Source: Candidatus Peregrinibacteria bacterium RIFOXYA2_FULL_41_18
GTDB taxonomy: Bacteria > Patescibacteriota > Gracilibacteria > UBA1369 > UBA12470
Direction: 5' to 3'
Assembly (NCBI GenBank): GCA_001788795.1
Contig: MFXH01000018.1
Location: 85,963 to 149,962 of the forward strand
Length of the DNA: 64,000 nucleotides
Shown: positions 1 through 64,000 of the stretch, in pieces
Position numbering within the stretch: position 1 is the first letter of the stretch
Layout of the letters: each line of letters opens with the position of its first letter
Position numbers and translations under genes: made by a program
The notes under the pieces: generated by a model
Databases searched by the model: none
Told to the model about the DNA's origin: nothing
What the model saw: the letters and a program-made list of their open reading frames with translations, nothing else

Positions 1-65
1 TTTCGTGTATCTCGACAGAATTTTGTTTTTTGATGCAACGGATGAAATAAGTGCAGTAAAGATCA

Positions 66-2219
66 CTAATTCCGCACTCTCTGGGATGGCGCATCAAATG
101 TTCGAGATGAATTGGCAAATGCTTGAGAAGAAGTAACGCAATAATCAATCGTATCCGGATCGAGTTTGTTATGAGTAACGAAATGTTCGAAATCGGAATC
201 GTCGTACCTTTCCGTCGTATTGCGAAGATAGTAGCAAGATGCTTCCAACCCCGTTTGAATGGAGCAATCCGCTGTAAAAGTCTCATTATTAGGATTGTCT
301 AGTTCGTAGTAAGCCCATCCCGTTTTGAACGAAAATTCTCCGTTAAAAGCCGTAAAAGGACTCATCCCTCTATCTATACAAAAATTCGGTTGCGTCATGT
401 TTGATATTTCCGCAATATCTCTCCTCAGCAAATCCAATATTCTCTCACGAGTTTCGGCGTTCACTATATCCGCATCATATCTTCTCATGTCACTTACGAA
501 CATCGGAGCAAGTTTGCATGCCCGATTTCTTGAGAGTCTATCCCCGACTTTTTCATAAGTTCCTATAACACGACCGGCATCATCTTTATAGCTTGTTGGT
601 TTATAAACGGGTTCCGTTGCAAGCAATAATCCGTCGCCTGCAACATAGAAATCCGTCTCGACGTAATCCGTTTCGTATTCAAGCGCTTGGTTATAAGTAC
701 CTAGTTTTACCATTTCTCCTTTCGGGTTCAATTCCGTATCTTGTTCTTCCGATATTCTACAGTCTGGATCTTTCGCCGTAGCGGATATAAGCCCGTAATA
801 CTGAGAAAATCCTTGATAAGGATGCCTGACTTCTCCGCCATTCAGACTTGCGAAGAGATTACCTTCCGCAAGATATGCATCTATAACTCTGGTCAGTACC
901 GAATAATCCGCGTAAATATCGCATACGTTCCAGTTTCCGTTCTTCTTGCCTAATTCCTGAATGATTTGTATCGCAATTAGCCTACTTGTTTCTCGATCTA
1001 ACCCGTACCTGTGCGTCAGCTCTTTTTCAATTTTATCAAAAACATATTCGCCCAATATCACATTGGCATTTTTAACCGACCATAAATCAACTTGCCTGCA
1101 AGTATAATCAAGTTCTTGCTCGTAAGTGGCAATTATTTTTTCTCGTTCTTCCGCCCTTGACTGCTCTTCCGCTCGTTCATGCAAATAGTCGGCTGTATTT
1201 TCAATTCCTTCCGCACCGACTGCAACCGCACCAAGTCCGAGCGTGGCGAAAATCGCCGTTCTTATTCTTGCGCGCATTTGAACAGATTTTCTCTCGTGAA
1301 AATTCTTATCCCGATTTATATACATCGCGCCAAACTGTCTGCCTCTCAAGAAATCCAGAAGAGGCTTGAGCGTTGCCGATTGTGAATAAAAATCTCCTCC
1401 CTCCTTTAAAAGACGATTTATCACGTTATCATACTTGCTCTGCCTATCTATCCCTCCTTGGTAGACTCTTCCTCGCAGCATGTCCGTAATTCTTATCGCT
1501 ATTTCAAAAAGTCCATACATATCTATTGAGTCCAGTTCATTTTGAGCGGATGTCCTTTTTGTTTTCAATTCGTCCGCCGGCAGGCTTTTCAAGTCCGTCA
1601 AAAGCAGAGGGCATTCCATCGCTCCGACATAAAGGATTTTGGCGATTTGCAATGCCGTAATATTCGAATCGATGTTTGCCGGAAGCTCGCAATTCGACAG
1701 AACTTCCGTTGGAATTATTCTTCCCGTAGATTCGTCTTTCTCACATTGTCTTAATGCCACATCAAGTTCGGGATGCTCTCCAATCATATCGACAACTTCC
1801 ACCTCCCTTTCCCCCGCAAGACTCTCTATAAGAGCTTTTTCGCGGTCAAACGACATAGTCGCCGCAACACTATCCGTTCCGTTGCAATATTCGCTTAGCC
1901 TGCAGCCTATCGCAACACGCGCGCACTCACCTTCGGCAAGATTTTCAAATAAAAAATCCAAGCCTCCCGATATGGTCTCTTCCGTATAAGTTGGATGTTT
2001 ACCTCTTTTTTCACCGCCCAAAATTCTCCAAACCCTCGATCGGACACTTAAAGGACTTATTTTGCCGAAATACATGGCGTGGTTTCTCCCGTTTAAAGAG
2101 CCCGGTTTTATTGGACGGATTCCGTTAATCTGCCTTTGACCGACCCAAGAGGTTGAAGACTCTTTTTTTATTGGTTTGCACACCCTTTCACAATATTTTT
2201 TCATACCGTTAATACCCAT
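66..2219 (-). CDS. Unknown large protein with one central membrane segment
   Basis: No family is recognised for this 717-aa protein. The first 310 residues look soluble and mixed alpha/beta. One hydrophobic segment at about residues 318-337 (TAIFATLGLGAVAVG) is followed by a charged, probably coiled-coil stretch to about 372 and then a second soluble region with several cysteines. This suggests a single-pass membrane protein with domains on both sides. I kept the ATG at 2219 because a consensus promoter lies just upstream; a second in-frame ATG five codons later is possible. Neither start has a Shine-Dalgarno motif. It lies 75 bp downstream of the TraG-like ATPase on the same strand but has its own promoter. 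Function unknown. Confidence 0.75.
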   Translation of the reverse strand: MGINGMKKYCERVCKPIKKESSTSWVGQRQINGIRPIKPGSLNGRNHAMYFGKISPLSVRSRVWRILGGEKRGKHPTYTEETISGGLDFLFENLAEGECARVAIGCRLSEYCNGTDSVAATMSFDREKALIESLAGEREVEVVDMIGEHPELDVALRQCEKDESTGRIIPTEVLSNCELPANIDSNITALQIAKILYVGAMECPLLLTDLKSLPADELKTKRTSAQNELDSIDMYGLFEIAIRITDMLRGRVYQGGIDRQSKYDNVINRLLKEGGDFYSQSATLKPLLDFLRGRQFGAMYINRDKNFHERKSVQMRARIRTAIFATLGLGAVAVGAEGIENTADYLHERAEEQSRAEEREKIIATYEQELDYTCRQVDLWSVKNANVILGEYVFDKIEKELTHRYGLDRETSRLIAIQIIQELGKKNGNWNVCDIYADYSVLTRVIDAYLAEGNLFASLNGGEVRHPYQGFSQYYGLISATAKDPDCRISEEQDTELNPKGEMVKLGTYNQALEYETDYVETDFYVAGDGLLLATEPVYKPTSYKDDAGRVIGTYEKVGDRLSRNRACKLAPMFVSDMRRYDADIVNAETRERILDLLRRDIAEISNMTQPNFCIDRGMSPFTAFNGEFSFKTGWAYYELDNPNNETFTADCSIQTGLEASCYYLRNTTERYDDSDFEHFVTHNKLDPDTIDYCVTSSQAFANSSRTFDAPSQRVRN

Positions 2220-2239
2220 CCTAACGATTAAAGGAGAGT

Positions 2240-2268
2240 ATTGTAAAATAGACAGGGTGGTTTGTCAA
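2240..2268 (-). promoter_or_regulatory. Sigma-70-type promoter for the 717-aa protein gene
   Basis: On the minus strand TTGACA is followed by a 17-bp spacer and TACAAT. The -35 is perfect and the -10 matches five of six bases. The predicted transcript start leaves a leader of only about 13 nt before the ATG at 2219. It sits in the gap after the TraG-like ATPase gene. Confidence 0.7.
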
Positions 2269-2294
2269 GCTGCTGTGTCTCTATTGCTTTTGTC

Positions 2295-4523
2295 TTATAT
2301 AAGCGGCTCCGCAAATTTCTCATCTCCTCCCGCTGCCGGACCACCATTCGCGTCGCCGATATCTCCACCTTCTTCCCATCTTTTCAAGATTTCGTTCACC
2401 TCAGCGACAGGACGAGCATATTTACTGCGGGAAATTGCACGAATCTCTTCTGTAAGATCCTCGACAGGTTTCGGTACATCAACCGTTCTTCCGGAGAACG
2501 CATCTCTTATCTGCCCATTGACCGACATTTTTGTATAAAATTCTCTTACACCCAAGTTAATAATATCTCGAACTGTGAATTTCGGCGTGTACTCTTTTTC
2601 CAAGATAACAGCATCTTCTGCGCCGACGCGGAAACTTATAATCGAACCTACGTTGCCAAATACTGTTGTTTTCACGAGGTCGTTAAGCTGCCCCATGTAC
2701 TGATGCGCCATCGTAACATTGAGCCTGTATTTGCGGGCTTCTGATAGTATCTCTGCAAATGTATCTGTTGCGAAATACTGAAACTCGTCGCAATACAGAT
2801 AAAAATCTTTTCTCTCATCTTCCGGAATATCCGCTCGCGACATGGCGGCTTGCTGAATTTTTGTCACCATCATGGCACCGATAAGTCCGCAGTTTTCTTC
2901 GCCAAGTTTTCCTTTTGAAATCTTCATGAGCAAAATTTTCTGTTGATCCATTAATTCACGAATATTTATCTTATTTTCCGGCTGACCGACTATATTTCTT
3001 ATAAGAGATGTTGAGACGAATTGACCTACCTTGTTTAGAAGTGGCATGATAGCTTCGTTATCGAATTTCTCACTCCAAGATGCGAATTCGTTTACCCAGA
3101 AGTTTTTGATTACCGAATCCTGAATGTTTGCGACAATTTTTTGACGGTAATTTTTATCTGAAAGCATCTTCAAAATCGAGAAAATCGTCGTCCTCGGAGA
3201 ATCGAGGAGAGCGAGTGTCGTATACCTGAGCACGTGCTCCAGACGAGGCGTCCAGTTGGCACCGAAAAGCTTATGGAAAATTTCCACGAAACCGATTGTG
3301 ACGCGAAGACGCAACTCGGGCGGTACCTGCTCGAGCGGATTGAAAGCTATCGGATACTCCGCATCTGCAGGATCAAAAAGCACAACATCACCTTTGCGTT
3401 CTTCCGGTACATATTTCAACACTGCATCGACGAGATCTCCGTGAGGATCGAGCACACCAACGCCTTTGCCCGCCAAAATATCGGATATAATCAAAAGCTC
3501 CAGCATTTTACTTTTACCAGTACCCGACTTGCCGACAACATATAAATGTCTGCGCCTATCGACTCTTTTTATACCGAACTTGATGTTTTGGTTGTGGTAA
3601 TTCGTGAATCCGAATGTGGACATTTCGCCCGGACCGAGTTTGCCTGCCTTCGGAAGATCTTGTGGTGGTTCGGCTTTTCGAGAAGTTACGTGAACTATAT
3701 GTGGAACTTCATCCGGATTGGGGAAATGATAAATCGTCGCAAGTTCTTCATCGCTCATGGTCATCGAGGCGCTGTATTTCAATGCACGACCTTGTTTTTC
3801 GAATGTATCTCTTGAGACTTTCCCGAATTTGAATTGATTTAATTCGATCGTATTGAATTGAGTGTAAGCCTTCACGAGTGATACTAATTTATCATTAGCT
3901 TTTTTCTGTGTTTTTGCCAAATAAGCAATTCTCATCCCGACTTTATATGCGTGTTTCTCGGATTTGCGCTTGAATGCTTCCGTCTCTTCTGCGCGAAGAT
4001 TTTTTATACCTTTCAGTTTAAATCTATCGCCTATGCGAAACATCCTCACAACTGCGTTTTTTTTCATTTTCCATCTTCTACCGAAGTTCAGCGAGAATCC
4101 TTCTTCAATAGGTTCCGCCAAAACCTGAATCCAGACCTCTTCCTCCGCATCAGCTTTCGCCAGAATCGAGAAAATGCCCGACAGCGAATCCCCTTCGAAT
4201 TTACCAAAAGTCTTGATCGGATAAATGTCCGACCTCTTCATGTAAACTTCCGCAGCCGCAAAACCGCCTTCTTTATGCTTAATGTATTCTTTTCCTTCCG
4301 AAATTTCAGCTGCCGGATAAAGTGCGTAAATCTGACCTTCTATAGCCGCCGCCGTATCCGATGGTGTGCGAATGAAAAAATAAATATGCTGGTCTATCGA
4401 AGCGATTTCAAGCCCTATAATCGTATGATGCAAAACTTCATGCATATTCACCAAAAGGTCTTCAAATACTTGGGCTTTGTTTTCTCCAACAGGAATACAG
4501 ATTTGTAAAAGTGAGGTTTCCAT
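2295..4523 (-). CDS. TraG/VirD4-like DNA-transfer family ATPase
   Basis: This 742-aa protein has a P-loop ATPase domain in its C-terminal half. Walker A (GKSGTGKS) is at residues 331-338 and a Walker B-like strand (FYLYCDEFQ) at about 574-582. After Walker A comes the GVGVLDPHGDL stretch typical of the TraG/VirD4/DUF87 group. Near the end is the region LSEARKYRLNVTMAHQY, where this group has its Q/H finger. The first 300 residues form a separate alpha/beta domain with no membrane segment, so it is probably cytosolic or peripheral. Such proteins power DNA or protein transfer in type IV secretion, but no other T4SS component is in the window. Its role here (DNA uptake, pili or another use) is inference. 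Confidence 0.8.
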   Translation of the reverse strand: METSLLQICIPVGENKAQVFEDLLVNMHEVLHHTIIGLEIASIDQHIYFFIRTPSDTAAAIEGQIYALYPAAEISEGKEYIKHKEGGFAAAEVYMKRSDIYPIKTFGKFEGDSLSGIFSILAKADAEEEVWIQVLAEPIEEGFSLNFGRRWKMKKNAVVRMFRIGDRFKLKGIKNLRAEETEAFKRKSEKHAYKVGMRIAYLAKTQKKANDKLVSLVKAYTQFNTIELNQFKFGKVSRDTFEKQGRALKYSASMTMSDEELATIYHFPNPDEVPHIVHVTSRKAEPPQDLPKAGKLGPGEMSTFGFTNYHNQNIKFGIKRVDRRRHLYVVGKSGTGKSKMLELLIISDILAGKGVGVLDPHGDLVDAVLKYVPEERKGDVVLFDPADAEYPIAFNPLEQVPPELRLRVTIGFVEIFHKLFGANWTPRLEHVLRYTTLALLDSPRTTIFSILKMLSDKNYRQKIVANIQDSVIKNFWVNEFASWSEKFDNEAIMPLLNKVGQFVSTSLIRNIVGQPENKINIRELMDQQKILLMKISKGKLGEENCGLIGAMMVTKIQQAAMSRADIPEDERKDFYLYCDEFQYFATDTFAEILSEARKYRLNVTMAHQYMGQLNDLVKTTVFGNVGSIISFRVGAEDAVILEKEYTPKFTVRDIINLGVREFYTKMSVNGQIRDAFSGRTVDVPKPVEDLTEEIRAISRSKYARPVAEVNEILKRWEEGGDIGDANGGPAAGGDEKFAEPLI

Positions 4524-4590
4524 GGCTGTTTAATAGTACACAGCGCCTGTTTATGAGTCCACTTCAATTTGATTACGGCTTCAGGCCTGC

Positions 4591-4618
4591 TTGACTTGCA
4601 CCTTAATTATGTTAACAT
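4591..4618 (+). promoter_or_regulatory. Putative sigma-70 promoter for the 332-aa protein gene
   Basis: TTGACT, a 16-bp spacer and TAACAT precede the ATG at 4639 by about 20 nt. It lies in a 115-bp divergent intergenic region. A weaker opposite-strand candidate (TGGACT-N17-TACTAT) would serve the TraG-like gene. Confidence 0.5.
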
Positions 4619-4638
4619 AGCGTCTTTTAAATTGCAAA

Positions 4639-5637
4639 ATGGAATCTCTGAATCAAAGCCCGTCGGAAGATATTATCCGCTATTTGCTGGCTAGGACTGA
4701 AGTTGATCGCGTATTTCGATCTGGAGCCGGTTCGTTAGCACGAGCCATACCTGCAAACAGACATTTAACTGTTCAAGCTGTTGATGCAATTATTGGTTTT
4801 GCCGGAAAATTGGCAGCTAAGAAGATTCCCAGACGTAAATCATTAGTGGACGCTGGGGATATTGATATGGCTGAGTTGATAAAATTTTTCAGTATTGATT
4901 TTGCATATGCATTGGTTGGGATGACTTTTGATCCTAGGTTTGTGATGGCCGGCAATACGCATAATGTAAAAGTTATGTCCAGGTTAATACGAGAGTATAA
5001 TCCTTCTCTGGATGAGGATGCAGTTATCGCCATGACCAGATGCGCCTGTGAAATACATCGGCTTGCGCACAATAATGATGATGCGGATGAACATAGTCTT
5101 CTTTGCTTAGATACGGCTCGAGACATGAAGAGGATGAGCTTGGGATTAACCGATGATCGTGGAGACGATGATCCGGATTGGTTTCCGGCATTTGATGATT
5201 TGGTAATGAAACCTCGAATGGTTGAAATTCTCAGAGGAGAACGCCCTGGAATAGAGACGTATTCCGATTTTTGGTCTTCCATAGACGGATATCGTTCCGA
5301 TATGCCACCGGAGGATTTTGAGTTCTGGTCATCTATTGATGGCGAACCTCTCGATATAAGACCCAAACCTGTTGAGAGATTTTTGCGCATCAGATCTCTC
5401 GTAAGCAGATTTTCACAAGAAGACAGGCATCGAATTTATGGAGATTCTAGAACTCATACGGATAGCGATATTATCAAGGACTGTTTCAAGCTTTTTTACG
5501 ACATAATTTGGACTTATGAAGATCGTGAATTCTTGGAGATAAATACCGCCGACTGTTTATTAAGCCTAATACAATCTACAGGCCTCCGAGAATTGTCTTC
5601 GTTTTCTGCAAGATTGAGAAGCGTTGTTTTGGCATAG
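4639..5637 (+). CDS. Unknown acidic soluble protein with internal repeat
   Basis: No family is recognised for this 332-aa protein. It has no signal peptide or membrane segment and is rich in Asp and Glu. An imperfect tandem duplication lies around residues 213-243, with FWSSIDG occurring twice about 20 residues apart, each copy followed by an acidic/proline stretch. The rest looks mostly helical. It is transcribed divergently from the TraG-like ATPase with its own promoter, and the start has no Shine-Dalgarno motif. Function unknown. Confidence 0.7.
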   Translation: MESLNQSPSEDIIRYLLARTEVDRVFRSGAGSLARAIPANRHLTVQAVDAIIGFAGKLAAKKIPRRKSLVDAGDIDMAELIKFFSIDFAYALVGMTFDPRFVMAGNTHNVKVMSRLIREYNPSLDEDAVIAMTRCACEIHRLAHNNDDADEHSLLCLDTARDMKRMSLGLTDDRGDDDPDWFPAFDDLVMKPRMVEILRGERPGIETYSDFWSSIDGYRSDMPPEDFEFWSSIDGEPLDIRPKPVERFLRIRSLVSRFSQEDRHRIYGDSRTHTDSDIIKDCFKLFYDIIWTYEDREFLEINTADCLLSLIQSTGLRELSSFSARLRSVVLA

Positions 5638-5649
5638 CAAATCGTAGAG

Positions 5650-5655
5650 TATAAT
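5650..5655 (+). promoter_or_regulatory. Perfect -10 element (TATAAT) before the deaminase gene
   Basis: A perfect TATAAT lies 29 bp before the ATG at 5685. No convincing -35 was found at 17 bp. The leader that follows is AT-rich with no Shine-Dalgarno sequence. Confidence 0.5.
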
Positions 5656-5684
5656 GAAAACTGATTTTATAAAAATTAAATTTT

Positions 5685-6155
5685 ATGAATAAAAAATTCA
5701 TGTCTCAAGCCCTTGAGGTTGCGCGCAATCACTGTATGAAATACGAAGGCGGTCCTTTCGGCGCGGTCGTTGTTAAAAACGGCAAGGTGATTTCCGAAGG
5801 ATGGAATACCGTCACAACTGATAACGATCCGACTTGTCATGCGGAAGTTAATGCTATCAGGAAGGCTTGCAATGCGCTTAAGACTTTTGATCTTTCAGGA
5901 TGCGAGATTTATTCAACAACCGAACCTTGTCCTATGTGCTTGGCGACTATTTATTGGGCAAAATTATCCGGTTTGTATTTCGGCAATGATAGGAAAGATG
6001 CGGCAGGTATTGGATTTGATGATCAATTCATTTATGACGAAATCGCGCGCGCATCAGAGGATAGGAGCTTGAAGACTTATGGAGGCGTTATGGCCGCCGA
6101 CGTTACGAAGTTGTTTAGGGAGTGGAAGAAACTTCCCGGAATAAAGATGTACTAG
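5685..6155 (+). CDS. guaD: Guanine deaminase-like cytidine-deaminase-fold enzyme
   Basis: This zinc-dependent nucleobase deaminase is 156 aa, the same length as Bacillus GuaD. It shows the GGPFGAVVVKNG strand, the zinc and catalytic motif HAE (His52, Glu54) and the PCPMC zinc ligands (Cys82, Cys85). The C-terminal signature GFDDQFIYDEI followed by an Arg/Lys-rich tail resembles GuaD more than tRNA adenosine deaminase TadA. The likely reaction is guanine to xanthine plus ammonia in purine salvage. TadA or another purine deaminase remains possible. Its stop codon runs straight into a 9-bp-period array. Confidence 0.75.
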   Translation: MNKKFMSQALEVARNHCMKYEGGPFGAVVVKNGKVISEGWNTVTTDNDPTCHAEVNAIRKACNALKTFDLSGCEIYSTTEPCPMCLATIYWAKLSGLYFGNDRKDAAGIGFDDQFIYDEIARASEDRSLKTYGGVMAADVTKLFREWKKLPGIKMY

Positions 6156-6197
6156 GGGAAGTATAAGAAGTTGGGGAAGTATGGGAAGTGACATAGT
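6155..6197. repeat. 9-bp-period GAAGT array with conserved tail
   Basis: Four degenerate 9-bp units around GGGGAAGTA overlap the stop codon of the deaminase gene and end in the tail GGGAAGTGACATAGT. This is one of six related arrays in the window, all with the purine-rich strand on plus. Confidence 0.75.
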
Positions 6198-6264
6198 TAA
6201 TGTTTTGAGTTGCCAGTTTTTATTCCGGATGATAATTTGATCCCCAAAATTTAACTTAAAACAT

Positions 6265-6663
6265 ATGGGACTAGATGAATTCGAAGATGCATTGGCTGTC
6301 GATCCGATTCAAGAAGAACCGAAACTTCTAACCGAACAGCAAATGTCCATCATATTGACGGATCTTTTTATCGGTTTTCTCGGCAAAGACAGGCCGACTC
6401 CAAGCCATGAAGATATAACAAGATGTTTAACGGGAATACATCTTGAAGGAGAACTTTTAGTAAGGACTGCTGATCAGTTAGGCGTTATTTTTCAGGCAAG
6501 AGACGGCATTGTTTCTTCCGGTCAAGTTGCGCAAAAAGAGGCTGAAATAATGAAGGCTATTCGCGCAATACTTTCTGGTTCTTATACTGTTTCCGAACCA
6601 ACTCAGGTACTGAGCATGATGGGTTTGTGGGCTCCAGTTAGCGAATCTATGCACATGCAATAG
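6265..6663 (+). CDS. Unknown small soluble protein
   Basis: No family is recognised for this 132-aa protein. It is acidic at the N-terminus and predicted to be mostly helical, with no membrane segment or cysteine cluster. It starts at an ATG after an AT-rich leader without Shine-Dalgarno motif. Its 3' end overlaps the convergent NAT-like gene by 17 bp. Reading frame length and position support a real gene; function unknown. Confidence 0.55.
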   Translation: MGLDEFEDALAVDPIQEEPKLLTEQQMSIILTDLFIGFLGKDRPTPSHEDITRCLTGIHLEGELLVRTADQLGVIFQARDGIVSSGQVAQKEAEIMKAIRAILSGSYTVSEPTQVLSMMGLWAPVSESMHMQ

Positions 6664-7477
6664 CCGCACTTGCTTTTTTTGATGTATCTGCGAGGAGAGC
6701 GTTCAAGTCACCAAGAAGATTTTCACCTTTTATATCTTCTCTTTGCATAACAAAACCCTTCTCACCGGCAACAGGATATGTTGCGTAATTTTTGCCGGTT
6801 AATTGTCCGAATTTGGCGACAATTGCTTCATCAAGCTTCGAATCGACCGGTTTGAATTGAAATTTCTTGTATTGAGTTGGATTTTCCGGAGTGCCTATCG
6901 TCAAAATTACCGATCCGTCCGGTTGGCTTTTTGCTTCATATACAACTATACCGCCGTAGAATCCTTTTGGTTGACTCTCCGCATAAAAATCCGACTCAAC
7001 CGGGCCTCCGTCAATTTTAACAGGGACCGGAATCGGTTGATTGTAGCCCATATCGACCAAGACTTTTCCACCTTCAACCTCCAAAATCGTTACATAATGG
7101 TATTCGTTTGGTGACAATCCTTCTTCCGTTTCTTTCCCTTGATAACAAGCCATTGTTTGATAATCTTGCGCATCTCCTCTTTCAACATAAAAAGCTCCAA
7201 TTGCCGGAGCTATATCGCGGCAAGTTCCTCTTAATTGAGAATACCGCTGCCTATCGTCACCTTCGTCCGATAGTTGCTGAGAACCTTTTCTCGCCAACGA
7301 ATCCAAGGAAGGCGCATTAACTTGCACCCCTTTTTCTCCTTTATCTTCAAAAGAATAACCAGCCTGTTTTAAGCCTCCTCTCGAATAAAAGACGCGACCA
7401 TTTCTTATAAGTTGCCCGACGGAGTTTTCCAATAACTTCATAGGGATATCGGCGTATTCATCATGTTCGTTTACCAT
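6647..7477 (-). CDS. Possible arylamine N-acetyltransferase/transglutaminase-like protein
   Basis: This 276-aa cytoplasmic protein shows a possible Cys-His-Asp triad: Cys86 in RGTCRD, His127 in YHYVTILEV and Asp142 in LVDMGYN. The 15-residue His-to-Asp spacing and the LVD-GY context resemble arylamine N-acetyltransferases, and RGTCRD also resembles the transglutaminase GxCxD motif. Overall similarity is weak, so a cysteine-acyltransferase or transglutaminase fold is inferred from these motifs only. It has its own promoter, is divergent from alaS, and overlaps the convergent small gene by 17 bp. Confidence 0.55.
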   Translation of the reverse strand: MVNEHDEYADIPMKLLENSVGQLIRNGRVFYSRGGLKQAGYSFEDKGEKGVQVNAPSLDSLARKGSQQLSDEGDDRQRYSQLRGTCRDIAPAIGAFYVERGDAQDYQTMACYQGKETEEGLSPNEYHYVTILEVEGGKVLVDMGYNQPIPVPVKIDGGPVESDFYAESQPKGFYGGIVVYEAKSQPDGSVILTIGTPENPTQYKKFQFKPVDSKLDEAIVAKFGQLTGKNYATYPVAGEKGFVMQREDIKGENLLGDLNALLADTSKKASAAIACA

Positions 7478-7504
7478 ATTTTTGTGATTAATAATTGAGT
7501 CACT

Positions 7505-7532
7505 ATGCTATGCCTTTTTCACCTTTTGTCAA
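7505..7532 (-). promoter_or_regulatory. Sigma-70-type promoter for the NAT-like gene
   Basis: On the minus strand a perfect TTGACA, a 16-bp spacer and TAGCAT lie about 27 bp before the ATG at 7477, in the intergenic region divergent with alaS. Confidence 0.6.
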
Positions 7533-7539
7533 CCCTGCA

Positions 7540-7568
7540 TTGCGATTTGTACGGATTTAGGGTAAATT
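7540..7568 (+). promoter_or_regulatory. Putative promoter for alaS
   Basis: TTGCGA, a 17-bp spacer and TAAATT precede the alaS ATG by 27 nt. Both hexamers match four of six consensus bases. A TATAAA closer to the start is an alternative -10. Confidence 0.35.
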
Positions 7569-7595
7569 TTTTTCACTTATAAATAGCATTTTTTT

Positions 7596-9401
7596 ATGAA
7601 AGCTTCCGAACTTCGCCGAAAATATATAGATTTCTTCGTGAAAAAATACGGCCATGCAGAGATTGCCGGTGCATCTCTTATACCTGAAAATGACCCGACT
7701 GTTTTGTTTACAACCGCGGGAATGCACCCTCTCGTACCTTATTTGCTCGGCGAATCTCATCCGCTCGGCAAGCGTCTTGTCGACTGCCAGAAATGCGTTC
7801 GAACAGATGATATCGACGAAGTTGGAGACGCTACTCACTGCACTTTTTTTGAGATGATGGGAAATTGGAGCTTGGGCGATTATTTCAAGGAAGATGCGAT
7901 TAAGATGAGTTATGAATTTCTTACCGATAAAAAAATCGGGCTTGGAATAGATCCGGATTTGCTCAATGTAAGCTGTTTTGAAGGTGATAAGGATGCACCT
8001 TGCGACGAGGAAGCGGCGGCTGTTTGGGAGAAGTTGGGATTTGTGCGCGCTGACAAAGAAGGACCCGGACCTAAGAGAATTTGGTTTTATGGAAAAAAAG
8101 AAAACTGGTGGGGACCTGCGGGACAGACCGGACCTTGTGGGCCGGATACTGAGATGTTCTATGATACCGGTTCCGAACCTTGTGATGAATGTTCACGCCT
8201 TGGCGTTGCGTGCAAATGCGGAAAATATGTTGAGATTTGGAATGATGTTTTCATGCAATACGAGAAGAATGCAGAAGGTAGAATTGCAGAATTACAGATG
8301 AAATGCGTTGATACTGGATTGGGAGTTGAGCGCGTGACTGCTCTCTTACAAGGGGTTGATTCACATTATGAAACTGAGTTGTTCAAGCCGGTGATGGATA
8401 TGCTGGACAATTTGGCTTCCGATTCGGACATTGTTGCGCGCAGAATTATCGCAGATCATATGCGCGCGGCTGTTTTCATGATCGGCGATCGAAAAGGTAT
8501 TACTCCTTCGAATACCGACCAAGGATATGTTTTGCGCAGACTTATTAGAAGAGCTGTTCGTTATATGAAAAAAATCGGAATCAACCAAAGCATCGTGAAG
8601 GAAATTGCAGAGATTTTTATTGAAATTTACGGAGATTATTACAGCGAACTTAATGACCATCATGATCATATTATTTCCACCCTCAAGAAAGAGGAGGATC
8701 AGTTTTCCAAGACGCTTTCACACGGCGAAAAAGAGTTTGAAAAAATCTTGCCGAATCTTATGAAAGGCGGATCAAAAGTGATCAGCGGCAGAATGGCTTT
8801 TAAGTTATATGACACTTACGGATTCCCTCTTGAAATGACCAAGGATCTCGCTCGCGAGAATGGATTAACCGTTGATGAAAAAGGTTTCTGCGAGGCTTTT
8901 GAGAAACATCAGCAGTTGTCGCGTTGCGGAGCAGAGGCCAAATTCAAAGGAGGATTGCAAGACAACAGCGAAGCGACAGCTCGATTACACACCGCGACTC
9001 ACATGCTTCTTGCTGCTTTGAGAATTGTATTGGGAGATCATGTTTATCAAAAAGGCAGCAATATAACTTCCGAGAGATTGAGATTCGATTTCTCTCATGG
9101 CGAAAAAATGACCGACGAGCAAAAGCTTGAAGTTGAGAGGCTCGTTAATGCTCAAATACAGGCGAATGTTAAAATCGATTGCGAAGAGATGGCTCTTGCA
9201 GACGCGAAGACGCATGGCGCAATGGGAATATTTGGCGAGAAATATGGAGAACGCGTTAAGGTCTATACCATCGGCGATTTTTCTAAGGAGATTTGTGGCG
9301 GACCTCATGCGAAATCAACCGGTGAATTGGGCAAATTCAAGATCCTCAAAGAGGAGTCGTCGAGTGCTGGAGTTAGGAGAATTAAGGCGGTGGTGGGGTA
9401 A
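7596..9401 (+). CDS. alaS: Alanyl-tRNA synthetase lacking the C-terminal C-Ala domain
   Basis: This enzyme charges tRNA-Ala. The class II catalytic core is at the N-terminus (TTAGMHPLVPYL, FFEMMGNWSLGDYF, GCG/CGPDTEMFYD, GVERVTALLQG), followed by the tRNA-recognition helices. The editing domain has HTATH at 465-469 and the CxxxH pair Cys567/His571, all intact, so proofreading of Ser/Gly-tRNA should be retained. The protein stops right after the editing domain. At 601 aa versus about 875 aa it lacks the C-Ala/oligomerisation domain, and the beta-barrel between tRNA-binding and editing parts seems reduced. A Cys-rich insert (CDECSRLGVACKCG) sits in the catalytic part. The start ATG has no Shine-Dalgarno motif. 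Confidence 0.95.
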   Translation: MKASELRRKYIDFFVKKYGHAEIAGASLIPENDPTVLFTTAGMHPLVPYLLGESHPLGKRLVDCQKCVRTDDIDEVGDATHCTFFEMMGNWSLGDYFKEDAIKMSYEFLTDKKIGLGIDPDLLNVSCFEGDKDAPCDEEAAAVWEKLGFVRADKEGPGPKRIWFYGKKENWWGPAGQTGPCGPDTEMFYDTGSEPCDECSRLGVACKCGKYVEIWNDVFMQYEKNAEGRIAELQMKCVDTGLGVERVTALLQGVDSHYETELFKPVMDMLDNLASDSDIVARRIIADHMRAAVFMIGDRKGITPSNTDQGYVLRRLIRRAVRYMKKIGINQSIVKEIAEIFIEIYGDYYSELNDHHDHIISTLKKEEDQFSKTLSHGEKEFEKILPNLMKGGSKVISGRMAFKLYDTYGFPLEMTKDLARENGLTVDEKGFCEAFEKHQQLSRCGAEAKFKGGLQDNSEATARLHTATHMLLAALRIVLGDHVYQKGSNITSERLRFDFSHGEKMTDEQKLEVERLVNAQIQANVKIDCEEMALADAKTHGAMGIFGEKYGERVKVYTIGDFSKEICGGPHAKSTGELGKFKILKEESSSAGVRRIKAVVG

Positions 9402-9404
9402 GTG

Positions 9405-9439
9405 GTAAGGAGCAAGACACAAGACACAGACAGCAGAGA
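9405..9439. repeat. 7-bp-period array, copy 1 of the 35-bp dispersed element
   Basis: Five 7-bp units, beginning gtaagga then gcaagac, follow the alaS stop. All 35 bases are identical to the copy at 25946-25980. A shorter version lies at 22785-22812 and a related one at 36741-36775. Confidence 0.8.
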
Positions 9440-9460
9440 AGAAGGGGAGATTTCTTATTT

Positions 9461-9481
9461 GCTGACTGCTAACTGTTGTCT
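9461..9481. repeat. Short 7-bp-period array
   Basis: Three degenerate units (gctgact, gctaact, gttgtct) overlap the 3' end and stop codon of the convergent lipoprotein gene. Confidence 0.5.
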
Positions 9482-10608
9482 ATCTCGTAAATACTCACCT
9501 CGCACTGCCAGTCTTTGTTTTCTTCGTGTGTTTGCGGATCTCTTGTCGAAAGATCGTAAGACACATAGAGCTTGTCGTTTTGCATAATGACCGACGGACG
9601 TCCCGGTAATGTATTTGAGTTGTCATCGAATACCGCAACCTCGATGTTTTCAATAAGATTCCATTCATTGTCGAAAACCCCCATTATAACTCCGTTTTTC
9701 GATCCTGTAACAACTCCTCCCTCTCCATGGGCTCGGCTTAAATACGTTACATAAAATCTCTCTGTCGCTTCGTCGTATAAAGCTCCCTGCGCCCAATTCC
9801 CGTTTTCTTCGATTGTTTTAACTCCCAGATAATTCCAATCCTCATCATATTGCATAACTATTATATCTCCGAAAAAAGCTGTCGATGTTATGTAATTGTA
9901 AACCCCATCAACATACACCAAATATGAACCGTTTATATGCGGAGTGTCATCCAAGACAAAATAATCCACCTCTTCTAAATCAAGCGTAAAAATTCTGTTG
10001 TGAGTCGCGTAACCTTTTGTCGCATCTGTTTTTTGCTGATTCGTTTCGCCTTCTTCGTTATAAAGCGAACTCGCTATCAAATATCCGTTCACGTAAGCGA
10101 GCATCTGGTCGTTGAGAGCTTCGTGCTCTTCGTCCGTATATATTTCCACTTTTTCGACAACTTCCCATGTACTTGGGTCTATTTTTTCAATCGCCCAGTT
10201 GCTATTCGGCGAACCGGCAAGGAAATAATAATAACCTTCCGCAAATACTGATGCCGCATCACCGCCTCCTTCGTGGACTATGCCATTTTCTTCGGTATAC
10301 GAAAAATCTTCATCATATATTTTATATGAATATCCGTTTCCGCCTTCGGCTCCGCCTATCCTCTCGCCTGCTTGTTCTTTCTGGATATCCGGTTGCGACC
10401 CTCCGAACGTAACAAAGAATTCCGAACTCGATTCTAAATAATTCACTCGGCAAAAAGCTCCATACTGATATGTATCATCAGGCGTAACTGAGATCGTTTT
10501 CTCAAAAGAAACAATCGTCTCTGTCGTTTTCGGCTCTACTGCACAGCCAAAAGACTGCGTCATGATTCCCAATAAAGGAATTACGAGAAACATTTTTGAG
10601 ATTTTCAT
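9469..10608 (-). CDS. Putative surface lipoprotein of unknown function
   Basis: The 379-aa product starts with a short basic and hydrophobic signal peptide ending in SFGC, with Cys22 as likely lipidation site, so export and anchoring are predicted. The mature part is acidic, rich in Tyr and Gly and looks all-beta. Repeated strand patterns (for example FYVTYLSRA, KLYVSYDLS) suggest a beta-propeller-like fold, which is inference. The -3 Phe makes the lipobox slightly atypical. It follows miaB by 3 bp, probably in the same operon. The lspA gene in this window supplies the matching signal peptidase. Confidence 0.7.
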   Translation of the reverse strand: MKISKMFLVIPLLGIMTQSFGCAVEPKTTETIVSFEKTISVTPDDTYQYGAFCRVNYLESSSEFFVTFGGSQPDIQKEQAGERIGGAEGGNGYSYKIYDEDFSYTEENGIVHEGGGDAASVFAEGYYYFLAGSPNSNWAIEKIDPSTWEVVEKVEIYTDEEHEALNDQMLAYVNGYLIASSLYNEEGETNQQKTDATKGYATHNRIFTLDLEEVDYFVLDDTPHINGSYLVYVDGVYNYITSTAFFGDIIVMQYDEDWNYLGVKTIEENGNWAQGALYDEATERFYVTYLSRAHGEGGVVTGSKNGVIMGVFDNEWNLIENIEVAVFDDNSNTLPGRPSVIMQNDKLYVSYDLSTRDPQTHEENKDWQCEVSIYEIDNS

Positions 10609-10611
10609 TTT

Positions 10612-11961
10612 TTATTTTGTTATTTCGCCTTCGAGTTCCCACTCTCGAACCTTTTTTATCTTAACATTCAATACTTCCCCTATCCAATTTTTATTTTTCT
10701 TGAATTTCTTTATATGGACCTCTTTGTATTCCCTGCTTCTGCCAATAAGCTCTTTTTCGTTCTGTTTCTCTATCAATACTTCCACTTCGAGTCCCGCAAA
10801 CCTCTTATTTGCTTTAAGAGCGTATTTTTTTAATATTAAATTCAGCTTATGCCATCTCTTCGCCTTCACTGCAGCAGGAACATTATCTTTCATTTTCTCG
10901 GCTGCGAATGTGCCCTTGCGAGGCGAATATCTTGACAGATAAGCCATGTCGAAACCGACCTCCTTGTACATCTTGCAAGTATCCTCAAACTCTTCTTCCG
11001 TTTCGCCGCAAAAACCAACAATTAAATCTGTTGTAATCGCACAATCCGGAATCGCGGCGCGGATATGATTTATTATTGAAATGTATTTTTCACGCGTATA
11101 AGGTCTGTTCATCCTTCGCAAACAAGAATTCGATCCCGACTGCACCGGCAGATGGATATACGGACATGTCGTCTTAAGCTCCGCAATGGCTTCAATGAGG
11201 TCATCGGAAAAATCTTTTGGATGAGGCGATGTGAAACGCAAACGGTTAAGACCTTTTGCATGCAATTTATCGATCTCCCGTAATAATTTACTGAAAGGGG
11301 TTGAAATTCCATCTGTGTATTTCTTGAATTTTCCACTCTTCTTATCCGATAAACTTAATCCGTACGAATCTACCGTCTGCCCTATCAGAGTTATCTCTTT
11401 TACCCCGTTCTCAACAAGTTTTTTACATTCGTCGATAACTGAATCGAAAGTTCTGCTTTTTTCACGTCCCCGTGAATAAGGAACTATGCAATAAGTACAG
11501 AATTTATCACAGCCTGTCATTATCGGCACAAATGCTTGGGAAGGTGTTGTTAATTTCGGATTTATTTCAAAATAATTTTCCAAGCTTCCCTTCGCATTAA
11601 AATCCTTCAACTTCCATTCCGGTCTTAATTCGGTAATACGATCATACAAGCCACCCATTTCTTCTGTTTTGCAAGCGATATCGACTTTGAATCTTCTGCC
11701 TTTTTGGACCATGCAGCCGATAAGAACCGTGATCAGCTTTGGATTCTTCTTCCTAATCGCTCTCGTATTCGCGATCTGTCCGTAAACTTTGTCTTCGGCT
11801 TTTTGCTTAACAGAACACGAATTAAAAACAATCAAGTCTGCAGATTGCATCGTCTTGACCGGTGAGAATCCCCACGCATCAAGAAGAGTCGTTAGCCTTT
11901 CGCTGTCAGAATAGTTCATTTGGCACCCGAAAGTTTGAATTAGATATCGCAACTTACGCAT
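10612..11961 (-). CDS. miaB: tRNA-2-methylthio-N6-isopentenyladenosine synthase MiaB
   Basis: This radical-SAM methylthiotransferase (449 aa, normal length) adds the 2-methylthio group to i6A37 of tRNAs. The UPF0004 domain carries the auxiliary-cluster cysteines Cys13, Cys49 and Cys83. The radical SAM motif CxxxCxxC is Cys151/155/158, and the C-terminal TRAM domain (from about residue 385) is present. TFGCQMNYSDSERL at the start favours MiaB over RimO or MtaB. It overlaps the lemA-like gene by 8 bp, indicating translational coupling. MiaA, needed to make i6A, is not in the window. Confidence 0.92.
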   Translation of the reverse strand: MRKLRYLIQTFGCQMNYSDSERLTTLLDAWGFSPVKTMQSADLIVFNSCSVKQKAEDKVYGQIANTRAIRKKNPKLITVLIGCMVQKGRRFKVDIACKTEEMGGLYDRITELRPEWKLKDFNAKGSLENYFEINPKLTTPSQAFVPIMTGCDKFCTYCIVPYSRGREKSRTFDSVIDECKKLVENGVKEITLIGQTVDSYGLSLSDKKSGKFKKYTDGISTPFSKLLREIDKLHAKGLNRLRFTSPHPKDFSDDLIEAIAELKTTCPYIHLPVQSGSNSCLRRMNRPYTREKYISIINHIRAAIPDCAITTDLIVGFCGETEEEFEDTCKMYKEVGFDMAYLSRYSPRKGTFAAEKMKDNVPAAVKAKRWHKLNLILKKYALKANKRFAGLEVEVLIEKQNEKELIGRSREYKEVHIKKFKKNKNWIGEVLNVKIKKVREWELEGEITK

Positions 11962-12451
11962 TTTTCAGTCTGAAAATTTTTGACGCAATACTATAAGGAA
12001 ATTTACTTATCTTTTCATCATATTCGCGCGAATATTTCTCCCACTTATCATAAGCCGCTCTGATATCAACCGCTGTGTCATGGCGCAAATCTTTTTCAGC
12101 CTCAAGAAAAGACGTATTTTTGTTTATTTGCTCATGATTTCTGGCGATAGCCAAAAGCGCCTCTATGGCATTCCCGAATTTTATCTCCAAATCCAACCTT
12201 TTATCTTTCGGGATGTCGTTTTTTAACAACTCCGTTCTCATATCTCTCAGCATGTCCCACCTCTTGTCTTGAATTCGCGCACTCTGAAGCAGACAAGGCA
12301 CTGTATCCCTCCTAATAATCAGCTGCTTATCAAGTTCATTCCATGCAGCGTCCGCCTTATGCTTATACTGATTCAGTACGTTTAACATGGTTAGCATAAA
12401 TAATACGCCAATCACAAAAACCGTAATCCCCAATGCTATTAAGTCGTTCAT
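11954..12451 (-). CDS. lemA: LemA family membrane protein
   Basis: This 165-aa protein has one N-terminal membrane helix (about residues 5-26) followed by a helical bundle. AWNELDKQLIIRRDTVPCLL matches the LemA signature (AW..ID.QL.RR.DL.P.L), and the C-terminal YDEKISKFPYSIASKIF matches the family's YN..I..FP...A..F end. The family's role is unclear (envelope homeostasis is suggested). It is coupled to the upstream bPH gene by an ATGA overlap and to downstream miaB by 8 bp, so the four genes form one transcript. Confidence 0.75.
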   Translation of the reverse strand: MNDLIALGITVFVIGVLFMLTMLNVLNQYKHKADAAWNELDKQLIIRRDTVPCLLQSARIQDKRWDMLRDMRTELLKNDIPKDKRLDLEIKFGNAIEALLAIARNHEQINKNTSFLEAEKDLRHDTAVDIRAAYDKWEKYSREYDEKISKFPYSIASKIFRLKNA

Positions 12452-12987
12452 TGTGTTTGTTGTGTTAGTGCCTTATCGCGCAAATCCAATATGTCCCTTG
12501 CATATTTAAAAGGCTGAGGGACGCATTGTATGTTGAAAGCAACTTTTTCCGCCGCAGTCTGTATCTGTAAGTCGCCATAATGCAATAGATTACCGATGAC
12601 ACCCTTTTCAATACCTTTCACATCTTGTATTTGCATAAGGTTTGTTTCGGAAACCGTTCGTTCCATAAAAGTAACTTGTTCGAGATTTATGAGCCTGAAG
12701 TTCGTCACTACAAGAATATCAAGCTCTTCGTTCAGCCATTTTATATAGAGTGTGAGTCCCGCATAAAGAAGATAAAAAATCACTATAACGCTGCCCAAAC
12801 CTCCCCATTTATCAATAGAATTTGGCCAGTAAATGATTATCAATGCTGCGAAAATCATCGCAGGAATTATGTATGCCAATAATACTATTATGGCAACCTT
12901 GAGATCCATAATCCAATGCTTCCTTATCATTATCTCTACTTTCTCTCCATCCTTACTGGTTAACAACTTGTCCGTCTGCGTATTCAT
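12448..12987 (-). CDS. Bacterial PH-domain (bPH/DUF304-like) membrane protein, copy 2
   Basis: This 179-aa protein has two membrane helices near the N-terminus (about residues 28-51 and 62-84). A C-terminal bPH-type domain follows, with the family's ITNFRLI-like strand (VVTNFRLINLEQ), a DVKGIEKG turn and a final GDLQIQTAAE strand. It is a paralogue of the gene just upstream, with which it overlaps by 35 bp. Paired YdbS/YdbT-type proteins are a common arrangement. Function is unknown beyond membrane association. Confidence 0.75.
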   Translation of the reverse strand: MNTQTDKLLTSKDGEKVEIMIRKHWIMDLKVAIIVLLAYIIPAMIFAALIIIYWPNSIDKWGGLGSVIVIFYLLYAGLTLYIKWLNEELDILVVTNFRLINLEQVTFMERTVSETNLMQIQDVKGIEKGVIGNLLHYGDLQIQTAAEKVAFNIQCVPQPFKYARDILDLRDKALTQQTQ

Positions 12988-13540
12988 AATTCGATGTTTT
13001 TAGTTTGCGTTGTTGACGCTGATAGATATAGTCGCGTTTTGAATTATTTACTTTTCTGAAAAATCTTTCCGGATCTGGCATGTTCTCTAAAATCATCGGT
13101 TCTATCATTGTCGGCGTTACGATAACAAGTTTACCATAATCAAACAAATTGGAAATTATTCCGTGTTGAATTTTCTTAATATCTTGTATTTCATGCAGAT
13201 CAACTATGTTTTGGTCATCCTTCAGATACAAGCTTTTTTCAACTTTCAGAACTCTGAAATTAGTTATTATAACTATATCCAAGAAGTAATTGAGAGTGCG
13301 GGTAAAAAAACTGTGCAGCCATAGCGCGGTAACTCCCGTCATCGCAACAAACACCCACCGAGCCCATTCCGGCCTGTTCTCCACTCCTATCAAAAACGAA
13401 ACAAGGGCTGCCAAGATCGCTACAGCAAGAACAAACTCTATCATAAGCGGAGCTAGTGTTATCCAGTGTTTACAGCTGTAATACACAACCTCTTCGTCTC
13501 TTTGTTGCCCTTTGAAATGTTTATTTGAATTATCTTCCAT
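12953..13540 (-). CDS. Bacterial PH-domain (bPH/DUF304-like) membrane protein, copy 1
   Basis: This 195-aa protein has the same layout as its downstream paralogue: two helices at about residues 31-52 and 59-83, then a PH-like domain with ITNFRVLKVE, DLHEIQDIKKIQHG and YGKLVIVTP. It starts 7 bp after the small two-helix protein gene and overlaps the second bPH gene by 35 bp. The pair may form a hetero-oligomer. That is inference from synteny. Confidence 0.75.
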   Translation of the reverse strand: MEDNSNKHFKGQQRDEEVVYYSCKHWITLAPLMIEFVLAVAILAALVSFLIGVENRPEWARWVFVAMTGVTALWLHSFFTRTLNYFLDIVIITNFRVLKVEKSLYLKDDQNIVDLHEIQDIKKIQHGIISNLFDYGKLVIVTPTMIEPMILENMPDPERFFRKVNNSKRDYIYQRQQRKLKTSNYEYADGQVVNQ

Positions 13541-13547
13541 AAATCCA

Positions 13548-13766
13548 TTAAACGAAAAATGTATAAAAAAGGCCCGTTGTTAACGCAGCGAGCCCGACTG
13601 TCGACAATGCATATATGCCAAGCAGATATCTAATTCTCACGAAGCCGAAGAGGCGTTTATAATAAGTGTGTGGCAATTTATATTTTCGCAAATATCTCAC
13701 CATCAGCCATGTGGTCATGACCGCAAACAGTATTGAAACTGTATTTATCGCCATTATCCATGTCAT
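13548..13766 (-). CDS. Small two-helix membrane protein
   Basis: A 72-aa protein with two hydrophobic helices (about 4-24 and 46-70) joined by a basic loop (RYLRKYKLPHTYYKRL). No family is recognised. It lies 12 bp after a glycosyltransferase gene and 7 bp before the first bPH gene, within the ftsW-to-lipoprotein run of minus-strand genes. Close spacing supports a real gene. Confidence 0.6.
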   Translation of the reverse strand: MTWIMAINTVSILFAVMTTWLMVRYLRKYKLPHTYYKRLFGFVRIRYLLGIYALSTVGLAALTTGLFYTFFV

Positions 13767-13778
13767 CTTAGGCAGTTG

Positions 13779-14861
13779 TTAGAGGCTCTTTAGATATAAC
13801 TGGTATGTTTTTTTAGAGGATTTCTCCCATGTGTATTTGGACCTCAAGAATGCAGTTTCTTTTCTCATTTTCTCCAACTTGGTCTTGTCGTTCAGAAGTT
13901 CCAATATTTTTCTTGAAGCTTCCTGCGCATTGTTTTTCTGGACCAGAAGTCCGTGCTGACCGTACAGTTCTCGATGCACCGGTATGTCTGAGATTATTAT
14001 CGGCGTGCCCGCATAAGCCGCTTCAAGCACCGGCAGATTGAATCCTTCGTTCTCCGATAAGTTAATGAACGCTTCCGCCTCTTTATAAAGTGTGTTTAGC
14101 TCTTCTTCGTTTACCGCCCCAGTTTTGAGTATGTTTAGTGTACCTCTTGCTATGTCTTTTGGCAAGCGTCCGGCAAGCACCAATTTCATCTCCGGAATAT
14201 CCTTCTGTATATGTGAAAAAACTTCCAATAAGTATTGTGTATTTTTTCGCGGATCGTAGCCTCCCACATAAAGTAAATACGGCTGCTTCAAACCTGTTTT
14301 GGCGCTTACGGGCCGAAGAAATTCTTCCGAAGCGCCTTCGTGTATCGTTTCGATTTTCGCGCTTGGGAAAAACCTCTTGAACTCAGCGGTTGTGGCCTCC
14401 GAAACCCCAATGAATTTAACATCAGGATTCGCCACGGATTTCGACAAGGATTTCCTTACCAACCAAAAATATATTTTAGATCTTATTTTTTTCGAATATC
14501 GCGAGTCCGTGAACTGGATCATGTCATGAATTGTTATAACAGACTTTGTCCCCAGTCCGCGTAGCGGATATGCCGGATATGTGAAGTGAATGATATCGAA
14601 TTTATTTTTTTTAAAGAATTTCGGGACCTGAAATTGTTCCCAAAATCCTTTGCGCAATCCACCAATCAGCATCCATTTTTTTTCAGGTATAATTTTTATC
14701 TTAACATTCGGTGGAAATGACTCTTCCGTTTTGCCGTTCGTCACCAATGTAAACTCGTCTCCCGGACTCATCTCCGCCATGCGTCTAAAAAGATTTATCG
14801 TATATTGACCGATACCAGTATAAGGTTGGCTCAACAATCTTGCGTTTACACCTATTTTCAT
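13779..14861 (-). CDS. GT4-family glycosyltransferase
   Basis: This 360-aa retaining glycosyltransferase has the GT-B fold. The N-terminal Rossmann half opens with IGVNARLLSQPYTGIGQY, including the glycine-rich acceptor loop. The C-terminal donor half has LLYVGGYDPRKNT and the E-x7-E motif in ENEGFNLPVLEAAYAG. There is no membrane segment, so it acts on the cytosolic membrane face. It follows murG by about 20 bp, separated by a short GAAGT array. Acceptor and donor cannot be read from sequence. Confidence 0.88.
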   Translation of the reverse strand: MKIGVNARLLSQPYTGIGQYTINLFRRMAEMSPGDEFTLVTNGKTEESFPPNVKIKIIPEKKWMLIGGLRKGFWEQFQVPKFFKKNKFDIIHFTYPAYPLRGLGTKSVITIHDMIQFTDSRYSKKIRSKIYFWLVRKSLSKSVANPDVKFIGVSEATTAEFKRFFPSAKIETIHEGASEEFLRPVSAKTGLKQPYLLYVGGYDPRKNTQYLLEVFSHIQKDIPEMKLVLAGRLPKDIARGTLNILKTGAVNEEELNTLYKEAEAFINLSENEGFNLPVLEAAYAGTPIIISDIPVHRELYGQHGLLVQKNNAQEASRKILELLNDKTKLEKMRKETAFLRSKYTWEKSSKKTYQLYLKSL

Positions 14862-14880
14862 GGGGAAGTTGGAGAAGTAA
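14862..14880. repeat. Short 9-bp-period GAAGT array
   Basis: Two units (gggaagttg, gagaagtaa) fill the gap between murG and the glycosyltransferase gene. The GTGACATAGT tail found in the other copies is absent here. Confidence 0.5.
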
Positions 14881-14882
14881 AA

Positions 14883-15971
14883 TCAGTTTTTCAGAAGTAT
14901 TTCCGCTATGTCTGAAACAGGACGTAAATATGCTTCGCGGCAAGTCGCTCTCTTCCCAATACGAGAAAGATCCTTAATCGCTTCGATCAAGGTATTCGAA
15001 TTGAGCTTCTCGTCTTCTATGATCTTATAACGCCTCTTGTCTTTTTGTTTGAAATCCTTCGCGTTTTCAATCTGATCTCCGCGCGTGTACTTGGCCGAAA
15101 GAGGGATGATTATAGCAGGCATCCCGAATGGTTCTATCTCTGCCAAACTGTTCGCTCCTCCGCGCGAAATAACAATGTCGGCAATCGCGTAAAAATGTTT
15201 GAGCTCCTTGCCAACATATTCATACTCGACATAATTCTTCTTCAGTTTTTCGATAAGGAAATTTGATAATGACTTGGCACTTTTTTGATGACCGCAGATG
15301 TGGATTATCTGGTATTGCGGAATAAGTTTTGATAGAGATGCCCAAAGTACGTTGTTAATTCTCATTGCTCCTAAACTCCCGCCCATTGCGAGAACAACCG
15401 GCTTCTCATGCGAAAATCCAGTCAGTGCATATCCTTCATGCTTGCTACCTTTCAGGATTTCCGGGCGAATCGGCGTTCCTACGTGAATGATTTTTTTCTG
15501 CAAACGCCTAGGGAATCCTTTGATTGTATCTTCATAAGATGTCAGTATTTTATATGCGAATTTGCTTGCGACACGCGTAGCCAACCCCAGATTGGAATCC
15601 GATTCGTGGATTATTATTTTTTTGCGCAAGAGCGCTCCCGCCAATACAACCGGTACGGTAACGAATCCGCCTTTTGAGAAAATCACATCTGGCTTGAAAG
15701 ACTCTATTATCCGTAGTGACTGAATGAACCCCAGAGGCACTCTAAAAAAAAGATCTATTATGTTTTGTATTGCGAAATACCTCCTCACTTTTCCCGTTGA
15801 AATTGACTTGAAATCAATTCCAGCTTCCGAAATTAGCTTGCGTTCAAATTCGGATTTGGAGCCGACGTAAAGCAGTTTTGCGTCGTGTTTTCTTTTTTTA
15901 ATTTCAGCGGCTATAGCGATATTTGGCATAATGTGCCCCGCCGTACCGCCTCCTGTTAGAAGTATACGCAT
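14883..15971 (-). CDS. murG: UDP-GlcNAc:lipid I N-acetylglucosaminyltransferase MurG
   Basis: It transfers GlcNAc to lipid I to make lipid II on the cytosolic face of the membrane. The 362-aa GT28 protein has the GGGTAGHIMPNIAIA N-terminal loop, FSKGGFVTVPVVLA, the IIHESDSNLGLATRVA segment (the G2 loop region) and the donor-site ISRGGANSLAEIEPFGMP. It lies directly downstream of ftsW, as in the classical dcw cluster. The first 68 bp overlap the 3' end of ftsW in another frame, an unusually long overlap. Peptidoglycan synthesis is therefore expected in this organism. Confidence 0.92.
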   Translation of the reverse strand: MRILLTGGGTAGHIMPNIAIAAEIKKRKHDAKLLYVGSKSEFERKLISEAGIDFKSISTGKVRRYFAIQNIIDLFFRVPLGFIQSLRIIESFKPDVIFSKGGFVTVPVVLAGALLRKKIIIHESDSNLGLATRVASKFAYKILTSYEDTIKGFPRRLQKKIIHVGTPIRPEILKGSKHEGYALTGFSHEKPVVLAMGGSLGAMRINNVLWASLSKLIPQYQIIHICGHQKSAKSLSNFLIEKLKKNYVEYEYVGKELKHFYAIADIVISRGGANSLAEIEPFGMPAIIIPLSAKYTRGDQIENAKDFKQKDKRRYKIIEDEKLNSNTLIEAIKDLSRIGKRATCREAYLRPVSDIAEILLKN

Positions 15972-17127
15972 GGTTTTCCGTAAATTTGGATATATTTAAA
16001 AGGATTCCCATCCCCGCCATCGCGGTGAAAAGTGATGAGCCTCCGTAGCTTATAAACGGCAATGTAATACCTGTTATCGGGAATAGCGATGTATTAACCA
16101 TGATGTTAATAAAAGCTTGAGTTGTAATCCAAATTGTTATTCCCGATGCAAGCATCATGGAAAACTTATCCGGCGCGTGCATCGCGATTTTCATACCTCT
16201 GTAGCCAATAAATGCGTAAAGCATGACCACCATCATAATTCTGAAAAATCCAAGCTCTTCTGCCGACGCTGCGAAAATGAAATCGTCCGATGCTTGCGGA
16301 AGCCAATAAGATTTTTGAATACCTTGCGTCAGACCCTTCCCCCATAATCCACCGCTTCCTATCGCAATTCGAGATTGTTCAGCTTGCCAACAGTAACTCT
16401 CTTCACATGCCTCGCTCGGTATCAGAAAAGCTGCGAATCTATCGTGCAAATGCGAGACAGCCGCAATAGCTATTATCGAGAAAAACGCCGCGATGCCTAT
16501 ACCCGCAAGAATATGTTTCGTAGGCGCGCCTCCCAGGAAATACATTATTGCCGCTATAGACGCGAGAACAAGAGACGACCCCAGATCCGGCTGAAGCATT
16601 ACAGGTAGAACTATCAGTCCGGCTATTACCGCAAACGATAAAAATCCTTTTTTCCAGTCATTAAGTTCATCACGTTTCTCCATCTTTTTTGCAAGCCATG
16701 TGGACATGTATATCACCAAGCCCAATTTTGCGATTTCTGCAGGCTGAATAGAATTCAAGAATGGAAATCCGACGTTAATCCAACTTCTTGCAAATGTATT
16801 GTTTTCAGATCCGAAAATGAAAACCGCTATAAGCAAACCTATCGATGTTAAAAATATTGCCGGAGCGATTTTTTGCCAAAATTTATAATTGATTTTCAAG
16901 CATGCCAAAAAGGCGACTATGCCTATAATAACCCTTATGAGATGCTTCTTCAGAACTAAATAGCAGTCGACAGCGTCGTCGCTGCAATCCGGATATGCTA
17001 TGTCCGGAGCTGACAACTGAATAGACTTGGGAACACCGATGCTCGTAATCATTATGATCCCGACAACAATTAATCCAAATACTGCTAATAAAAGAAGTTG
17101 GTCGAATTGGCGATACCCTTTCCCCAT
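15904..17127 (-). CDS. ftsW: SEDS glycosyltransferase FtsW
   Basis: This polytopic peptidoglycan polymerase of the division machinery (407 aa, about 10 helices) has the SEDS hallmarks LQPDLGSSLVLA, DFIFAASAEELGFF and a final PFISYGGSS loop. SAEELG and synteny with murG favour FtsW over RodA. An extracytoplasmic loop contains extra cysteines (EACEESYCW and PDCSDDAVDC), which could form disulphides. The C-terminal tail of about 23 basic/Tyr-rich residues overlaps murG by 68 bp. The cognate class B PBP is not in the window. Confidence 0.9.
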   Translation of the reverse strand: MGKGYRQFDQLLLLAVFGLIVVGIIMITSIGVPKSIQLSAPDIAYPDCSDDAVDCYLVLKKHLIRVIIGIVAFLACLKINYKFWQKIAPAIFLTSIGLLIAVFIFGSENNTFARSWINVGFPFLNSIQPAEIAKLGLVIYMSTWLAKKMEKRDELNDWKKGFLSFAVIAGLIVLPVMLQPDLGSSLVLASIAAIMYFLGGAPTKHILAGIGIAAFFSIIAIAAVSHLHDRFAAFLIPSEACEESYCWQAEQSRIAIGSGGLWGKGLTQGIQKSYWLPQASDDFIFAASAEELGFFRIMMVVMLYAFIGYRGMKIAMHAPDKFSMMLASGITIWITTQAFINIMVNTSLFPITGITLPFISYGGSSLFTAMAGMGILLNISKFTENHAYTSNRRRYGGAHYAKYRYSR

Positions 17128-17195
17128 TTTTGGTTCTTTGAAAAAAAATCAGGCACCTGCAAAAGTACAATCTAAATGCGAAATATGCAACAGTT

Positions 17196-17867
17196 CTAAT
17201 GTGCGCCTTGAGCAGGAGTAGGAGGAGTAGTTGGTGCTGCGGCTTTTGGAGCCGGCGCTGCAGGAGTGGGCTTTTCTTCAGCTTTAGGTGCGGTAGCTTC
17301 TTTCAATGATACAAGCGCTGAGTAAATTAATCCGGTAATCCCCGCGTCAGATCTTAACTTGAAGCCTGTAATAGGTTTCAAGAAATTACCTATACCTTTT
17401 ATCAAATCTCTTAAATTCCCCCATAATACGTCTTTTGGGAACGCCCATAATGCCTTGCCTATTTTACCCAAAGCTCCATGACCTTCTCTGAAAGCCGTAT
17501 AAGGAGATATTGTGTTTTTCCATAATTTACCCGGAGTTTCCACAACTCCATCAAAACCTTCCTTCGCTGTCTTTTTTTCATATCCAACTCCAAGTAAAGC
17601 ACCTGTTGTGCCTGCAATTCCTTCAATCGTATGCAATAAACTTTTACCTATTGATGATCTCAGAGTTTCTACAGCCGCTCTCCCCACGTGACCTTCTCTA
17701 AGGGCTCTCGCCGGTTCTGGAATATCTTGCAATACAACCTTACTAAAAGCATCTCTAATGCTTCCTATAGCATCTGAAACCGTCGTGCCGATAACAGAGG
17801 ACTCTTTAGATTCTTTTGTTTTACTTGCAGGTTTTGGAGCTTCATTTGCTGCTGCGTGTCCGGACAT
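17196..17867 (-). CDS. Unknown protein, paralogue of its upstream neighbour
   Basis: No family is recognised for this 223-aa protein. It begins with a low-complexity Ala/Lys/Ser stretch. The amphipathic middle includes LWGNLRDLIKG and GITGLIYSALVSLKEA, and the tail is Ala/Pro-rich, ending AQGAH. The WGN(L/V) and GL(I/V).SA...LK blocks are shared in the same order with the gene at 17948-18580, indicating an old tandem duplication. There is no clear transmembrane helix; membrane association through amphipathic helices is possible. Its 5' leader contains a GAAGT array in antisense (CTTCC-rich) orientation. Confidence 0.65.
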   Translation of the reverse strand: MSGHAAANEAPKPASKTKESKESSVIGTTVSDAIGSIRDAFSKVVLQDIPEPARALREGHVGRAAVETLRSSIGKSLLHTIEGIAGTTGALLGVGYEKKTAKEGFDGVVETPGKLWKNTISPYTAFREGHGALGKIGKALWAFPKDVLWGNLRDLIKGIGNFLKPITGFKLRSDAGITGLIYSALVSLKEATAPKAEEKPTPAAPAPKAAAPTTPPTPAQGAH

Positions 17868-17873
17868 GGTTTT

Positions 17874-17916
17874 GGGGAAGTTGGGGAAGTAGAAGAAGTA
17901 GGAGAAGTGACATAGT
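17874..17916. repeat. 9-bp-period GAAGT array with conserved tail
   Basis: Four 9-bp units end in GAGAAGTGACATAGT. The array lies between the minus-strand paralogue genes, inside the predicted leader of the gene at 17196-17867. Confidence 0.75.
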
Positions 17917-17932
17917 AAGAAGAGGCGGTCGA

Positions 17933-17941
17933 ATTATAACA
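17933..17941 (-). promoter_or_regulatory. Extended -10 promoter element
   Basis: On the minus strand TGTTATAAT is a perfect extended -10 (TGn plus TATAAT). It predicts a leader of about 59 nt for the gene at 17196-17867 that includes the array. Confidence 0.5.
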
Positions 17942-17947
17942 TATTTA

Positions 17948-18580
17948 CTACGCGTGCGCAGCTGTCTTGGGCTTCTTATCACCGACATCCGTGCCTCCCA
18001 TGAATTTCGGCAATGAGTCCGCCCTTTGAGACGCCATAGATTCTTGTGCCTGTTCGGCTAAACATTTGTACAACATCGCTGGGTCGTTTGTCGGCAAGCC
18101 GAGAGGAGATGTTACTACATCTTTCAATCCGTAATATGCGCTTTTTACCAATCCCGAAACGCCCATGTCGTTAAATCGCAATTTGCCTTCCATAGAGTCA
18201 ACTCCAAGTACGGTTTTTGCAACTCCGACAGTTCCAACCGCAGCATTTTTCACATTTCCCCATATCATTGATACAGGTATTTCTTTTAATGAATTCCCAA
18301 GCTTCTTGAAAAACCCTTCATCATCTTTCAGTACAACAAGTGGTGCCAAAGTGTTTCTAACTAATCCCCTTACCATACCTGTTATTTGCTTGAATGTTGT
18401 GCTTACCGTCTCCATCGCCGTATCAAGCGGATTAATAGTCCACTCTTCCGCACCTCTCATGACGCTTTCCGTCGTACGTCCAACCATCGACAGAGCACCT
18501 CCTGCAAACTTGCCGAAATCTTGGACATTTGATTCTCCTGACGGTTCATCGCGATGAGTTTTGTGTTCCGATCCGCTCAT
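17948..18580 (-). CDS. Unknown protein, first of a tandem paralogue pair
   Basis: The 210-aa protein of unknown function starts MSGSEHKTH and ends AAHA, echoing the MSGHAA start and GAH end of the downstream paralogue. Shared middle blocks are IWGNVKNAAVG and GVSGLVKSAYYGLKD. Hydrophobic but Gly-rich segments could be amphipathic helices. It has no signal peptide. It has a near-perfect promoter and is divergent from lspA. Confidence 0.65.
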   Translation of the reverse strand: MSGSEHKTHRDEPSGESNVQDFGKFAGGALSMVGRTTESVMRGAEEWTINPLDTAMETVSTTFKQITGMVRGLVRNTLAPLVVLKDDEGFFKKLGNSLKEIPVSMIWGNVKNAAVGTVGVAKTVLGVDSMEGKLRFNDMGVSGLVKSAYYGLKDVVTSPLGLPTNDPAMLYKCLAEQAQESMASQRADSLPKFMGGTDVGDKKPKTAAHA

Positions 18581-18602
18581 TTATTTTTTGTTTAATCTTT
18601 AA

Positions 18603-18631
18603 ATTATAACACTTTTGCGCCGTTTTTTCAA
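18603..18631 (-). promoter_or_regulatory. Near-consensus sigma-70 promoter
   Basis: On the minus strand TTGAAA, a 17-bp spacer and a perfect TATAAT lie before the ATG at 18580, predicting a leader of about 16 nt without a Shine-Dalgarno motif. Confidence 0.7.
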
Positions 18632-18668
18632 GGGGCGAATTTGTCGATTTTACGTTAGAGTTTTTGAT

Positions 18669-19115
18669 ATGAAAAATCTAAATCTTCTTTTTGGCACAAT
18701 TCTTGTTGTCGGACTGATTGCTGCGGACAGAGTTCTAAAAGTTTTTGCCACAGACATGGACTACAGTTTTTTCAATGGTTTTATCGAGCTTGTTTACAGG
18801 CAAAATACCGGAATAGCTTTCAGCATCCCCATACCTGTTTGGGCGTCTATTTTGATAACCGCCTCGCTGATCGGTTTCGGGTTGGTTTTTGTTTTTAGAA
18901 ATTTTGATTTTGGCAATAAACTCGCGATTTTCGCCATAGCGCTTGTTCTGGCCGGAGCGCTTGGCAATATGTATGATCGCATTTTTCTAGGTTATGTAGT
19001 TGATTATATTTCGATCTGGAAATGGCCTGTATTCAATTTCGCCGATATGTGTATTTTTTGCGGTGCGTTAATTATTGGGGTAAAATTCGATAAGATTACT
19101 TCAGGTAAAAAATAA
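18669..19115 (+). CDS. lspA: Lipoprotein signal peptidase II (LspA)
   Basis: This membrane aspartyl protease cleaves prolipoprotein signal peptides. The 148-aa protein has four helices. Family motifs are NTGIAFSI, GALGNMYDRI (first catalytic Asp) and FNFADMCI (second catalytic Asp). The ORF track opens at a TTG at 18615, but homology begins at the ATG at 18669, which I chose; the 18 extra residues are Arg-rich and unlike LspA. It supports the prediction of lipoproteins such as the one at 9469-10608. Confidence 0.9.
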   Translation: MKNLNLLFGTILVVGLIAADRVLKVFATDMDYSFFNGFIELVYRQNTGIAFSIPIPVWASILITASLIGFGLVFVFRNFDFGNKLAIFAIALVLAGALGNMYDRIFLGYVVDYISIWKWPVFNFADMCIFCGALIIGVKFDKITSGKK

Positions 19116-19125
19116 AATAAATATT

Positions 19126-19914
19126 ATGGGTGATACAAAAACAGATTTCGGACCAAGAAAAGTTTCTTTGCTTGTACTCGGATTTCGCGCACTCGCCGGA
19201 ATTGCAGGCGGCATTGTTGGGACAATGGTTTTGCTATTTTCCGTATTCTTGGGTGCAAGTTTTTTCTCGACCGAACAAGGTGTCGAGACATCTCTCAACC
19301 CTCTCGTCATTTTTGTTTTTATGGCTGTGACATTTTTGAGCTCATGCTTGGCGAATTGCGTTAGTACGTTTCTGATCGGATTAACGGACCGCTCTAAATA
19401 TAAGAACCTTTTTTCTTCGATGTATCAGATTTTTGCGGTAAATCTTGCGATCATGATTTTGATGGCTCCGATTTACATAATCGTATCAGGCTTGGACATG
19501 GCAACAATGGCTTATGTCGCCGCAATACAGATATTGCTCAGTGTTATTGCCAGCGCAATGATTTTGGAAATTTTGTCAGATGCGAAATATGCTCTGCTTG
19601 GAGTTTATAATGTCGTCTTGGGTTTGATTTTTGCAAGTGCTCTTAATTTCGCTCTATATCAATTGGTCGGTCAGAATCCAACAATCTTATTGTTCGCCGC
19701 ATTGCCGGTTATATGGATGATGCTAGGTCTATTTAACGGACTTGTCGGAATGGGCTATAGGTTTGTTTATGACTCTTATGGAATAGATTTTTTGAGCAAA
19801 TATGTGAAATACGGTCGCGATGAAGAGGAACCTGAAGCGGAAGAGGAGATTACCGAAAAGGAGATCCTTGGGATGAAGAAGGATTATTCGGGTGGGGAGT
19901 TCCTGAAGAAGTAG
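19126..19914 (+). CDS. Unknown polytopic membrane protein
   Basis: This 262-aa protein has about six hydrophobic helices between residues 13 and 225. A cytosolic acidic tail follows (DEEEPEAEEEITEKE), ending GGEFLKK. No family is recognised. It starts 10 bp after lspA, so the two are likely co-transcribed. Its last residues closely resemble the end of the MscS-like channel in this window (GAEFLNRQ), and both stop codons run into GAAGT arrays. Confidence 0.7.
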   Translation: MGDTKTDFGPRKVSLLVLGFRALAGIAGGIVGTMVLLFSVFLGASFFSTEQGVETSLNPLVIFVFMAVTFLSSCLANCVSTFLIGLTDRSKYKNLFSSMYQIFAVNLAIMILMAPIYIIVSGLDMATMAYVAAIQILLSVIASAMILEILSDAKYALLGVYNVVLGLIFASALNFALYQLVGQNPTILLFAALPVIWMMLGLFNGLVGMGYRFVYDSYGIDFLSKYVKYGRDEEEPEAEEEITEKEILGMKKDYSGGEFLKK

Positions 19915-19939
19915 GGGGAAGTATGGGAAGTGACGTAGT
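19905..19939. repeat. 9-bp-period GAAGT array with variant tail
   Basis: The units start inside the last codons of the membrane-protein gene and continue to GGGAAGTGACGTAGT, a one-base variant of the usual tail. The array lies between convergent genes. Confidence 0.7.
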
Positions 19940-19948
19940 GAAGACGGC

Positions 19949-20722
19949 TTACAAGCTTTCTCTCATCACCTCTTTCGGTGCTTTCACGCCTAGCCATTTT
20001 TCGAGTGTCGCGTATCCCTGATACAGTAGCACCTCCAACCCTGTAATTATATATGGAACTCCGGCCGCACGCGCGTCTTTTACGAATCTTGTTTTGTGGC
20101 CGTAAATAATGTCTAGCACTATTTTTACATCCTTAAACACTCTCGGATTTATCGGGGATTCTTCCGGATTATCAAATCCCACGGAAGTACAGTTTATCAC
20201 TATTTCCGGCATGAATTCAGCGGTTTCCGTGGCCTTGAATCCGTACTGATCCGCAAGATGTTTCGCGCTTTCAAAAGTCCTGTTCAATATAAACACTTTT
20301 GCTCCTTCTTTTTTCAGCCCATAACAAGCGGCTTTTGCGGCCCCTCCGGCTCCGAGCAATAATACCTTTTTGCCTTTTAACGGTGTAATTTTCTTAAGTG
20401 GCTCTATTATTCCTTTCCAGTCATAATTCGTTCCGTGATATTTGCCGTTTTTCTTGTATATGCAGTTTACGGCTCCTATTTTTTTTGCAACAGGATCTAT
20501 CCCCGCTAAATACTGCATAACTTCCGTTTTATAAGGCATAGACACGTTCAATCCATCAACATGTTTTTCGTGAAGATTTTTCATGAAGTCTTCCAAATCA
20601 TTAGGTTTTACGTCAAATGCCTCATAAACAGCTGAGACTTTTAGCGTTTTGAACGCCGCTTTATGCATCTTGGGCGAGAGCGAATGCCCTGCTGGATGTG
20701 CTAAAATGCCGAATTTTTTCAC
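19949..20722 (-). CDS. aroE: Shikimate dehydrogenase
   Basis: NADP-dependent reduction of 3-dehydroshikimate to shikimate in aromatic amino acid and chorismate synthesis. The 257-aa protein has the GHSLSP substrate loop, catalytic Lys65 in NVSMPYK and Asp101 in NYDWKG, both at the expected positions. The nucleotide motif GAGGAAKA is at about 124-131. No ATG fits; the start is GTG at 20722. No other aro gene is in the window. Its presence is notable for a reduced genome. Confidence 0.9.
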   Translation of the reverse strand: MKKFGILAHPAGHSLSPKMHKAAFKTLKVSAVYEAFDVKPNDLEDFMKNLHEKHVDGLNVSMPYKTEVMQYLAGIDPVAKKIGAVNCIYKKNGKYHGTNYDWKGIIEPLKKITPLKGKKVLLLGAGGAAKAACYGLKKEGAKVFILNRTFESAKHLADQYGFKATETAEFMPEIVINCTSVGFDNPEESPINPRVFKDVKIVLDIIYGHKTRFVKDARAAGVPYIITGLEVLLYQGYATLEKWLGVKAPKEVMRESL

Positions 20723-20742
20723 TCTATCGTGTGTTATATGGA

Positions 20743-20760
20743 GTTTCGCTGGTGCGAAAC
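20743..20760. repeat. Perfect 7-bp hairpin upstream of aroE
   Basis: GTTTCGC-TGGT-GCGAAAC forms a perfect stem with a 4-nt loop between aroE and the slipin gene. The flank ATGGA plus the stem recur at 30970-30987 inside the FemAB-like coding sequence. Confidence 0.55.
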
Positions 20761-20781
20761 AAACTTGATAATATTGCGCTG

Positions 20782-21567
20782 TTATTTCTTATTATTTAAA
20801 GTCTTATCCAATCCTTCAAGAGCCCTCAACACCTCTACCGGAACCATCCAGATAGTTGTATTCGATTCATCTGAAGAAATATCGTTAATGGATTGCAATG
20901 TTCTCAAATGCAGAGCTCCCGGAGCTGCGGCAAGCATATTTGCAGCCTTGGTAAGATTTTCAGCTGCCTGAACCTCGCCTTCGGCTTTAATCACCACCGC
21001 TCTTCTCTCCCTTTCCGCCTCGGCTTCTTTCGCTATAGTCCTCTTCATGTTTTCCGGAATCACTATATCCTTCAATTCAACATCTTCAACAAGAATTCCC
21101 CACTGTGCAGCCGTATCAACTATCATCTTCTTGATATTGTCAGAAACCTCTTCTTTATTCTGCAATAAATAGTCGAGCGAAAATCCTCCAACTATGTTCC
21201 TCATTGTGGTCTGAGCCAATTGGCTTATCGCATAATAGAAGTTTTCAACAGCTATAAAAGACTTAGCCGCGTCAATTATCTTATAATAAATAACTGCATT
21301 GATGTGGATCGATATGTTGTCCTTGGTGATAGCCTCTTGATCCGCAACATCAACCGCCTTCGTTCTAATATCAACTTTTTGCATAGATTGAAAAATCGGG
21401 ATTATGATTCTCCATCCTGGATTAACCGTACCCGTATATTTACCAAGAGTGAACTTAACACCTCTCTGGTATTCGTTTATCTGTCTGATGGATATCAGAA
21501 GAATTATTCCGACTATGAATACTATCGGGAAGAATAGCGCTATCATTCCACCTATTACGATCTCCAT
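20782..21567 (-). CDS. SPFH/Band 7 slipin (stomatin-like membrane protein)
   Basis: The 261-aa protein has one N-terminal membrane hairpin or helix (about residues 4-27). The SPFH domain follows (GRRII.PIFQ.-type strand WRIIIPIFQSMQKVDIRTKAVDV, then ITKDNISIHINAVIYYKI), then the Ala/Glu-rich coiled coil EAEAERERRAVVIKAEGE. This order is typical of slipins, which organise membrane microdomains. The ORF track begins at TTG (21591). I chose the ATG at 21567, which sits just downstream of an extended -10. No NfeD partner is adjacent. Confidence 0.88.
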   Translation of the reverse strand: MEIVIGGMIALFFPIVFIVGIILLISIRQINEYQRGVKFTLGKYTGTVNPGWRIIIPIFQSMQKVDIRTKAVDVADQEAITKDNISIHINAVIYYKIIDAAKSFIAVENFYYAISQLAQTTMRNIVGGFSLDYLLQNKEEVSDNIKKMIVDTAAQWGILVEDVELKDIVIPENMKRTIAKEAEAERERRAVVIKAEGEVQAAENLTKAANMLAAAPGALHLRTLQSINDISSDESNTTIWMVPVEVLRALEGLDKTLNNKK

Positions 21568-21581
21568 GTTTTTTAGATTAA

Positions 21582-21590
21582 AATATAACA
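21582..21590 (-). promoter_or_regulatory. Extended -10 promoter for the slipin gene
   Basis: On the minus strand TGTTATATT is an extended -10 element about 14 bp before the ATG at 21567, giving a leader of only a few nucleotides. Confidence 0.45.
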
Positions 21591-21625
21591 ATTTCTTTAT
21601 ATCTTATTTATAAGGTTTGCGCCAG

Positions 21626-21654
21626 TTGCAAGTTGGCCCTAGAAATGGTATAAT
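21626..21654 (+). promoter_or_regulatory. Promoter for the MscS-like channel gene
   Basis: TTGCAA, a 17-bp spacer and a perfect TATAAT with an upstream TGG (extended -10) lie 25 bp before the ATG at 21680. Confidence 0.65.
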
Positions 21655-21679
21655 TTAAGGATTTAAAAACAAAAAACAT

Positions 21680-23041
21680 ATGAATTTGCTACATTTTCTC
21701 GTCCCTGTCGCCAATGCCGTTTCTCTAACAGACAAAAGCTCTGAAACAGCTTCGCAAAGTGAAGAGGCTGTGACATCTTTCTTGGCTTATGTATGGGATC
21801 GCCTTGATAACTGGATCGCGGCGATAGTCCTTGTTATTTTCTCGGTTTATTTTGCAAAAGTTATAAGAAAGCTTGTTGTAAACAAAATCACTGAAAAGAT
21901 GGGAGATGAACATGAAGATGTACTTATATTGGTCGGCAGAGCGACTTTTGCAGGCGTTTTGGCTATCGGAGTGACTGCCGGTCTTAAGGTTGGAGGTATC
22001 GACTTAACTGCACTGATTGCCGCAGTCGGATTCGGAATCGGTTTTGCCTTGCAAGATATCATTATGAACTTCATCGCAGGTGTTCTTATATTGGCCTCAA
22101 GACAATTTACTATTGGTGATTTTATTGAGGTAGATGGAACGCTTGGTAAAGTTAAGGAAATCCAATCGAGAGCAACAATTCTACAAGCCGTAGATGGAAC
22201 AAAAATTATCGTTCCAAATGCAGATCTTTTTACAAACAAGGTAACAAGTTTTACTACAAATCCTTATAGGAGAATCGAAATCGTTTACGGTATCGATTAC
22301 AGGGCGGATATCAGTAAGGCTATGAACATTATGCTCGCTGTTGTAAAAAGCGACGTGAAGGTTTTGAAGAAACCTGTACCGAGCGTTGTTCTGGATGAAT
22401 TTGGCGATAGTTCGATAAATTTTAAGGTCAGATTCTGGGTCGAATCGAAGTCGAAATGGGTACAATTGAAATCCGATATGCATAAGGCATTGAAAGATGC
22501 GCTTGAAAAGGCAGGTATAGATATGCCGTTTAACACGATGAATTTGGTTTTTGATAAAGATGTTCATAAGAACGTAATCTCAACCCATCCTATGTCTTCC
22601 GAAGAAATGAAACAGTTCGAAATGGAAAGAATTCAAGAGGAAGAGGAACAGGCTAAATCAGATGCGGGTGATCCAAATGTACAAGTTAAACAGGCGAACG
22701 GAGCCGAACAAACGGAACACCTTGACCTTGAAACTCTTGAGGAGGAACACAAGGCCGCCGAGCAAGCGAAGGCGGTGGCAGAGGGTAAGACACAAGACAC
22801 AGACAGCAGAGGGAATGCAAATGCGGCTACTACTCCAGCGGTTGCTGGACCGGTAACACCTGTAGTACCTGTGACACCTGCTACTCCCGTAGTGCCGGTT
22901 GCTGCACAGTCTATTCCTGTAACTCCGATAGTTGATGCAACGGCAGCAACTGTTGTGCCAACTCCTGTAACGGTACAAGAACCTCCAATCCCGATAAACA
23001 AGGGTGATATGGCTGGGGCGGAATTCCTGAATAGACAGTAG
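21680..23041 (+). CDS. mscS: MscS-family mechanosensitive channel with long low-complexity tail
   Basis: This small-conductance osmotic valve is 453 aa. An N-terminal periplasmic/TM1 part is followed by TM2 and the pore helix TM3 (LIAAVGFGIGFALQDIIMNFIAGV). The beta domain (IGDFIEVDGTLGKVKEIQSRAT) and C-terminal vestibule region run to about residue 300. A disordered tail of about 140 residues follows, first acidic and coiled-coil-like, then Pro/Val/Thr-rich (TPVVPVTP repeats). A 7-bp-period array lies in frame at residues 369-378. The tail ends GAEFLNRQ, like the 19126 protein. Confidence 0.9.
   Translation: MNLLHFLVPVANAVSLTDKSSETASQSEEAVTSFLAYVWDRLDNWIAAIVLVIFSVYFAKVIRKLVVNKITEKMGDEHEDVLILVGRATFAGVLAIGVTAGLKVGGIDLTALIAAVGFGIGFALQDIIMNFIAGVLILASRQFTIGDFIEVDGTLGKVKEIQSRATILQAVDGTKIIVPNADLFTNKVTSFTTNPYRRIEIVYGIDYRADISKAMNIMLAVVKSDVKVLKKPVPSVVLDEFGDSSINFKVRFWVESKSKWVQLKSDMHKALKDALEKAGIDMPFNTMNLVFDKDVHKNVISTHPMSSEEMKQFEMERIQEEEEQAKSDAGDPNVQVKQANGAEQTEHLDLETLEEEHKAAEQAKAVAEGKTQDTDSRGNANAATTPAVAGPVTPVVPVTPATPVVPVAAQSIPVTPIVDATAATVVPTPVTVQEPPIPINKGDMAGAEFLNRQ
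22785..22812. repeat. 7-bp-period array inside the MscS coding sequence
   Basis: Four units equal the 35-bp element at 9405 and 25946 minus exactly one 7-bp unit. It is read in frame as a Lys/Thr/Gln/Asp-rich peptide in the disordered tail. Confidence 0.75.
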
Positions 23042-23074
23042 AAGAAGTTGGGGAAGTAGGAGAAGTGACATAGT
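23036..23074. repeat. 9-bp-period GAAGT array with conserved tail
   Basis: The array begins at the MscS stop codon and ends GAGAAGTGACATAGT, directly abutting the TATAAT of nnrD. Confidence 0.75.
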
Positions 23075-23075
23075 A

Positions 23076-23081
23076 TATAAT
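23076..23081 (+). promoter_or_regulatory. TATAAT element 6 nt before the nnrD start
   Basis: A perfect -10 hexamer ends 6 nt before the ATG at 23088, placing the expected transcript start at or within a base or two of the start codon. This implies a leaderless mRNA unless transcription comes from mscS. Confidence 0.45.
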
Positions 23082-23087
23082 TTAATC

Positions 23088-23912
23088 ATGCTAAAGACTT
23101 TAACGAAAAAAGAGGTCGCAAAAATGCTTCCGAAGAGGAAGTTGGATTCGCATAAAGGCGAGAACGGCCGAGTCTTAATTGTTAGCGGATTTTCGGAATA
23201 TTCCGGCGCTGCGGTATTGGCAGGCATGGGAGCTCTATATAGTGGTGCGGATTTGGTAAAAATTTTCGTGCCAAATTGCAATTTAGGAGTTACAAGAAGT
23301 TATTGTCCGGAATTTATCGTTAGAGGTTATGAAGGAGATTTGTTCAAGCCTGAACTTTTACCCCATATTGCAGACTGGATAAGCTGGGCGAATTGCATAG
23401 TTGTCGGACCCGGATCTCTGAAAGAAATCAGGTTCGTAAATGCTGTTAAAGAATTACTCAAAAGTGATAACAAATTGGTCTTGGACGCCAGTGCGATTAT
23501 GGCACTTGAGCATGGCAAGCAATATCCAAATGTTTTAATCACACCCCATGCAAAAGAGTTCAAGGATTTTGCCGGAGTTTTTCCTGATGCGCATTTCGTG
23601 CAAAAAGTCGCGAAGGATTTTTCAGTAAATGTCCTGCTTAAATCCCGAGTAGATCTTATTGCTTCTCACGAAGGAGAAATCCGCACCAATAAAACCGGTA
23701 ATCCCGGTATGACTGTCGGCGGAAGCGGAGATGTTCTGGCAGGATTGTGCGGAGGATTGATTGCGCAAGGATTGAATCCGTTTAATGCAGCTTGCGCAGG
23801 AGCTTATACGATTGGCGCGGCCGGAGATTCGCTCGAGAAGAAAAAAGGATATTCTTATACAGCTAAAAACTTAGCGGAGAAGATACCGGAAGTTGTTGTT
23901 GGACTTATGTAG
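23088..23912 (+). CDS. nnrD: ADP-dependent NAD(P)H-hydrate dehydratase
   Basis: It repairs hydrated NAD(P)H (ribokinase-like CarKD fold, 274 aa). Motifs are KGENGRVLIVSG at the N-terminus, VVGPGSL, LVLDASAIMAL, ITPHAKEF and GMTVGGSGDVLAG at about residues 206-219, which holds the catalytic Asp. There is no NnrE epimerase domain, so this is the stand-alone dehydratase. The start has no Shine-Dalgarno motif. It is convergent with the amidohydrolase-like gene, with 2 bp between stops. Confidence 0.9.
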   Translation: MLKTLTKKEVAKMLPKRKLDSHKGENGRVLIVSGFSEYSGAAVLAGMGALYSGADLVKIFVPNCNLGVTRSYCPEFIVRGYEGDLFKPELLPHIADWISWANCIVVGPGSLKEIRFVNAVKELLKSDNKLVLDASAIMALEHGKQYPNVLITPHAKEFKDFAGVFPDAHFVQKVAKDFSVNVLLKSRVDLIASHEGEIRTNKTGNPGMTVGGSGDVLAGLCGGLIAQGLNPFNAACAGAYTIGAAGDSLEKKKGYSYTAKNLAEKIPEVVVGLM

Positions 23913-23914
23913 TA

Positions 23915-24925
23915 TTATTCCATCATCACAGTTGCCCAGTTTGTTTCATAGATTTTTTCAAGTGTAGCTGCATCAAGCGCTAGACCTTTTAACTGAATCT
24001 CTTCTCCTGTTGTTTCATCTACAACGTAGAACGTCGTGTAAGTATCTTTTTCCAACATATCCCTATATGTTTGATATGTATCCGTAATCCATTCGCTGTC
24101 TTTTTCAGCATCATCGTCTTCAACAACCGCGACAGTTCCAAACAAGAATCTGTCAGGATATTGCGCGAATAATTGCTTGAATACATCTATGTTATCAGAA
24201 ATTCTGATCAGGCCAGACTCGAGGTAATCTTTATATCCGAAGCTGATATCCACATATAGATTCGGGAATTGAGCAAATAACTCTGCCAATTGTGTCGGAT
24301 TTTTGGATGACAAGCAGAAGTGAGGACAAATGACTTTCATATCCGGATAAAGAGTCATCACGTTTTTAAACTGATCAATGTAATATCCCGTATTTACATG
24401 AAAAATCACCGGCATCCCTTTTTCTTGAATATAATTATAAAGCCCCAACATTCGATCATCATCCAGAGGATACTCATAAAAGAAAGAGTGTCCGTTATAA
24501 AGCTTGAATCCATCTGCGCCTTCCGCAACGCAATTCATCGCCGTAGTCACCTTGCTCGAATCATTTGGATCTATCGTGCAAAAAGCATAGAAACGATCCG
24601 GATATTTTTTGGCTACCGATAAAACCGTATCATTATTGTCTTCATATTCTGTAAAACCTTTCTCGCCAATATAATCGAAAATCTCTTCCGGAGCTGCCGC
24701 CAAAACCATTTTGGCAATATTGACCGTATTCATAACCGATATCAATTCTTTTATGCCATCTTGAGATTCTATATTCTCGTGAACATCGACTATCATGTAA
24801 TCGCCCTGATCCAATCCTGAAAGGCTGTCGCTGCTCCTTGTTGCGACGAACGCTACAAAGATTGCCGCAATTGCGACCAAGCATATTCCGCAAATCGGAC
24901 GGCGGAATTTTTTTATATTTTTCAT
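23915..24925 (-). CDS. Membrane-anchored amidohydrolase-2-like protein with missing metal ligands
   Basis: This 336-aa protein has an N-terminal signal anchor (about residues 12-29) and a TIM-barrel domain of the amidohydrolase-2 (PF04909) type. Recognisable parts are IVDVHENI on strand 1, GADGFKLYNG, MPVIFHVNTGY, KVICPHFC and DRFLFGTV. The usual strand-1 HxH is HEN (His49 kept, second His lost), and the usual GTD of strand 8 is GTV. Several metal-binding or catalytic residues are therefore absent and the domain may be inactive or repurposed. Location outside the membrane is predicted. Substrate unknown. Confidence 0.7.
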   Translation of the reverse strand: MKNIKKFRRPICGICLVAIAAIFVAFVATRSSDSLSGLDQGDYMIVDVHENIESQDGIKELISVMNTVNIAKMVLAAAPEEIFDYIGEKGFTEYEDNNDTVLSVAKKYPDRFYAFCTIDPNDSSKVTTAMNCVAEGADGFKLYNGHSFFYEYPLDDDRMLGLYNYIQEKGMPVIFHVNTGYYIDQFKNVMTLYPDMKVICPHFCLSSKNPTQLAELFAQFPNLYVDISFGYKDYLESGLIRISDNIDVFKQLFAQYPDRFLFGTVAVVEDDDAEKDSEWITDTYQTYRDMLEKDTYTTFYVVDETTGEEIQLKGLALDAATLEKIYETNWATVMME

Positions 24926-25000
24926 TTTTGTTTGTTGCTTAAGCCAATAAGACTGTTTTGATTATATGGAGTTTGTTTCTCATTGTAAACAACTTTGGTG

Positions 25001-25006
25001 TATAAT
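25001..25006 (+). promoter_or_regulatory. TATAAT element 8 nt before the DUF1385 gene start
   Basis: A perfect -10 hexamer ends 8 nt before the ATG at 25015, again predicting a leaderless or nearly leaderless transcript. No clear -35 at 17 bp. Confidence 0.45.
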
Positions 25007-25014
25007 TGCGCGGT

Positions 25015-26019
25015 ATGACAAAACAGCCGAAAAAAATAGATTTTGCTGTCGGCGGACAAGCCGTTATGGAAGGCGTTATGATGAGATCGCCGCGTTTTTA
25101 CGCAGTTGCTGTTAGAAAAGATGATGGTCGTATACGAGTTCATGAAAAAGAATTCACAAGTTTAACCAAAAGATTTTCGCTTTTCGGGCTACCGATTTTG
25201 AGAGGGTTAATACATCTCTTTGAATCCATGTATATCGGATTAAACGCGCTTCAAATTTCCAATTCCGAATTCATTGCCGGAGATAAGGATCATACGATTA
25301 ACAAGAAGGCTCTTTGGCGTGAGATCCTTGAAGCCGTTTTCGCCTTTTTATATTTAATTCTTGTTTTCGGATTTGCGATTTTCTTGTTTAAATTTTTGCC
25401 ACTTTGGATTACGAATTTTGCAAGTTCAAAATGGATTTTTCTAGACGACCATTTCTGGGCTTTCAACATGCTGGACGGATTGGTAAAAATGAGTTTCTTC
25501 CTTGTTTATCTATTATTGATTTCTTTAATTCCGGATATTAAACGCGTGTTTGAATATCACGGAGCCGAACACAAATCCATTTGGACTTATGAACTCGAAC
25601 AGACTCTGATACCCGCCAATGCAAAAAAACAAACGAGATTCCATCCGCGATGCGGAACAAGTTTTATCTTGCTTGTCATATTAATCAGTATTGCAATTTA
25701 CACAGCCATTCCACGACCTGACGGCGGATTCCTCATTATGTTCGCGCAAAGAGTTGCATTCCTGCCATTAATCGCAGGAATTTCCTACGAAGCCCTCAAA
25801 TTAAGCGCGAAACATATGGATTCCGCGTTTGTTCGCGCGATCACAGCTCCCGGTTTGTGGTTGCAAAAAATAACCACCCGCGAACCGGATGAAAAACAAC
25901 TCGAAGTTGCAATCTGCGCGCTTGAGAAATGCTTGGAGCTGGAGGGTAAGGAGCAAGACACAAGACACAGACAGCAGAGAGATTGCAAGTGGCGCAGACC
26001 TACGACGACCTATGCCTAA
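25015..26019 (+). CDS. DUF1385 (YqhQ-like) membrane protein
   Basis: This 334-aa integral membrane protein of unknown function has the diagnostic GGQAVMEGVMMRSP near the N-terminus, EYHGAEHKSIWTYE in the middle and FHPRCGTSFILLVIL before the last helices. About four helices are visible. The track opens at TTG (25006). I chose the ATG at 25015, eight bases after a perfect TATAAT. The normal domain ends near residue 308. The last about 25 residues (basic, Gln/Arg-rich) are translated from a 7-bp-period array and look like an acquired tail. It overlaps the convergent small gene by 4 bp. Confidence 0.85.
   Translation: MTKQPKKIDFAVGGQAVMEGVMMRSPRFYAVAVRKDDGRIRVHEKEFTSLTKRFSLFGLPILRGLIHLFESMYIGLNALQISNSEFIAGDKDHTINKKALWREILEAVFAFLYLILVFGFAIFLFKFLPLWITNFASSKWIFLDDHFWAFNMLDGLVKMSFFLVYLLLISLIPDIKRVFEYHGAEHKSIWTYELEQTLIPANAKKQTRFHPRCGTSFILLVILISIAIYTAIPRPDGGFLIMFAQRVAFLPLIAGISYEALKLSAKHMDSAFVRAITAPGLWLQKITTREPDEKQLEVAICALEKCLELEGKEQDTRHRQQRDCKWRRPTTTYA
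25946..25980. repeat. 7-bp-period array, copy 2 of the 35-bp dispersed element
   Basis: The array is identical over 35 bases to 9405-9439 but lies inside the 3' end of the DUF1385 coding sequence, where it encodes a basic, Gln-rich tail. Confidence 0.8.
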
Positions 26020-26279
26020 AGCAGCGGCCAGATAATGCTGAAGAAAACGATCATCAAGAAGAAGCTAAATATGCTCCATAAGATCGATAACAATACTGGA
26101 CGCTTTTTATTGATAAAAACGAGTCCTGAAGCGCCGAATACGATCATTGGCACCCAGATAAATGACATGTTTATCATTATCGTCTCCGTCAAATTTTCAG
26201 CGGCAATTCCGTAAATAACTATCGCGAACAAAACTGCAAATGATATCGCTGCGATATAAATTGTTTTTAGTTTTTTCAT
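26016..26279 (-). CDS. Small three-helix membrane protein
   Basis: This 87-aa protein has three hydrophobic stretches (about 6-27, 33-55 and 62-86). No family is recognised. It is coupled to the upstream GT2 glycosyltransferase by an ATGA overlap, which supports it being real and membrane-glycan related. Function unknown. Confidence 0.6.
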   Translation of the reverse strand: MKKLKTIYIAAISFAVLFAIVIYGIAAENLTETIMINMSFIWVPMIVFGASGLVFINKKRPVLLSILWSIFSFFLMIVFFSIIWPLL

Positions 26280-27205
26280 ATTTTAAAAGATTTAAAAAAT
26301 ACGCCTTCGCGGATTGCGTTAAGTACGCTTGCAATTTCATATGATGTAATAGCGATAGGGTGTCTTATAAAATCCTTAATCGCAAGGTTCTTCTTAAGCA
26401 TTAACTGATGGTTTCTGAAAGAATAAATTTTTTGAAAATCCGAAAGGCTTTGCCTGCCTTTCAATAGACCAAGAATTCCTTTTCTCGCAACTGCGCCCGT
26501 TCCCCTGCCGTGATAAGCAATCGCGTTTGGCACATAGATCGCATGCCAACTTTTTTTATTAAATCTCCATGCAAGATCGACATCTTCTTTATACATAAAA
26601 AACTTGGAATCGAATGTTTCACCTTCCTGCATTACATCTATAAGCGCCGTTCTTTTATAAATTGGGCATGCGCCTGAAACGCCCCAAACCATTTTCGATT
26701 TATCGTATTGGTGAGAATCTTCCTCCCCCTGTCCTCTATCCGTAACGCGAGTGGACTTGTGAAAAACAAGCCCTGTCGTATCTATTGTTTTCGTCTTTTC
26801 GTTTTTTTGAAAATCATATCTCAAGAGTTTTCCTGTAGCGGAACTCGCTTTTTTGTCCGATTCAAGAGTTTTCACAGTTTTTTCATAATAATCAGGCATC
26901 AAAATAACATCCGGATTTAGGATACTGACGTAAGGCGCCCCTGAGATATCTATCCCCTGATTTGCCGCACCGGCGTATCCGAAATTGAAATGATTCTGAA
27001 AAACTCGCACGAAAGGATAATTCTTAATTACAAATGAGCTCGAGTCGTCATGCGATAGATTGTCTATGAAAATAACATCCATCAGACCTTTCTTGAATAG
27101 TGTCTGATGCGCAACCGAATCCAGACAGGTGCGCAAAAACTTAAAGCTGTTGTAGCCGATTATTACGACTGCGAGAATTGTTTTTTTGTTTCGGAAAGAT
27201 TGCAT
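26276..27205 (-). CDS. GT2-family glycosyltransferase
   Basis: This 309-aa inverting glycosyltransferase has the GT-A fold. Motifs are LAVVIIGYNSFKFLRTCLDSV, VIFIDNLSHDDS, APYVSILNPDVILMPDYYE (the DxD-equivalent region) and WGVSGACPIYKR, with FMYKEDVDLAWRF as the catalytic ED pair. This layout matches rhamnosyl-type GT2 enzymes of surface polysaccharides. There is no membrane anchor. It is coupled to the small membrane protein downstream. Confidence 0.85.
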   Translation of the reverse strand: MQSFRNKKTILAVVIIGYNSFKFLRTCLDSVAHQTLFKKGLMDVIFIDNLSHDDSSSFVIKNYPFVRVFQNHFNFGYAGAANQGIDISGAPYVSILNPDVILMPDYYEKTVKTLESDKKASSATGKLLRYDFQKNEKTKTIDTTGLVFHKSTRVTDRGQGEEDSHQYDKSKMVWGVSGACPIYKRTALIDVMQEGETFDSKFFMYKEDVDLAWRFNKKSWHAIYVPNAIAYHGRGTGAVARKGILGLLKGRQSLSDFQKIYSFRNHQLMLKKNLAIKDFIRHPIAITSYEIASVLNAIREGVFFKSFKI

Positions 27206-27250
27206 GTTGATAATAGGATAGCAAAAAGCTCAGCGAAAATGTAGAATACT

Positions 27251-27285
27251 TTTCGCATTTCGGTATTCGGCATTCCGTATTCGAT
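27251..27285. repeat. 7-bp-period array (attcggc type)
   Basis: Five degenerate units (tttcgca, tttcggt, attcggc, attccgt, attcgat) sit in the divergent intergenic region between the GT2 gene and the GT4-deacetylase fusion. Confidence 0.7.
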
Positions 27286-27296
27286 ATTTTTCCTCT

Positions 27297-29444
27297 ATGC
27301 TCAAACCTTGGAAAATCTGCATGATTATAGACAGCTGGGATCCTATTCTCGGCGGTGCTCAAGTGCACACGAAAGAGCTTGTCGCAAGACTGATCAATAA
27401 TTATGGCTGCGAGGTTCATTTGATTACAAGAAATATCAGGGTTGACGATTCGAAGAAGAAATATCCGCACATAGAGTCGTTAATGGATGGGAAATTCAAG
27501 ATTTACAGGCTCGGACCCAAGGCTAAATTTCATAATCTTTTTGCAAGAATTTGGTGGTGCATTTATGCAGGTTTTTACACTCGAAAATTGCATATAAAAA
27601 ACGGGTTTGACCTTATACATGCGCATGCTTTTTTGAGCGCCTATCCCGCTAGATTCGGCAGGTTTTTGTGTGGTTTGCCTATCGTTTATACGATTCACGG
27701 TACGAGTCTTTTTTATAAAAAAGGCGGACTTCAGGCTCAGATCGAGAGAGATTTGCTTACGAAAATATCTTACGATCATGTGATAACCGTTGCCGAGAAT
27801 TTTTTGCAACTAAAAGGTGTTAATAAAAAAATATCCGTAATACCGAATGGTATAGACGTTTCCGCATATGACAAGGTTAAATCAGACCGAGAACCGGATG
27901 ACGTTTTCAGGGTTCTTTATGTAGGACGTTTTGATCCGATAAAAGGGCTGAAGACTCTAATAAAAGGAGTGTCTCTTTTGCGAAATGACGTTGGCACGAA
28001 ACAGATGGAGGTCAGACTTGTCGGCTACGGATATGAAATTGATAAGCTGAAAAAACTTATAGCAAAGTTGCATTTGGGAAGAGTGTTTAAGTTTGTTGGA
28101 AGACTTGAAGGTGAGGCTTTGATAAAAGAGTATAAGAATGCAGATTTATTTGTTTTGCCTTCTTATTCCGAAGGGCAGTCTTTGACATTGATGGAGGCTT
28201 GCGCGTGCAAATTGCCTATTTTGGCAACGCAAGTTGGCGATAATGCGAAATTGGTTAAGGAAAATATAAACGGATTCTTGATGCAACCCGGAAATGCTGA
28301 TGAGATTAAACAGTATCTTGAGATTTTCATGAACAATCCTCATCTTAAGAATATGGGTGAACAGAGCCGTGCGATACTGGATGGAGCCGGGATGACTTGG
28401 GATGTCAGCGCGGAGAAAACTTATAATGTTTACCAGCGCGTTATGATTGCGCTAAAAGGAGTTCCCGTATGGAGTAAAATCAAAGACTTCTTGCGCGAGC
28501 CAAGACTTCCTCATATGTTTTTTTCACAGTCTTGGAGGTATTTTAATTTTTCAAAAATCTATACCAAAAAAATTAATCTTTCCGATCCGGTTTTGTGTTC
28601 TCTGACCGTTGATGTCGAGAGGAATTACGGATCTGCCGCCGATGACAGCGATACCGACCATACCGAAGAAACTTGTGAAAAATTCTTCACGGATTTCAAT
28701 GGCTTCTGCGAACAACAAGAACTTAAATCAACTTTATTCGTGCAGGGAAGTTTGGTTCCGAAATTCGCAACTCAACTCAAAGAATATGATGAAAAAGGGC
28801 ATGAGATCGGCGTGCATGGCATGTATCACGAACTTTGGGCTAAGGCGAAATGGTTTTTGCAAGACAGGCCTCTCACAAAAGCCGAGAAAATGCTTTTTAT
28901 GGAACAGGCTATGGCGAATTTCGAAAAGGCGGGATTGCATAAACCTGTTAGTTTCCGCGCTCCCAATATGGTTATAAACGAAAAATCTTGCGATGTCCTT
29001 GCACATTACGGGTTTAAATACGACTCTTCTTTCGCGTCTTTCCGCGGAAGGGATTTCGGTATTAAATTCCCTATTCCGTATAAAGTAGGTGATGTACATG
29101 GAGTACCTGTCAGTTTTGATCCGTTACCGCATTTCGTACGCCGCGCACTTATTGTTCCGATTTCAAATTATTGGGTGATGAACTTGTACTATCTTCTCAG
29201 CCTTAGCGATTCGGATCTGGAGGAGGCGATTAAGAGAATCTTATGGAGTCAGAAAAAAGCTAAGGTTAAACCCCATTTGGTCTTCTTGGCTCATTCTTGG
29301 GAGTTTGAAAGCTGCGACCAATATCCTTATTGCAATGGCGAGAATTACAGCAAATTGGCGAAAAAATTCTATATGTTAAGACAGAAGTTCAATCTGAAAT
29401 TTCTGACATTTGAGAATCTTTGCAAAGAGGTGTGGGAGAAGTAG
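27297..29444 (+). CDS. Fusion of GT4 glycosyltransferase and NodB-type polysaccharide deacetylase
   Basis: Residues 1-385 form a GT4 enzyme with the acceptor loop DPILGGAQVHTKEL, the donor site VLYVGRFDPIKGLKT and the E-x7-E motif SEGQSLTLMEACACKLP. After a linker of about 45 residues, a carbohydrate-esterase-4-like domain follows (about 432-715): TVDVE with Asp439, the metal pair His507-x3-His511 in GVHGMYHE, and SFRAPN. Both halves keep key residues, so one polypeptide could add a sugar and deacetylate a glycan. There is no signal peptide, so deacetylation would be cytosolic, on a lipid-linked intermediate. It is first in a plus-strand glycan operon, and its 3' end merges into a GAAGT array. 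Confidence 0.85.
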   Translation: MLKPWKICMIIDSWDPILGGAQVHTKELVARLINNYGCEVHLITRNIRVDDSKKKYPHIESLMDGKFKIYRLGPKAKFHNLFARIWWCIYAGFYTRKLHIKNGFDLIHAHAFLSAYPARFGRFLCGLPIVYTIHGTSLFYKKGGLQAQIERDLLTKISYDHVITVAENFLQLKGVNKKISVIPNGIDVSAYDKVKSDREPDDVFRVLYVGRFDPIKGLKTLIKGVSLLRNDVGTKQMEVRLVGYGYEIDKLKKLIAKLHLGRVFKFVGRLEGEALIKEYKNADLFVLPSYSEGQSLTLMEACACKLPILATQVGDNAKLVKENINGFLMQPGNADEIKQYLEIFMNNPHLKNMGEQSRAILDGAGMTWDVSAEKTYNVYQRVMIALKGVPVWSKIKDFLREPRLPHMFFSQSWRYFNFSKIYTKKINLSDPVLCSLTVDVERNYGSAADDSDTDHTEETCEKFFTDFNGFCEQQELKSTLFVQGSLVPKFATQLKEYDEKGHEIGVHGMYHELWAKAKWFLQDRPLTKAEKMLFMEQAMANFEKAGLHKPVSFRAPNMVINEKSCDVLAHYGFKYDSSFASFRGRDFGIKFPIPYKVGDVHGVPVSFDPLPHFVRRALIVPISNYWVMNLYYLLSLSDSDLEEAIKRILWSQKKAKVKPHLVFLAHSWEFESCDQYPYCNGENYSKLAKKFYMLRQKFNLKFLTFENLCKEVWEK

Positions 29445-29489
29445 TGAAGAAGTTGGAGAAGTAGAAGAAGTATGAGAAGTGACATAGTG
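29435..29489. repeat. 9-bp-period GAAGT array spanning a stop and the next start codon
   Basis: This is the longest GAAGT array. It supplies the last codons and stop of the GT4-deacetylase gene, and its tail (TATGAGAAGTGACATAGT) supplies the apparent ATG and first codons of the next gene. Confidence 0.75.
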
Positions 29490-30437
29490 AATAATGAGAA
29501 GATACAACCTAAGATTTATGACCAGTTACAATCTATAATGCATTACGATTTCAACTACATTCGGTCCGGACTCGACTTCATTCTGAAGCAAAGTTCTTTG
29601 GCGCATGTTCGTCCGAAGAAGATTCTTGTTCCAGCATTCATCTGCCCGATTGTTCCGGAAGTTATTCGACGAAACGGATTTGAAGTTGAGTTCGTCGATG
29701 CTGATTTGGATAGTTTTAATATGAAAATTCCAGCATCTGATTTGGATGGAATTGGAGCCGTATTTGTTTGCCATACTTTCGGAGCTAAATGCGAAGTTCC
29801 GAGCGGCGTTAAGACTATTGAAGATTGTGCTCATTTTCTGTCGAAAGAGCGTGAAGGAGATTTCGCGCTCTACAGTATGTATAAACAGATTCGGAATGTA
29901 CGCGGTGGATATGTCGAATGTGACGAAGATTTGAGCAAGACTTACGATCATCTTTTAACAGACAGTGTTCGAGTGCGCGACTTGCCTTTATTGTTTATGA
30001 ATTCACGTTTTTTCGATCTTCCGAGATCGCTGAAAGGCTTACCGTCATGCAGTCCGGCCGAATCTGAAAAGTGGGATGTGCTTAAGGCTTCTCACCTGAC
30101 CAAGAAACTTTTTGAGAAAAAAAAGCTTCCAGATTCCGATATCTATAAAGATATGAAAAATGCTTTCAATAATCTTGGACTTGGCAAATTTTTCGCGATG
30201 CAAAAAATGCCCGAAGGTTCCGTTCCTTATAATTTTTCGATTCGTGTTATTGATGATTCCATTTCGAGAGATGAGCTTTTATTACGACTGAGGCGCAGAC
30301 GAGTTTTTGCCGATAGGATGTGGTATAACGCAGATACGGGTTCGTGCAAAAATGCGGAAATTCTGGCTGAGACAATTATCAATCTGCCTATTAATTTAAA
30401 TTCATTAGTCGAACTTAAAAATGCAATTCCACGATAA
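29472..30437 (+). CDS. DegT/DnrJ-like PLP-fold aminotransferase homologue
   Basis: This 321-aa protein resembles the sugar-aminotransferase fold: KILVPAFICPIVPEVIRRNG, EVEFVDADLDSFNM, TIEDCAHFLS and YSMYKQIRNVRGGYVE. The last places a lysine where the short YSxxK variant of the family binds PLP. It lacks the full C-terminal part of typical 370-400-aa members. The apparent ATG lies inside the GAAGT array. A GTG at 29487 or an ATG at about 29538 are alternatives, so the first residues are uncertain. It overlaps the FemAB-like fusion gene by 17 bp, so the two probably act together. Substrate unknown. Confidence 0.65.
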   Translation: MRSDIVNNEKIQPKIYDQLQSIMHYDFNYIRSGLDFILKQSSLAHVRPKKILVPAFICPIVPEVIRRNGFEVEFVDADLDSFNMKIPASDLDGIGAVFVCHTFGAKCEVPSGVKTIEDCAHFLSKEREGDFALYSMYKQIRNVRGGYVECDEDLSKTYDHLLTDSVRVRDLPLLFMNSRFFDLPRSLKGLPSCSPAESEKWDVLKASHLTKKLFEKKKLPDSDIYKDMKNAFNNLGLGKFFAMQKMPEGSVPYNFSIRVIDDSISRDELLLRLRRRRVFADRMWYNADTGSCKNAEILAETIINLPINLNSLVELKNAIPR

Positions 30438-31989
30438 GACAATTTTTCATACAGTTGAATGGGGGAAGTTTTTAGAAAAAATTCTCCATGGGAAAATTGA
30501 GACTATCGAGTCGGAGAAAGGCTTGCTGCCTATTTTCAGAGGCAGCTCAATCCCGTTGGCCGACTATTGTGGACCTGTCGGAGATGTGGCGATACCGGAT
30601 GGGGTGGAGGTTTTTTCTTTAAAAAAACTGCCTGGGTTCAAAGAGTCGCCATTTTGCACGTTCAAGCTCGTGATAGGTGGAAAAAGCTATGAAGAGATTT
30701 TGAAACATGTCATTCATCAGAAAACGCGCAACATGATAAACAAAGCTGTGCGTGAGGGCGTACATGTTTACAAGGTTGAGCTTAATAAAAAACATTTATC
30801 TGCTTATTACCGCCTGTATGTTTCGACAATGTTACGACTCAATCGCGTGCCTCTGCCCATGAAGGCTTTTTCGGTTTTACCGAATATTTTCGGTGAGAAA
30901 GTCGAGCTTTATTTGGCTGAATATAATGGCAAGTTTATAGGAGGAATTATTTCTTTTGTCTATAATGGAGTTTCGCATTCGCGAAACGACTTATCTGATG
31001 GCGCAAGGAATGCTTCGCGTCCTAGCGCTGACGGCAGAATGCATATTTGGAGCAATGCGTCTGCTAGTAAATTGAGCGGGCTCGGGGTGAATAACGCCCT
31101 TTATGCGTATGCGATAGAGCGCGCGAGCGAACTCAAACTTAATGAAGTGGATTTCGGTAGTAGTGCAATCGGGTCGTCGCATCATTTCTTCAAAAAAAGA
31201 TTTGGAGGGATCGAGACGCCGATCTATTGCAATCATGAAATCGATGCTGATGTCAGAGCCGGAATGCTTGTAAAACTGGTGACTTTTATTATGAAATTTT
31301 TGCCAATTTCGCTTGTGAGTTTTCTCTCTAGAATCGCTCATAAAACATCTTTTAGAAGTGTTTTTAAAATTGCGTGCGGGATATTTTTACCTTTGTTTTT
31401 ATTATTTCTAATCTCTCCTTTACTCATCTTTAATTCTGGTAAAAAACAGATTTATACCGACATTAATCTTGTACCGAATTATGAAGTCGCAATTGTGTTT
31501 GGGGCCGGTATAAAAGATGATGGCACTCCTTCAGACGCTCTGAAAGACAGGCTCGTAACTGCTGCTCAATTGTATGATTCCGGCAAAGTCGAAAAAATCT
31601 TGGTATCGGGAGATAACAGCCTTGAGCATTATGATGAACCGACCGCAATGTACACATATTTGGTTGATAGCGAGGGCATACCTGCAGAAGATGTCTTCGT
31701 GGATTTTGCAGGAAGACGAACTTATGATACTTGCGTACGTGCGCATGAAATTTGGGGCGTTGATGAAGCAATTCTTATATCGCAAGGATTTCATTTGCCG
31801 AGGGCTATTTTTACCTGTAATGCGCTTGGGGTTGATAGTTCTGGATATTCAGCCACCAATCAGAGTTATGTCCTTTCAAGATATTATAAATTTCGAGAAG
31901 TTTTGGCTATTTACAACGCCGTTATAGATGTGTATTTGTGGGGACCGGATTATATTGGAGGAGAAATTGAATTGGACTTGGATAATTAA
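30421..31989 (+). CDS. Fusion of FemAB-like acyltransferase and SanA/DUF218-like domain
   Basis: Residues 1-275 resemble FemAB/GNAT-type transferases that pass aminoacyl or acyl groups to lipid-linked envelope precursors (LGVNNALYAYAIERASEL, VDFGSSAIGSSHHFFKKRFGG). A hydrophobic helix follows at about 313-337. Residues 355-475 are a SanA/YdcF (DUF218) domain: AIVFGAGIKDDGTPSDALKDR, ILVSGDN, YDEPTAMYTYL, TYDTCVRAHEI and ISQGFHLPRAIF. The first half would be cytosolic and the second outside. I do not know this fusion from named systems. A palindromic motif lies inside the FemAB part. It is coupled to the aminotransferase-like gene upstream. Confidence 0.8.
   Translation: MQFHDKTIFHTVEWGKFLEKILHGKIETIESEKGLLPIFRGSSIPLADYCGPVGDVAIPDGVEVFSLKKLPGFKESPFCTFKLVIGGKSYEEILKHVIHQKTRNMINKAVREGVHVYKVELNKKHLSAYYRLYVSTMLRLNRVPLPMKAFSVLPNIFGEKVELYLAEYNGKFIGGIISFVYNGVSHSRNDLSDGARNASRPSADGRMHIWSNASASKLSGLGVNNALYAYAIERASELKLNEVDFGSSAIGSSHHFFKKRFGGIETPIYCNHEIDADVRAGMLVKLVTFIMKFLPISLVSFLSRIAHKTSFRSVFKIACGIFLPLFLLFLISPLLIFNSGKKQIYTDINLVPNYEVAIVFGAGIKDDGTPSDALKDRLVTAAQLYDSGKVEKILVSGDNSLEHYDEPTAMYTYLVDSEGIPAEDVFVDFAGRRTYDTCVRAHEIWGVDEAILISQGFHLPRAIFTCNALGVDSSGYSATNQSYVLSRYYKFREVLAIYNAVIDVYLWGPDYIGGEIELDLDN
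30970..30987. repeat. Perfect 7-bp hairpin inside the FemAB-like coding sequence
   Basis: GTTTCGC-ATTC-GCGAAAC has the same stem and the same ATGGA flank as the hairpin at 20743-20760, but a different loop. The downstream 50 bp encode a Ser/Ala/Arg-rich stretch that looks inserted relative to usual FemAB proteins. Confidence 0.5.
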
Positions 31990-31994
31990 TTTTT

Positions 31995-33149
31995 ATGAAA
32001 CGAATCTTAATAATTTGCGGCGACCTGAATCCAAACGACCTCGGCGGGGCGGAGGTGCATATTGTTGAAGTTATCAAAAGACTTGCTCATCTTGGATATA
32101 AGATTGATGTTTTTGTCGGGATCGATGATTCGATCAAATCTGTTCTAGATCATGAGAATATATCGATTCATACTGTTAAATACAGGCAAGTGAAAAATCT
32201 TTATAGCGTGTTTTATGCACGTGCGGCTTTGAAGCAGATTCGTGCGTTTTTGCGTGAAAATAAGGTGGATATTGTGCACTCGAAACAAACTTACCCTCAA
32301 GGTTATATCGCGGCTAAATTGAAGCGCGAGTTTGGATTATCTTTTTATCAAACCATTCAAAATCCTCTCGCTTACAAAGAGGAGTTGGTCGTTAAGGGTG
32401 GCATTATGAAAATGATGAGTTTTTTATGGCTAAAGTTTGCCGAGAGATGGGTCAAATTTGCGATGCGGAATACCGACTTGTGCGGATGTGTAAGCAGTTA
32501 TTCGGAGGAGAAGGCGATTATGCTCGGGGCCAAGAAAACTATGATTATTCCAAATGGCGTTGATACGAAGATTTTTCATCCTTCTACGGATAGGGTTGGT
32601 GGATATAAAATCGTTACAACTTCGACCCTAATTCCGCGCAATGGAATAGATGTGCTTGTGAGAGCTTTCGGGCATGTCGCACGCGGTATACCTGAGGCAA
32701 CGCTCGAAATTGCCGGTGAAGGACCGATGGAGGATGAGCTCAGTCACCTCGCAAAAGAGCTTGGCGTTGAGGATCGCGTGAAGTTCTTGGGGACTTTACC
32801 TCATAAGATGGTGCCGGATTTATTGCGCAGTGCAGACTTGTTTGTCAGACCTTCGCGAGCTGAGGGTTTCGGCGTTTCTTTTGTCGAAGCGATGGCTTGC
32901 GGCGTACCTGTTATTACATGCCCGAGCGGAGGGATTGTGGATTTTGTTGTTGATGGAGAGACCGGAATTTTGGTTAAGCCGGATGATCCGAAAGGGCTTG
33001 CTGAGGCGATTGAGGCTGTATTCAGCGATGTCGGGAAATTGGAAGATATGAAGAATAATGCACTGAAGATGGTGCGCGAAAGATATTCGTGGGATAAAAT
33101 TACGAATAAGGTTCGCGAAGCGTATGAGGTCATAGGTCATAGGTCATAG
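31995..33149 (+). CDS. GT4-family glycosyltransferase
   Basis: This 384-aa GT-B enzyme has the acceptor loop GDLNPNDLGGAEVHIVEVIKRL, the hinge TTSTLIPRNGIDVLV, a donor-site IAGEGPMEDEL and the E-x7-E motif in AEGFGVSFVEAMACGVP. It follows the FemAB fusion by 5 bp in the same operon. The last residues (VIGHRS) and the stop are supplied by a 7-bp-period array, so the native C-terminus may have been altered. Confidence 0.88.
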   Translation: MKRILIICGDLNPNDLGGAEVHIVEVIKRLAHLGYKIDVFVGIDDSIKSVLDHENISIHTVKYRQVKNLYSVFYARAALKQIRAFLRENKVDIVHSKQTYPQGYIAAKLKREFGLSFYQTIQNPLAYKEELVVKGGIMKMMSFLWLKFAERWVKFAMRNTDLCGCVSSYSEEKAIMLGAKKTMIIPNGVDTKIFHPSTDRVGGYKIVTTSTLIPRNGIDVLVRAFGHVARGIPEATLEIAGEGPMEDELSHLAKELGVEDRVKFLGTLPHKMVPDLLRSADLFVRPSRAEGFGVSFVEAMACGVPVITCPSGGIVDFVVDGETGILVKPDDPKGLAEAIEAVFSDVGKLEDMKNNALKMVRERYSWDKITNKVREAYEVIGHRS

Positions 33150-33162
33150 GTCATAGGTCGTA
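33128..33162. repeat. 7-bp-period array (ggtcata units)
   Basis: Four perfect ggtcata units and one ggtcgta variant are the most regular array in the window. It spans the 3' end and stop codon of the glycosyltransferase gene. Confidence 0.85.
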
Positions 33163-33201
33163 TGAAATACTTTATAGGCTTTTTACTGGCGTAAAACGGC
33201 T

Positions 33202-33216
33202 TATAATATGTATAAT
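33202..33216 (+). promoter_or_regulatory. Double TATAAT before the RfbE-like gene
   Basis: Two perfect TATAAT hexamers, 9 bp apart, lie 30-39 bp before the ATG at 33246. No strong -35 is visible. This suggests a new transcription unit after the array. Confidence 0.45.
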
Positions 33217-33245
33217 TTAATGGCAAAATTAATTCTTACTATTTT

Positions 33246-34262
33246 ATGAAGATTCTGATTACAGGCGGCGCCGGCTTTATCGGATGTAACGCCTCGGCCT
33301 ATTTCCTCGGACAAGGACATGAAGTCACGATTTTCGATAATTTTTCTCGAAAAGGAACCGAATCGAATTTCGAATGGTTAAAAAGCAAATATCCGAATGT
33401 GAATGTTGTACGCGCGGATATTAGAGATGCGGACGCGATTAAAAAGACTGTTGCCGAAGGCTCATTCGACACCGTACTGCATTTCGCAGGGCAAGTTGCT
33501 GTTACAACTTCCGTAACTGATCCGAGAGAGGATTTCGAGATCAACGCTTTGGGAACTTTTAACATGCTTGAGGCTTGCAGATTGGCACCTCAAAAACCGA
33601 TAGTTATTTATTCTTCAACAAATAAGGTTTACGGAGGAATGGAGGATATTGCAACCATCGAGCGAAATGGCAGATATGAGTATCGTGATTTACCTGCCGG
33701 CGTTCCGGAAAACAGAATCCTCGACTTCCACTCTCCTTATGGATGCAGCAAGGGCTGTGCCGATCAGTATGTAAGAGATTATTCCCGTATTTACGGACTT
33801 AAAACCGTTGTTTTCAGACAGTCTTGCATCTATGGTTATCGTCAATTCGGCGTCGAGGATCAAGGATGGGTTGCTTGGTTTATTATCGCAATTGTTTTGG
33901 GCAAACAGCTTACAATCTATGGAGATGGCAAACAGGTTCGAGACATATTATTCATTGAAGATTTGGTTGCCGGATATGATGCGGCTATCCGCAATATCGA
34001 GAAGTGCGCAGGGCAGGTTTATAACGTCGGAGGAGGCGCAGGTAATCAGATGTCGCTGCTTGAATTGATTGCGTTTTTGGAGAAATTTACAGGCAAAAAA
34101 ATTGAGTATAAATTCGCAGATTGGAGACCCGGCGATCAGCCTGTATTCGTTTGCGATATTGCAAAAGCGAAGAAGGATTTCGGATGGGAGCCGAAGGTCG
34201 CTGTTGAGCAAGGTGTAAAGAAGTTATTTGATTGGGTGAGCGAGAATAAGAATTTATTTTAG
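33246..34262 (+). CDS. CDP-paratose 2-epimerase-like SDR (RfbE/Tyv family)
   Basis: This 338-aa extended SDR has the NAD motif GGAGFIG. The family-specific blocks are strong: FDNFSRKGTESNFEWL, AGQVAVTTSVTDPREDFEIN, YSSTNKVYGG, LDFHSPYGCSKGCADQYV (YxxxK) and FEDQGW-like GVEDQGWVAWF. These match CDP-paratose 2-epimerase, which makes CDP-tyvelose, a 3,6-dideoxyhexose. No CDP-glucose synthase or dehydratase is in the window, so the actual substrate may be another NDP-sugar. It starts a transcription unit with the GT4 gene downstream. Confidence 0.8.
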   Translation: MKILITGGAGFIGCNASAYFLGQGHEVTIFDNFSRKGTESNFEWLKSKYPNVNVVRADIRDADAIKKTVAEGSFDTVLHFAGQVAVTTSVTDPREDFEINALGTFNMLEACRLAPQKPIVIYSSTNKVYGGMEDIATIERNGRYEYRDLPAGVPENRILDFHSPYGCSKGCADQYVRDYSRIYGLKTVVFRQSCIYGYRQFGVEDQGWVAWFIIAIVLGKQLTIYGDGKQVRDILFIEDLVAGYDAAIRNIEKCAGQVYNVGGGAGNQMSLLELIAFLEKFTGKKIEYKFADWRPGDQPVFVCDIAKAKKDFGWEPKVAVEQGVKKLFDWVSENKNLF

Positions 34263-34268
34263 AAGTTT

Positions 34269-34293
34269 GTAACTAGTAACTGGTAACTTGTAG
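34269..34293. repeat. 7-bp-period array (gtaactN units)
   Basis: Three units (gtaacta, gtaactg, gtaactt) and a partial fourth fill nearly the whole gap between the RfbE-like gene and the next glycosyltransferase gene. Confidence 0.75.
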
Positions 34294-34298
34294 TTTTG

Positions 34299-35435
34299 AT
34301 GAGAATCTTAATAGTCACACCTATCTTCCCACCTGTAATCGGAGGCCCTGCAACTTATACTTGGGAGCTTGCGCATAAGCTTGTTAATGACGAGGTGAGT
34401 ATTATTGCTTTTGGAGATATCCTCAAACCAATCGATTGCGCTAAATTGTATCAGATAAAAGTTCGTGCCGGTTTGCTGAAAAAAATACCCTTTATCGGCT
34501 CTTTTTTGCGTCAATTTGAACTGTTTTTTGCCGTAATGAAATATGGCCGTAAGGCTGATTTGATTTATCTGCAAGGACCTCTTGTCGTCGGATTTTTTGG
34601 TGGCTTGGCAGCGAAATTCATAAGCAAACCGACAGTTATGAAGTTTGTCGGCGACATTGCTTGGGAAACCGCTCACCGCAGAGGTAAGACAGAGAAAAAT
34701 CTTGATGAATTCTTGGCCTGTGGTGATGGAGGGATCTCTCGCAGATTACAACGTTCGGCGTTTAGACGAGCTGATGCAGTCGTCGTACCGTCTAATTATC
34801 TAAAAGAGGTTCTTGTCCGTCATTATTTGATTCCAGAGAAGAAGATTTTTGTTGTTTATAATGCAATTGATATACCTTTTATACATAAGAAAGGACATGA
34901 TGGTACAAAGACTATAGTGACAGTAGGCAGATTGGTGCCGCATAAAAATATTGCAGGAATAATCGAAGCGCTGGGGATAGTTGGCAGATTGCAGATGGCA
35001 GATTACAGATTGAAAATTGTTGGGGAAGGACCGGAGGGGACGCGTCTCCGCCAGCTCGCGCATGATCTAGGTATTACCGAAAAAGTGCGGTTTTTGGGCG
35101 CTCTATCTCATGAAGATACGTTGAAAGAAATTGCCCATGCGGATCTTTTTATATTAAATTCCAATTACGAAGGCTTGCCTCATGTCATAGTAGAGGCGAT
35201 GTATCTGCGCACGCCCGTCATCGCGACAAACATCTCCGGCACAAATGAAATCGCGACCGTCAGAACGGCAATCCTTACCAAGCCTAATAATCCGTCCGAT
35301 CTTGCAAGAAATATCAATGCTGCCGAATCCATAGACAATACCGAAGAAGCTTATAGATTCGTCTCGGAAAATTTCAACCAGGAAAAGAGTCTGAGAAAGC
35401 TTCGAGATCTTTTTTTGAATCTCTGTCAAAAATAA
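34299..35435 (+). CDS. GT4-family glycosyltransferase
   Basis: This 378-aa GT-B enzyme opens RILIVTPIFPPVIGGPATYTWEL and has TVGRLVPHKNIAGI, KIVGEGPEGTRL and the E-x7-E motif in YEGLPHVIVEAMYLRTP. I use the ATG at 34299; the track opens at TTG three bases earlier. A 7-bp-period array (34983-35010) is read in frame as RLQMADYRL between the donor-domain helix and strand. The 3' end overlaps the convergent gtrA-like gene by 62 bp. Confidence 0.87.
   Translation: MRILIVTPIFPPVIGGPATYTWELAHKLVNDEVSIIAFGDILKPIDCAKLYQIKVRAGLLKKIPFIGSFLRQFELFFAVMKYGRKADLIYLQGPLVVGFFGGLAAKFISKPTVMKFVGDIAWETAHRRGKTEKNLDEFLACGDGGISRRLQRSAFRRADAVVVPSNYLKEVLVRHYLIPEKKIFVVYNAIDIPFIHKKGHDGTKTIVTVGRLVPHKNIAGIIEALGIVGRLQMADYRLKIVGEGPEGTRLRQLAHDLGITEKVRFLGALSHEDTLKEIAHADLFILNSNYEGLPHVIVEAMYLRTPVIATNISGTNEIATVRTAILTKPNNPSDLARNINAAESIDNTEEAYRFVSENFNQEKSLRKLRDLFLNLCQK
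34983..35010. repeat. 7-bp-period array inside a glycosyltransferase gene
   Basis: Four units (ggcagat, tgcagat, ggcagat, tacagat) are translated in frame at a surface position of the donor domain, where GT4 proteins normally vary in loop length. Confidence 0.65.
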
Positions 35436-35820
35436 AGAATTTGCTTCCGATGAAGTTCCAAAATAGAACGACTCCTATCGCACAAGCTTTTGCGATTAAA
35501 TCGTGCATTCCGAAACGATCCACAAGCGTATATAAAATCGCTTCGGAAAGTCCCAACCCGATTGTATAAACACTCGCGTATTTCGCAAATTGCATTCCAA
35601 CTTTTTTATGATTGCTTTTGAATGTAAATCTTCTGTTAAGAATATAGCTGTTCGCAAGCGCTATTATGAAAGATATTGCATTCGCCAAAAGATAATATTG
35701 CATGAAAAAATCCATCGTCCTGGTTAATGCAGTATAAGTACCGACATCAACAATTGTGCTTATGCCTCCGACTATGCAAAATTTTATAAATTGCCTGAAA
35801 TTTGGCGGTAACTTAATCAT
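35374..35820 (-). CDS. GtrA-family flippase-like membrane protein
   Basis: This 148-aa protein has four helices of the GtrA type (FIKFCIVGGISTIVDVGTYTAL, LANAISFIIALANSYILNRRFTF, VGMQFAKYASVYTIGLGLSEAIL, KACAIGVVLFWNFIGSKFFIF). It is thought to flip polyprenyl-linked sugars. The track opens at 35886, but I chose the ATG at 35820, which overlaps the stop of the upstream GT-C-like gene by 8 bp. The last 62 bp overlap the convergent GT4 gene. Confidence 0.85.
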   Translation of the reverse strand: MIKLPPNFRQFIKFCIVGGISTIVDVGTYTALTRTMDFFMQYYLLANAISFIIALANSYILNRRFTFKSNHKKVGMQFAKYASVYTIGLGLSEAILYTLVDRFGMHDLIAKACAIGVVLFWNFIGSKFFIFDRDSKKDLEAFSDSFPG

Positions 35821-37291
35821 TTTTATAAATTGAAACGACTCCTTGTTCAAAAACCGAATCGATGCCTTCCAGCATCTTGATTTCATCTTGCGATAACACT
35901 GTACCGTCTTGAATCATTAAATAGTCATGATCAAATAATTCTTCTGTAATTGACGTGCTTACGTTTTCCTTGTTGCCATCTCCATAAGCCAATATCCATT
36001 CATAAGATCTGAATGATGATGCTCCGCTTATATTATTCACCAACCAAAAATCCGCTCCTAAATCATTCAAGTATTGAGCAGATGCCAACTCGTCTTGCGT
36101 TATCGCTGGCTCGATTTCCGCTACCAGCAATCCTAAGAGAGCCGCTTGCCACAGCACTCCAACCGTCAATATCGCAAAACATATTTTTTTCAATTTAGGT
36201 ACTGATTTCATCATTTCGAATGCTAAGTACGCCGTCAAAATCGTCAGTATGATGAAATGGAACGCCTGATATCGATAAACAAATAAGCTCAGCCATATCT
36301 CATCAGGCACCAAGAAATTCGTCAGATTGACGATTATAAAAGATGGGATTGCAAGTCCGAGAATTTTCCAGTTTTGTTTGTAAAAAGCATAAATAAATCC
36401 CGCGAATCCGAGTATTATCAACACCGGTCCGTCAGTTATAATTCCGTAATGCCAAAACTGAGGAACTTTGTCATAAAACTTCAAATAATCTATCCATTCG
36501 GAAACCCAATACGTTCTCGTACCTGCCAGCACAAAAGGTATAAAAGTTGCCATGAATGCGACTACCGATATCAAAATCGTGTAAATTATCGTCGAAATCG
36601 TCTTTTCTCCAAGCACGCCTAAATCGAATTTTATCTCCGGAAGTTTTATGCGTGCATTTTTCAAAACTTTTATTCCAATCCATAGGCCGATCATCAAGCA
36701 TATCGTGAATAGAAATTGAACCGTATGGCTGCCGGCAACAAGGATCAAGGAGCAAGACACAAGGATCAGAGAAGATTTTTTGTTTTTCTCAAGATATTCA
36801 AGGTAGTAATAAATGGCGGGAATACTGAAAGCCATGGCGCAGACATTCGCCCAATTCCCTCCGAATAACAGGAAGTACAGCCTAAAATTAATTGCGTTAA
36901 ACAGTGTCGTTATAAGTGCGATATTTCTTGATCCTGTAAGTTTCTTAACAAGAAGATATAAATAAAAATTCGCCAAAACCAATAGAATGCCCAGCGCTCC
37001 TCCATTTATAACAATCCTTTCTCCAAAAATCTTAATAAATCCAGCCATGTAAACTATAGGTGCCGGCAAAAATTCGTTTATATGCGTTGCTTCATCCCCT
37101 TTTGCAGGGATGAAATCCTGCAGCTCCGCGAAAAAATCACCCGTATCAGCAAGCTGTTTCGATGTTTCAAAATATGTAAGACCGTCCGTTTGAGTTACAG
37201 GTAGTGGCGTCAAAAAAGTCGGATATAAAACAACTGCCAGATTTATGGCAAGGATTAAAATAAGCAAAATGTTTTGTCTGATTTTTCCCAT
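35813..37291 (-). CDS. Polytopic GT-C-like membrane protein
   Basis: This 492-aa protein has about 11 hydrophobic helices and a C-terminal extracytoplasmic part (about 400-492) with a SASSFRSYEWILAY segment. The first outer loop has an acidic pair region (TDGLTYFETSKQLADTGDF), as in lipid-linked-sugar-dependent GT-C enzymes. Specific family membership is not certain. It forms a coupled unit with the methyltransferase gene upstream and gtrA downstream, consistent with glycan modification at the outer membrane face. A 7-bp-period array in helix 6 encodes the repeat LILVSCSLILV. Confidence 0.7.
   Translation of the reverse strand: MGKIRQNILLILILAINLAVVLYPTFLTPLPVTQTDGLTYFETSKQLADTGDFFAELQDFIPAKGDEATHINEFLPAPIVYMAGFIKIFGERIVINGGALGILLVLANFYLYLLVKKLTGSRNIALITTLFNAINFRLYFLLFGGNWANVCAMAFSIPAIYYYLEYLEKNKKSSLILVSCSLILVAGSHTVQFLFTICLMIGLWIGIKVLKNARIKLPEIKFDLGVLGEKTISTIIYTILISVVAFMATFIPFVLAGTRTYWVSEWIDYLKFYDKVPQFWHYGIITDGPVLIILGFAGFIYAFYKQNWKILGLAIPSFIIVNLTNFLVPDEIWLSLFVYRYQAFHFIILTILTAYLAFEMMKSVPKLKKICFAILTVGVLWQAALLGLLVAEIEPAITQDELASAQYLNDLGADFWLVNNISGASSFRSYEWILAYGDGNKENVSTSITEELFDHDYLMIQDGTVLSQDEIKMLEGIDSVFEQGVVSIYKND
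36741..36775. repeat. 7-bp-period array inside a transmembrane helix coding region
   Basis: Five units (aggatca, aggagca, agacaca, aggatca, gagaaga) share 17 consecutive bases with the 35-bp element. Read on the minus strand, the 21-bp superperiod encodes a hydrophobic repeat that fits a helix. Confidence 0.65.
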
Positions 37292-37303
37292 AGTACGGTT
37301 ATT

Positions 37304-37993
37304 TTATCTCATCTTCTTGAAAATTGCGACAATCGGATTTCGGGAAAGCCCAACATACTTGATTCCCAAAAGCTCGAGGTCGTATTTCTCGAAGTATGAT
37401 TTTATGCCTATCCGTCCGAAATGATAGTATTTCGAACTTGCATCATTCGCATATTTTTTGTTGCGCGTCAACCTTGAGATGGACTTCGGAATATTTCGCA
37501 AGAAAACTCCCGGCGAAAAATGATTAATGAAATCACAGATCAAAATGCCGTCTTTTTTGAGAGAACGGGCTACTGCCGGAACCGCATCTTTGTAAGTTGC
37601 GGCTGAGGCAAAACCAGTTGAAATCATGATGTCTTGAGAGTTTGCGCCAAGCAGTTTATCGATTTCATACACGTTTAACTGTTTGAAGTCTACATCCTCT
37701 TTTTTATTGAAATCCGCAAATGTTTTTTTGGCTTTCTCGATACATTCCGGCACCAAATCCGTTAAGCAGTATGAAAACTCTTTGTTTTCTTCGGTTAAAA
37801 ATTCGCAGATTTTTAATCCGAGATATCCGTTTCCGCATCCGACCTCTGTGATCCTGTAATTTCCCCTATTTAACTTTTTCAACCATTTTATCATTAATTT
37901 CGCTTCTTTTTCTTGTATTTTTCTCATCTTAACCGAATCCCAGTATTGATTTTCTTTCGAGGTTTCCTCCCATTTTTTCAGTTCAGAGTGCAT
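37304..37993 (-). CDS. Class I SAM-dependent methyltransferase
   Basis: This 229-aa protein has the SAM-binding motif ITEVGCGNGYLGLKI near residue 50, an acidic motif II region (YCLTDLVPECIEKAK) and LKKDGILICDFIN as post-motif strand. It starts the minus-strand unit with the GT-C-like and GtrA genes (12-bp gap), suggesting methylation of a glycan or lipid carrier. Substrate unknown. Confidence 0.8.
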   Translation of the reverse strand: MHSELKKWEETSKENQYWDSVKMRKIQEKEAKLMIKWLKKLNRGNYRITEVGCGNGYLGLKICEFLTEENKEFSYCLTDLVPECIEKAKKTFADFNKKEDVDFKQLNVYEIDKLLGANSQDIMISTGFASAATYKDAVPAVARSLKKDGILICDFINHFSPGVFLRNIPKSISRLTRNKKYANDASSKYYHFGRIGIKSYFEKYDLELLGIKYVGLSRNPIVAIFKKMR

Positions 37994-38094
37994 TTTGTAA
38001 GTTTAAGACTGCTCGAGAATAATCTTTTTGTATTAAAATTCAATACTCAATTTACGTCAAATGCTGGAAAAACTCACCTAATCGTGGTAAAAGT

Positions 38095-38129
38095 TATCCA
38101 CTATTCACTACAAATTATTCACTATACAT
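38095..38129. repeat. 7-bp-period array (tattcac units)
   Basis: Five units (tatccac, tattcac, tacaaat, tattcac, tatacat) occupy the space upstream of the UDP-xylose synthase gene. The ATG of that gene begins in the last unit. Confidence 0.7.
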
Positions 38130-39078
38130 GAAGGCAATAGTTACAGGAGGATCCGGGTTCATAGGAAGCCATTTATGCGAAAGGCTTCTAGATAAAGGTT
38201 ATAAGGTTATCTGTATAGATAATTTTATTACCGGCGATCATGCGAATGTTGAGCATTTCCTGAAGAATCCCAATTTCAGGTTGATTGAGCATGATATTAC
38301 GAACCCTATTCTAGGAGAAGAATTGGATCTCGAAGGGGTTTCGGAGGTTTTCAACCTCGCATGTCCCGCATCCCCTATCGATTACCAGAAAATCCCTCTT
38401 GAAACATTATGGGTCAGCGCCGCCGGAACGAAAAATATGCTCGACCTTGCGGTGAAATTAAAAGCCAAGTTTCTACATACTTCAACTTCAGAGGTCTATG
38501 GCGACCCTCTTGAACATCCTCAGAGAGAGTCTTACTGGGGAAATGTGAATTGCTTGGGTGTTCGCAGTTGTTATGATGAAGGGAAGCGTTTTGCCGAAAG
38601 TCTCGTTGTGAATTACGGACATAAATACGGCATCAAAACTAAGATTATAAGAATTTTCAATACCTATGGTCCGCGCATGCGCGCGCACGACGGAAGAGTC
38701 ATACCGAATTTCATAACTCAATCTCTTGCCGGAAAACCTATAACAATTTATGGCGACGGATATCAAACGAGATCTTTCTGCTATGTTGACGATATGGTTG
38801 ATGGAATTATTGCGATGATGGCGAAAGAAGGTTTCAAAGGACCGGTCAACTTGGGAAATCCCGAGGAGTATTCGATTAAGATGTTGGCAGAAAAAATCGT
38901 AGAACTCACGGATTCAAAAAGTAAAATAATTTATAAAGATTTGCCTCAGGACGACCCAAAGGTGCGCAGACCGGATATCACTCTCGCAAAAAAAGAGCTC
39001 GGATTTGAACCAAAAATCGGATTTGAACAAGGACTTAAAAAAACCATTGAATGGTTCAAGAAAAAAGGCACATATTAA
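38128..39078 (+). CDS. uxs: UDP-glucuronate decarboxylase (UDP-xylose synthase)
   Basis: It converts UDP-GlcA to UDP-xylose. The 316-aa extended SDR has GGSGFIGSHLC and the UXS signatures FNLACPASPIDYQ, TSEVYGDPLEHPQ, SCYDEGKRFAE (YxxxK) and YGPRMRAHDGRVIPNF. The substrate can come from the UDP-glucose dehydrogenase at 49974-51284. It is first in a plus-strand operon with two glycosyltransferases, a hexapeptide acyltransferase and an RmlC-like enzyme. Confidence 0.92.
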   Translation: MKAIVTGGSGFIGSHLCERLLDKGYKVICIDNFITGDHANVEHFLKNPNFRLIEHDITNPILGEELDLEGVSEVFNLACPASPIDYQKIPLETLWVSAAGTKNMLDLAVKLKAKFLHTSTSEVYGDPLEHPQRESYWGNVNCLGVRSCYDEGKRFAESLVVNYGHKYGIKTKIIRIFNTYGPRMRAHDGRVIPNFITQSLAGKPITIYGDGYQTRSFCYVDDMVDGIIAMMAKEGFKGPVNLGNPEEYSIKMLAEKIVELTDSKSKIIYKDLPQDDPKVRRPDITLAKKELGFEPKIGFEQGLKKTIEWFKKKGTY

Positions 39079-40199
39079 TGTTAACCGGAGATTCCGGTAT
39101 CGCTTACAACAAGCAGAATGTCTTTTTTGAAATGTTGCGCGGATTTTCCGAACATTTTGAACGCGTATCTGTTATATGTCCAAGCAATGAAAAAGGTGGC
39201 GTAATTCAAATACATAAGAATGTTTATTTATATCCGTCATCTTACAAGAAATTTTTACATTTGGATTTTTTCAGGCATAAAAATTTCATACTAAAAACGG
39301 TTCGCGAAATACACAAGAAAAATCATATCGATCTGATTACCGCTCATGCAATACCGCCTTGTTTTGCAAATGTAAAAGCTGCGATGGCATTATCAAAAGA
39401 GCTTAATGTGCATTATGTGGTAGAGCTCATGCATATACCCGGCTATCCGAAAGCTGAAAATTGGATGGAACGAATCGAGCGTGCTTCTTTAAACAAATTT
39501 TTCAAGAAAAATCGAAATAATATTCCGCATTTGCGATTGATAAACAAGTCTGACACTTATAATTATGTTACCGACAGGCTTGGATTTCCAAAAGATAAAA
39601 TCCTGCATATACCGGCTTTTTATTTGGATTTCGAGGTTTTTAAAACCGATGATTCCGTTGTGCGAAATTCCAAGCAGTTTGTTTTCTGTGGACGACTTGA
39701 AAAAAATAAAGGATTGGATTTGCTTCTCGACGCTGCAGATAAGGTTGCTGCCGAAGTACCGGAGTTCGAATTGAAAATCGTCGGTGACGGTAGCATGCGT
39801 GATTTTGTACAAAAAAGAACCAATAAAAACATTGAACTCCTCGGATGGCTTCCTACTCAAAAAGATGTTGCGCAGATTTATCAGACGAGCGCCGGCATAG
39901 TTATGACTTCTTATAATGAAGGCGGACCGCGCGTAACGCTTGAAGCGATGGCTTGCGGAGCTCTTAGTATTACAACGCGTGTCGGTGTTATGAATGAGGT
40001 TGTTCTGGATAGGAAGAATGCATTGTTTATCGATTGGGATGCCAGTGATATTGCAGAAAAGATTTTATGGGCGATAAAAAATCCCGATGACTCGGCAGAA
40101 ATTGCGGAAGAAGGGCGAAAGAGCGTTCAAAAATTCGAGTATCGTGAAGCGCTTAAGTTTTACGCGGATACATATTTAAACTTGATTGATGCAAAATAA
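39051..40199 (+). CDS. GT4-family glycosyltransferase
   Basis: This 382-aa GT-B enzyme starts with HILMLTGDSGIAYNKQNVFFEML, and the donor half has FVFCGRLEKNKGLDLLL, KIVGDGSMRDF and the E-x7-E motif in NEGGPRVTLEAMACG. The ATG at 39051 lies 28 bp inside the uxs gene but gives the expected first beta-strand, so I kept it. No anchor or signal is seen. Confidence 0.85.
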   Translation: MVQEKRHILMLTGDSGIAYNKQNVFFEMLRGFSEHFERVSVICPSNEKGGVIQIHKNVYLYPSSYKKFLHLDFFRHKNFILKTVREIHKKNHIDLITAHAIPPCFANVKAAMALSKELNVHYVVELMHIPGYPKAENWMERIERASLNKFFKKNRNNIPHLRLINKSDTYNYVTDRLGFPKDKILHIPAFYLDFEVFKTDDSVVRNSKQFVFCGRLEKNKGLDLLLDAADKVAAEVPEFELKIVGDGSMRDFVQKRTNKNIELLGWLPTQKDVAQIYQTSAGIVMTSYNEGGPRVTLEAMACGALSITTRVGVMNEVVLDRKNALFIDWDASDIAEKILWAIKNPDDSAEIAEEGRKSVQKFEYREALKFYADTYLNLIDAK

Positions 40200-41262
40200 G
40201 CCTAAAAAACTGGTATTTGTGCTGCCGGAGTATGACGAGAATACTTCGACGCATTTTGCACATACTATCGATTTTATAGACGAGATTGCTAAGGATATCG
40301 ATGTCTTTTTGTTCATTGAATATGCGAAAGGGCGCCCGTCTCTGAAAAATGTCGATAAGATATACTGTCAAAAATTTCCTTACCCCGCTGTTAATTTAAT
40401 CGAAAGATTTATTGTCTTATTATGGTTAAGGCTTAAAGGATATAGGAATTTTTATGTGCATTATTCTTATTGGTCGGGGATGATTGCCGGATTGATTGGA
40501 AAGTTTTATTACTGGCATTGCGAGGCTTATCAATCTTACGGATCCGACAGGAAATGGTGGGATTTAAAATGGAAATTTTTTGATGATTTGCCATTAAAAA
40601 TTTGTCTGAAATTATGCGATTTTTTGGTCACCGGCACTCTTAGTATGGCGAAATTTTATGCTGATTGTTTTCATGTAAAAGAATCCAAAATAAAAATCGT
40701 CCCAAACAGTATTAATCTCGAAAGGATTCATGCCAATGGGATTAGGAAAATCGCAAAACAGATTGTTTTTGTACATTGGCTCGCTCCGAGAAAAGGTGCC
40801 GATTTGCTTCCTGAAATAGTCGACGGATGTCTTGCAGCCGATTCCGATTTGAAATTTCTAATTATAGGAGACGGACCTCTTTTTAAGAATTTGCAAAACC
40901 GTTTTCGGGATAATATTTCAGTGAAAATGACCGGTGCGCTTCCAAATAATGATGTTATCAAACATATAGCGGAGAGCGACCTTCTCATAATGCCTTCACG
41001 ACAAGAAGGGTTCCCTCGTGTTATTCTTGAAAGCATGGCTCTCGGGACCGCATTTGTTGCAACCGATGTCGGTGGCATGAAGGACATTATTCCCGCCGAA
41101 TATAAGGTTGTTGAACCGAGTCATATCGAATTGTTTTCTCAACGGATTGTCGAACTCGTTTCTGATTCCAATTCCAGAGATGAAGTGGTAAAATCTGGAT
41201 TGGAAAAGGTTAAGGATTTTTCAACTCAAAATGTCGCGAAAATTTTCAAAAAGATTATTTGA
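40189..41262 (+). CDS. GT4-family glycosyltransferase
   Basis: This 357-aa GT-B enzyme shows FVHWLAPRKGADLLPEI, LIIGDGPLFKNL, VKMTGALPNNDV and the E-x7-E motif in QEGFPRVILESMALG. The track opens at TTG (40186). The ATG at 40189 overlaps the preceding gene by 11 bp and is preferred. It ends with TGA, and the next gene begins 32 bp upstream of that stop. Confidence 0.85.
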   Translation: MQNKPKKLVFVLPEYDENTSTHFAHTIDFIDEIAKDIDVFLFIEYAKGRPSLKNVDKIYCQKFPYPAVNLIERFIVLLWLRLKGYRNFYVHYSYWSGMIAGLIGKFYYWHCEAYQSYGSDRKWWDLKWKFFDDLPLKICLKLCDFLVTGTLSMAKFYADCFHVKESKIKIVPNSINLERIHANGIRKIAKQIVFVHWLAPRKGADLLPEIVDGCLAADSDLKFLIIGDGPLFKNLQNRFRDNISVKMTGALPNNDVIKHIAESDLLIMPSRQEGFPRVILESMALGTAFVATDVGGMKDIIPAEYKVVEPSHIELFSQRIVELVSDSNSRDEVVKSGLEKVKDFSTQNVAKIFKKII

Positions 41263-41782
41263 TTTTGTTTTCAAGAACAAGCTTCCCGCATTCAGAAATA
41301 TTATTTTGCGTTCTATTATTTATTACAGTTTTTGCGATTTTTCGAAGAAGCTCGTTTTACGGTTGGCCGGTAGTAAGGTAAAAGGACCTGTCGATTTCAA
41401 AAGAGGCAATCTGTTTATCGTGCCCGGTAATTTGGAAATCGGAAGTGATGTATGCATCGGAAAAAATAATTTCTTCCAATCTAGAGACAAAATTAAGATA
41501 GGCGATCATGTAAATATTTCCGGATACAGTTTTTTTATAACAGGTTCTCATGACATAAACGGAACTGATTTTAAATCCGTCTATGCTCCAATCACTATCG
41601 GGAATTATGCATGGATTTGCACAAATTCCATGATTCTTCCCGGCGTGACCATAGGAGATGGAGCTGTTGTTGCCGCAGGATCTGTTGTTACAAAAGATGT
41701 GGCGCCTTATACTGTTGTGGCTGGCAATCCGGCTGTTAAGATCAAAGACAGACCAAAAAATTTAAACTATAAACTATGTTAA
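41231..41782 (+). CDS. Hexapeptide-repeat (LbH) acyltransferase
   Basis: This 183-aa protein of the WbbJ/Maa type has left-handed beta-helix repeats from residue about 65 (LEIGSDVCIGKNNF, IKIGDHVNISGYS), a catalytic His in TGSHDINGTDF and the terminal coils ITIGNYAWICTNSMILPGVTIGDGAVVAAGSVVTKDV. It probably O-acetylates a sugar with acetyl-CoA. It overlaps the GT4 gene by 32 bp. Confidence 0.87.
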   Translation: MSRKFSKRLFDFVFKNKLPAFRNIILRSIIYYSFCDFSKKLVLRLAGSKVKGPVDFKRGNLFIVPGNLEIGSDVCIGKNNFFQSRDKIKIGDHVNISGYSFFITGSHDINGTDFKSVYAPITIGNYAWICTNSMILPGVTIGDGAVVAAGSVVTKDVAPYTVVAGNPAVKIKDRPKNLNYKLC

Positions 41783-41786
41783 TGCT

Positions 41787-42314
41787 ATGATTAATAAGAA
41801 GTATTTGAAAAAAACAGAAACACAAAACTATAAGAATAAAAACAATATAGAAGGCGTAAAAGTCATATCTTTGAAACGCTTCCTTGATTGCGGAGGAAGC
41901 TTCTCTGAAATAATGAGGGTTTCAAAAGGAATCCCGGTCGAATTTAAAGGTTTTGACTTGAAACAAATTAATTATTCCGAGATTTTGCCCGGTGCCATAA
42001 AGGCAGGACATTATCATTTTAATCAGGATGATATCTGGTTTGTACCTCCTTCAAGCAGAGCCCTTGTGGGACTTAAAGATTTGCGCGAAGGATCGAAGAC
42101 TTATGATGTTGTGCAAAGATTAATAATGGGTGACGGGCAGGCGAGTTTATTATTTATACCTCGTGGCGTACTGCATGGCGTTGCGAATTTATGGCAAAAA
42201 CCATCTTCGCTTATTTATTTTGTGAATCAGAACTTCGACGCAGATAAACCTGATGAACACAGGCTGTCGCAAGAAGAGTTCGGCGAAGGCTTCTGGGAGA
42301 TTGCCAAGGGATAA
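41787..42314 (+). CDS. RmlC-like cupin (dTDP-4-dehydrorhamnose 3,5-epimerase family)
   Basis: The 175-aa protein has the RmlC-type core: AIKAGHYHFNQDDIWFVPP in place of RGLHYQ, LKDLREGSKTY, LLFIPRGVLHGVANL and a final ...DEHRLS segment. It probably epimerises a 4-keto sugar nucleotide. The catalytic His region is recognisable but divergent, so activity on dTDP-sugars is inference. RmlB lies 13 kb away; RmlA and RmlD are not seen. Last gene of the plus-strand run. Confidence 0.75.
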   Translation: MINKKYLKKTETQNYKNKNNIEGVKVISLKRFLDCGGSFSEIMRVSKGIPVEFKGFDLKQINYSEILPGAIKAGHYHFNQDDIWFVPPSSRALVGLKDLREGSKTYDVVQRLIMGDGQASLLFIPRGVLHGVANLWQKPSSLIYFVNQNFDADKPDEHRLSQEEFGEGFWEIAKG

Positions 42315-42332
42315 TGATACTGTCATAACATA

Positions 42333-42367
42333 GGTCTTACGTCTTATGACTTATGACTTACGTCTTT
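42333..42367. repeat. 7-bp-period array (tgactta/cgtctta units)
   Basis: Five units lie between convergent genes and encode the last residues (DVSHKS) and stop codon of the GT2 gene on the minus strand. Confidence 0.75.
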
Positions 42368-43090
42368 AATATAGTCCCATCTCAATCTGATTACGCTTGT
42401 GAAAGCGCTTGTTATTTCGTGTTTTGATAGATTGGAGATGCCACGTTTACGATTGACGAATGTGATTGGAATTTCGCCGATTTTCAGGCCTTTCTTATGC
42501 AGCTGGTAAGACATTTCAGACAGGACTATGTATCCTGCGGCTTCTATTTTATCGAAATCAATCGCCTCAAGAGCTTCTCTCGTATAGCAACGATATCCGT
42601 TCGTGTAGTCATGAATGGGTATTCCTAGTATCGCGCGAGCATATATATTCGCGAAACGGCTGAAAATAGTGCGTTTTAAGCCCCAGTTGAGGATTTTACT
42701 GCCTTTGAGATATCTTGAACCGATTACCATATCGTATCCCTCCAGAATCTTCGTTAAGAGCCTTGGGATGTCGATAGGATCATGAGAGAAGTCGGCATCC
42801 ATTTCGAAAATGTATTCAGATCCTTCCTTGAGCGCTTGTTTGAAGCCTTCGATACACGCACCTCCTCGGCCGTTTTTCTTTGTTCGATGTATTACTTTAA
42901 GTTTAGGATATTTTTTCTTAATAGCATCTGCGATCTCTCCTGTTTTGTCAGGTGAATTATCGTCCACTACAATTATTGTTATATCCTTCGATATGCCAAA
43001 AATCGTTTGGATGAGTTTCCTTATGTTATCTTTTTCGTTGTAAGTCGGAATGATTATTGCCGTCTTGGAATAAATATTATTGCTTAGCAT
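42344..43090 (-). CDS. Polyprenol-phosphate mannosyltransferase-like GT2 enzyme
   Basis: This 248-aa protein resembles dolichol/polyprenol-phosphate hexose synthases. Motifs are AIIIPTYNEKDNI, IIVVDDNSPDKTGEIA, the DxD motif EMDADFSHDP, VIGSRYLKG and the DYTNGYRCYTREAL loop. There is no C-terminal membrane domain. It would make the lipid-linked sugar donor used by GT-C enzymes like those at 35813 and 51323. The C-terminus is array-derived. It overlaps the upstream epimerase gene by 14 bp. Confidence 0.87.
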   Translation of the reverse strand: MLSNNIYSKTAIIIPTYNEKDNIRKLIQTIFGISKDITIIVVDDNSPDKTGEIADAIKKKYPKLKVIHRTKKNGRGGACIEGFKQALKEGSEYIFEMDADFSHDPIDIPRLLTKILEGYDMVIGSRYLKGSKILNWGLKRTIFSRFANIYARAILGIPIHDYTNGYRCYTREALEAIDFDKIEAAGYIVLSEMSYQLHKKGLKIGEIPITFVNRKRGISNLSKHEITSAFTSVIRLRWDYIKDVSHKS

Positions 43091-43973
43091 TTTTGTAGTA
43101 GTTTATTGTGTTTTTAATCCCCTCTTCCAGAGAAATTTCGGGCTTCCATTTGAGTGTTTCTTTTATACGCACTACATTCGGCACCAATTCGAGAGGAGCG
43201 TTTATTTTCTTCCTAAGATCACTAACTTCAACCCCAAATATATTCGCAACAGTTTTTGCAATTTCCATAACTTTTGTCGGCTTGCCTGTCCCGAGATTGA
43301 GCGTGCCTGTGAAATCCGACTTAAGTCCTTTCATTATTGCGTTCACAACATCTGTTACATATATGAAGTCTCGTGCAAAATCGCCATTATATATTTCGAT
43401 TTTACCGGCAATCGCCTGTGAGATTATTTGCGGGATCAATGTAGGCACTTTTCCAATCCTCTGATACGGACCGTACGCATTTGCCAATCTGAATATCAAA
43501 ATCGGCATTTTTTTTGCGAATTTTTCGCACTCTTTCTCAGCTAAAAGTTTTGAATACGAATAAGCATTACTTTTTTTGTCCACAAGCGCATCCAAATCTT
43601 CCGTCATCTCGGTATCAACCTCTTGATATACAGTCATGCTCGACATGAAAATGAATTTCTTGAGATTCTTATCCTTAAAATATTCAAGAAGTTTCTTCGT
43701 ACCTTCTACGTTTAATCTTATTGTTTCTTGCTCGTTCCCTTCCGCAAGCTTAATCGTACTGACTGCCGCAAGATGCACTACATAGTCAAATCTATACTCA
43801 TCTAAAACCGACAGATCGTCATTGATCAGATCGAGCTTTATGGTTTTTACAGAGACGATGGGGTCATGAGCGCTTAGGTTCACAATTTCGAAACCAAGTT
43901 TTTGCAACTCTATTATAAGATTCGTACCTATAAATCCTGATCCACCCGTAATTAAGATTTTACTTTCTTGCAT
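43077..43973 (-). CDS. NAD-dependent epimerase/dehydratase (extended SDR)
   Basis: The 298-aa protein has GGSGFIGTNLI, VVHLAAVST, MSSMTVY and SYSKLLAEKE (YxxxK). Sub-family not certain; it resembles 4-ketosugar reductases and 4-epimerases. Being directly downstream of the ColD-like dehydratase and Gmd, it could reduce a GDP-4-keto-3,6-dideoxysugar. It is not closely similar to ColC/GDP-fucose synthase by eye. The track start is TTG; the ATG at 43973 overlaps the upstream stop region. Confidence 0.8.
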   Translation of the reverse strand: MQESKILITGGSGFIGTNLIIELQKLGFEIVNLSAHDPIVSVKTIKLDLINDDLSVLDEYRFDYVVHLAAVSTIKLAEGNEQETIRLNVEGTKKLLEYFKDKNLKKFIFMSSMTVYQEVDTEMTEDLDALVDKKSNAYSYSKLLAEKECEKFAKKMPILIFRLANAYGPYQRIGKVPTLIPQIISQAIAGKIEIYNGDFARDFIYVTDVVNAIMKGLKSDFTGTLNLGTGKPTKVMEIAKTVANIFGVEVSDLRKKINAPLELVPNVVRIKETLKWKPEISLEEGIKNTINYYKNAKQ

Positions 43974-45174
43974 CAAAAAAATCTTTAAATACTTCGATCA
44001 TGTAGTCCATATCCTCTTGTTTCAAGCCTTGGTGACAACCTATATAAAATCCGTTGTGGTTCACCCATGCTGCAATAGGATATTGCGGTTCAAGATCGCC
44101 AAACAGTTTAATATAATAAGGCTGGTTCAAAAGCGGGACCATATATCTTGTCTCAACGTTGTGTTCTTCCAAGTGCATTATCAAATCATCTCGTTTTATA
44201 GGACTCGTTTTCTTGATCACCAATGGAAGCATCATAAAAGCATGCTCTGAATGTTCCGGCCATGAAGGTAATTGGATATGATCTTCGTATGCACGAAGGC
44301 CTTTTATCAGATATGCCGCGTTCTTCTGTCGTGCACTCAAAATGTTTTCCCACTGTTCTATTTGCGCCATTCCAAGCGCTCCTTCCAGCTCTGTCACTCT
44401 ATAACTATAACCCATTCGAACGAATGAGAATCTTCTATCGATAAGTTTGAAAAAACTCTCCTTGCTGTCTCTAACCGCACCTTTGTCATCATCGATATTC
44501 ATATAGACCGAGTCGCGTCCATGATTCACCATGCTCTTCATAGCTACCGCGTAGTCCGGATTGCTAGTGACGCTCAATCCGCCTACCCCTGTTACAAGCA
44601 AGTGAGCCACATAAGTGGAGAAACACGATATGTCTGTTTGAGAGCCTACCATTTTGCCTTTATGACGAACGAACATTGTTTCACAAGAATCTTCAACTGT
44701 TTTCAAGTTATGTTTGCGTGCGATCTCAATGACCTTATCTATCTCGCATGAAAGTCCGAAAAGATTTACAGGCATAATGGCGCGTGTACGAGGTGTAATC
44801 TTCTCTTCTATTTTTGACGTGTCTATGTTGTAAGTTATCGGATCTATTTCAACAAAAACCGGCTTCAAACCGTTCTGAAGCACGACATTTGAAGTGGCAA
44901 TAAAAGTTAATGCGGGAACAAGCACTTCATCTCCATCCTGCCATCCATGCAAATCCTTAAGCGTATGAATCGCAACTTGCAACGAGCTGGTTCCGCTATT
45001 GCTCATTATTGCGTATTTAGACTCGTGCAATTCCGCAAATTTCTTCTCGAAACCATGAACGTATTTACCGTAAGACAATCTGTTATTATCCAAAGCGTCC
45101 ATTACGTATTTCTTAGCCACTTCGTTTATACAAGTATCTCCAACACCAATTTGTTGAGCGCGTTTTTTGATCAT
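43960..45174 (-). CDS. ColD/RfbH-like PMP-dependent sugar 3-dehydratase
   Basis: This 404-aa member of the DegT fold has histidine (His191, in CFSTYVAHLLVTGVGG) where ordinary sugar aminotransferases have the PLP lysine. In ColD and RfbH (E1) this Lys-to-His change turns the enzyme into a 3-dehydratase for 4-keto-6-deoxysugars. Other ColD-like blocks are LTFIATSNVVLQNG, EDSCETMFVRHKG, MGYSYRVTELEGALGMAQIEQ and NGFYIGCHQGL. It follows gmd by 1 bp, so GDP-4-keto-6-deoxymannose is the likely substrate and a GDP-3,6-dideoxyhexose the likely product. An inactive aminotransferase is the main alternative. Confidence 0.8.
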   Translation of the reverse strand: MIKKRAQQIGVGDTCINEVAKKYVMDALDNNRLSYGKYVHGFEKKFAELHESKYAIMSNSGTSSLQVAIHTLKDLHGWQDGDEVLVPALTFIATSNVVLQNGLKPVFVEIDPITYNIDTSKIEEKITPRTRAIMPVNLFGLSCEIDKVIEIARKHNLKTVEDSCETMFVRHKGKMVGSQTDISCFSTYVAHLLVTGVGGLSVTSNPDYAVAMKSMVNHGRDSVYMNIDDDKGAVRDSKESFFKLIDRRFSFVRMGYSYRVTELEGALGMAQIEQWENILSARQKNAAYLIKGLRAYEDHIQLPSWPEHSEHAFMMLPLVIKKTSPIKRDDLIMHLEEHNVETRYMVPLLNQPYYIKLFGDLEPQYPIAAWVNHNGFYIGCHQGLKQEDMDYMIEVFKDFFDARK

Positions 45175-45175
45175 T

Positions 45176-46144
45176 TTAAATCTGTTTTTTCAACATATCT
45201 ATATCTGACGCAACCATCATTTCGACAAGTTGTTTGAAACTCACGCTAGGCTCCCATTTAAGTTCTTTTTTCGCTTTTGAACAGTCGCCTATAAGGTAGT
45301 CCACTTCGGCCGGACGCATATATCTTTCGTCTTGTTCGATAAAATCCTTCCAATTCTTGATTCCTATCGCTCTGAATGATTCTTCAACGAACTCCTGCAC
45401 GCTGTGCGTTTCACCCGTTGCAATAACATAATCATTTGGCTCCGGTTGCTGAAGCATCATCCACATTGCGCGAACATAATCTCCGGCGAATCCCCAGTCG
45501 CGTTTCGCTTCAATATTCCCAAGTTTTATTTTATCTGCCAGTTTAAGATGTATGCGAGCAACTCCATGCGAGATCTTTCTCGTTACAAATTCAAGTCCTC
45601 GTCTTGGCGACTCGTGATTAAATAAAATTCCTCCGCAAGCGAACATATCATAACTTTCCCTGTAATTAACCGTTGTATAGTGTGCATAAGCCTTCGCCAC
45701 CCCATAAGGACTTCTTGGATGGAATGGTGTTGTCTCCGTTTGCGGAGTTTCTCGTACTTTGCCAAACATTTCGCTTGAAGATGCTTGGTAAAATTTCGTT
45801 TTTGGATTCACGATTCTTATGGCTTCTAGCAAACGAGTTGCCCCAAGTCCCGTTACCTCTCCTGTCAATATGGGCTCTTTCCAAGACACGCCTACGAATG
45901 ATTGAGAGGCAAGGTTGTAAACTTCTGTTGGTTTCGCCTCCTGCAATACTCGAATAAGCGAACTTGTATCAAGCAAATCGCCGTCAACAAGCGTTATCTT
46001 GTCCAATAAATGGTTTATTCTCTCGTAATTCGGACTGCTGCATCTGCGCACAAGGCCATATACCTTATACCCCTTATCGAGCAGAAACTCTGCGAGATAC
46101 GAGCCGTCCTGACCTGTAATACCTGTTATTAGAGCTGTTGGCAT
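45176..46144 (-). CDS. gmd: GDP-mannose 4,6-dehydratase
   Basis: It converts GDP-mannose to GDP-4-keto-6-deoxymannose. The 322-aa SDR has the [23 protein letters not shown] motif, [30 protein letters not shown] (YxxxK) and the Gmd hallmark [16 protein letters not shown]. It is the first gene of the three-gene unit with the ColD-like dehydratase and an SDR. The gap to the upstream flippase gene is about 50 bp. Confidence 0.93.
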
Positions 46145-46193
46145 GAATTCTTGTTTATAAGCGGGGTGATTTTACCCTTCTTCATGATAAAAT

Positions 46194-47441
46194 TCAATCT
46201 CCCGACTTGCTTGCAGTGTTACCATAATACAAATACATCACGAGATTGAATAATCTTGCGATAATGCTAGATATGGCAACCCCTAGAAGTCCAAACCAAA
46301 TAAATGATATTACTATCGCAATACCTCTGAATATCGACATTGCTACATTCGTCTTGAATATTTCCGCTTTTCTTTTTTTAACAACCAAAATTCTCGAATA
46401 AATCACTTCAAAAACATAAACAAACAAGCTGCCTGTTATTATTTGAGAATATAAAATGCTTTCGGCGTAATTTTCAGTGAATAATATCTTTATCGCTAAA
46501 GGTGTTAAAAGAATTACTATTGTTATTAGAATTATATTCACAGCTATAAGAAACCATGCTTTTTCTTTTATCTTCAGCTGTATGGAATGCTGATTGTTTT
46601 CTCCAAGCTTGGGAATGATCACATCTGTTACTGTTGTAATTAATACGGCCAGCTGATCAGGTATCACCAATGCAAATGCGTATATGGCCAGATATGCCGG
46701 TCCCATAAAAATACCAATTATTATGCTGTCAATTTTATCCAATAAACTTTTTACTATTACCGTTTTTGTAATAAAAAATCCATATTGTGAAAAGTCCTTG
46801 CTTACGAGCTCGTTAGTTTTTTCCCGCTCGGCCATTTTGAGACCGATATAGTTTGTAATGCCTATAGATGCCGCATTGAAAATCACTAAAAATATTAGCG
46901 ATTCATTAAAGAATATAATTGCGGCTAATATTGAAATCTTGTTTAAAATGTTCGCCGCAAATAAAAGTATTGTTGATAATTTATATTTTTTCTTGCTGTC
47001 CAAAAAAATCGACCATATATCGGCGCCACTGAATAACGGGAAGCAAACCGCAGCCGCAACTACCGCAAGCGCCAATATATAATCTTGTGATATGTAATAT
47101 TTAACCGCAATCACTCCGAGTACCAAACTGCCAAGAAAAGACCATTTGATTTTCTTGTTTGTTGCCACATTCAGAGACCCGTCTTGACCCTGTGATGCAT
47201 CTGACCAAATCGCTTTATTGAATCCCGGCAAACTAAAAAAAACCATAGTTGCCATGAAGCTACATACCAGCTGATAATTGCCATATACTTCTTTCGAAAC
47301 ATACCTAGAAAAAACCATATTCATTATCAATGCAATCGCTATTAAAAAAGCGTATCTGGAAAAAAGCAAAAACGAATTACCAATAAAATACTGTGCGTCT
47401 ATATTTAATTTTTTGCCGATAAAAGATGTGATGTTTCTCAT
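46194..47441 (-). CDS. Wzx-type polysaccharide flippase (MOP superfamily)
   Basis: This 415-aa protein has about 12 hydrophobic helices and the polysaccharide-biosynthesis (Wzx/RfbX-like) pattern FSRYVSKEVYGNYQLVCSF after the first helix, and KSLLDKIDSIIIGIFMGPAYLAIYA mid-protein. It would flip undecaprenyl-linked oligosaccharide across the membrane. It is coupled by ATGA to the upstream epimerase gene. No clear Wzy polymerase was identified, unless the 646-aa protein plays that part. Confidence 0.83.
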   Translation of the reverse strand: MRNITSFIGKKLNIDAQYFIGNSFLLFSRYAFLIAIALIMNMVFSRYVSKEVYGNYQLVCSFMATMVFFSLPGFNKAIWSDASQGQDGSLNVATNKKIKWSFLGSLVLGVIAVKYYISQDYILALAVVAAAVCFPLFSGADIWSIFLDSKKKYKLSTILLFAANILNKISILAAIIFFNESLIFLVIFNAASIGITNYIGLKMAEREKTNELVSKDFSQYGFFITKTVIVKSLLDKIDSIIIGIFMGPAYLAIYAFALVIPDQLAVLITTVTDVIIPKLGENNQHSIQLKIKEKAWFLIAVNIILITIVILLTPLAIKILFTENYAESILYSQIITGSLFVYVFEVIYSRILVVKKRKAEIFKTNVAMSIFRGIAIVISFIWFGLLGVAISSIIARLFNLVMYLYYGNTASKSGD

Positions 47442-48355
47442 CCCTTTATTTTTGAAAGTTCTTTTTGAAAATCATACTCCTCCGACCATGCAAGCATAGA
47501 CTGAGCCTTTTTAACGGATGCGCACGAATGCATGATATCCCCATCTCTCGCTTTAACATATCGGACTTTAGAGTTTGAATTGCCAATTTTTTTAATATGT
47601 TTTGCTAAGTCCTTAATCGATATTGCCTTTCCTCCGCCTATATTAAACACCCAGCTTCCCTGCAAGGTGCTTTTGATCGCCGCAATATTCGCCTCTACAA
47701 CCTTGCCAACTGGTATAAAATCTCTGCTTTGTTCTCCGTTTCCATAAATCGTTAATGGTTCAGACTTTTTCGACAGATCCATGAATTTTGATATCACACC
47801 AGAATAAGGAGAGCTCGGATCCTGTCTGCTGCCAAATATATTAAAATATCTGAATATAAAAGTATTTATACCGTATAATTTCGAAAAAACCTGACAATAA
47901 TATTCCCCCATAGCCTTGCTGATACCATAAGGCGAGAGCGGCCTGACCGGTGAAGTTTCATCTATTGGCATTTTCACAAGATCTCCATAAACCGCACTCG
48001 AACTGGCCAAAATGACTTTCTTAATGCCGTTATTTTTCGCCGCCATTAGAATATTCAAAGTGCCTTTTGCGTTTATATCAAGTGTTTCCATCGGATTTTT
48101 TATCGACACCGGAACAAAAATTTGAGCCGCATGATGCAATACGAAATCTACATCTTTACAGGCTTTATCAGCCTGTTTTGCATCTCGTATATCTCCTTTT
48201 ATTATTTTTATTCTGTTTTTTATATTTTTTAAGTTTCCCACCTTGCCCGTGCTGAAATTGTCAAACACTATTACGTTGTAATTCAGCTTAACAAGTCGAT
48301 CTGCCAAATGAGATCCTACAAACCCAGCTCCGCCTGTAATTAATATTTTTTGCAT
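47438..48355 (-). CDS. UDP-hexose 4-epimerase-like SDR
   Basis: The 305-aa extended SDR has GGAGFVGSHLADRL, LHHAAQIFVPVSI, ASSSAVYGD, SPYGISKAMGEYY (YxxxK) and FNIFGSRQDPSSPYSGVISKF. The last block is typical of UDP-GlcNAc/GalNAc or UDP-Glc/Gal 4-epimerases. The exact sugar is uncertain. It is ATGA-coupled to the flippase gene and follows a methyltransferase by 3 bp. Confidence 0.83.
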   Translation of the reverse strand: MQKILITGGAGFVGSHLADRLVKLNYNVIVFDNFSTGKVGNLKNIKNRIKIIKGDIRDAKQADKACKDVDFVLHHAAQIFVPVSIKNPMETLDINAKGTLNILMAAKNNGIKKVILASSSAVYGDLVKMPIDETSPVRPLSPYGISKAMGEYYCQVFSKLYGINTFIFRYFNIFGSRQDPSSPYSGVISKFMDLSKKSEPLTIYGNGEQSRDFIPVGKVVEANIAAIKSTLQGSWVFNIGGGKAISIKDLAKHIKKIGNSNSKVRYVKARDGDIMHSCASVKKAQSMLAWSEEYDFQKELSKIKG

Positions 48356-48358
48356 GCT

Positions 48359-49027
48359 TTATTTTTTCTTGAATACAAAAAAATAACTTGCCGCATAGCT
48401 TTCTCCCGTATGTCGATTGTTAGTTATTAGATTTAAAAACTTATCCAACAATAAAACCGTCGTTAATAAAATCGGTCGTAATATACGAGGTGCATGCATG
48501 ATTATGTAATAAAGCCCTGTCGAAAACGGACCAACTCCCAATGGCTGTATTAATATTTCTTCAAACCCCGTATCAGAGAAGAATTTCCTTATAGCGGCTG
48601 ATGTATATCTGAAATAATCATTCGGATCCGGATGGTATGGTATTAAGAAAGGCGTCGAACCTATGAAAATTCCATTTGGCACCAGAATCCTATGCGATTC
48701 GGAAGCGACATTTTTATAGTCATAAATATGCTCAAGCGTATTAAAACAAAGTACCATGTCGTAAACTTCGTTCTTTATCTCGAATTTTTTTTCCAAATCT
48801 ATTTTTTCCACATTTTCCGAGGCCGGACGCAGGTCTGTATATGTAATATGACAATTGCGATCCTTCTTTGCAAAATCGTTATAGCTCACCTTGTCGGTTT
48901 TACTTCCCAGATCTATAACCTTGCCTTTTAAAGGGTTCTTTTCCGTATAGTTCTTTATCGCCAAATCCATAAGCGTTCTTGGCAATGACTTGTCTTTAAA
49001 TGCTGATTTTGCCAAAGTCAGTATCAT
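48359..49027 (-). CDS. Class I SAM-dependent methyltransferase
   Basis: This 222-aa protein has motif I KGKVIDLGSKTDK, the acidic motif II ITYTDLRPA and the methyltransferase-11 pattern YDMVLCFNTLEHIYDYKNVASESHRILVPNGIFIGS. The track starts at 49051. I prefer the ATG at 49027, which forms an ATGA overlap with the upstream stop as most genes in this run do. Substrate unknown. Confidence 0.8.
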   Translation of the reverse strand: MILTLAKSAFKDKSLPRTLMDLAIKNYTEKNPLKGKVIDLGSKTDKVSYNDFAKKDRNCHITYTDLRPASENVEKIDLEKKFEIKNEVYDMVLCFNTLEHIYDYKNVASESHRILVPNGIFIGSTPFLIPYHPDPNDYFRYTSAAIRKFFSDTGFEEILIQPLGVGPFSTGLYYIIMHAPRILRPILLTTVLLLDKFLNLITNNRHTGESYAASYFFVFKKK

Positions 49028-49977
49028 GTTTTGTTTTTTGATAAATACCATTTTATAAAAATTTCCATGCCTTGTTCCATTTTGACTTTCGGTTTAAATC
49101 CTAGCAGTTTTTTCGCTTTATTTATATCTGCATACGTAATACTCACATCGCCTTTTTGCTCCGGCATTTTTTCGATTTTCGCCCTTTTACCGAGCGCATG
49201 TTCGATTATTGAAATAAATTCGTTTAAAGTTATCGGATTGTTATTCCCCAAATTTATTATTTCATATCCCATCGGTTTTTTTACTGATGAAACGATCCCC
49301 TCAACTATATCTTCCACATATGTGTAATCACGTTTCGTCGTGCCGTCTCCGAATTTCTTAATCGGCTTGCCTTTCGAGATCGTATCGGTAAATAAATAAG
49401 GGGCCATATCCGGTCTCCCCGACGGTCCGTAAACCGTAAAAAACCTAAGACATGTCACGTTCATTCCGAACTGTTTATGATAAAAATAACATAAATTTTC
49501 TCCTGCAAGTTTTGTCGCCGCGTAAGGACTGATCGGCATAAGCGGCCACTCGGATTCTTCAAAAGGGATGTTTTCGCATCCGCCGTAAACGGATGAGCTG
49601 GAGGCAAAAACGAAATTTTTAACTTTTATATTTTGTGCCGCGGCCAAAATATTCAGCGTTCCACCCACATTCACGTCGTAATAGAGCACAGGATCTTCAA
49701 TTGACGGTCTCACTCCCGCTCTCGCCGCCAAGTGCACGACATGCGTCGGCTTATATTTTTTGAAAATTTTACTTATTTTCTCCATATCCCTTATGTCGCA
49801 TTTTTCGAGTTTGAAATTTTTGTTTTTCAAAAATTCCGCAACGTTTTTTTTCTTAATTTTTGGGTCGTAAAAATTATTAAAATCATCAATCCCCACTACG
49901 TAGTGTCCTTCCCCAACAAGCCTACGCACGGTATGCGATCCTATAAAACCGGCTGATCCTGTGACTATTACTTTCAT
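49024..49977 (-). CDS. UDP-glucuronate 4-epimerase-like SDR
   Basis: It probably interconverts UDP-GlcA and UDP-GalA. The 317-aa SDR has GSAGFIGSHTVRRL, the GAE-type GIDDFNNFYDPKIKK, HLAARAGVRPSIEDP, SSSSVYGG, SPYAATKLAGE (YxxxK) and FFTVYGPSGRPDMAPY. It is coupled to the UDP-glucose dehydrogenase gene just upstream, which supplies its substrate. Confidence 0.88.
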   Translation of the reverse strand: MKVIVTGSAGFIGSHTVRRLVGEGHYVVGIDDFNNFYDPKIKKKNVAEFLKNKNFKLEKCDIRDMEKISKIFKKYKPTHVVHLAARAGVRPSIEDPVLYYDVNVGGTLNILAAAQNIKVKNFVFASSSSVYGGCENIPFEESEWPLMPISPYAATKLAGENLCYFYHKQFGMNVTCLRFFTVYGPSGRPDMAPYLFTDTISKGKPIKKFGDGTTKRDYTYVEDIVEGIVSSVKKPMGYEIINLGNNNPITLNEFISIIEHALGKRAKIEKMPEQKGDVSITYADINKAKKLLGFKPKVKMEQGMEIFIKWYLSKNKT

Positions 49978-51284
49978 CTGCCAATAGATTTATATTTAAA
50001 TCCCATCTCCGCCATGTCTTTTTTATTGTAGATATTGCGACCATCGCATATTAAATCTCCTTTCATTATTTTTTTAACTTTCTTCAAGTCCACCGCCCGA
50101 AACTCATCCCATTCCGTTAAAACTAGTAACGCATCCGCTGCCGTTGCAGCATCATATGATGTTTTTTCAAAAATGACGCCGGATTTTTTGAAAATGTTTT
50201 TTGCGTTTTCCATCGCTACCGGATCGAACGCTGAAACTCTTGCACCTTCTTCAAGTAATTTATTTATAATCGTAATTGAAGGAGCTTCTCTCATGTCATC
50301 TGTTTTCGGCTTAAACGCAAGCCCCCAAATCGCTATTTTTTTGTTTTTCAGATTTGGGATTTCGCTTTTTAATTTATCCACCAGTTTCGTTTTTTGAGCC
50401 TCGTTTACATCTTCGACTGCGCCAAGTATCGAGAACTCGCATCCGATATCTTTACCTTTTTGAATAAAGGCCTTTACGTCTTTCGGGAAACAACTGCCAC
50501 CATATCCTATACCGGCATGCAAAAATCTGGAACCGATTCTGTCGTCCAGTCCTATACCTTTTGCCACTTCCGTTATATCAGCACCGGCAAGTTCGCAAAA
50601 ACTGGCAACTTCATTAATAAAAGAAATTTTCATCGCAAGGAACGAATTTGATGCGTATTTGATAATTTCCGCGCTGTGAATATCTGTAAACAACAAAGGT
50701 CTGCCGGCTCTTACAAGGGGTGAATATATTTTCTCGATTATTTCGCGAGCATGAGAGTTCTTATTTCGAAGTCCGGCAACTATTCTATCCGGATTCATGA
50801 AGTCTTTTACGGCCGTACCTTCTCGCAAGAATTCCGGATTGTCTACGACATCAAATTCGTATTTACCACCGGATTTTTCTTGGATTATTTTCCTAACTTT
50901 TTCGCTAGTGCCGACAGGTACCGTTGATTTGTTTATGAAAACTTTATATCCGTTAATGTATTCCCCGAACGATTCGGCCACCTTCATGACTGCTGTCAAA
51001 TCCGCTCTGTGATCTTTGTCCGGCGGAGTACCTACCGCGCTGAAAACAACTTCGCTTTTTTGTATAGCCGACTTTGTATCAGAAGTGAACTCGAGTCTTT
51101 TTTCTTTGTAATTTCTTTTAACTAATTCCTCAAGACCGGGCTCGTATATCGGTATAATGCCTTTCTTCAGGGACTCTATTTTATCCTTATTGATATCCAC
51201 GCACACAACACTATTGCCCAATTCGGCCAAACATGTTCCCGTCACCAACCCGACATATCCTGTGCCTATTACTGTTATATTCAT
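49974..51284 (-). CDS. ugd: UDP-glucose 6-dehydrogenase
   Basis: NAD-dependent two-step oxidation of UDP-glucose to UDP-glucuronate. The 436-aa protein has GTGYVGLVTGTCLAELG at the N-terminus, NPEFLREGTAVKDF, the catalytic Cys in GIGYGGSCFPKD at about residue 257, and the C-terminal WGLAFKPKTDDMREAPS. The product feeds the 4-epimerase downstream and the UDP-xylose synthase at 38128. The 4-bp overlap with the epimerase gene indicates coupling. Confidence 0.93.
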   Translation of the reverse strand: MNITVIGTGYVGLVTGTCLAELGNSVVCVDINKDKIESLKKGIIPIYEPGLEELVKRNYKEKRLEFTSDTKSAIQKSEVVFSAVGTPPDKDHRADLTAVMKVAESFGEYINGYKVFINKSTVPVGTSEKVRKIIQEKSGGKYEFDVVDNPEFLREGTAVKDFMNPDRIVAGLRNKNSHAREIIEKIYSPLVRAGRPLLFTDIHSAEIIKYASNSFLAMKISFINEVASFCELAGADITEVAKGIGLDDRIGSRFLHAGIGYGGSCFPKDVKAFIQKGKDIGCEFSILGAVEDVNEAQKTKLVDKLKSEIPNLKNKKIAIWGLAFKPKTDDMREAPSITIINKLLEEGARVSAFDPVAMENAKNIFKKSGVIFEKTSYDAATAADALLVLTEWDEFRAVDLKKVKKIMKGDLICDGRNIYNKKDMAEMGFKYKSIGR

Positions 51285-51322
51285 AGATTTTGATTAGTTC
51301 AGACCCGAAAAATATAAGGTTT

Positions 51323-53263
51323 TTATTCCGTTTTGTAAATGATGTAATCACCATTGTCAAAAACCGCCTCAAGACCGGAATCGCTGAAAATATTGATGTT
51401 TTTTATTTCGGATACTGGAATGATTAAATAATCCACAAACGAATAACCATCTAAGACTTCCGAAATCCGCATTTCGTCATCCGCATTTAACAATAGTTGT
51501 TCCGCCTCCAGAATTTTCGTGATCGTATGATCTTCTCGATCTTTCGGACTCAGTTCTTCGTAATTCATATATGGCGAAAAACCCCAGCCTTCGAGCAGGT
51601 TTTGACGAGAGCATATAACCATACAGTCAAATGTGTTTTTGCGATTTTCGCCCGAGGCCATGCTCCATACAACACTGTCTTCGTCTGTATTTTCTTGTAT
51701 GAATTTATAAGCTTCATACTTCTCCGGTTCTATGTGTGTTTCCTTTGTTTTATCGCTAGTTATCGAGGCAAATCCTTTGTTTATCCCATACAATGCTCCG
51801 AAGCATATTTCTATGATTATTACTGCAACAAGCATGTTTTTTATCGTTTTGGATTTGATTTCCAAAACAAAATCTATAATCAGTATCCCAATTACCGCCG
51901 AAAAAGGAACGAACCAATAAAGGTTGACCCATCTCAATGGCGACAATATGAAAAGCGCCGTACCTAGTAAGAACCCTATCTTGATCAATCTGGTGATTTT
52001 GTCTTTTCTTTTGTCCAGTAGCCCTATGCATTTTATTCCTATCGTCCCTGTAATATATCCGCCAAGAAGTATCAGTGTCATCATCCATCCAACGGAATTT
52101 CCAAGCCACGTAATATCCTTAAACGAATACAATCCCAGTCCTCCATTCACCGACTCCTTTCCATAATAAATCATCCAGTATGCTATCAAAAATGTGAAGC
52201 CCGAAGGTATTGCTATTTTTAATAAGAATTTTTTATCAAAAAACAAAATGCCATATACAAATAACGCTCCGATATAAATCAAAGCTGTAGAGCCTTTTGC
52301 ACCTGTTAATCCAATAACTCCAATCAAATATAATACATATGACAGTTTATTTTCGGTTTTATTAAGAAGATATAGAAGTACAATGAAAAATAACATGCTT
52401 AAAGCCATTGTCGGAGATTCAATAATCCAATCTGTAAATGAACGCGACCCGATAGCAAATAAATAAGATAATCCTCCATACTTGATAACACTGCCTATAC
52501 CGAGTAGAACGCTTGCGCCTCCTCCGAGCGTTGCTAGAAACGATGATGCCAACGCCTTTGTATGATTTTCTGTAATTGCATATCCGAGTTTGGCAACCGC
52601 AAGAAATATCGCGCTTGTAATGAAATACGGGAAAAATCTGAAATATAAGAAACCTGTTTCGACACCTGTCAGCTTGGAGATTTCGGCAATCCAAATATGG
52701 AAAAAATAATGATATTTAAAAGTAGAATCTCGGAAATCGTAAACACTCCAATCTCCTATCGGGAAGTCGATCTTGAACATCTCTATCTTCCCCAAGTGGA
52801 AGAAAATATCATCCAAGCCGTCCAAGCTGTTACTCAATGCAGATAAATCTCCTATTGAATAGTTAAAAACAAGATTCGGAGACATTATAACGAGGACTGC
52901 CAGCAATCCGTTTATTATCGCAATATTTTCAACGGTCGTATCGTCTTCCCCGTTCTTGAATCGATCGTATAAGAAATAAATGTTTGCAATAAAAATCGGG
53001 ACCAATAGAATTGATATCTCTCCGAAATATTGAGCCGGTATGAAAAGTACAAGATTTATAATAATGCCGGCCATAAACACCACCGGTCCACCGGTCCGTT
53101 TCGCTATAATTTTACCTGGTACATATACAAATATCACCATGTATATTATCGACTTTACCCAGAGCCAAGCTGTTAAAGGAGCATTGTAAATGTCATATGC
53201 AAAAAATCCCCCGAGTATTGTCAACAAAATCGCAGTTATGTATTTGCTTGAGAGGAATTTCAT
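51323..53263 (-). CDS. Large polytopic membrane protein, GT-C-like
   Basis: This 646-aa protein has about 13 hydrophobic helices up to residue 500, then a soluble extracytoplasmic domain (about 505-646). An outer loop contains DWSVYDFRDSTFKYHYFFHIWIAE. Size and layout resemble GT-C glycosyltransferases or YfhO-like proteins; a Wzy-like polymerase is an alternative. It is ATGA-coupled to the methyltransferase upstream, within the long minus-strand glycan run. Confidence 0.65.
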   Translation of the reverse strand: MKFLSSKYITAILLTILGGFFAYDIYNAPLTAWLWVKSIIYMVIFVYVPGKIIAKRTGGPVVFMAGIIINLVLFIPAQYFGEISILLVPIFIANIYFLYDRFKNGEDDTTVENIAIINGLLAVLVIMSPNLVFNYSIGDLSALSNSLDGLDDIFFHLGKIEMFKIDFPIGDWSVYDFRDSTFKYHYFFHIWIAEISKLTGVETGFLYFRFFPYFITSAIFLAVAKLGYAITENHTKALASSFLATLGGGASVLLGIGSVIKYGGLSYLFAIGSRSFTDWIIESPTMALSMLFFIVLLYLLNKTENKLSYVLYLIGVIGLTGAKGSTALIYIGALFVYGILFFDKKFLLKIAIPSGFTFLIAYWMIYYGKESVNGGLGLYSFKDITWLGNSVGWMMTLILLGGYITGTIGIKCIGLLDKRKDKITRLIKIGFLLGTALFILSPLRWVNLYWFVPFSAVIGILIIDFVLEIKSKTIKNMLVAVIIIEICFGALYGINKGFASITSDKTKETHIEPEKYEAYKFIQENTDEDSVVWSMASGENRKNTFDCMVICSRQNLLEGWGFSPYMNYEELSPKDREDHTITKILEAEQLLLNADDEMRISEVLDGYSFVDYLIIPVSEIKNINIFSDSGLEAVFDNGDYIIYKTE

Positions 53264-54069
53264 TTTTTACGAGCGATAATATAGAAGTTCGCCGCTATCA
53301 CTTTTGAAAATGGGATTTTAATCAAAATCAGATCCATAAATTTAAACGGCCATAATATAAGCATGAAAATTATCGTCCAAATTTCATATAACTGCTTAAT
53401 TCCGAAACTTAAAAGTATCGATAAGAAGTCTATTGTTATGCATAAAAATGCGCTTGTCGGACCGGATTGAATTCCGACTTCTATAACTTCCAGCCCATGT
53501 CGCTCGAACATTTTGCGCAATCCTTCGTGAGTCCATCTCGTAAAATCATACGGACTCGCGTGAAATCCGAAAACAAACGGAGTTGTAAAAAAACATTCTC
53601 CACCTTTCTTAAGGACTCTAGCTGTTTCCGCAATAGCTACTTCAGGGTTGTCGACATGCTCCAGTACCGCGACGCTCAATGCGGCATCAGCAGATGCGCT
53701 TTTAACCGACATGCTTTTCAAATCCGTAACTATATCCACATTCTTATAATTAAAAAGATCCACATTTATTATATGTTCTCCAATTCTTTTATTCCCTGAT
53801 CCCAGATTCAATACTACCCCCTCCTTATGATTGCCAATAAATCTTTTTAAATACCCTTCGTTCGGACAAATCGGACTTAGTATTTTTATAATAAAATAGT
53901 AAAGTTTTTCATTTTTTTTTACAAATTCTTTAAGGGAAGTAATCACAGATTTCTCTGTAGCTTCTTTGTGACTATTTTTAATCACTATTCGGTGATCTAT
54001 AACCTTTCCATCTACTAACGATGATTTATCTCTATCCATAATCTCGTTCAGATTTTTTTCTTTATCCAT
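53260..54069 (-). CDS. Methyltransferase-11-type SAM methyltransferase with C-terminal hydrophobic segment
   Basis: The 269-aa protein has motif I VVLNLGSGNKRIGEHI, motif II INVDLFNYKNVDIV and AALSVAVLEHVDNPEVAIAETARVLKKGGECFFTTP. The C-terminal part (about 208-250) has two hydrophobic stretches that could bind the membrane. The first 8 bp overlap the aminotransferase gene upstream and the end is ATGA-coupled to the GT-C-like gene. Confidence 0.8.
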   Translation of the reverse strand: MDKEKNLNEIMDRDKSSLVDGKVIDHRIVIKNSHKEATEKSVITSLKEFVKKNEKLYYFIIKILSPICPNEGYLKRFIGNHKEGVVLNLGSGNKRIGEHIINVDLFNYKNVDIVTDLKSMSVKSASADAALSVAVLEHVDNPEVAIAETARVLKKGGECFFTTPFVFGFHASPYDFTRWTHEGLRKMFERHGLEVIEVGIQSGPTSAFLCITIDFLSILLSFGIKQLYEIWTIIFMLILWPFKFMDLILIKIPFSKVIAANFYIIARKK

Positions 54070-55189
54070 TTGTTATTGTGTTAACCGTATCAATAACATA
54101 TTTCACTTCTTTGTCGGATAGTTTTATGTAGAAAGGTAGTGTTATAGTCGAGTCTCCTATTTTTTCGGATATCGGAAATGATCCTTTTTTGTATCCATAT
54201 TTTTCACGATAATATTTCATCAAGTGTATAGGCCTGAAATTAACTGCTACTCCAATCCCCGCGTCTTGAAGAAGGTGCATATACTCATCTCTTTTATCCC
54301 GATCAACCCAAATCGTATAAAGATGCCGCGCGTGTTTGCCACCAGATATAACGGCAGGGGTTTTTATATTTTTATTTTTCAGAAATCCCTTATCGTATTT
54401 GCGAGCCAATTTCTCGCGCATATCCAAATACCCTTCTATTCTGTCCAGTTGTTTCACCATAAGAGCCGCTTGGATATTGCTCATATTGCATTTATTGCCC
54501 AGAAATTCCATGTCATAATGTTCATATTTTTTCGAATATCTTGTCGCAGCGTTTTTACTCATGCCGTGCTGGCGCGCACGAAGCATCCATTCATATATTT
54601 TTTTGTCATTGCATGATATAGCCCCTCCCTCTCCGGATGTAAGATTCTTTGTCGCATAAAAACTGTAGCAAGCGATATCACCGAGCTGTCCGACTTTTAT
54701 TCCATCTCTTTCCCCTTCCAAGCAATGCGCCGCATCTTCTATCACTTTTAATTTGTATTTGTCTGCAATTTTTCTTATACGCTTCATGTCACACATTTGG
54801 CCGTACAAATGTACTACTATTATCGCTTTTGTTTTTTTCGTTATTGCTTGCTCTATCAAGCTTGCATCAATGTTCCCCGTATTCGACTCAACGTCCACAA
54901 AAACCGGCTTGGCGCCTGCGTATTCTATTGCGTTAGCCGTAGCGATAAATGACATCGGCGTTGTTATCACTTCGTCTTCATGCCCGATTCCGAAGTATTT
55001 CACCGCAAGTTCGAGCGCATTCGTACAAGATGTCAGACCGACCGCGTATTTACTCCCTACGTATTTAGCGAGTTTTTTTTCAAATTCAGCAACGCAATCT
55101 CCTGTGGTAAGGAAAAGCGAGTTTAAAACTTTTATAACTTCATCCTTGTCTTCCTTTGCTAAATTGTGCCTGTAGAATTCGATTTTCAT
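54062..55189 (-). CDS. DegT/DnrJ/EryC1 family sugar-nucleotide aminotransferase
   Basis: A PLP enzyme (375 aa from the chosen ATG) that aminates a keto sugar nucleotide. Motifs are SCTNALELAVKYFGIG, ITTPMSFIATANAI, EDAAHCLEGERDG and the intact PLP lysine Lys181 in CYSFYATKNLTSGEGG, unlike the His of the ColD-like paralogue. The track opens 28 codons earlier, inside rmlB. The ATG at 55189 matches the family start and lies 11 bp after the rmlB stop. With RmlB next door, a dTDP-4-amino- or 3-amino-6-deoxyhexose is the likely product. Confidence 0.87.
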   Translation of the reverse strand: MKIEFYRHNLAKEDKDEVIKVLNSLFLTTGDCVAEFEKKLAKYVGSKYAVGLTSCTNALELAVKYFGIGHEDEVITTPMSFIATANAIEYAGAKPVFVDVESNTGNIDASLIEQAITKKTKAIIVVHLYGQMCDMKRIRKIADKYKLKVIEDAAHCLEGERDGIKVGQLGDIACYSFYATKNLTSGEGGAISCNDKKIYEWMLRARQHGMSKNAATRYSKKYEHYDMEFLGNKCNMSNIQAALMVKQLDRIEGYLDMREKLARKYDKGFLKNKNIKTPAVISGGKHARHLYTIWVDRDKRDEYMHLLQDAGIGVAVNFRPIHLMKYYREKYGYKKGSFPISEKIGDSTITLPFYIKLSDKEVKYVIDTVNTITNG

Positions 55190-55200
55190 ATGAAGAATCT

Positions 55201-56235
55201 TTAATACATTTCTACCTTCCCATCTTCGGTTCTTATGGGAACTTGCTTCATCCATTCCAACTCGCTCCACCAATCTTTATTATTCTTGTACCAATCGATT
55301 GTTTTTATAATACCTTCTTCAAGATTCGTTTTTGCTTTCCAATTCAGCAGCTTTTCCGCTTTTTCCGTAGATGAGATGTGACGCTCGACTTGTCCCGGCC
55401 TATCGAATATATATTTAATCATATTTTCCGGTTTGCCCAGCTGCTTCAATATTATTTTCGCTATATCCATAACGCTTACGGCCCTTTCTGTTCCTATGTT
55501 TATAACTTGTTGCCGTATACTCGAAAAATCCGGGAGATTAAGCGCTTGATCGATTGCTTCGCAATGATCTTGCACATATAACCAATCGCGCTCTGCCAAC
55601 CCTTGCCCGTGTACTGTCAAAGGCTCATCTTTCAATGCGCTTGTTATAAATCTTGGCATCATCTTTTCCAAGTGCTGATTCGGTCCGTAATTGTTAAACG
55701 GTCTTATGATCATAACCGGCAGGTCGTAAGTACACCAGTACGAATAGACGAGCCTGTCTGCTCCGGCTTTCGCCCCAGCGTAAGGCGATCTTGGATTCAA
55801 TATATGTTCCTCATCCATCAATTCTTTTTCCGCAGTCCCATAAACTTCCGATGTTGAAATGTGTATGAATCTTTCTACCGTGTTCTTATGTTTGGTAAGC
55901 GCATTCATCATCGTTTGAGTACCGATCACATCAGTTTCGAAGAATTTGCTGTCGTCGTAAATCGACCTCGCGACATGGCTTTCGGCGGCAAAATGCACTA
56001 TTAAATCAGCTCTTTTCGTAAGCGAATCCACAAGATCTGCGTTTGTCACCGACCCATGCCAAAACTCATATCTTTTTGAGTTTTTTATTTGTTCGGGAAT
56101 GTTGTTTTGATTGCCGGCATAAGTGAGGGCATCAAGTACGAGAAAATGATAATCAGGATATCTATCGAACATGTATTTCAGAAAATTACTCCCTATAAAT
56201 CCCGCCGCGCCAGTTAATAAAACTTTTTTTTTCAT
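55201..56235 (-). CDS. rmlB: dTDP-glucose 4,6-dehydratase-like SDR
   Basis: The 344-aa protein has GAAGFIGSNFLKYM, VLDALTYAGNQNNI, HFAAESHVARSI, STSEVYGTA, SPYAGAKAGADRLV (YxxxK), NNYGPNQHLEKMMPRF and a C-terminal DRPGQVERHISS. These are RmlB-type blocks. It makes the 4-keto-6-deoxy intermediate for the aminotransferase immediately downstream. RmlA is not in the window. Confidence 0.88.
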   Translation of the reverse strand: MKKKVLLTGAAGFIGSNFLKYMFDRYPDYHFLVLDALTYAGNQNNIPEQIKNSKRYEFWHGSVTNADLVDSLTKRADLIVHFAAESHVARSIYDDSKFFETDVIGTQTMMNALTKHKNTVERFIHISTSEVYGTAEKELMDEEHILNPRSPYAGAKAGADRLVYSYWCTYDLPVMIIRPFNNYGPNQHLEKMMPRFITSALKDEPLTVHGQGLAERDWLYVQDHCEAIDQALNLPDFSSIRQQVINIGTERAVSVMDIAKIILKQLGKPENMIKYIFDRPGQVERHISSTEKAEKLLNWKAKTNLEEGIIKTIDWYKNNKDWWSELEWMKQVPIRTEDGKVEMY

Positions 56236-56240
56236 AGTGT

Positions 56241-56936
56241 TTAAGCCTTTAAAATGCTAAGTGATTTTTTGCCACAATTAAACAGCAAGTCGATTATACT
56301 CAAATATGGCAAAAATTTCCCGTGCAATTGATTATATTCCGGATGTTTATATCCGTGATACTTAAGTTCTATGTTTTCTTTTTTGAACATTTCCTCATTC
56401 ATATATGATTTCGCGCTGTCACCGGTAAGATAGGTTGTTGCATTAAATTTTTTGCATATATTCACCAAATGTTCCGTTGAATCGTTGTAATTTGTTATCC
56501 CCAATCCCGAACTTTTTACAAACTGTACGTGTTTTATGCCGAGATATTCCGATAATTCTCTTGTTAATTCGCAATTTAAATCTGAAAGGTATTCATATTT
56601 TTCCAATAAATGGCGCTCTAATATCGGAAAAACTTCTGGGAAAAATTCCGCCGAGCGATAATTTTCTTTTATCAAACCCAAATGCGACTTCTCCCAGCAT
56701 TTGTTATCGTAATGTATTTTTATATCCTTGATAAGCGCATCATAATTGCCCTTTGCCTCTACCGGCACTGTCAGATATTTTTCTTCTCCTTTTGTCGTTT
56801 TTATTCTGTTTCGATTGCGCCAATCTCTTCTCGTATACTGCACGTCATCAAAAAAAACAAACACATCCGACTTATTTATCTGATCAAAATATCCGATCCA
56901 TGGGATGTAAGAAGGTTGTAATATTGTTACTCTCAT
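56241..56936 (-). CDS. WbqC-like family protein
   Basis: The 231-aa protein opens with the family signature ILQPSYIPWIGYFDQINKSDVFVFFDDVQY, followed by RRDWRNRNRIKT and YLTVPVEAKG. WbqC-type proteins are found in O-antigen and amino-sugar loci, probably in acyl transfer or chain formation on amino sugars, but the chemistry is not established. It sits between rmlB and a methyltransferase, ATGA-coupled to the latter. Confidence 0.85.
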   Translation of the reverse strand: MRVTILQPSYIPWIGYFDQINKSDVFVFFDDVQYTRRDWRNRNRIKTTKGEEKYLTVPVEAKGNYDALIKDIKIHYDNKCWEKSHLGLIKENYRSAEFFPEVFPILERHLLEKYEYLSDLNCELTRELSEYLGIKHVQFVKSSGLGITNYNDSTEHLVNICKKFNATTYLTGDSAKSYMNEEMFKKENIELKYHGYKHPEYNQLHGKFLPYLSIIDLLFNCGKKSLSILKA

Positions 56937-57553
56937 TTTTTTCTGATTAATACTGTATATTCGTACAAAGGGTAGCTGTGAATTATGTCCACGTATTTGT
57001 ATTTTTTTATCATTATTTTCAGCATTTTTCCCGGATTCATATAAAACAAATGTTTTGCTTTGAAATCTACATGACTTGTCATTAAATTGAATCCGATTCC
57101 TTTGTTTACGTTCTTGTACAGCTTATCTATTTCGCTTAATACATATGCGTACCAATTCTCGTCGCTAAAGCTGTGCTTAACCGTAAAAGTCCCACTTGCC
57201 ACACAGTAATCCGATTTCGCGTTTATATCTAATATTTTTGTCGAAAACGAGCAGTTTTTTTCTTTGGGAAATTTATTTTTGGCAAAATCCACCATCTCTT
57301 TCGACAAATCCACTCCATTATATTTTATTTTTCTGTATTTATTTTTAAGATAAATGAAATAGTCGCCTTTCCCACATCCATAATCCAATATTGAAAATTT
57401 TTCATCCATAAAAAACATATGATCGAAGCTTTTAAAACGAATTAACTGCGACTTTTTATCTTTCCAATCCACCCCCTTTGGCGTATCACCATATTCGAGG
57501 ATTTTATTGCTGTAATATTTTGCTATTATTTTTTTATCTATATTCGTTGTCAT
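56933..57553 (-). CDS. Class I SAM-dependent methyltransferase
   Basis: This 206-aa protein has motif I FSILDYGCGKGDYFIYLKNK and motif II IKYNGVDLSKEMVDFAKNKFP, then ASGTFTVKH. The GYGCG-type motif and short length fit glycan or small-molecule methyltransferases. It overlaps its neighbours on both sides by 4 bp (ATGA), so it belongs to the WbqC/propeller unit. Confidence 0.8.
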   Translation of the reverse strand: MTTNIDKKIIAKYYSNKILEYGDTPKGVDWKDKKSQLIRFKSFDHMFFMDEKFSILDYGCGKGDYFIYLKNKYRKIKYNGVDLSKEMVDFAKNKFPKEKNCSFSTKILDINAKSDYCVASGTFTVKHSFSDENWYAYVLSEIDKLYKNVNKGIGFNLMTSHVDFKAKHLFYMNPGKMLKIMIKKYKYVDIIHSYPLYEYTVLIRKK

Positions 57554-58473
57554 ATTTTTTCAAGCAAGGCTAATCCACAACCGGTTTTCCCATAATCATT
57601 ACCATTATATAGCATGTATTTTTGATTCCTATGCTCAAATACGCATGGATAACAAATCATTTCCGAATCCCACCCTGTCGAAGAAACATCTATCCCCACT
57701 TGATTATCTTTCCTTATCCATTGCAATCCATTTTTTGATTCCGCATATCCGGCCCTATATGTATTTTTACCTCCGCGATAGCAATACCACATTTTGTATA
57801 AGCCATCTTCTTTATAAACCACTGGGCGAGCAATTGCGTATTCTTGTTTCTTATAAAAAATACAATCTATATTTTTTGGTGTCCATTTTAAACCGTCACG
57901 TGATTCGGCATATTTGATATGATAATAATGTTTTGAAGGCCAATCTTTTTTATTGAGTTGCCATCCTATACATGAGACATACCACATTCTCCAAATGTTG
58001 TTTTCTTTTATCACGAAAGGAGAAGCTGTCATAAAAGGATCATTTTCGCTTCTGTCCAGTATGGGAATTTGCGAGTATTTTTTGTAAGTTTTGCCATTAT
58101 CTTCACTAACAGCCAGACCTATATAAAAAGCGAACGGTGTCTTAACTTTTTGAGTCCACCCCGTATAGTACATATATTTCTTATCGCCATTGTTTACAAT
58201 ACAAGAAGGCATTGCGCCACAATCATCAAAACAACCCGGCTTGCCTATGTCTATCGTAGGTGTTTTGCTCCAGGAGATAATCTCATGAGGGTTTTTGATG
58301 TCCAGCAAAACGTATCCTCCGCGAGAGTAATTGTTTTTATCACGACCGGCGAAATGAATTTTAAAGATATCTCCTTCCACATGTTCCTGGAAAGGATTTT
58401 GGATATTGGTTTTTATCCATTTGTATTTTCCGGGTTCTATAATCCGTCCTAATTTAATCCAGTTGAATTTCAA
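57550..58473 (-). CDS. Five-bladed beta-propeller, glycosidase-like protein
   Basis: This 307-aa protein resembles the GH43/GH32-like or DUF377-type propeller group. Repeated blade patterns include YMYYTGWTQ, WRMWYVSCIGW, YKMWYCYRGG and YMLYNGNDYG, each following an SxDG/SKNGL-type turn. There is no signal peptide. A catalytic role is not clear, and such proteins also occur in capsule and glycan loci. The start is TTG at 58473, 10 bp after the upstream stop. No in-frame ATG fits. Confidence 0.7.
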   Translation of the reverse strand: MKFNWIKLGRIIEPGKYKWIKTNIQNPFQEHVEGDIFKIHFAGRDKNNYSRGGYVLLDIKNPHEIISWSKTPTIDIGKPGCFDDCGAMPSCIVNNGDKKYMYYTGWTQKVKTPFAFYIGLAVSEDNGKTYKKYSQIPILDRSENDPFMTASPFVIKENNIWRMWYVSCIGWQLNKKDWPSKHYYHIKYAESRDGLKWTPKNIDCIFYKKQEYAIARPVVYKEDGLYKMWYCYRGGKNTYRAGYAESKNGLQWIRKDNQVGIDVSSTGWDSEMICYPCVFEHRNQKYMLYNGNDYGKTGCGLALLEKI

Positions 58474-58483
58474 ATAAAATCAG

Positions 58484-59155
58484 TTAAATATTCATAAAAG
58501 CACTAAACTTCTCGCTATCCATAGGGTATGGCTTAGTAGGTTGAGCTATATATACGGATTTATCTTTGGTATTGTTTAAAATTAAAGCCCCTGCACCGAT
58601 AAGGCATTCTTTTCCGATTTGAATATGATCGCGAAGTGTTGCATTAACACCTATGAAACTTGATTCTCCAATCTTCACTCCTCCACTAACCACCACATGT
58701 GACGAAATCCATGCATGATCTCCTATTTCCACGTCATGTCCAAAATGATTTCCGCTCCAGATAACCACATCATTGCCAATCTTTATATTCGACTGGAACA
58801 CTTGATTCTCCAATATAAAACAATTGTCTCCCATCTTTGTATCTCCGTATTGAATCGATTTAGAACTTACGAAACTTATCAATTTATATCCTTTTCCCTT
58901 TGCCTCTTTGTATTTTTTCTGACGAATAGCATTTAATTTCGCATAACCCACGGCTACGAACATGTCGTATTCGCTTGGTGGATATTTTTTTTCAACATCT
59001 TCAAATGGTACAACCGGCAAACCAAGAAATTTATCTTCTTTTATATATTCTTTATCGCTTGTGAAAGCTACTATCTGGTGATCGCTATCGTGTGTCAGAT
59101 AAAAATGGACCATTTCTCCCATCTTGCCTGTCCCGAATATGATTATTTTTTTCAT
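58484..59155 (-). CDS. PglD/NeuD-like sugar O/N-acyltransferase
   Basis: The 223-aa protein has an N-terminal Rossmann-like UDP-sugar-binding part (KKIIIFGTGKMGEMVHFYL, YDMFVAVGYAKLNAIRQ) and a C-terminal left-handed beta-helix with the catalytic His in SGNHFGHDVEIGDH. These are typical of PglD/PerB/NeuD enzymes that acylate an amino group of UDP- or dTDP-4-amino sugars. It fits an acyl-transfer step after RmlB plus aminotransferase, using acetyl-CoA or possibly acyl-ACP. Confidence 0.82.
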   Translation of the reverse strand: MKKIIIFGTGKMGEMVHFYLTHDSDHQIVAFTSDKEYIKEDKFLGLPVVPFEDVEKKYPPSEYDMFVAVGYAKLNAIRQKKYKEAKGKGYKLISFVSSKSIQYGDTKMGDNCFILENQVFQSNIKIGNDVVIWSGNHFGHDVEIGDHAWISSHVVVSGGVKIGESSFIGVNATLRDHIQIGKECLIGAGALILNNTKDKSVYIAQPTKPYPMDSEKFSAFMNI

Positions 59156-59288
59156 AAGTTTTTTCGGGTTAGTTTAGATAAATTTTACGGAATCTGCCAG
59201 TTTTTTTGCAATTACAGATACAATTGCATTTAAGCACCAATTTCGATTTGTTGTATAAACGTTTTTCTGCGCTGATAAATCATATTTG
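59156..59288. other. Intergenic gap between the acyl-carrier operon and the amino-sugar run
   Basis: The 133-bp AT-rich gap has no ORF. Within the minus-strand run it is the largest break, so it likely holds the terminator of the acpS operon or a promoter for the PglD-like gene. I saw no convincing hairpin or -35/-10 pair. Confidence 0.4.
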
Positions 59289-59630
59289 TTAATTAATTAT
59301 CAATGCTTGCGCCATTGCGATTTCTCTTGAATGAGACAGGCTTATTTTACACTTAAACTTGTGTTTTCGCCCTATGAGATTCACTTCCGGCTTTCCATTG
59401 GTTCCGTTTATGATTTCTATTTTATTGAAAGGCACGCTCTCGCCATAGCACATCAAGGCTTTTAAAACCGCTTCTTTCGCCGCAAACCTAACCGCAAAGT
59501 GCTGTGCGTGCGAACGTCTGGATATGCAATATTCCACCTCTTTTTTTGTAAATATTTTCGCAAGCAATCGCTTGTTTTTTTCTATTCCTTTGAATCTGCA
59601 AATATCAACGCAATCTATTCCGATTTCCAT
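59289..59630 (-). CDS. acpS: Holo-ACP synthase AcpS
   Basis: It transfers phosphopantetheine from CoA to apo-ACP. The 113-aa protein has the magnesium-binding start IGIDCVDICRF, RFAAKEAVLKAL with the key Glu, INGTNGKPEVNL and the terminal SLSHSREIAMAQA. It is the last gene of the acyl-carrier operon and would activate the two ACPs encoded with it. Confidence 0.92.
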   Translation of the reverse strand: MEIGIDCVDICRFKGIEKNKRLLAKIFTKKEVEYCISRRSHAQHFAVRFAAKEAVLKALMCYGESVPFNKIEIINGTNGKPEVNLIGRKHKFKCKISLSHSREIAMAQALIIN

Positions 59631-59632
59631 TT

Positions 59633-60358
59633 TTACATTGTTAAGCCACCATCAAGCTGGAGAATTTTACCGTGAAAGAAGTCGTTTTTTATTATAAAAA
59701 TTATTCCATCCGCAATTTCCTCCGGCTTTGCCATGCGTCTAAGCGGTGTGCGTTTCTCCCAATCGCTCTTTATCTTCTCGTTCATGGAATATTGCGCGAT
59801 TTTTGTAAGCGTAAATCCCGGCGCAATTCCTGCGACCCGTATCCCAAGCAGGTTCAATTCATTTGCCCATGTTTTGGTTAGAGCATCTATCCCGGCTTTT
59901 GCGGCAGCGTATGCTGACTGGCCCGGATTCCCATTTGCAACGATCGAGCTGACATTCACTACGACTCCTTTTGTTCTTTTTTGAAACATTTTTTCCACGA
60001 CCTCTCTCGTCATATAAAAAACTGACGTCAGGTTGGTCGCAAGTATTTTGTTCCATATCTCAATGTCATGTTTTTTCAACTGTCCGAAAATACTCAATAG
60101 CGGCGCGTCTTTCACTATTCCAGCATTGTTTACCAATGCATCTATACTTCCGTTGTCGCCAAAGAACTTTTCAACTTGCGCTTCTACATTTTGCAGATCG
60201 CTTACGTCGCATTTGTAGAATTTCGCCCCTTGAAAATCCGGTTCGTTTATATCAAAAACTCCGACATTCGCACCCTCTTCGATCAATTTTGTCGCAAGTG
60301 CTTTTCCTATCCCACTTGCGCCTCCTGTTACGATTATATTTTTACCTTTTATGTCCAT
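59633..60358 (-). CDS. FabG-like short-chain dehydrogenase/reductase
   Basis: The 241-aa classical SDR has the NADP motif TGGASGIG (11-18), NNAG at 77-80 and the catalytic Ser138, Tyr150 and Lys154. Resemblance to 3-oxoacyl-ACP reductases, and the position between an ACP and acpS, suggest it reduces an ACP-bound keto group. A sugar or hydroxyacyl-CoA substrate cannot be excluded. Gaps to neighbours are 2-3 bp. Confidence 0.87.
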   Translation of the reverse strand: MDIKGKNIIVTGGASGIGKALATKLIEEGANVGVFDINEPDFQGAKFYKCDVSDLQNVEAQVEKFFGDNGSIDALVNNAGIVKDAPLLSIFGQLKKHDIEIWNKILATNLTSVFYMTREVVEKMFQKRTKGVVVNVSSIVANGNPGQSAYAAAKAGIDALTKTWANELNLLGIRVAGIAPGFTLTKIAQYSMNEKIKSDWEKRTPLRRMAKPEEIADGIIFIIKNDFFHGKILQLDGGLTM

Positions 60359-60361
60359 TGT

Positions 60362-60595
60362 TTAATTTTTTACATTCTGGGATTCTAGAATTTTTTTTAT
60401 ATCACCGAAGCTTGTCATTTTCATTAGATTATCCGTATCTATACTTATACCAAATCTCTCTTCTATCATTGCTATCAGCTGAAGATGGCTTAGCGAATCC
60501 CATGCCTCCATATTGTTCATTCCTGAATCATCGTTTATTTCTTCTCTTTTTACGCCGAATATTTCGGCCATGATTTCTTTCAGTTTTTCTTCCAT
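60362..60595 (-). CDS. Acyl carrier protein (ACP 2)
   Basis: The 77-aa acidic helical protein has phosphopantetheine site Ser34 in WDSLSHLQL. It differs clearly from ACP 1 upstream. Its start codon directly adjoins the stop of the AMP ligase gene. It carries the acyl or amino-acyl group as a thioester during the pathway encoded here. Confidence 0.87.
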   Translation of the reverse strand: MEEKLKEIMAEIFGVKREEINDDSGMNNMEAWDSLSHLQLIAMIEERFGISIDTDNLMKMTSFGDIKKILESQNVKN

Positions 60596-62149
60596 TTATG
60601 TGTAATTTTTGATATAAAATTCTTTGAGTATGCGGTAAAGTACTTTTTTGGTCGGTCCTTTTGGTATTTCATCCGTAATTATTATCTTTTTTGCTTGTTT
60701 GTATTGGGCTATTTTCCCCTTGCAAAAAACCTTAAGCTCTTCTTCGGTTGCTGTAAGATTATCATGCAGCTTAACAAATGCGCAAATATCTTCTCCAAGC
60801 AGTTTATCTGGAATGCCTATAACTGCACTTTCTGCAACAGCCGGATGTCTAAACAAAACATTTTCCAGTTCGGCCGGATAAATATTTTCACCTCCTTTTA
60901 TAATTAAGAAATCTTTTCTCGTCTTGAAATAGAAATAATTGTTTGCATCCCTGTATCCATAATCTCCGGAATGAAACCATCCGTTGCGAAAAGCTTTTTT
61001 ATTTTTCTCTTCCAATCCAAGATATTCTTTTGCCACATTCAATCCTCTGATACATATCTCTCCTTCTTGATTCGGACCGAGTTCGTTATCCAAGTCATCA
61101 ACTATAGTCATTTCATTAACAGGCAGCGGTCTGCCTACAGATCCTTGTCTCCTGTTATCTGCCGGATAATCATTGAAACATGCAAATGATGTCGTTTCTG
61201 TTAGTCCGAATCCTTCGAAAATCGGGACCTTGAATCTTTTTTCGAAATCCTTTTGTACGCTAGGTATAAGTATTTGCCCTCCGCAAAATATTCCTTGCAT
61301 AGTACTATCCGTTCTTTCTATCTTCAAGCTTAGCAGAATCGATAGAATTGATGGCATTACGCTTGTCCAATTTATTTCATATTTTTCCGCGAGCCCCCAA
61401 AAAGACATCAAGCTCGCTTTTCCTTTCACTATCACTGTCGATCCTCCAGTGTATAACGGATTCAGTAGCGTCATTACCTGTCCGTTGTTATGAAATAACG
61501 GAAGTATGCATAACGTCCTTGTGTTCTCAGTAAATTTAAACCACCCCGACACCGCACAAGCATCCGCCAGCAAGTTAAGATGCGTAAGGACAACTCCTTT
61601 AGGGTTGCCCGTTGTCCCAGAAGTGTAAATTATCACAGCTTCATCGTACAATTCTATGTTCGGAAGATTCACGGATTCTTTTTGAGGTTTCTTCAAGTCT
61701 TCCGTGTTTACGAACGCGACTTCGTTAAATCGCATATCGGATATCTTATGCTCGTATAGAGGATCATAAAAAACATATTTCGATCCGCTGTTTTTTATTA
61801 TGAATTCCATCTCCGGCGGAGATAAGTCCTGATTAATCGGAACTATTACGATTCCACTCATCAATCCGGCAAAATAAAAGCATACGAATTCCGACGAATT
61901 TGGAATAATTAAACTTATTCTATCCCCTTTTTTAAGATCTTTGGATTTGAGATAATTAACAGTTTCGAATATGCGCGATTGTAATTGCTTGTAAGTATAA
62001 ATTTCTTCATCTTTTCCAGGACAGAATAAAAATTCTTTGTTCGGCGAAGATTGTGCATGCGAATTAAAAAGATCTCCTACGTTTTTATACCGAATCGGCA
62101 TGTCGGTTTTTATACGTTGATGCGCCGGTATTTTCGCCGGATCAATCAT
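60596..62149 (-). CDS. AMP-dependent acyl-CoA/acyl-ACP synthetase
   Basis: The 517-aa ANL-superfamily ligase has the P-loop YTSGTTGNPKG (175-185), FEGFGLTETTS, the FHSGDYGYRD motif, RKDFLIIKGGENIYP and a C-terminal lysine in KGPTKKVLYR. It activates a carboxylic acid with ATP and loads it on CoA or, given the flanking ACP genes, on holo-ACP. It is ATGA-coupled to ACP 1. Acid specificity cannot be read with confidence. Confidence 0.9.
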   Translation of the reverse strand: MIDPAKIPAHQRIKTDMPIRYKNVGDLFNSHAQSSPNKEFLFCPGKDEEIYTYKQLQSRIFETVNYLKSKDLKKGDRISLIIPNSSEFVCFYFAGLMSGIVIVPINQDLSPPEMEFIIKNSGSKYVFYDPLYEHKISDMRFNEVAFVNTEDLKKPQKESVNLPNIELYDEAVIIYTSGTTGNPKGVVLTHLNLLADACAVSGWFKFTENTRTLCILPLFHNNGQVMTLLNPLYTGGSTVIVKGKASLMSFWGLAEKYEINWTSVMPSILSILLSLKIERTDSTMQGIFCGGQILIPSVQKDFEKRFKVPIFEGFGLTETTSFACFNDYPADNRRQGSVGRPLPVNEMTIVDDLDNELGPNQEGEICIRGLNVAKEYLGLEEKNKKAFRNGWFHSGDYGYRDANNYFYFKTRKDFLIIKGGENIYPAELENVLFRHPAVAESAVIGIPDKLLGEDICAFVKLHDNLTATEEELKVFCKGKIAQYKQAKKIIITDEIPKGPTKKVLYRILKEFYIKNYT

Positions 62150-62385
62150 TTATTTATATAGTAAGATATTATTTCCGTCATGCCCTTAACAGATGTCATC
62201 TTAAGAGATTTTTGAAATTCAATTTCTATGCCGAAAGTTTTTTCTACCGCAACCAACAGTTGAAGGTGCTTGAGAGAATCCCACTCCGGAACGACCTCCA
62301 TCGACAAATCCTCGTTGAAGTTTTTTATCTCAAGAACTTCCTGAAATACTTCTTCGATTCTTTTAAGTATATATTCTTCATTCAT
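62146..62385 (-). CDS. Acyl carrier protein (ACP 1)
   Basis: The 79-aa protein has phosphopantetheine site Ser37 in WDSLKHLQL and a typical four-helix acidic profile. It overlaps the hydroxyacid dehydrogenase gene by 8 bp and the ligase gene by 4 bp, which implies balanced translation. Two different ACPs in one operon suggest two carrier steps or partners. Confidence 0.87.
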   Translation of the reverse strand: MNEEYILKRIEEVFQEVLEIKNFNEDLSMEVVPEWDSLKHLQLLVAVEKTFGIEIEFQKSLKMTSVKGMTEIISYYINK

Positions 62386-63304
62386 TCTCGGAAAAATGTT
62401 TAATTATTTTTTCCGCAGCAGCCATTGCCATATCTCTTCGGCATTCTTTCGTTGCCGTACCGATATGTGGAGTAATTATGCAGTTCTCCATCTTGCATAA
62501 CAGATGGTCTGCTGAAATCGGTTCGGGATCTGTAACATCCAATACCGCTCCTCTTATTTCTCCGTTTTTTAGAGCATTCAAAAGATCTTCCGTTTTTATT
62601 ATTTGTCCTCTTGAAAAATTTATTAAAATCGGACGTTTCGACATTTTCCTAATCGATTCCGCGTTTATCATCCCTCTTGTTTGCTCGGTAAGCGGAACAT
62701 GCAACGATATATAGTCCGATTCGCTAAGTAATTCTTCCAGTGTAACCGCCTTGCAGCAATCTGATACAACCGGTGATCTGTTGAAATATATCACATTCAT
62801 ACCGAATCCGAGAGCGCGCTTCGCCACAGCCATTCCTATTCTTCCAAATCCTATAATTCCAAATGTTTTACCCGTAAGCTCTTCACCAAGCAGTATTTCA
62901 GGATCCCATGCTTTCCATTTTCCTTCTCTGACAAATTCGCGTGCCGGCCAAAGTTTTCTGGCAAGTGCCAAGAATGATGCCATAGTAAGGTCGGCCGTAC
63001 TGTTCGTGACCGAATCTGGGATATTGTAAACATAAATGCCTTTTGTTTTTGCATGTTCCATATCTATGTTATCCAATCCTGATGCGTAGCTTGAGATCAC
63101 CTTAAGTTTCGGCAGCGAATCAATAACTTCTTTTGTGAATTTATCCAAAACGGTTGATAACACGGCGTCGCAATCTTTTAAGCTTCTTATCAGCTCGTCT
63201 TGCGTTAATGTTTCGTTTTTATCGTTCAGGCTAACCTCAAAATGCTCTTTCAATATCGTCCTGGCGATTTCCGGCATTCTTCTTGTGATGAAAACTTTTT
63301 TCAT
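62378..63304 (-). CDS. D-isomer-specific 2-hydroxyacid dehydrogenase
   Basis: The 308-aa NAD-dependent enzyme has the Rossmann motif GFGRIG (152-157) and the catalytic triad Arg232 (NFSRGQ), Glu261 (DPEP) and His280 (TPHIGTAT). It interconverts a 2-oxoacid and a D-2-hydroxyacid. D-3-phosphoglycerate dehydrogenase is an alternative, but the operon context (aminotransferase, ligase, ACP) favours making a small hydroxy- or keto-acid building block. Confidence 0.87.
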   Translation of the reverse strand: MKKVFITRRMPEIARTILKEHFEVSLNDKNETLTQDELIRSLKDCDAVLSTVLDKFTKEVIDSLPKLKVISSYASGLDNIDMEHAKTKGIYVYNIPDSVTNSTADLTMASFLALARKLWPAREFVREGKWKAWDPEILLGEELTGKTFGIIGFGRIGMAVAKRALGFGMNVIYFNRSPVVSDCCKAVTLEELLSESDYISLHVPLTEQTRGMINAESIRKMSKRPILINFSRGQIIKTEDLLNALKNGEIRGAVLDVTDPEPISADHLLCKMENCIITPHIGTATKECRRDMAMAAAEKIIKHFSENE

Positions 63305-64000
63305 TTTTTTATTACTTTGCTTATTTTTTCTATTCCTTTCTCTATCAAGTCGCTATTTTTCACAAGCGGACCATAGCAAAGCCTTACCCCTTCTATCAGT
63401 GTTCTCCCGAACCCCCATCCTGGAACCAAAAGCACTCCCTGTTGCTTAATCGTTTCTTCCACGAATTTCGCTCCGTCCATATCTGTTTTCAATACTGTAT
63501 ATAATCCTCCTTGCGGTTGCAGACGAGGGATTCCCAGATATTTATCTATTGCTTTTATTGTAATGTCAGCAGCCTGTTTGTAAGCATTTTTTGCAGATTC
63601 TATATAGGGTTTCATTTCGTTTTTTGCAATCGCATCATTTATATATTTCGCCAGAGCCATTTCGTGCAGCATATCTGGGCATAAAATCGACGAACCTTGT
63701 ATGCTTTCCATTGCTTCGACCACAAATTCCGGTGCGAAAATCCATCCCAACCTTCTTCCCAATCCCCTGCACCATTTCGAATTCGAATGTATGGAAATAA
63801 AATTATCGTTATGGCTCCATGAAAAATATTTCGGATACTCCTCGAAAACAAGATGCTTATATGCGAAATCAATAATCAAAAAACTACCTATCTCTTCCGC
63901 CGCTTTCAATCCGGCTTCTATAAATTTATCCGACAATATTTGAGATGTCGGATTATCCGGAGACGTTAGCAATATCACTTTCGGTTTATGCTCCAATATA
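63301..64000 (-). CDS. Class I/II PLP aminotransferase, N-terminal part beyond the window
   Basis: The reading frame is open to the window edge. The TTG used by the track is not the true start, because the visible part begins at the internal motif TSPDNPTS, normally near residue 165-180. Visible motifs are IIDFAYKHLVF and the PLP lysine in SNSKWCRGLGRRLGW. The C-terminal domain is complete. It is ATGA-coupled to the 2-hydroxyacid dehydrogenase gene, so it probably supplies or consumes the 2-oxoacid partner. Confidence 0.82.
   Translation of the reverse strand, partial: ILEHKPKVILLTSPDNPTSQILSDKFIEAGLKAAEEIGSFLIIDFAYKHLVFEEYPKYFSWSHNDNFISIHSNSKWCRGLGRRLGWIFAPEFVVEAMESIQGSSILCPDMLHEMALAKYINDAIAKNEMKPYIESAKNAYKQAADITIKAIDKYLGIPRLQPQGGLYTVLKTDMDGAKFVEETIKQQGVLLVPGWGFGRTLIEGVRLCYGPLVKNSDLIEKGIEKISKVIKK

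Follow-up and report, generated by a model that had tools for sequence, protein, structure and literature searches.

For some two decades, palindromic repeats that are translated as part of proteins have been known mainly as an oddity of Rickettsia and Wolbachia, perhaps no more than a rickettsial accident. The Rickettsia palindromic elements (RPE) lie in frame inside conserved genes, where they are tolerated (PMC2229807); they are stem-loops of 105–146 bp with 12-bp terminal inverted repeats, and Wolbachia has a counterpart (PMC2229807 and references therein). REP elements, also short hairpin repeats, are sometimes found inside genes as well (PMC3733652). Of the proteins relevant here, Escherichia coli SanA acts in the periplasmic phase of peptidoglycan synthesis, and alanine mutants of its T125/H149/E182 triad do not complement (PMC12176290); its loss has been linked to lipid II availability (PMC13251401).

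In Candidatus Peregrinibacteria bacterium RIFOXYA2_FULL_41_18 (genome of 1.24 Mb, 99% complete), a SanA-type protein is fused behind a FemAB-like one, and a copy of a dispersed repeat sits in frame within the FemAB half. The locus lies in a stretch of 64,000 nucleotides (hereafter the window) and has the following parts:

29472–30437, + strand: DegT-like reading frame (321 aa), upstream, overlapping the fusion by 17 nt
30421–31989, + strand: FemAB–SanA fusion reading frame, 522 aa plus stop (open frame of 526 codons from stop to stop)
30421–31344, + strand: FemABX-like half, residues 1–308, insert included; its last residues align with the C-terminus of the stand-alone FemAB in the sister genus (...HKV-stop)
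31345–31986, + strand: SanA-type half, residues 309–522; its first residues align with the N-terminus of the stand-alone SanA in the sister genus
31357–31443, + strand: predicted transmembrane helix, residues ~313–341 (AlphaFold2 model of the SanA half)
31486–31839, + strand: DUF218 domain (PF02698, Pfam), residues 356–473
31720–31899, + strand: T434, H458 and E493, equivalent to T125, H149 and E182 of E. coli SanA
31995–33149, + strand: GT4 glycosyltransferase, downstream, adjoining the fusion

The sequence-only reading took the 522-aa frame for a FemAB/GNAT-like half, a transmembrane helix and a SanA/DUF218 half, an assignment that holds up. Acetyltransf_6 of the GNAT family (PF13480) scores 32.5 bits in the first half against a Pfam cut-off of 22, and FemAB itself (PF02388) falls just short (23.0 bits vs 24); the half is also near the PEP-CTERM-associated FemAB family TIGR03019 (NCBIfam), with a score far under the equivalog cut-off. 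DUF218 is well above threshold (74.6 bits, cut-off 27.6; Pfam), the fusion being the sole DUF218 protein of the host genome, and the score against the SanA equivalog NF008092 is far short (99.3 bits vs 363; NCBIfam). Structure prediction, which had been suggested as a check, was run on the two halves separately and recovered a FemABX-like and a YdcF/SanA-like fold. The model of the FemAB half (pLDDT 79, pTM 0.83) has the double-GNAT FemABX fold, with Foldseek returning tRNA-dependent peptide synthases and FemX (E 1.7e-10 to 4e-8, probability 1.00); given TM scores of 0.47–0.56, we regard the half as related rather than close to these proteins. The SanA half (pLDDT 94) begins with an N-terminal helix at ~313–341 and matches YdcF (E 9e-4). 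A sequence search of the PDB, using the whole protein and the SanA half, gave no meaningful match.

The second half thus carries the N-terminal membrane anchor, DUF218 domain and T/H/E triad of E. coli SanA, with a T–H spacing of 24 residues in both proteins; unlike E. coli SanA it is fused behind a FemAB-like domain, lies well under the equivalog cut-off and belongs to a host not closely related to Enterobacterales. The first half resembles FemX/FemABX transferases and TIGR03019 in predicted fold and in its place in a glycan cluster, and differs from them in a shorter N-terminal part, a 22-aa insert and the attached SanA. The coupling to a DegT-like gene that the sequence-only reading noted stands as far as the 17-nt overlap is concerned, and the same gene is the upstream neighbour in both the sister genus (genome G001) and a further related genus (genome G002); its identity as DegT is weak (PF01041, 13.2 bits vs a Pfam cut-off of 19.8).

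The origin of the fusion is best seen by comparison with these relatives. The operon of the sister genus reads GT4/deacetylase, DegT-like, FemAB (296 aa), a 109-aa gene without Pfam match (L037, 8520–8849), SanA (217 aa) and GT4. The 109-aa gene is missing from the window, which has ~400 nt fewer than the sister genus here, and at the codon level the join falls between residues 308 and 309, where the last FemAB residues (...SRIAHK) are followed directly by the first ones of SanA (TSFRSVFK..., aligned with MS-MRFVFR of the sister-genus protein). In G002 the two are also separate genes, with FemAB within the same cluster and SanA at another, unrelated locus. On this comparison the ancestral order was the one that the sister genus still has (GT4/deacetylase – DegT-like – FemAB – 109-aa gene – SanA – GT4), and the two frames became joined, just ahead of the SanA membrane anchor, when the segment separating them was lost. 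We hold the anatomy of the fusion, and its origin from separate neighboring genes, with high confidence.

A second fused frame was found neither among 88 further genomes of the order nor in a sample of 240 further genomes of the class (some families of which read TGA as sense, as internal TGA in homologues shows); the longest SanA frame elsewhere in both searches is 372 aa. Because the relatives encode separate genes and no second fused frame was found, the fusion is private to its lineage and not a conserved architecture. A new system built on this architecture, as the sequence-only reading had it, does not survive the finding that the fusion is unique among 89 genomes of the order and a 241-genome class sample, while the nearest relatives have the halves as separate genes, those of the sister genus lying at the corresponding locus; separate homologues were what that reading had itself named as a refutation. 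That reading had overlooked both these separate genes and the repeat insert at residues 184–205.

Two other accounts of the fusion bear on this result. An assembly or binning artefact, in which an intergenic deletion or a sequencing error made one frame, would fit with its presence in one genome only, a draft of 20 contigs; we judge it very unlikely, as the join is in frame, falls exactly at the FemAB end and SanA start, lies inside a contig of 149,962 bases and amounts to a clean loss of ~400 nt relative to the sister genus, which random misassembly would rarely produce. Still less credible, to the point of being highly improbable, is a conserved two-sided enzyme system resting on the fused form: the halves look intact and share an operon in the sister genus, and so may have related functions, but the order and class searches largely ruled out a conserved FemAB–SanA architecture, most of the genomes in both searches have SanA without a FemAB match, and the SanA of G002 sits apart from FemAB. 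We therefore retain the lineage-private fusion. Divergence from unfused relatives per codon position is 0.33/0.26/0.62 for the FemAB half and 0.27/0.13/0.62 for the SanA half, a third-position bias resembling that of neighboring genes, and by this measure both halves look intact and under selection; that selection, acting between genera, is mostly older than the fusion and is no proof that the fused form works. A separate SanA product may also be made from an internal start.

The topology implied by the sequence-only reading, a cytosolic transferase and an outer DUF218 domain on one chain, holds in the models: the predicted helix 313–341 precedes DUF218, as in SanA, which would leave the FemABX-like half membrane-tethered on the cytosolic side and DUF218 outside. 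In our leading model, an undecaprenyl-linked glycan that this cluster makes would receive an aminoacyl (or acyl) group, on an amino sugar, from the first half, and the second would act on, or gate the use of, the same lipid-linked material after flipping, as has been proposed for E. coli SanA and lipid II; the fusion would hold both putative activities in one place at 1:1. This picture, in which one membrane-tethered chain works on both faces of the membrane on a lipid-linked glycan, is the biochemical model we put forward, though with low confidence. A literature search for FemAB together with DUF218 (subscription journals and preprints outside its scope) found no paper. The chief interest of the fusion itself is its hint that one lipid-linked pathway employs both a FemAB-like transferase and a SanA-type protein.

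Within the FemAB half, protein matches to the sister genus and to G002 end at residue 183 and restart at 204, with contiguous stretches in the subject, and an alignment of ten FemAB proteins has a clean 22-aa gap in the nine others. The skipped residues match other reading frames of the same genome, and the insert DNA has 17 matches in the host genome. The corresponding features of the window are:

20739–20782, + strand: partial copy of the repeat (hairpin 1 and linker), E 2.6e-4
30966–31031, + strand: copy of the dispersed double-hairpin repeat at the insert site (model R1, 88.1 bits, E 5e-17)
30970–31035, + strand: 22-aa insert V184–G205 (VSHSRNDLSDGARNASRPSADG), net 66 nt, absent from FemAB homologues (9/9 aligned)

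Residues 184–205 are therefore not FemAB but an in-frame copy of a dispersed repeat. The AlphaFold2 model places them in a low-confidence loop with strands 171–181 and 206–214 on either side, a position between two strands that would make the insert tolerable; it would form a surface loop that is probably tolerated rather than useful. A weak and possibly decayed copy lies at 33176–33223 of the window, just upstream of an epimerase gene (E 0.065).

Aligned copies reveal a repeat made of hairpin 1 (GTTTCGC/GCGAAAC), a TATAAT-like linker and hairpin 2 (GCGCAAGGA...TCCTTGCGC), with consensus ends GGAG/ATGAG and GCGCTG. Strong covariation keeps the hairpins paired, so that selection maintains the structure of this dispersed repeat: in a set of 15 copies, both partners vary in 8 of the 19 base pairs while 95% of cells stay paired (matched by 0 of 500 shuffles), and in a larger set of 87 distinct copies both vary in 18 of the 19, with 186 double changes against 41 in shuffles, although the latter alignment was fitted to the covariance model and so leans towards the structure. 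The covariance model found at least 60 copies in the host genome, at least 21 in G002 and one in the sister genus; a refined model raised G002 to at least 28 and gave single weak matches in four other genomes of the order (all counts being lower bounds, as scoring was confined to the top candidates of each genome). In some copies (those near position 1501 of L098, L088 and L142) a CCTGCCTGTCCGGTAGGCAGGC-type hairpin is nested within a loop, which looks like the insertion of one palindromic repeat into a second one.

About ten copies in the host genome lie in frame inside genes, the split between coding and intergenic copies being drawn from the longest open frame through each copy rather than from gene calls (L123 and L134, which look like long antisense frames and not genes, were left out). 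Besides the fusion, the carriers are a radical SAM protein, a GmhB-HldE-like bifunctional protein, the N-terminal subunit of transketolase, endonuclease IV, CoaBC, IlvD, MurD (half a copy), DprA and the tail of a membrane protein; those of G002 are two glycosyltransferases and PabB, the latter apparently twice (G002:C6:60895-60972 and 61429-61494 in one gene). One of these two glycosyltransferases is the G002 orthologue of the downstream GT4, directly next to FemAB in this cluster, and its copy has the opposite orientation. Names come from Pfam for L073, L077, L062 and MurD, from PDB sequence matches for IlvD, endonuclease IV and PabB, and from sequence reading and homologues for the remainder. 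The in-frame copies use several frames and both orientations; a test for avoidance of in-frame stops gave p = 0.046, a circular figure to which we give no weight, since a stop-bearing copy would not count as coding. Empty sites identify several of these copies as insertions into conserved genes: relatives lack the insert in transketolase and CoaBC, as in FemAB; in IlvD, residues 157–173 are unmatched between contiguous stretches of a solved structure; and endonuclease IV likewise has an empty site when set against a solved structure.

The resemblance to the rickettsial and Wolbachia elements is considerable, in that all are dispersed, form hairpins, occur both between genes and in frame within them, are translated, and reside in reduced genomes with no known transposase. 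The window repeat is, however, ~66 nt long, consists of two adjacent hairpins joined by a TATAAT-like linker, the second with a stem of freely varying sequence, and belongs to another phylum; it has neither the 105–146 bp nor the 12-bp terminal inverted repeats of RPE proper. We do not file it as an RPE, since length and architecture differ, and it is by these features, not by direct sequence comparison, that it is set apart. Its dispersal suggests mobility: the repeat would insert between and inside genes, in various frames and both orientations, and would most probably spread as a short structured DNA or RNA mobilized in trans. That it is an RPE-like mobile insert we consider very likely.

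We weighed this against two further accounts of the repeat. A REP element mobilized by a RAYT, a tyrosine transposase of the IS200/IS605 type, would share its short, palindromic, dispersed and occasionally intragenic character, features typical of REPs (PMC3733652), and the sister genus has fragments of such a transposase (Y1_Tnp). Against this, the copy-rich host genome and G002 have no Y1_Tnp at E <= 0.001 and the genome with fragments has one copy; the consensus ends carry neither the GTAG nor the CGTC tag of the REP/RAYT system (PMC3733652), and unlike REPs the repeat often codes in frame. We think this origin unlikely. Slightly less probable again is a functional regulatory RNA or promoter cassette whose coding copies are accidental: most copies are intergenic, many lie on the 5′ side of a gene, and the linker, often TATAAT, looks like a -10 box, but copies occur in both orientations relative to genes and beside tRNAs, 13 or so are genic in several frames, copy number is very unequal between related genera (60, 28 and 1, as lower bounds), and a search of the window against Rfam found no family match. 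The RPE-like mobile insert accounts for these observations better, and the combination of private fusion, RPE-like insert and envelope model is, taken whole, a probable explanation of the locus.

A literature search for palindromic or in-frame repeat elements in Patescibacteria or CPR (again with subscription journals and preprints outside its scope) found none; two papers brought up by a broader search mention only CRISPR. We lean towards the view that this is an undescribed, recently active, mobile double-hairpin repeat which enters conserved genes in frame and has expanded in one Patescibacteria family separately from the rickettsial elements, with no tyrosine transposase resident there. 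If so, new peptide loops are accumulating steadily in the core enzymes of a reduced genome, as well as in one of its envelope proteins, the fusion, and a distant, also reduced lineage doing as Rickettsia does would mean a recurrent route of peptide gain in small genomes. Insert-bearing enzymes and their empty-site relatives would then provide many natural before/after pairs for assessing cost or benefit, as in the kinetic comparison made for rickettsial Gmk.

Two other dispersed repeats were observed. One (AAGACACAAGACACAGACAGCAGAG) is present in the window at 9404–9439, 22777–22812 and 25945–25980, and more weakly at 36737–36772; the copy at 25945 lies towards the end of the DUF1385 frame, and a similar peptide (DSKTQTAES) occurs in the GT4 gene of the sister genus at a place where the window and G002 have none. 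This repeat may be another coding insert. The other has a 9-nt phasing (GGAGAAGT units) and ends in GTGACATAGT, with copies in the window at 6160–6206, 14861–14887, 17873–17925, 19902–19948, 23037–23083 and 29445–29497, the last of which extends from immediately upstream of the DegT-like gene across its start.
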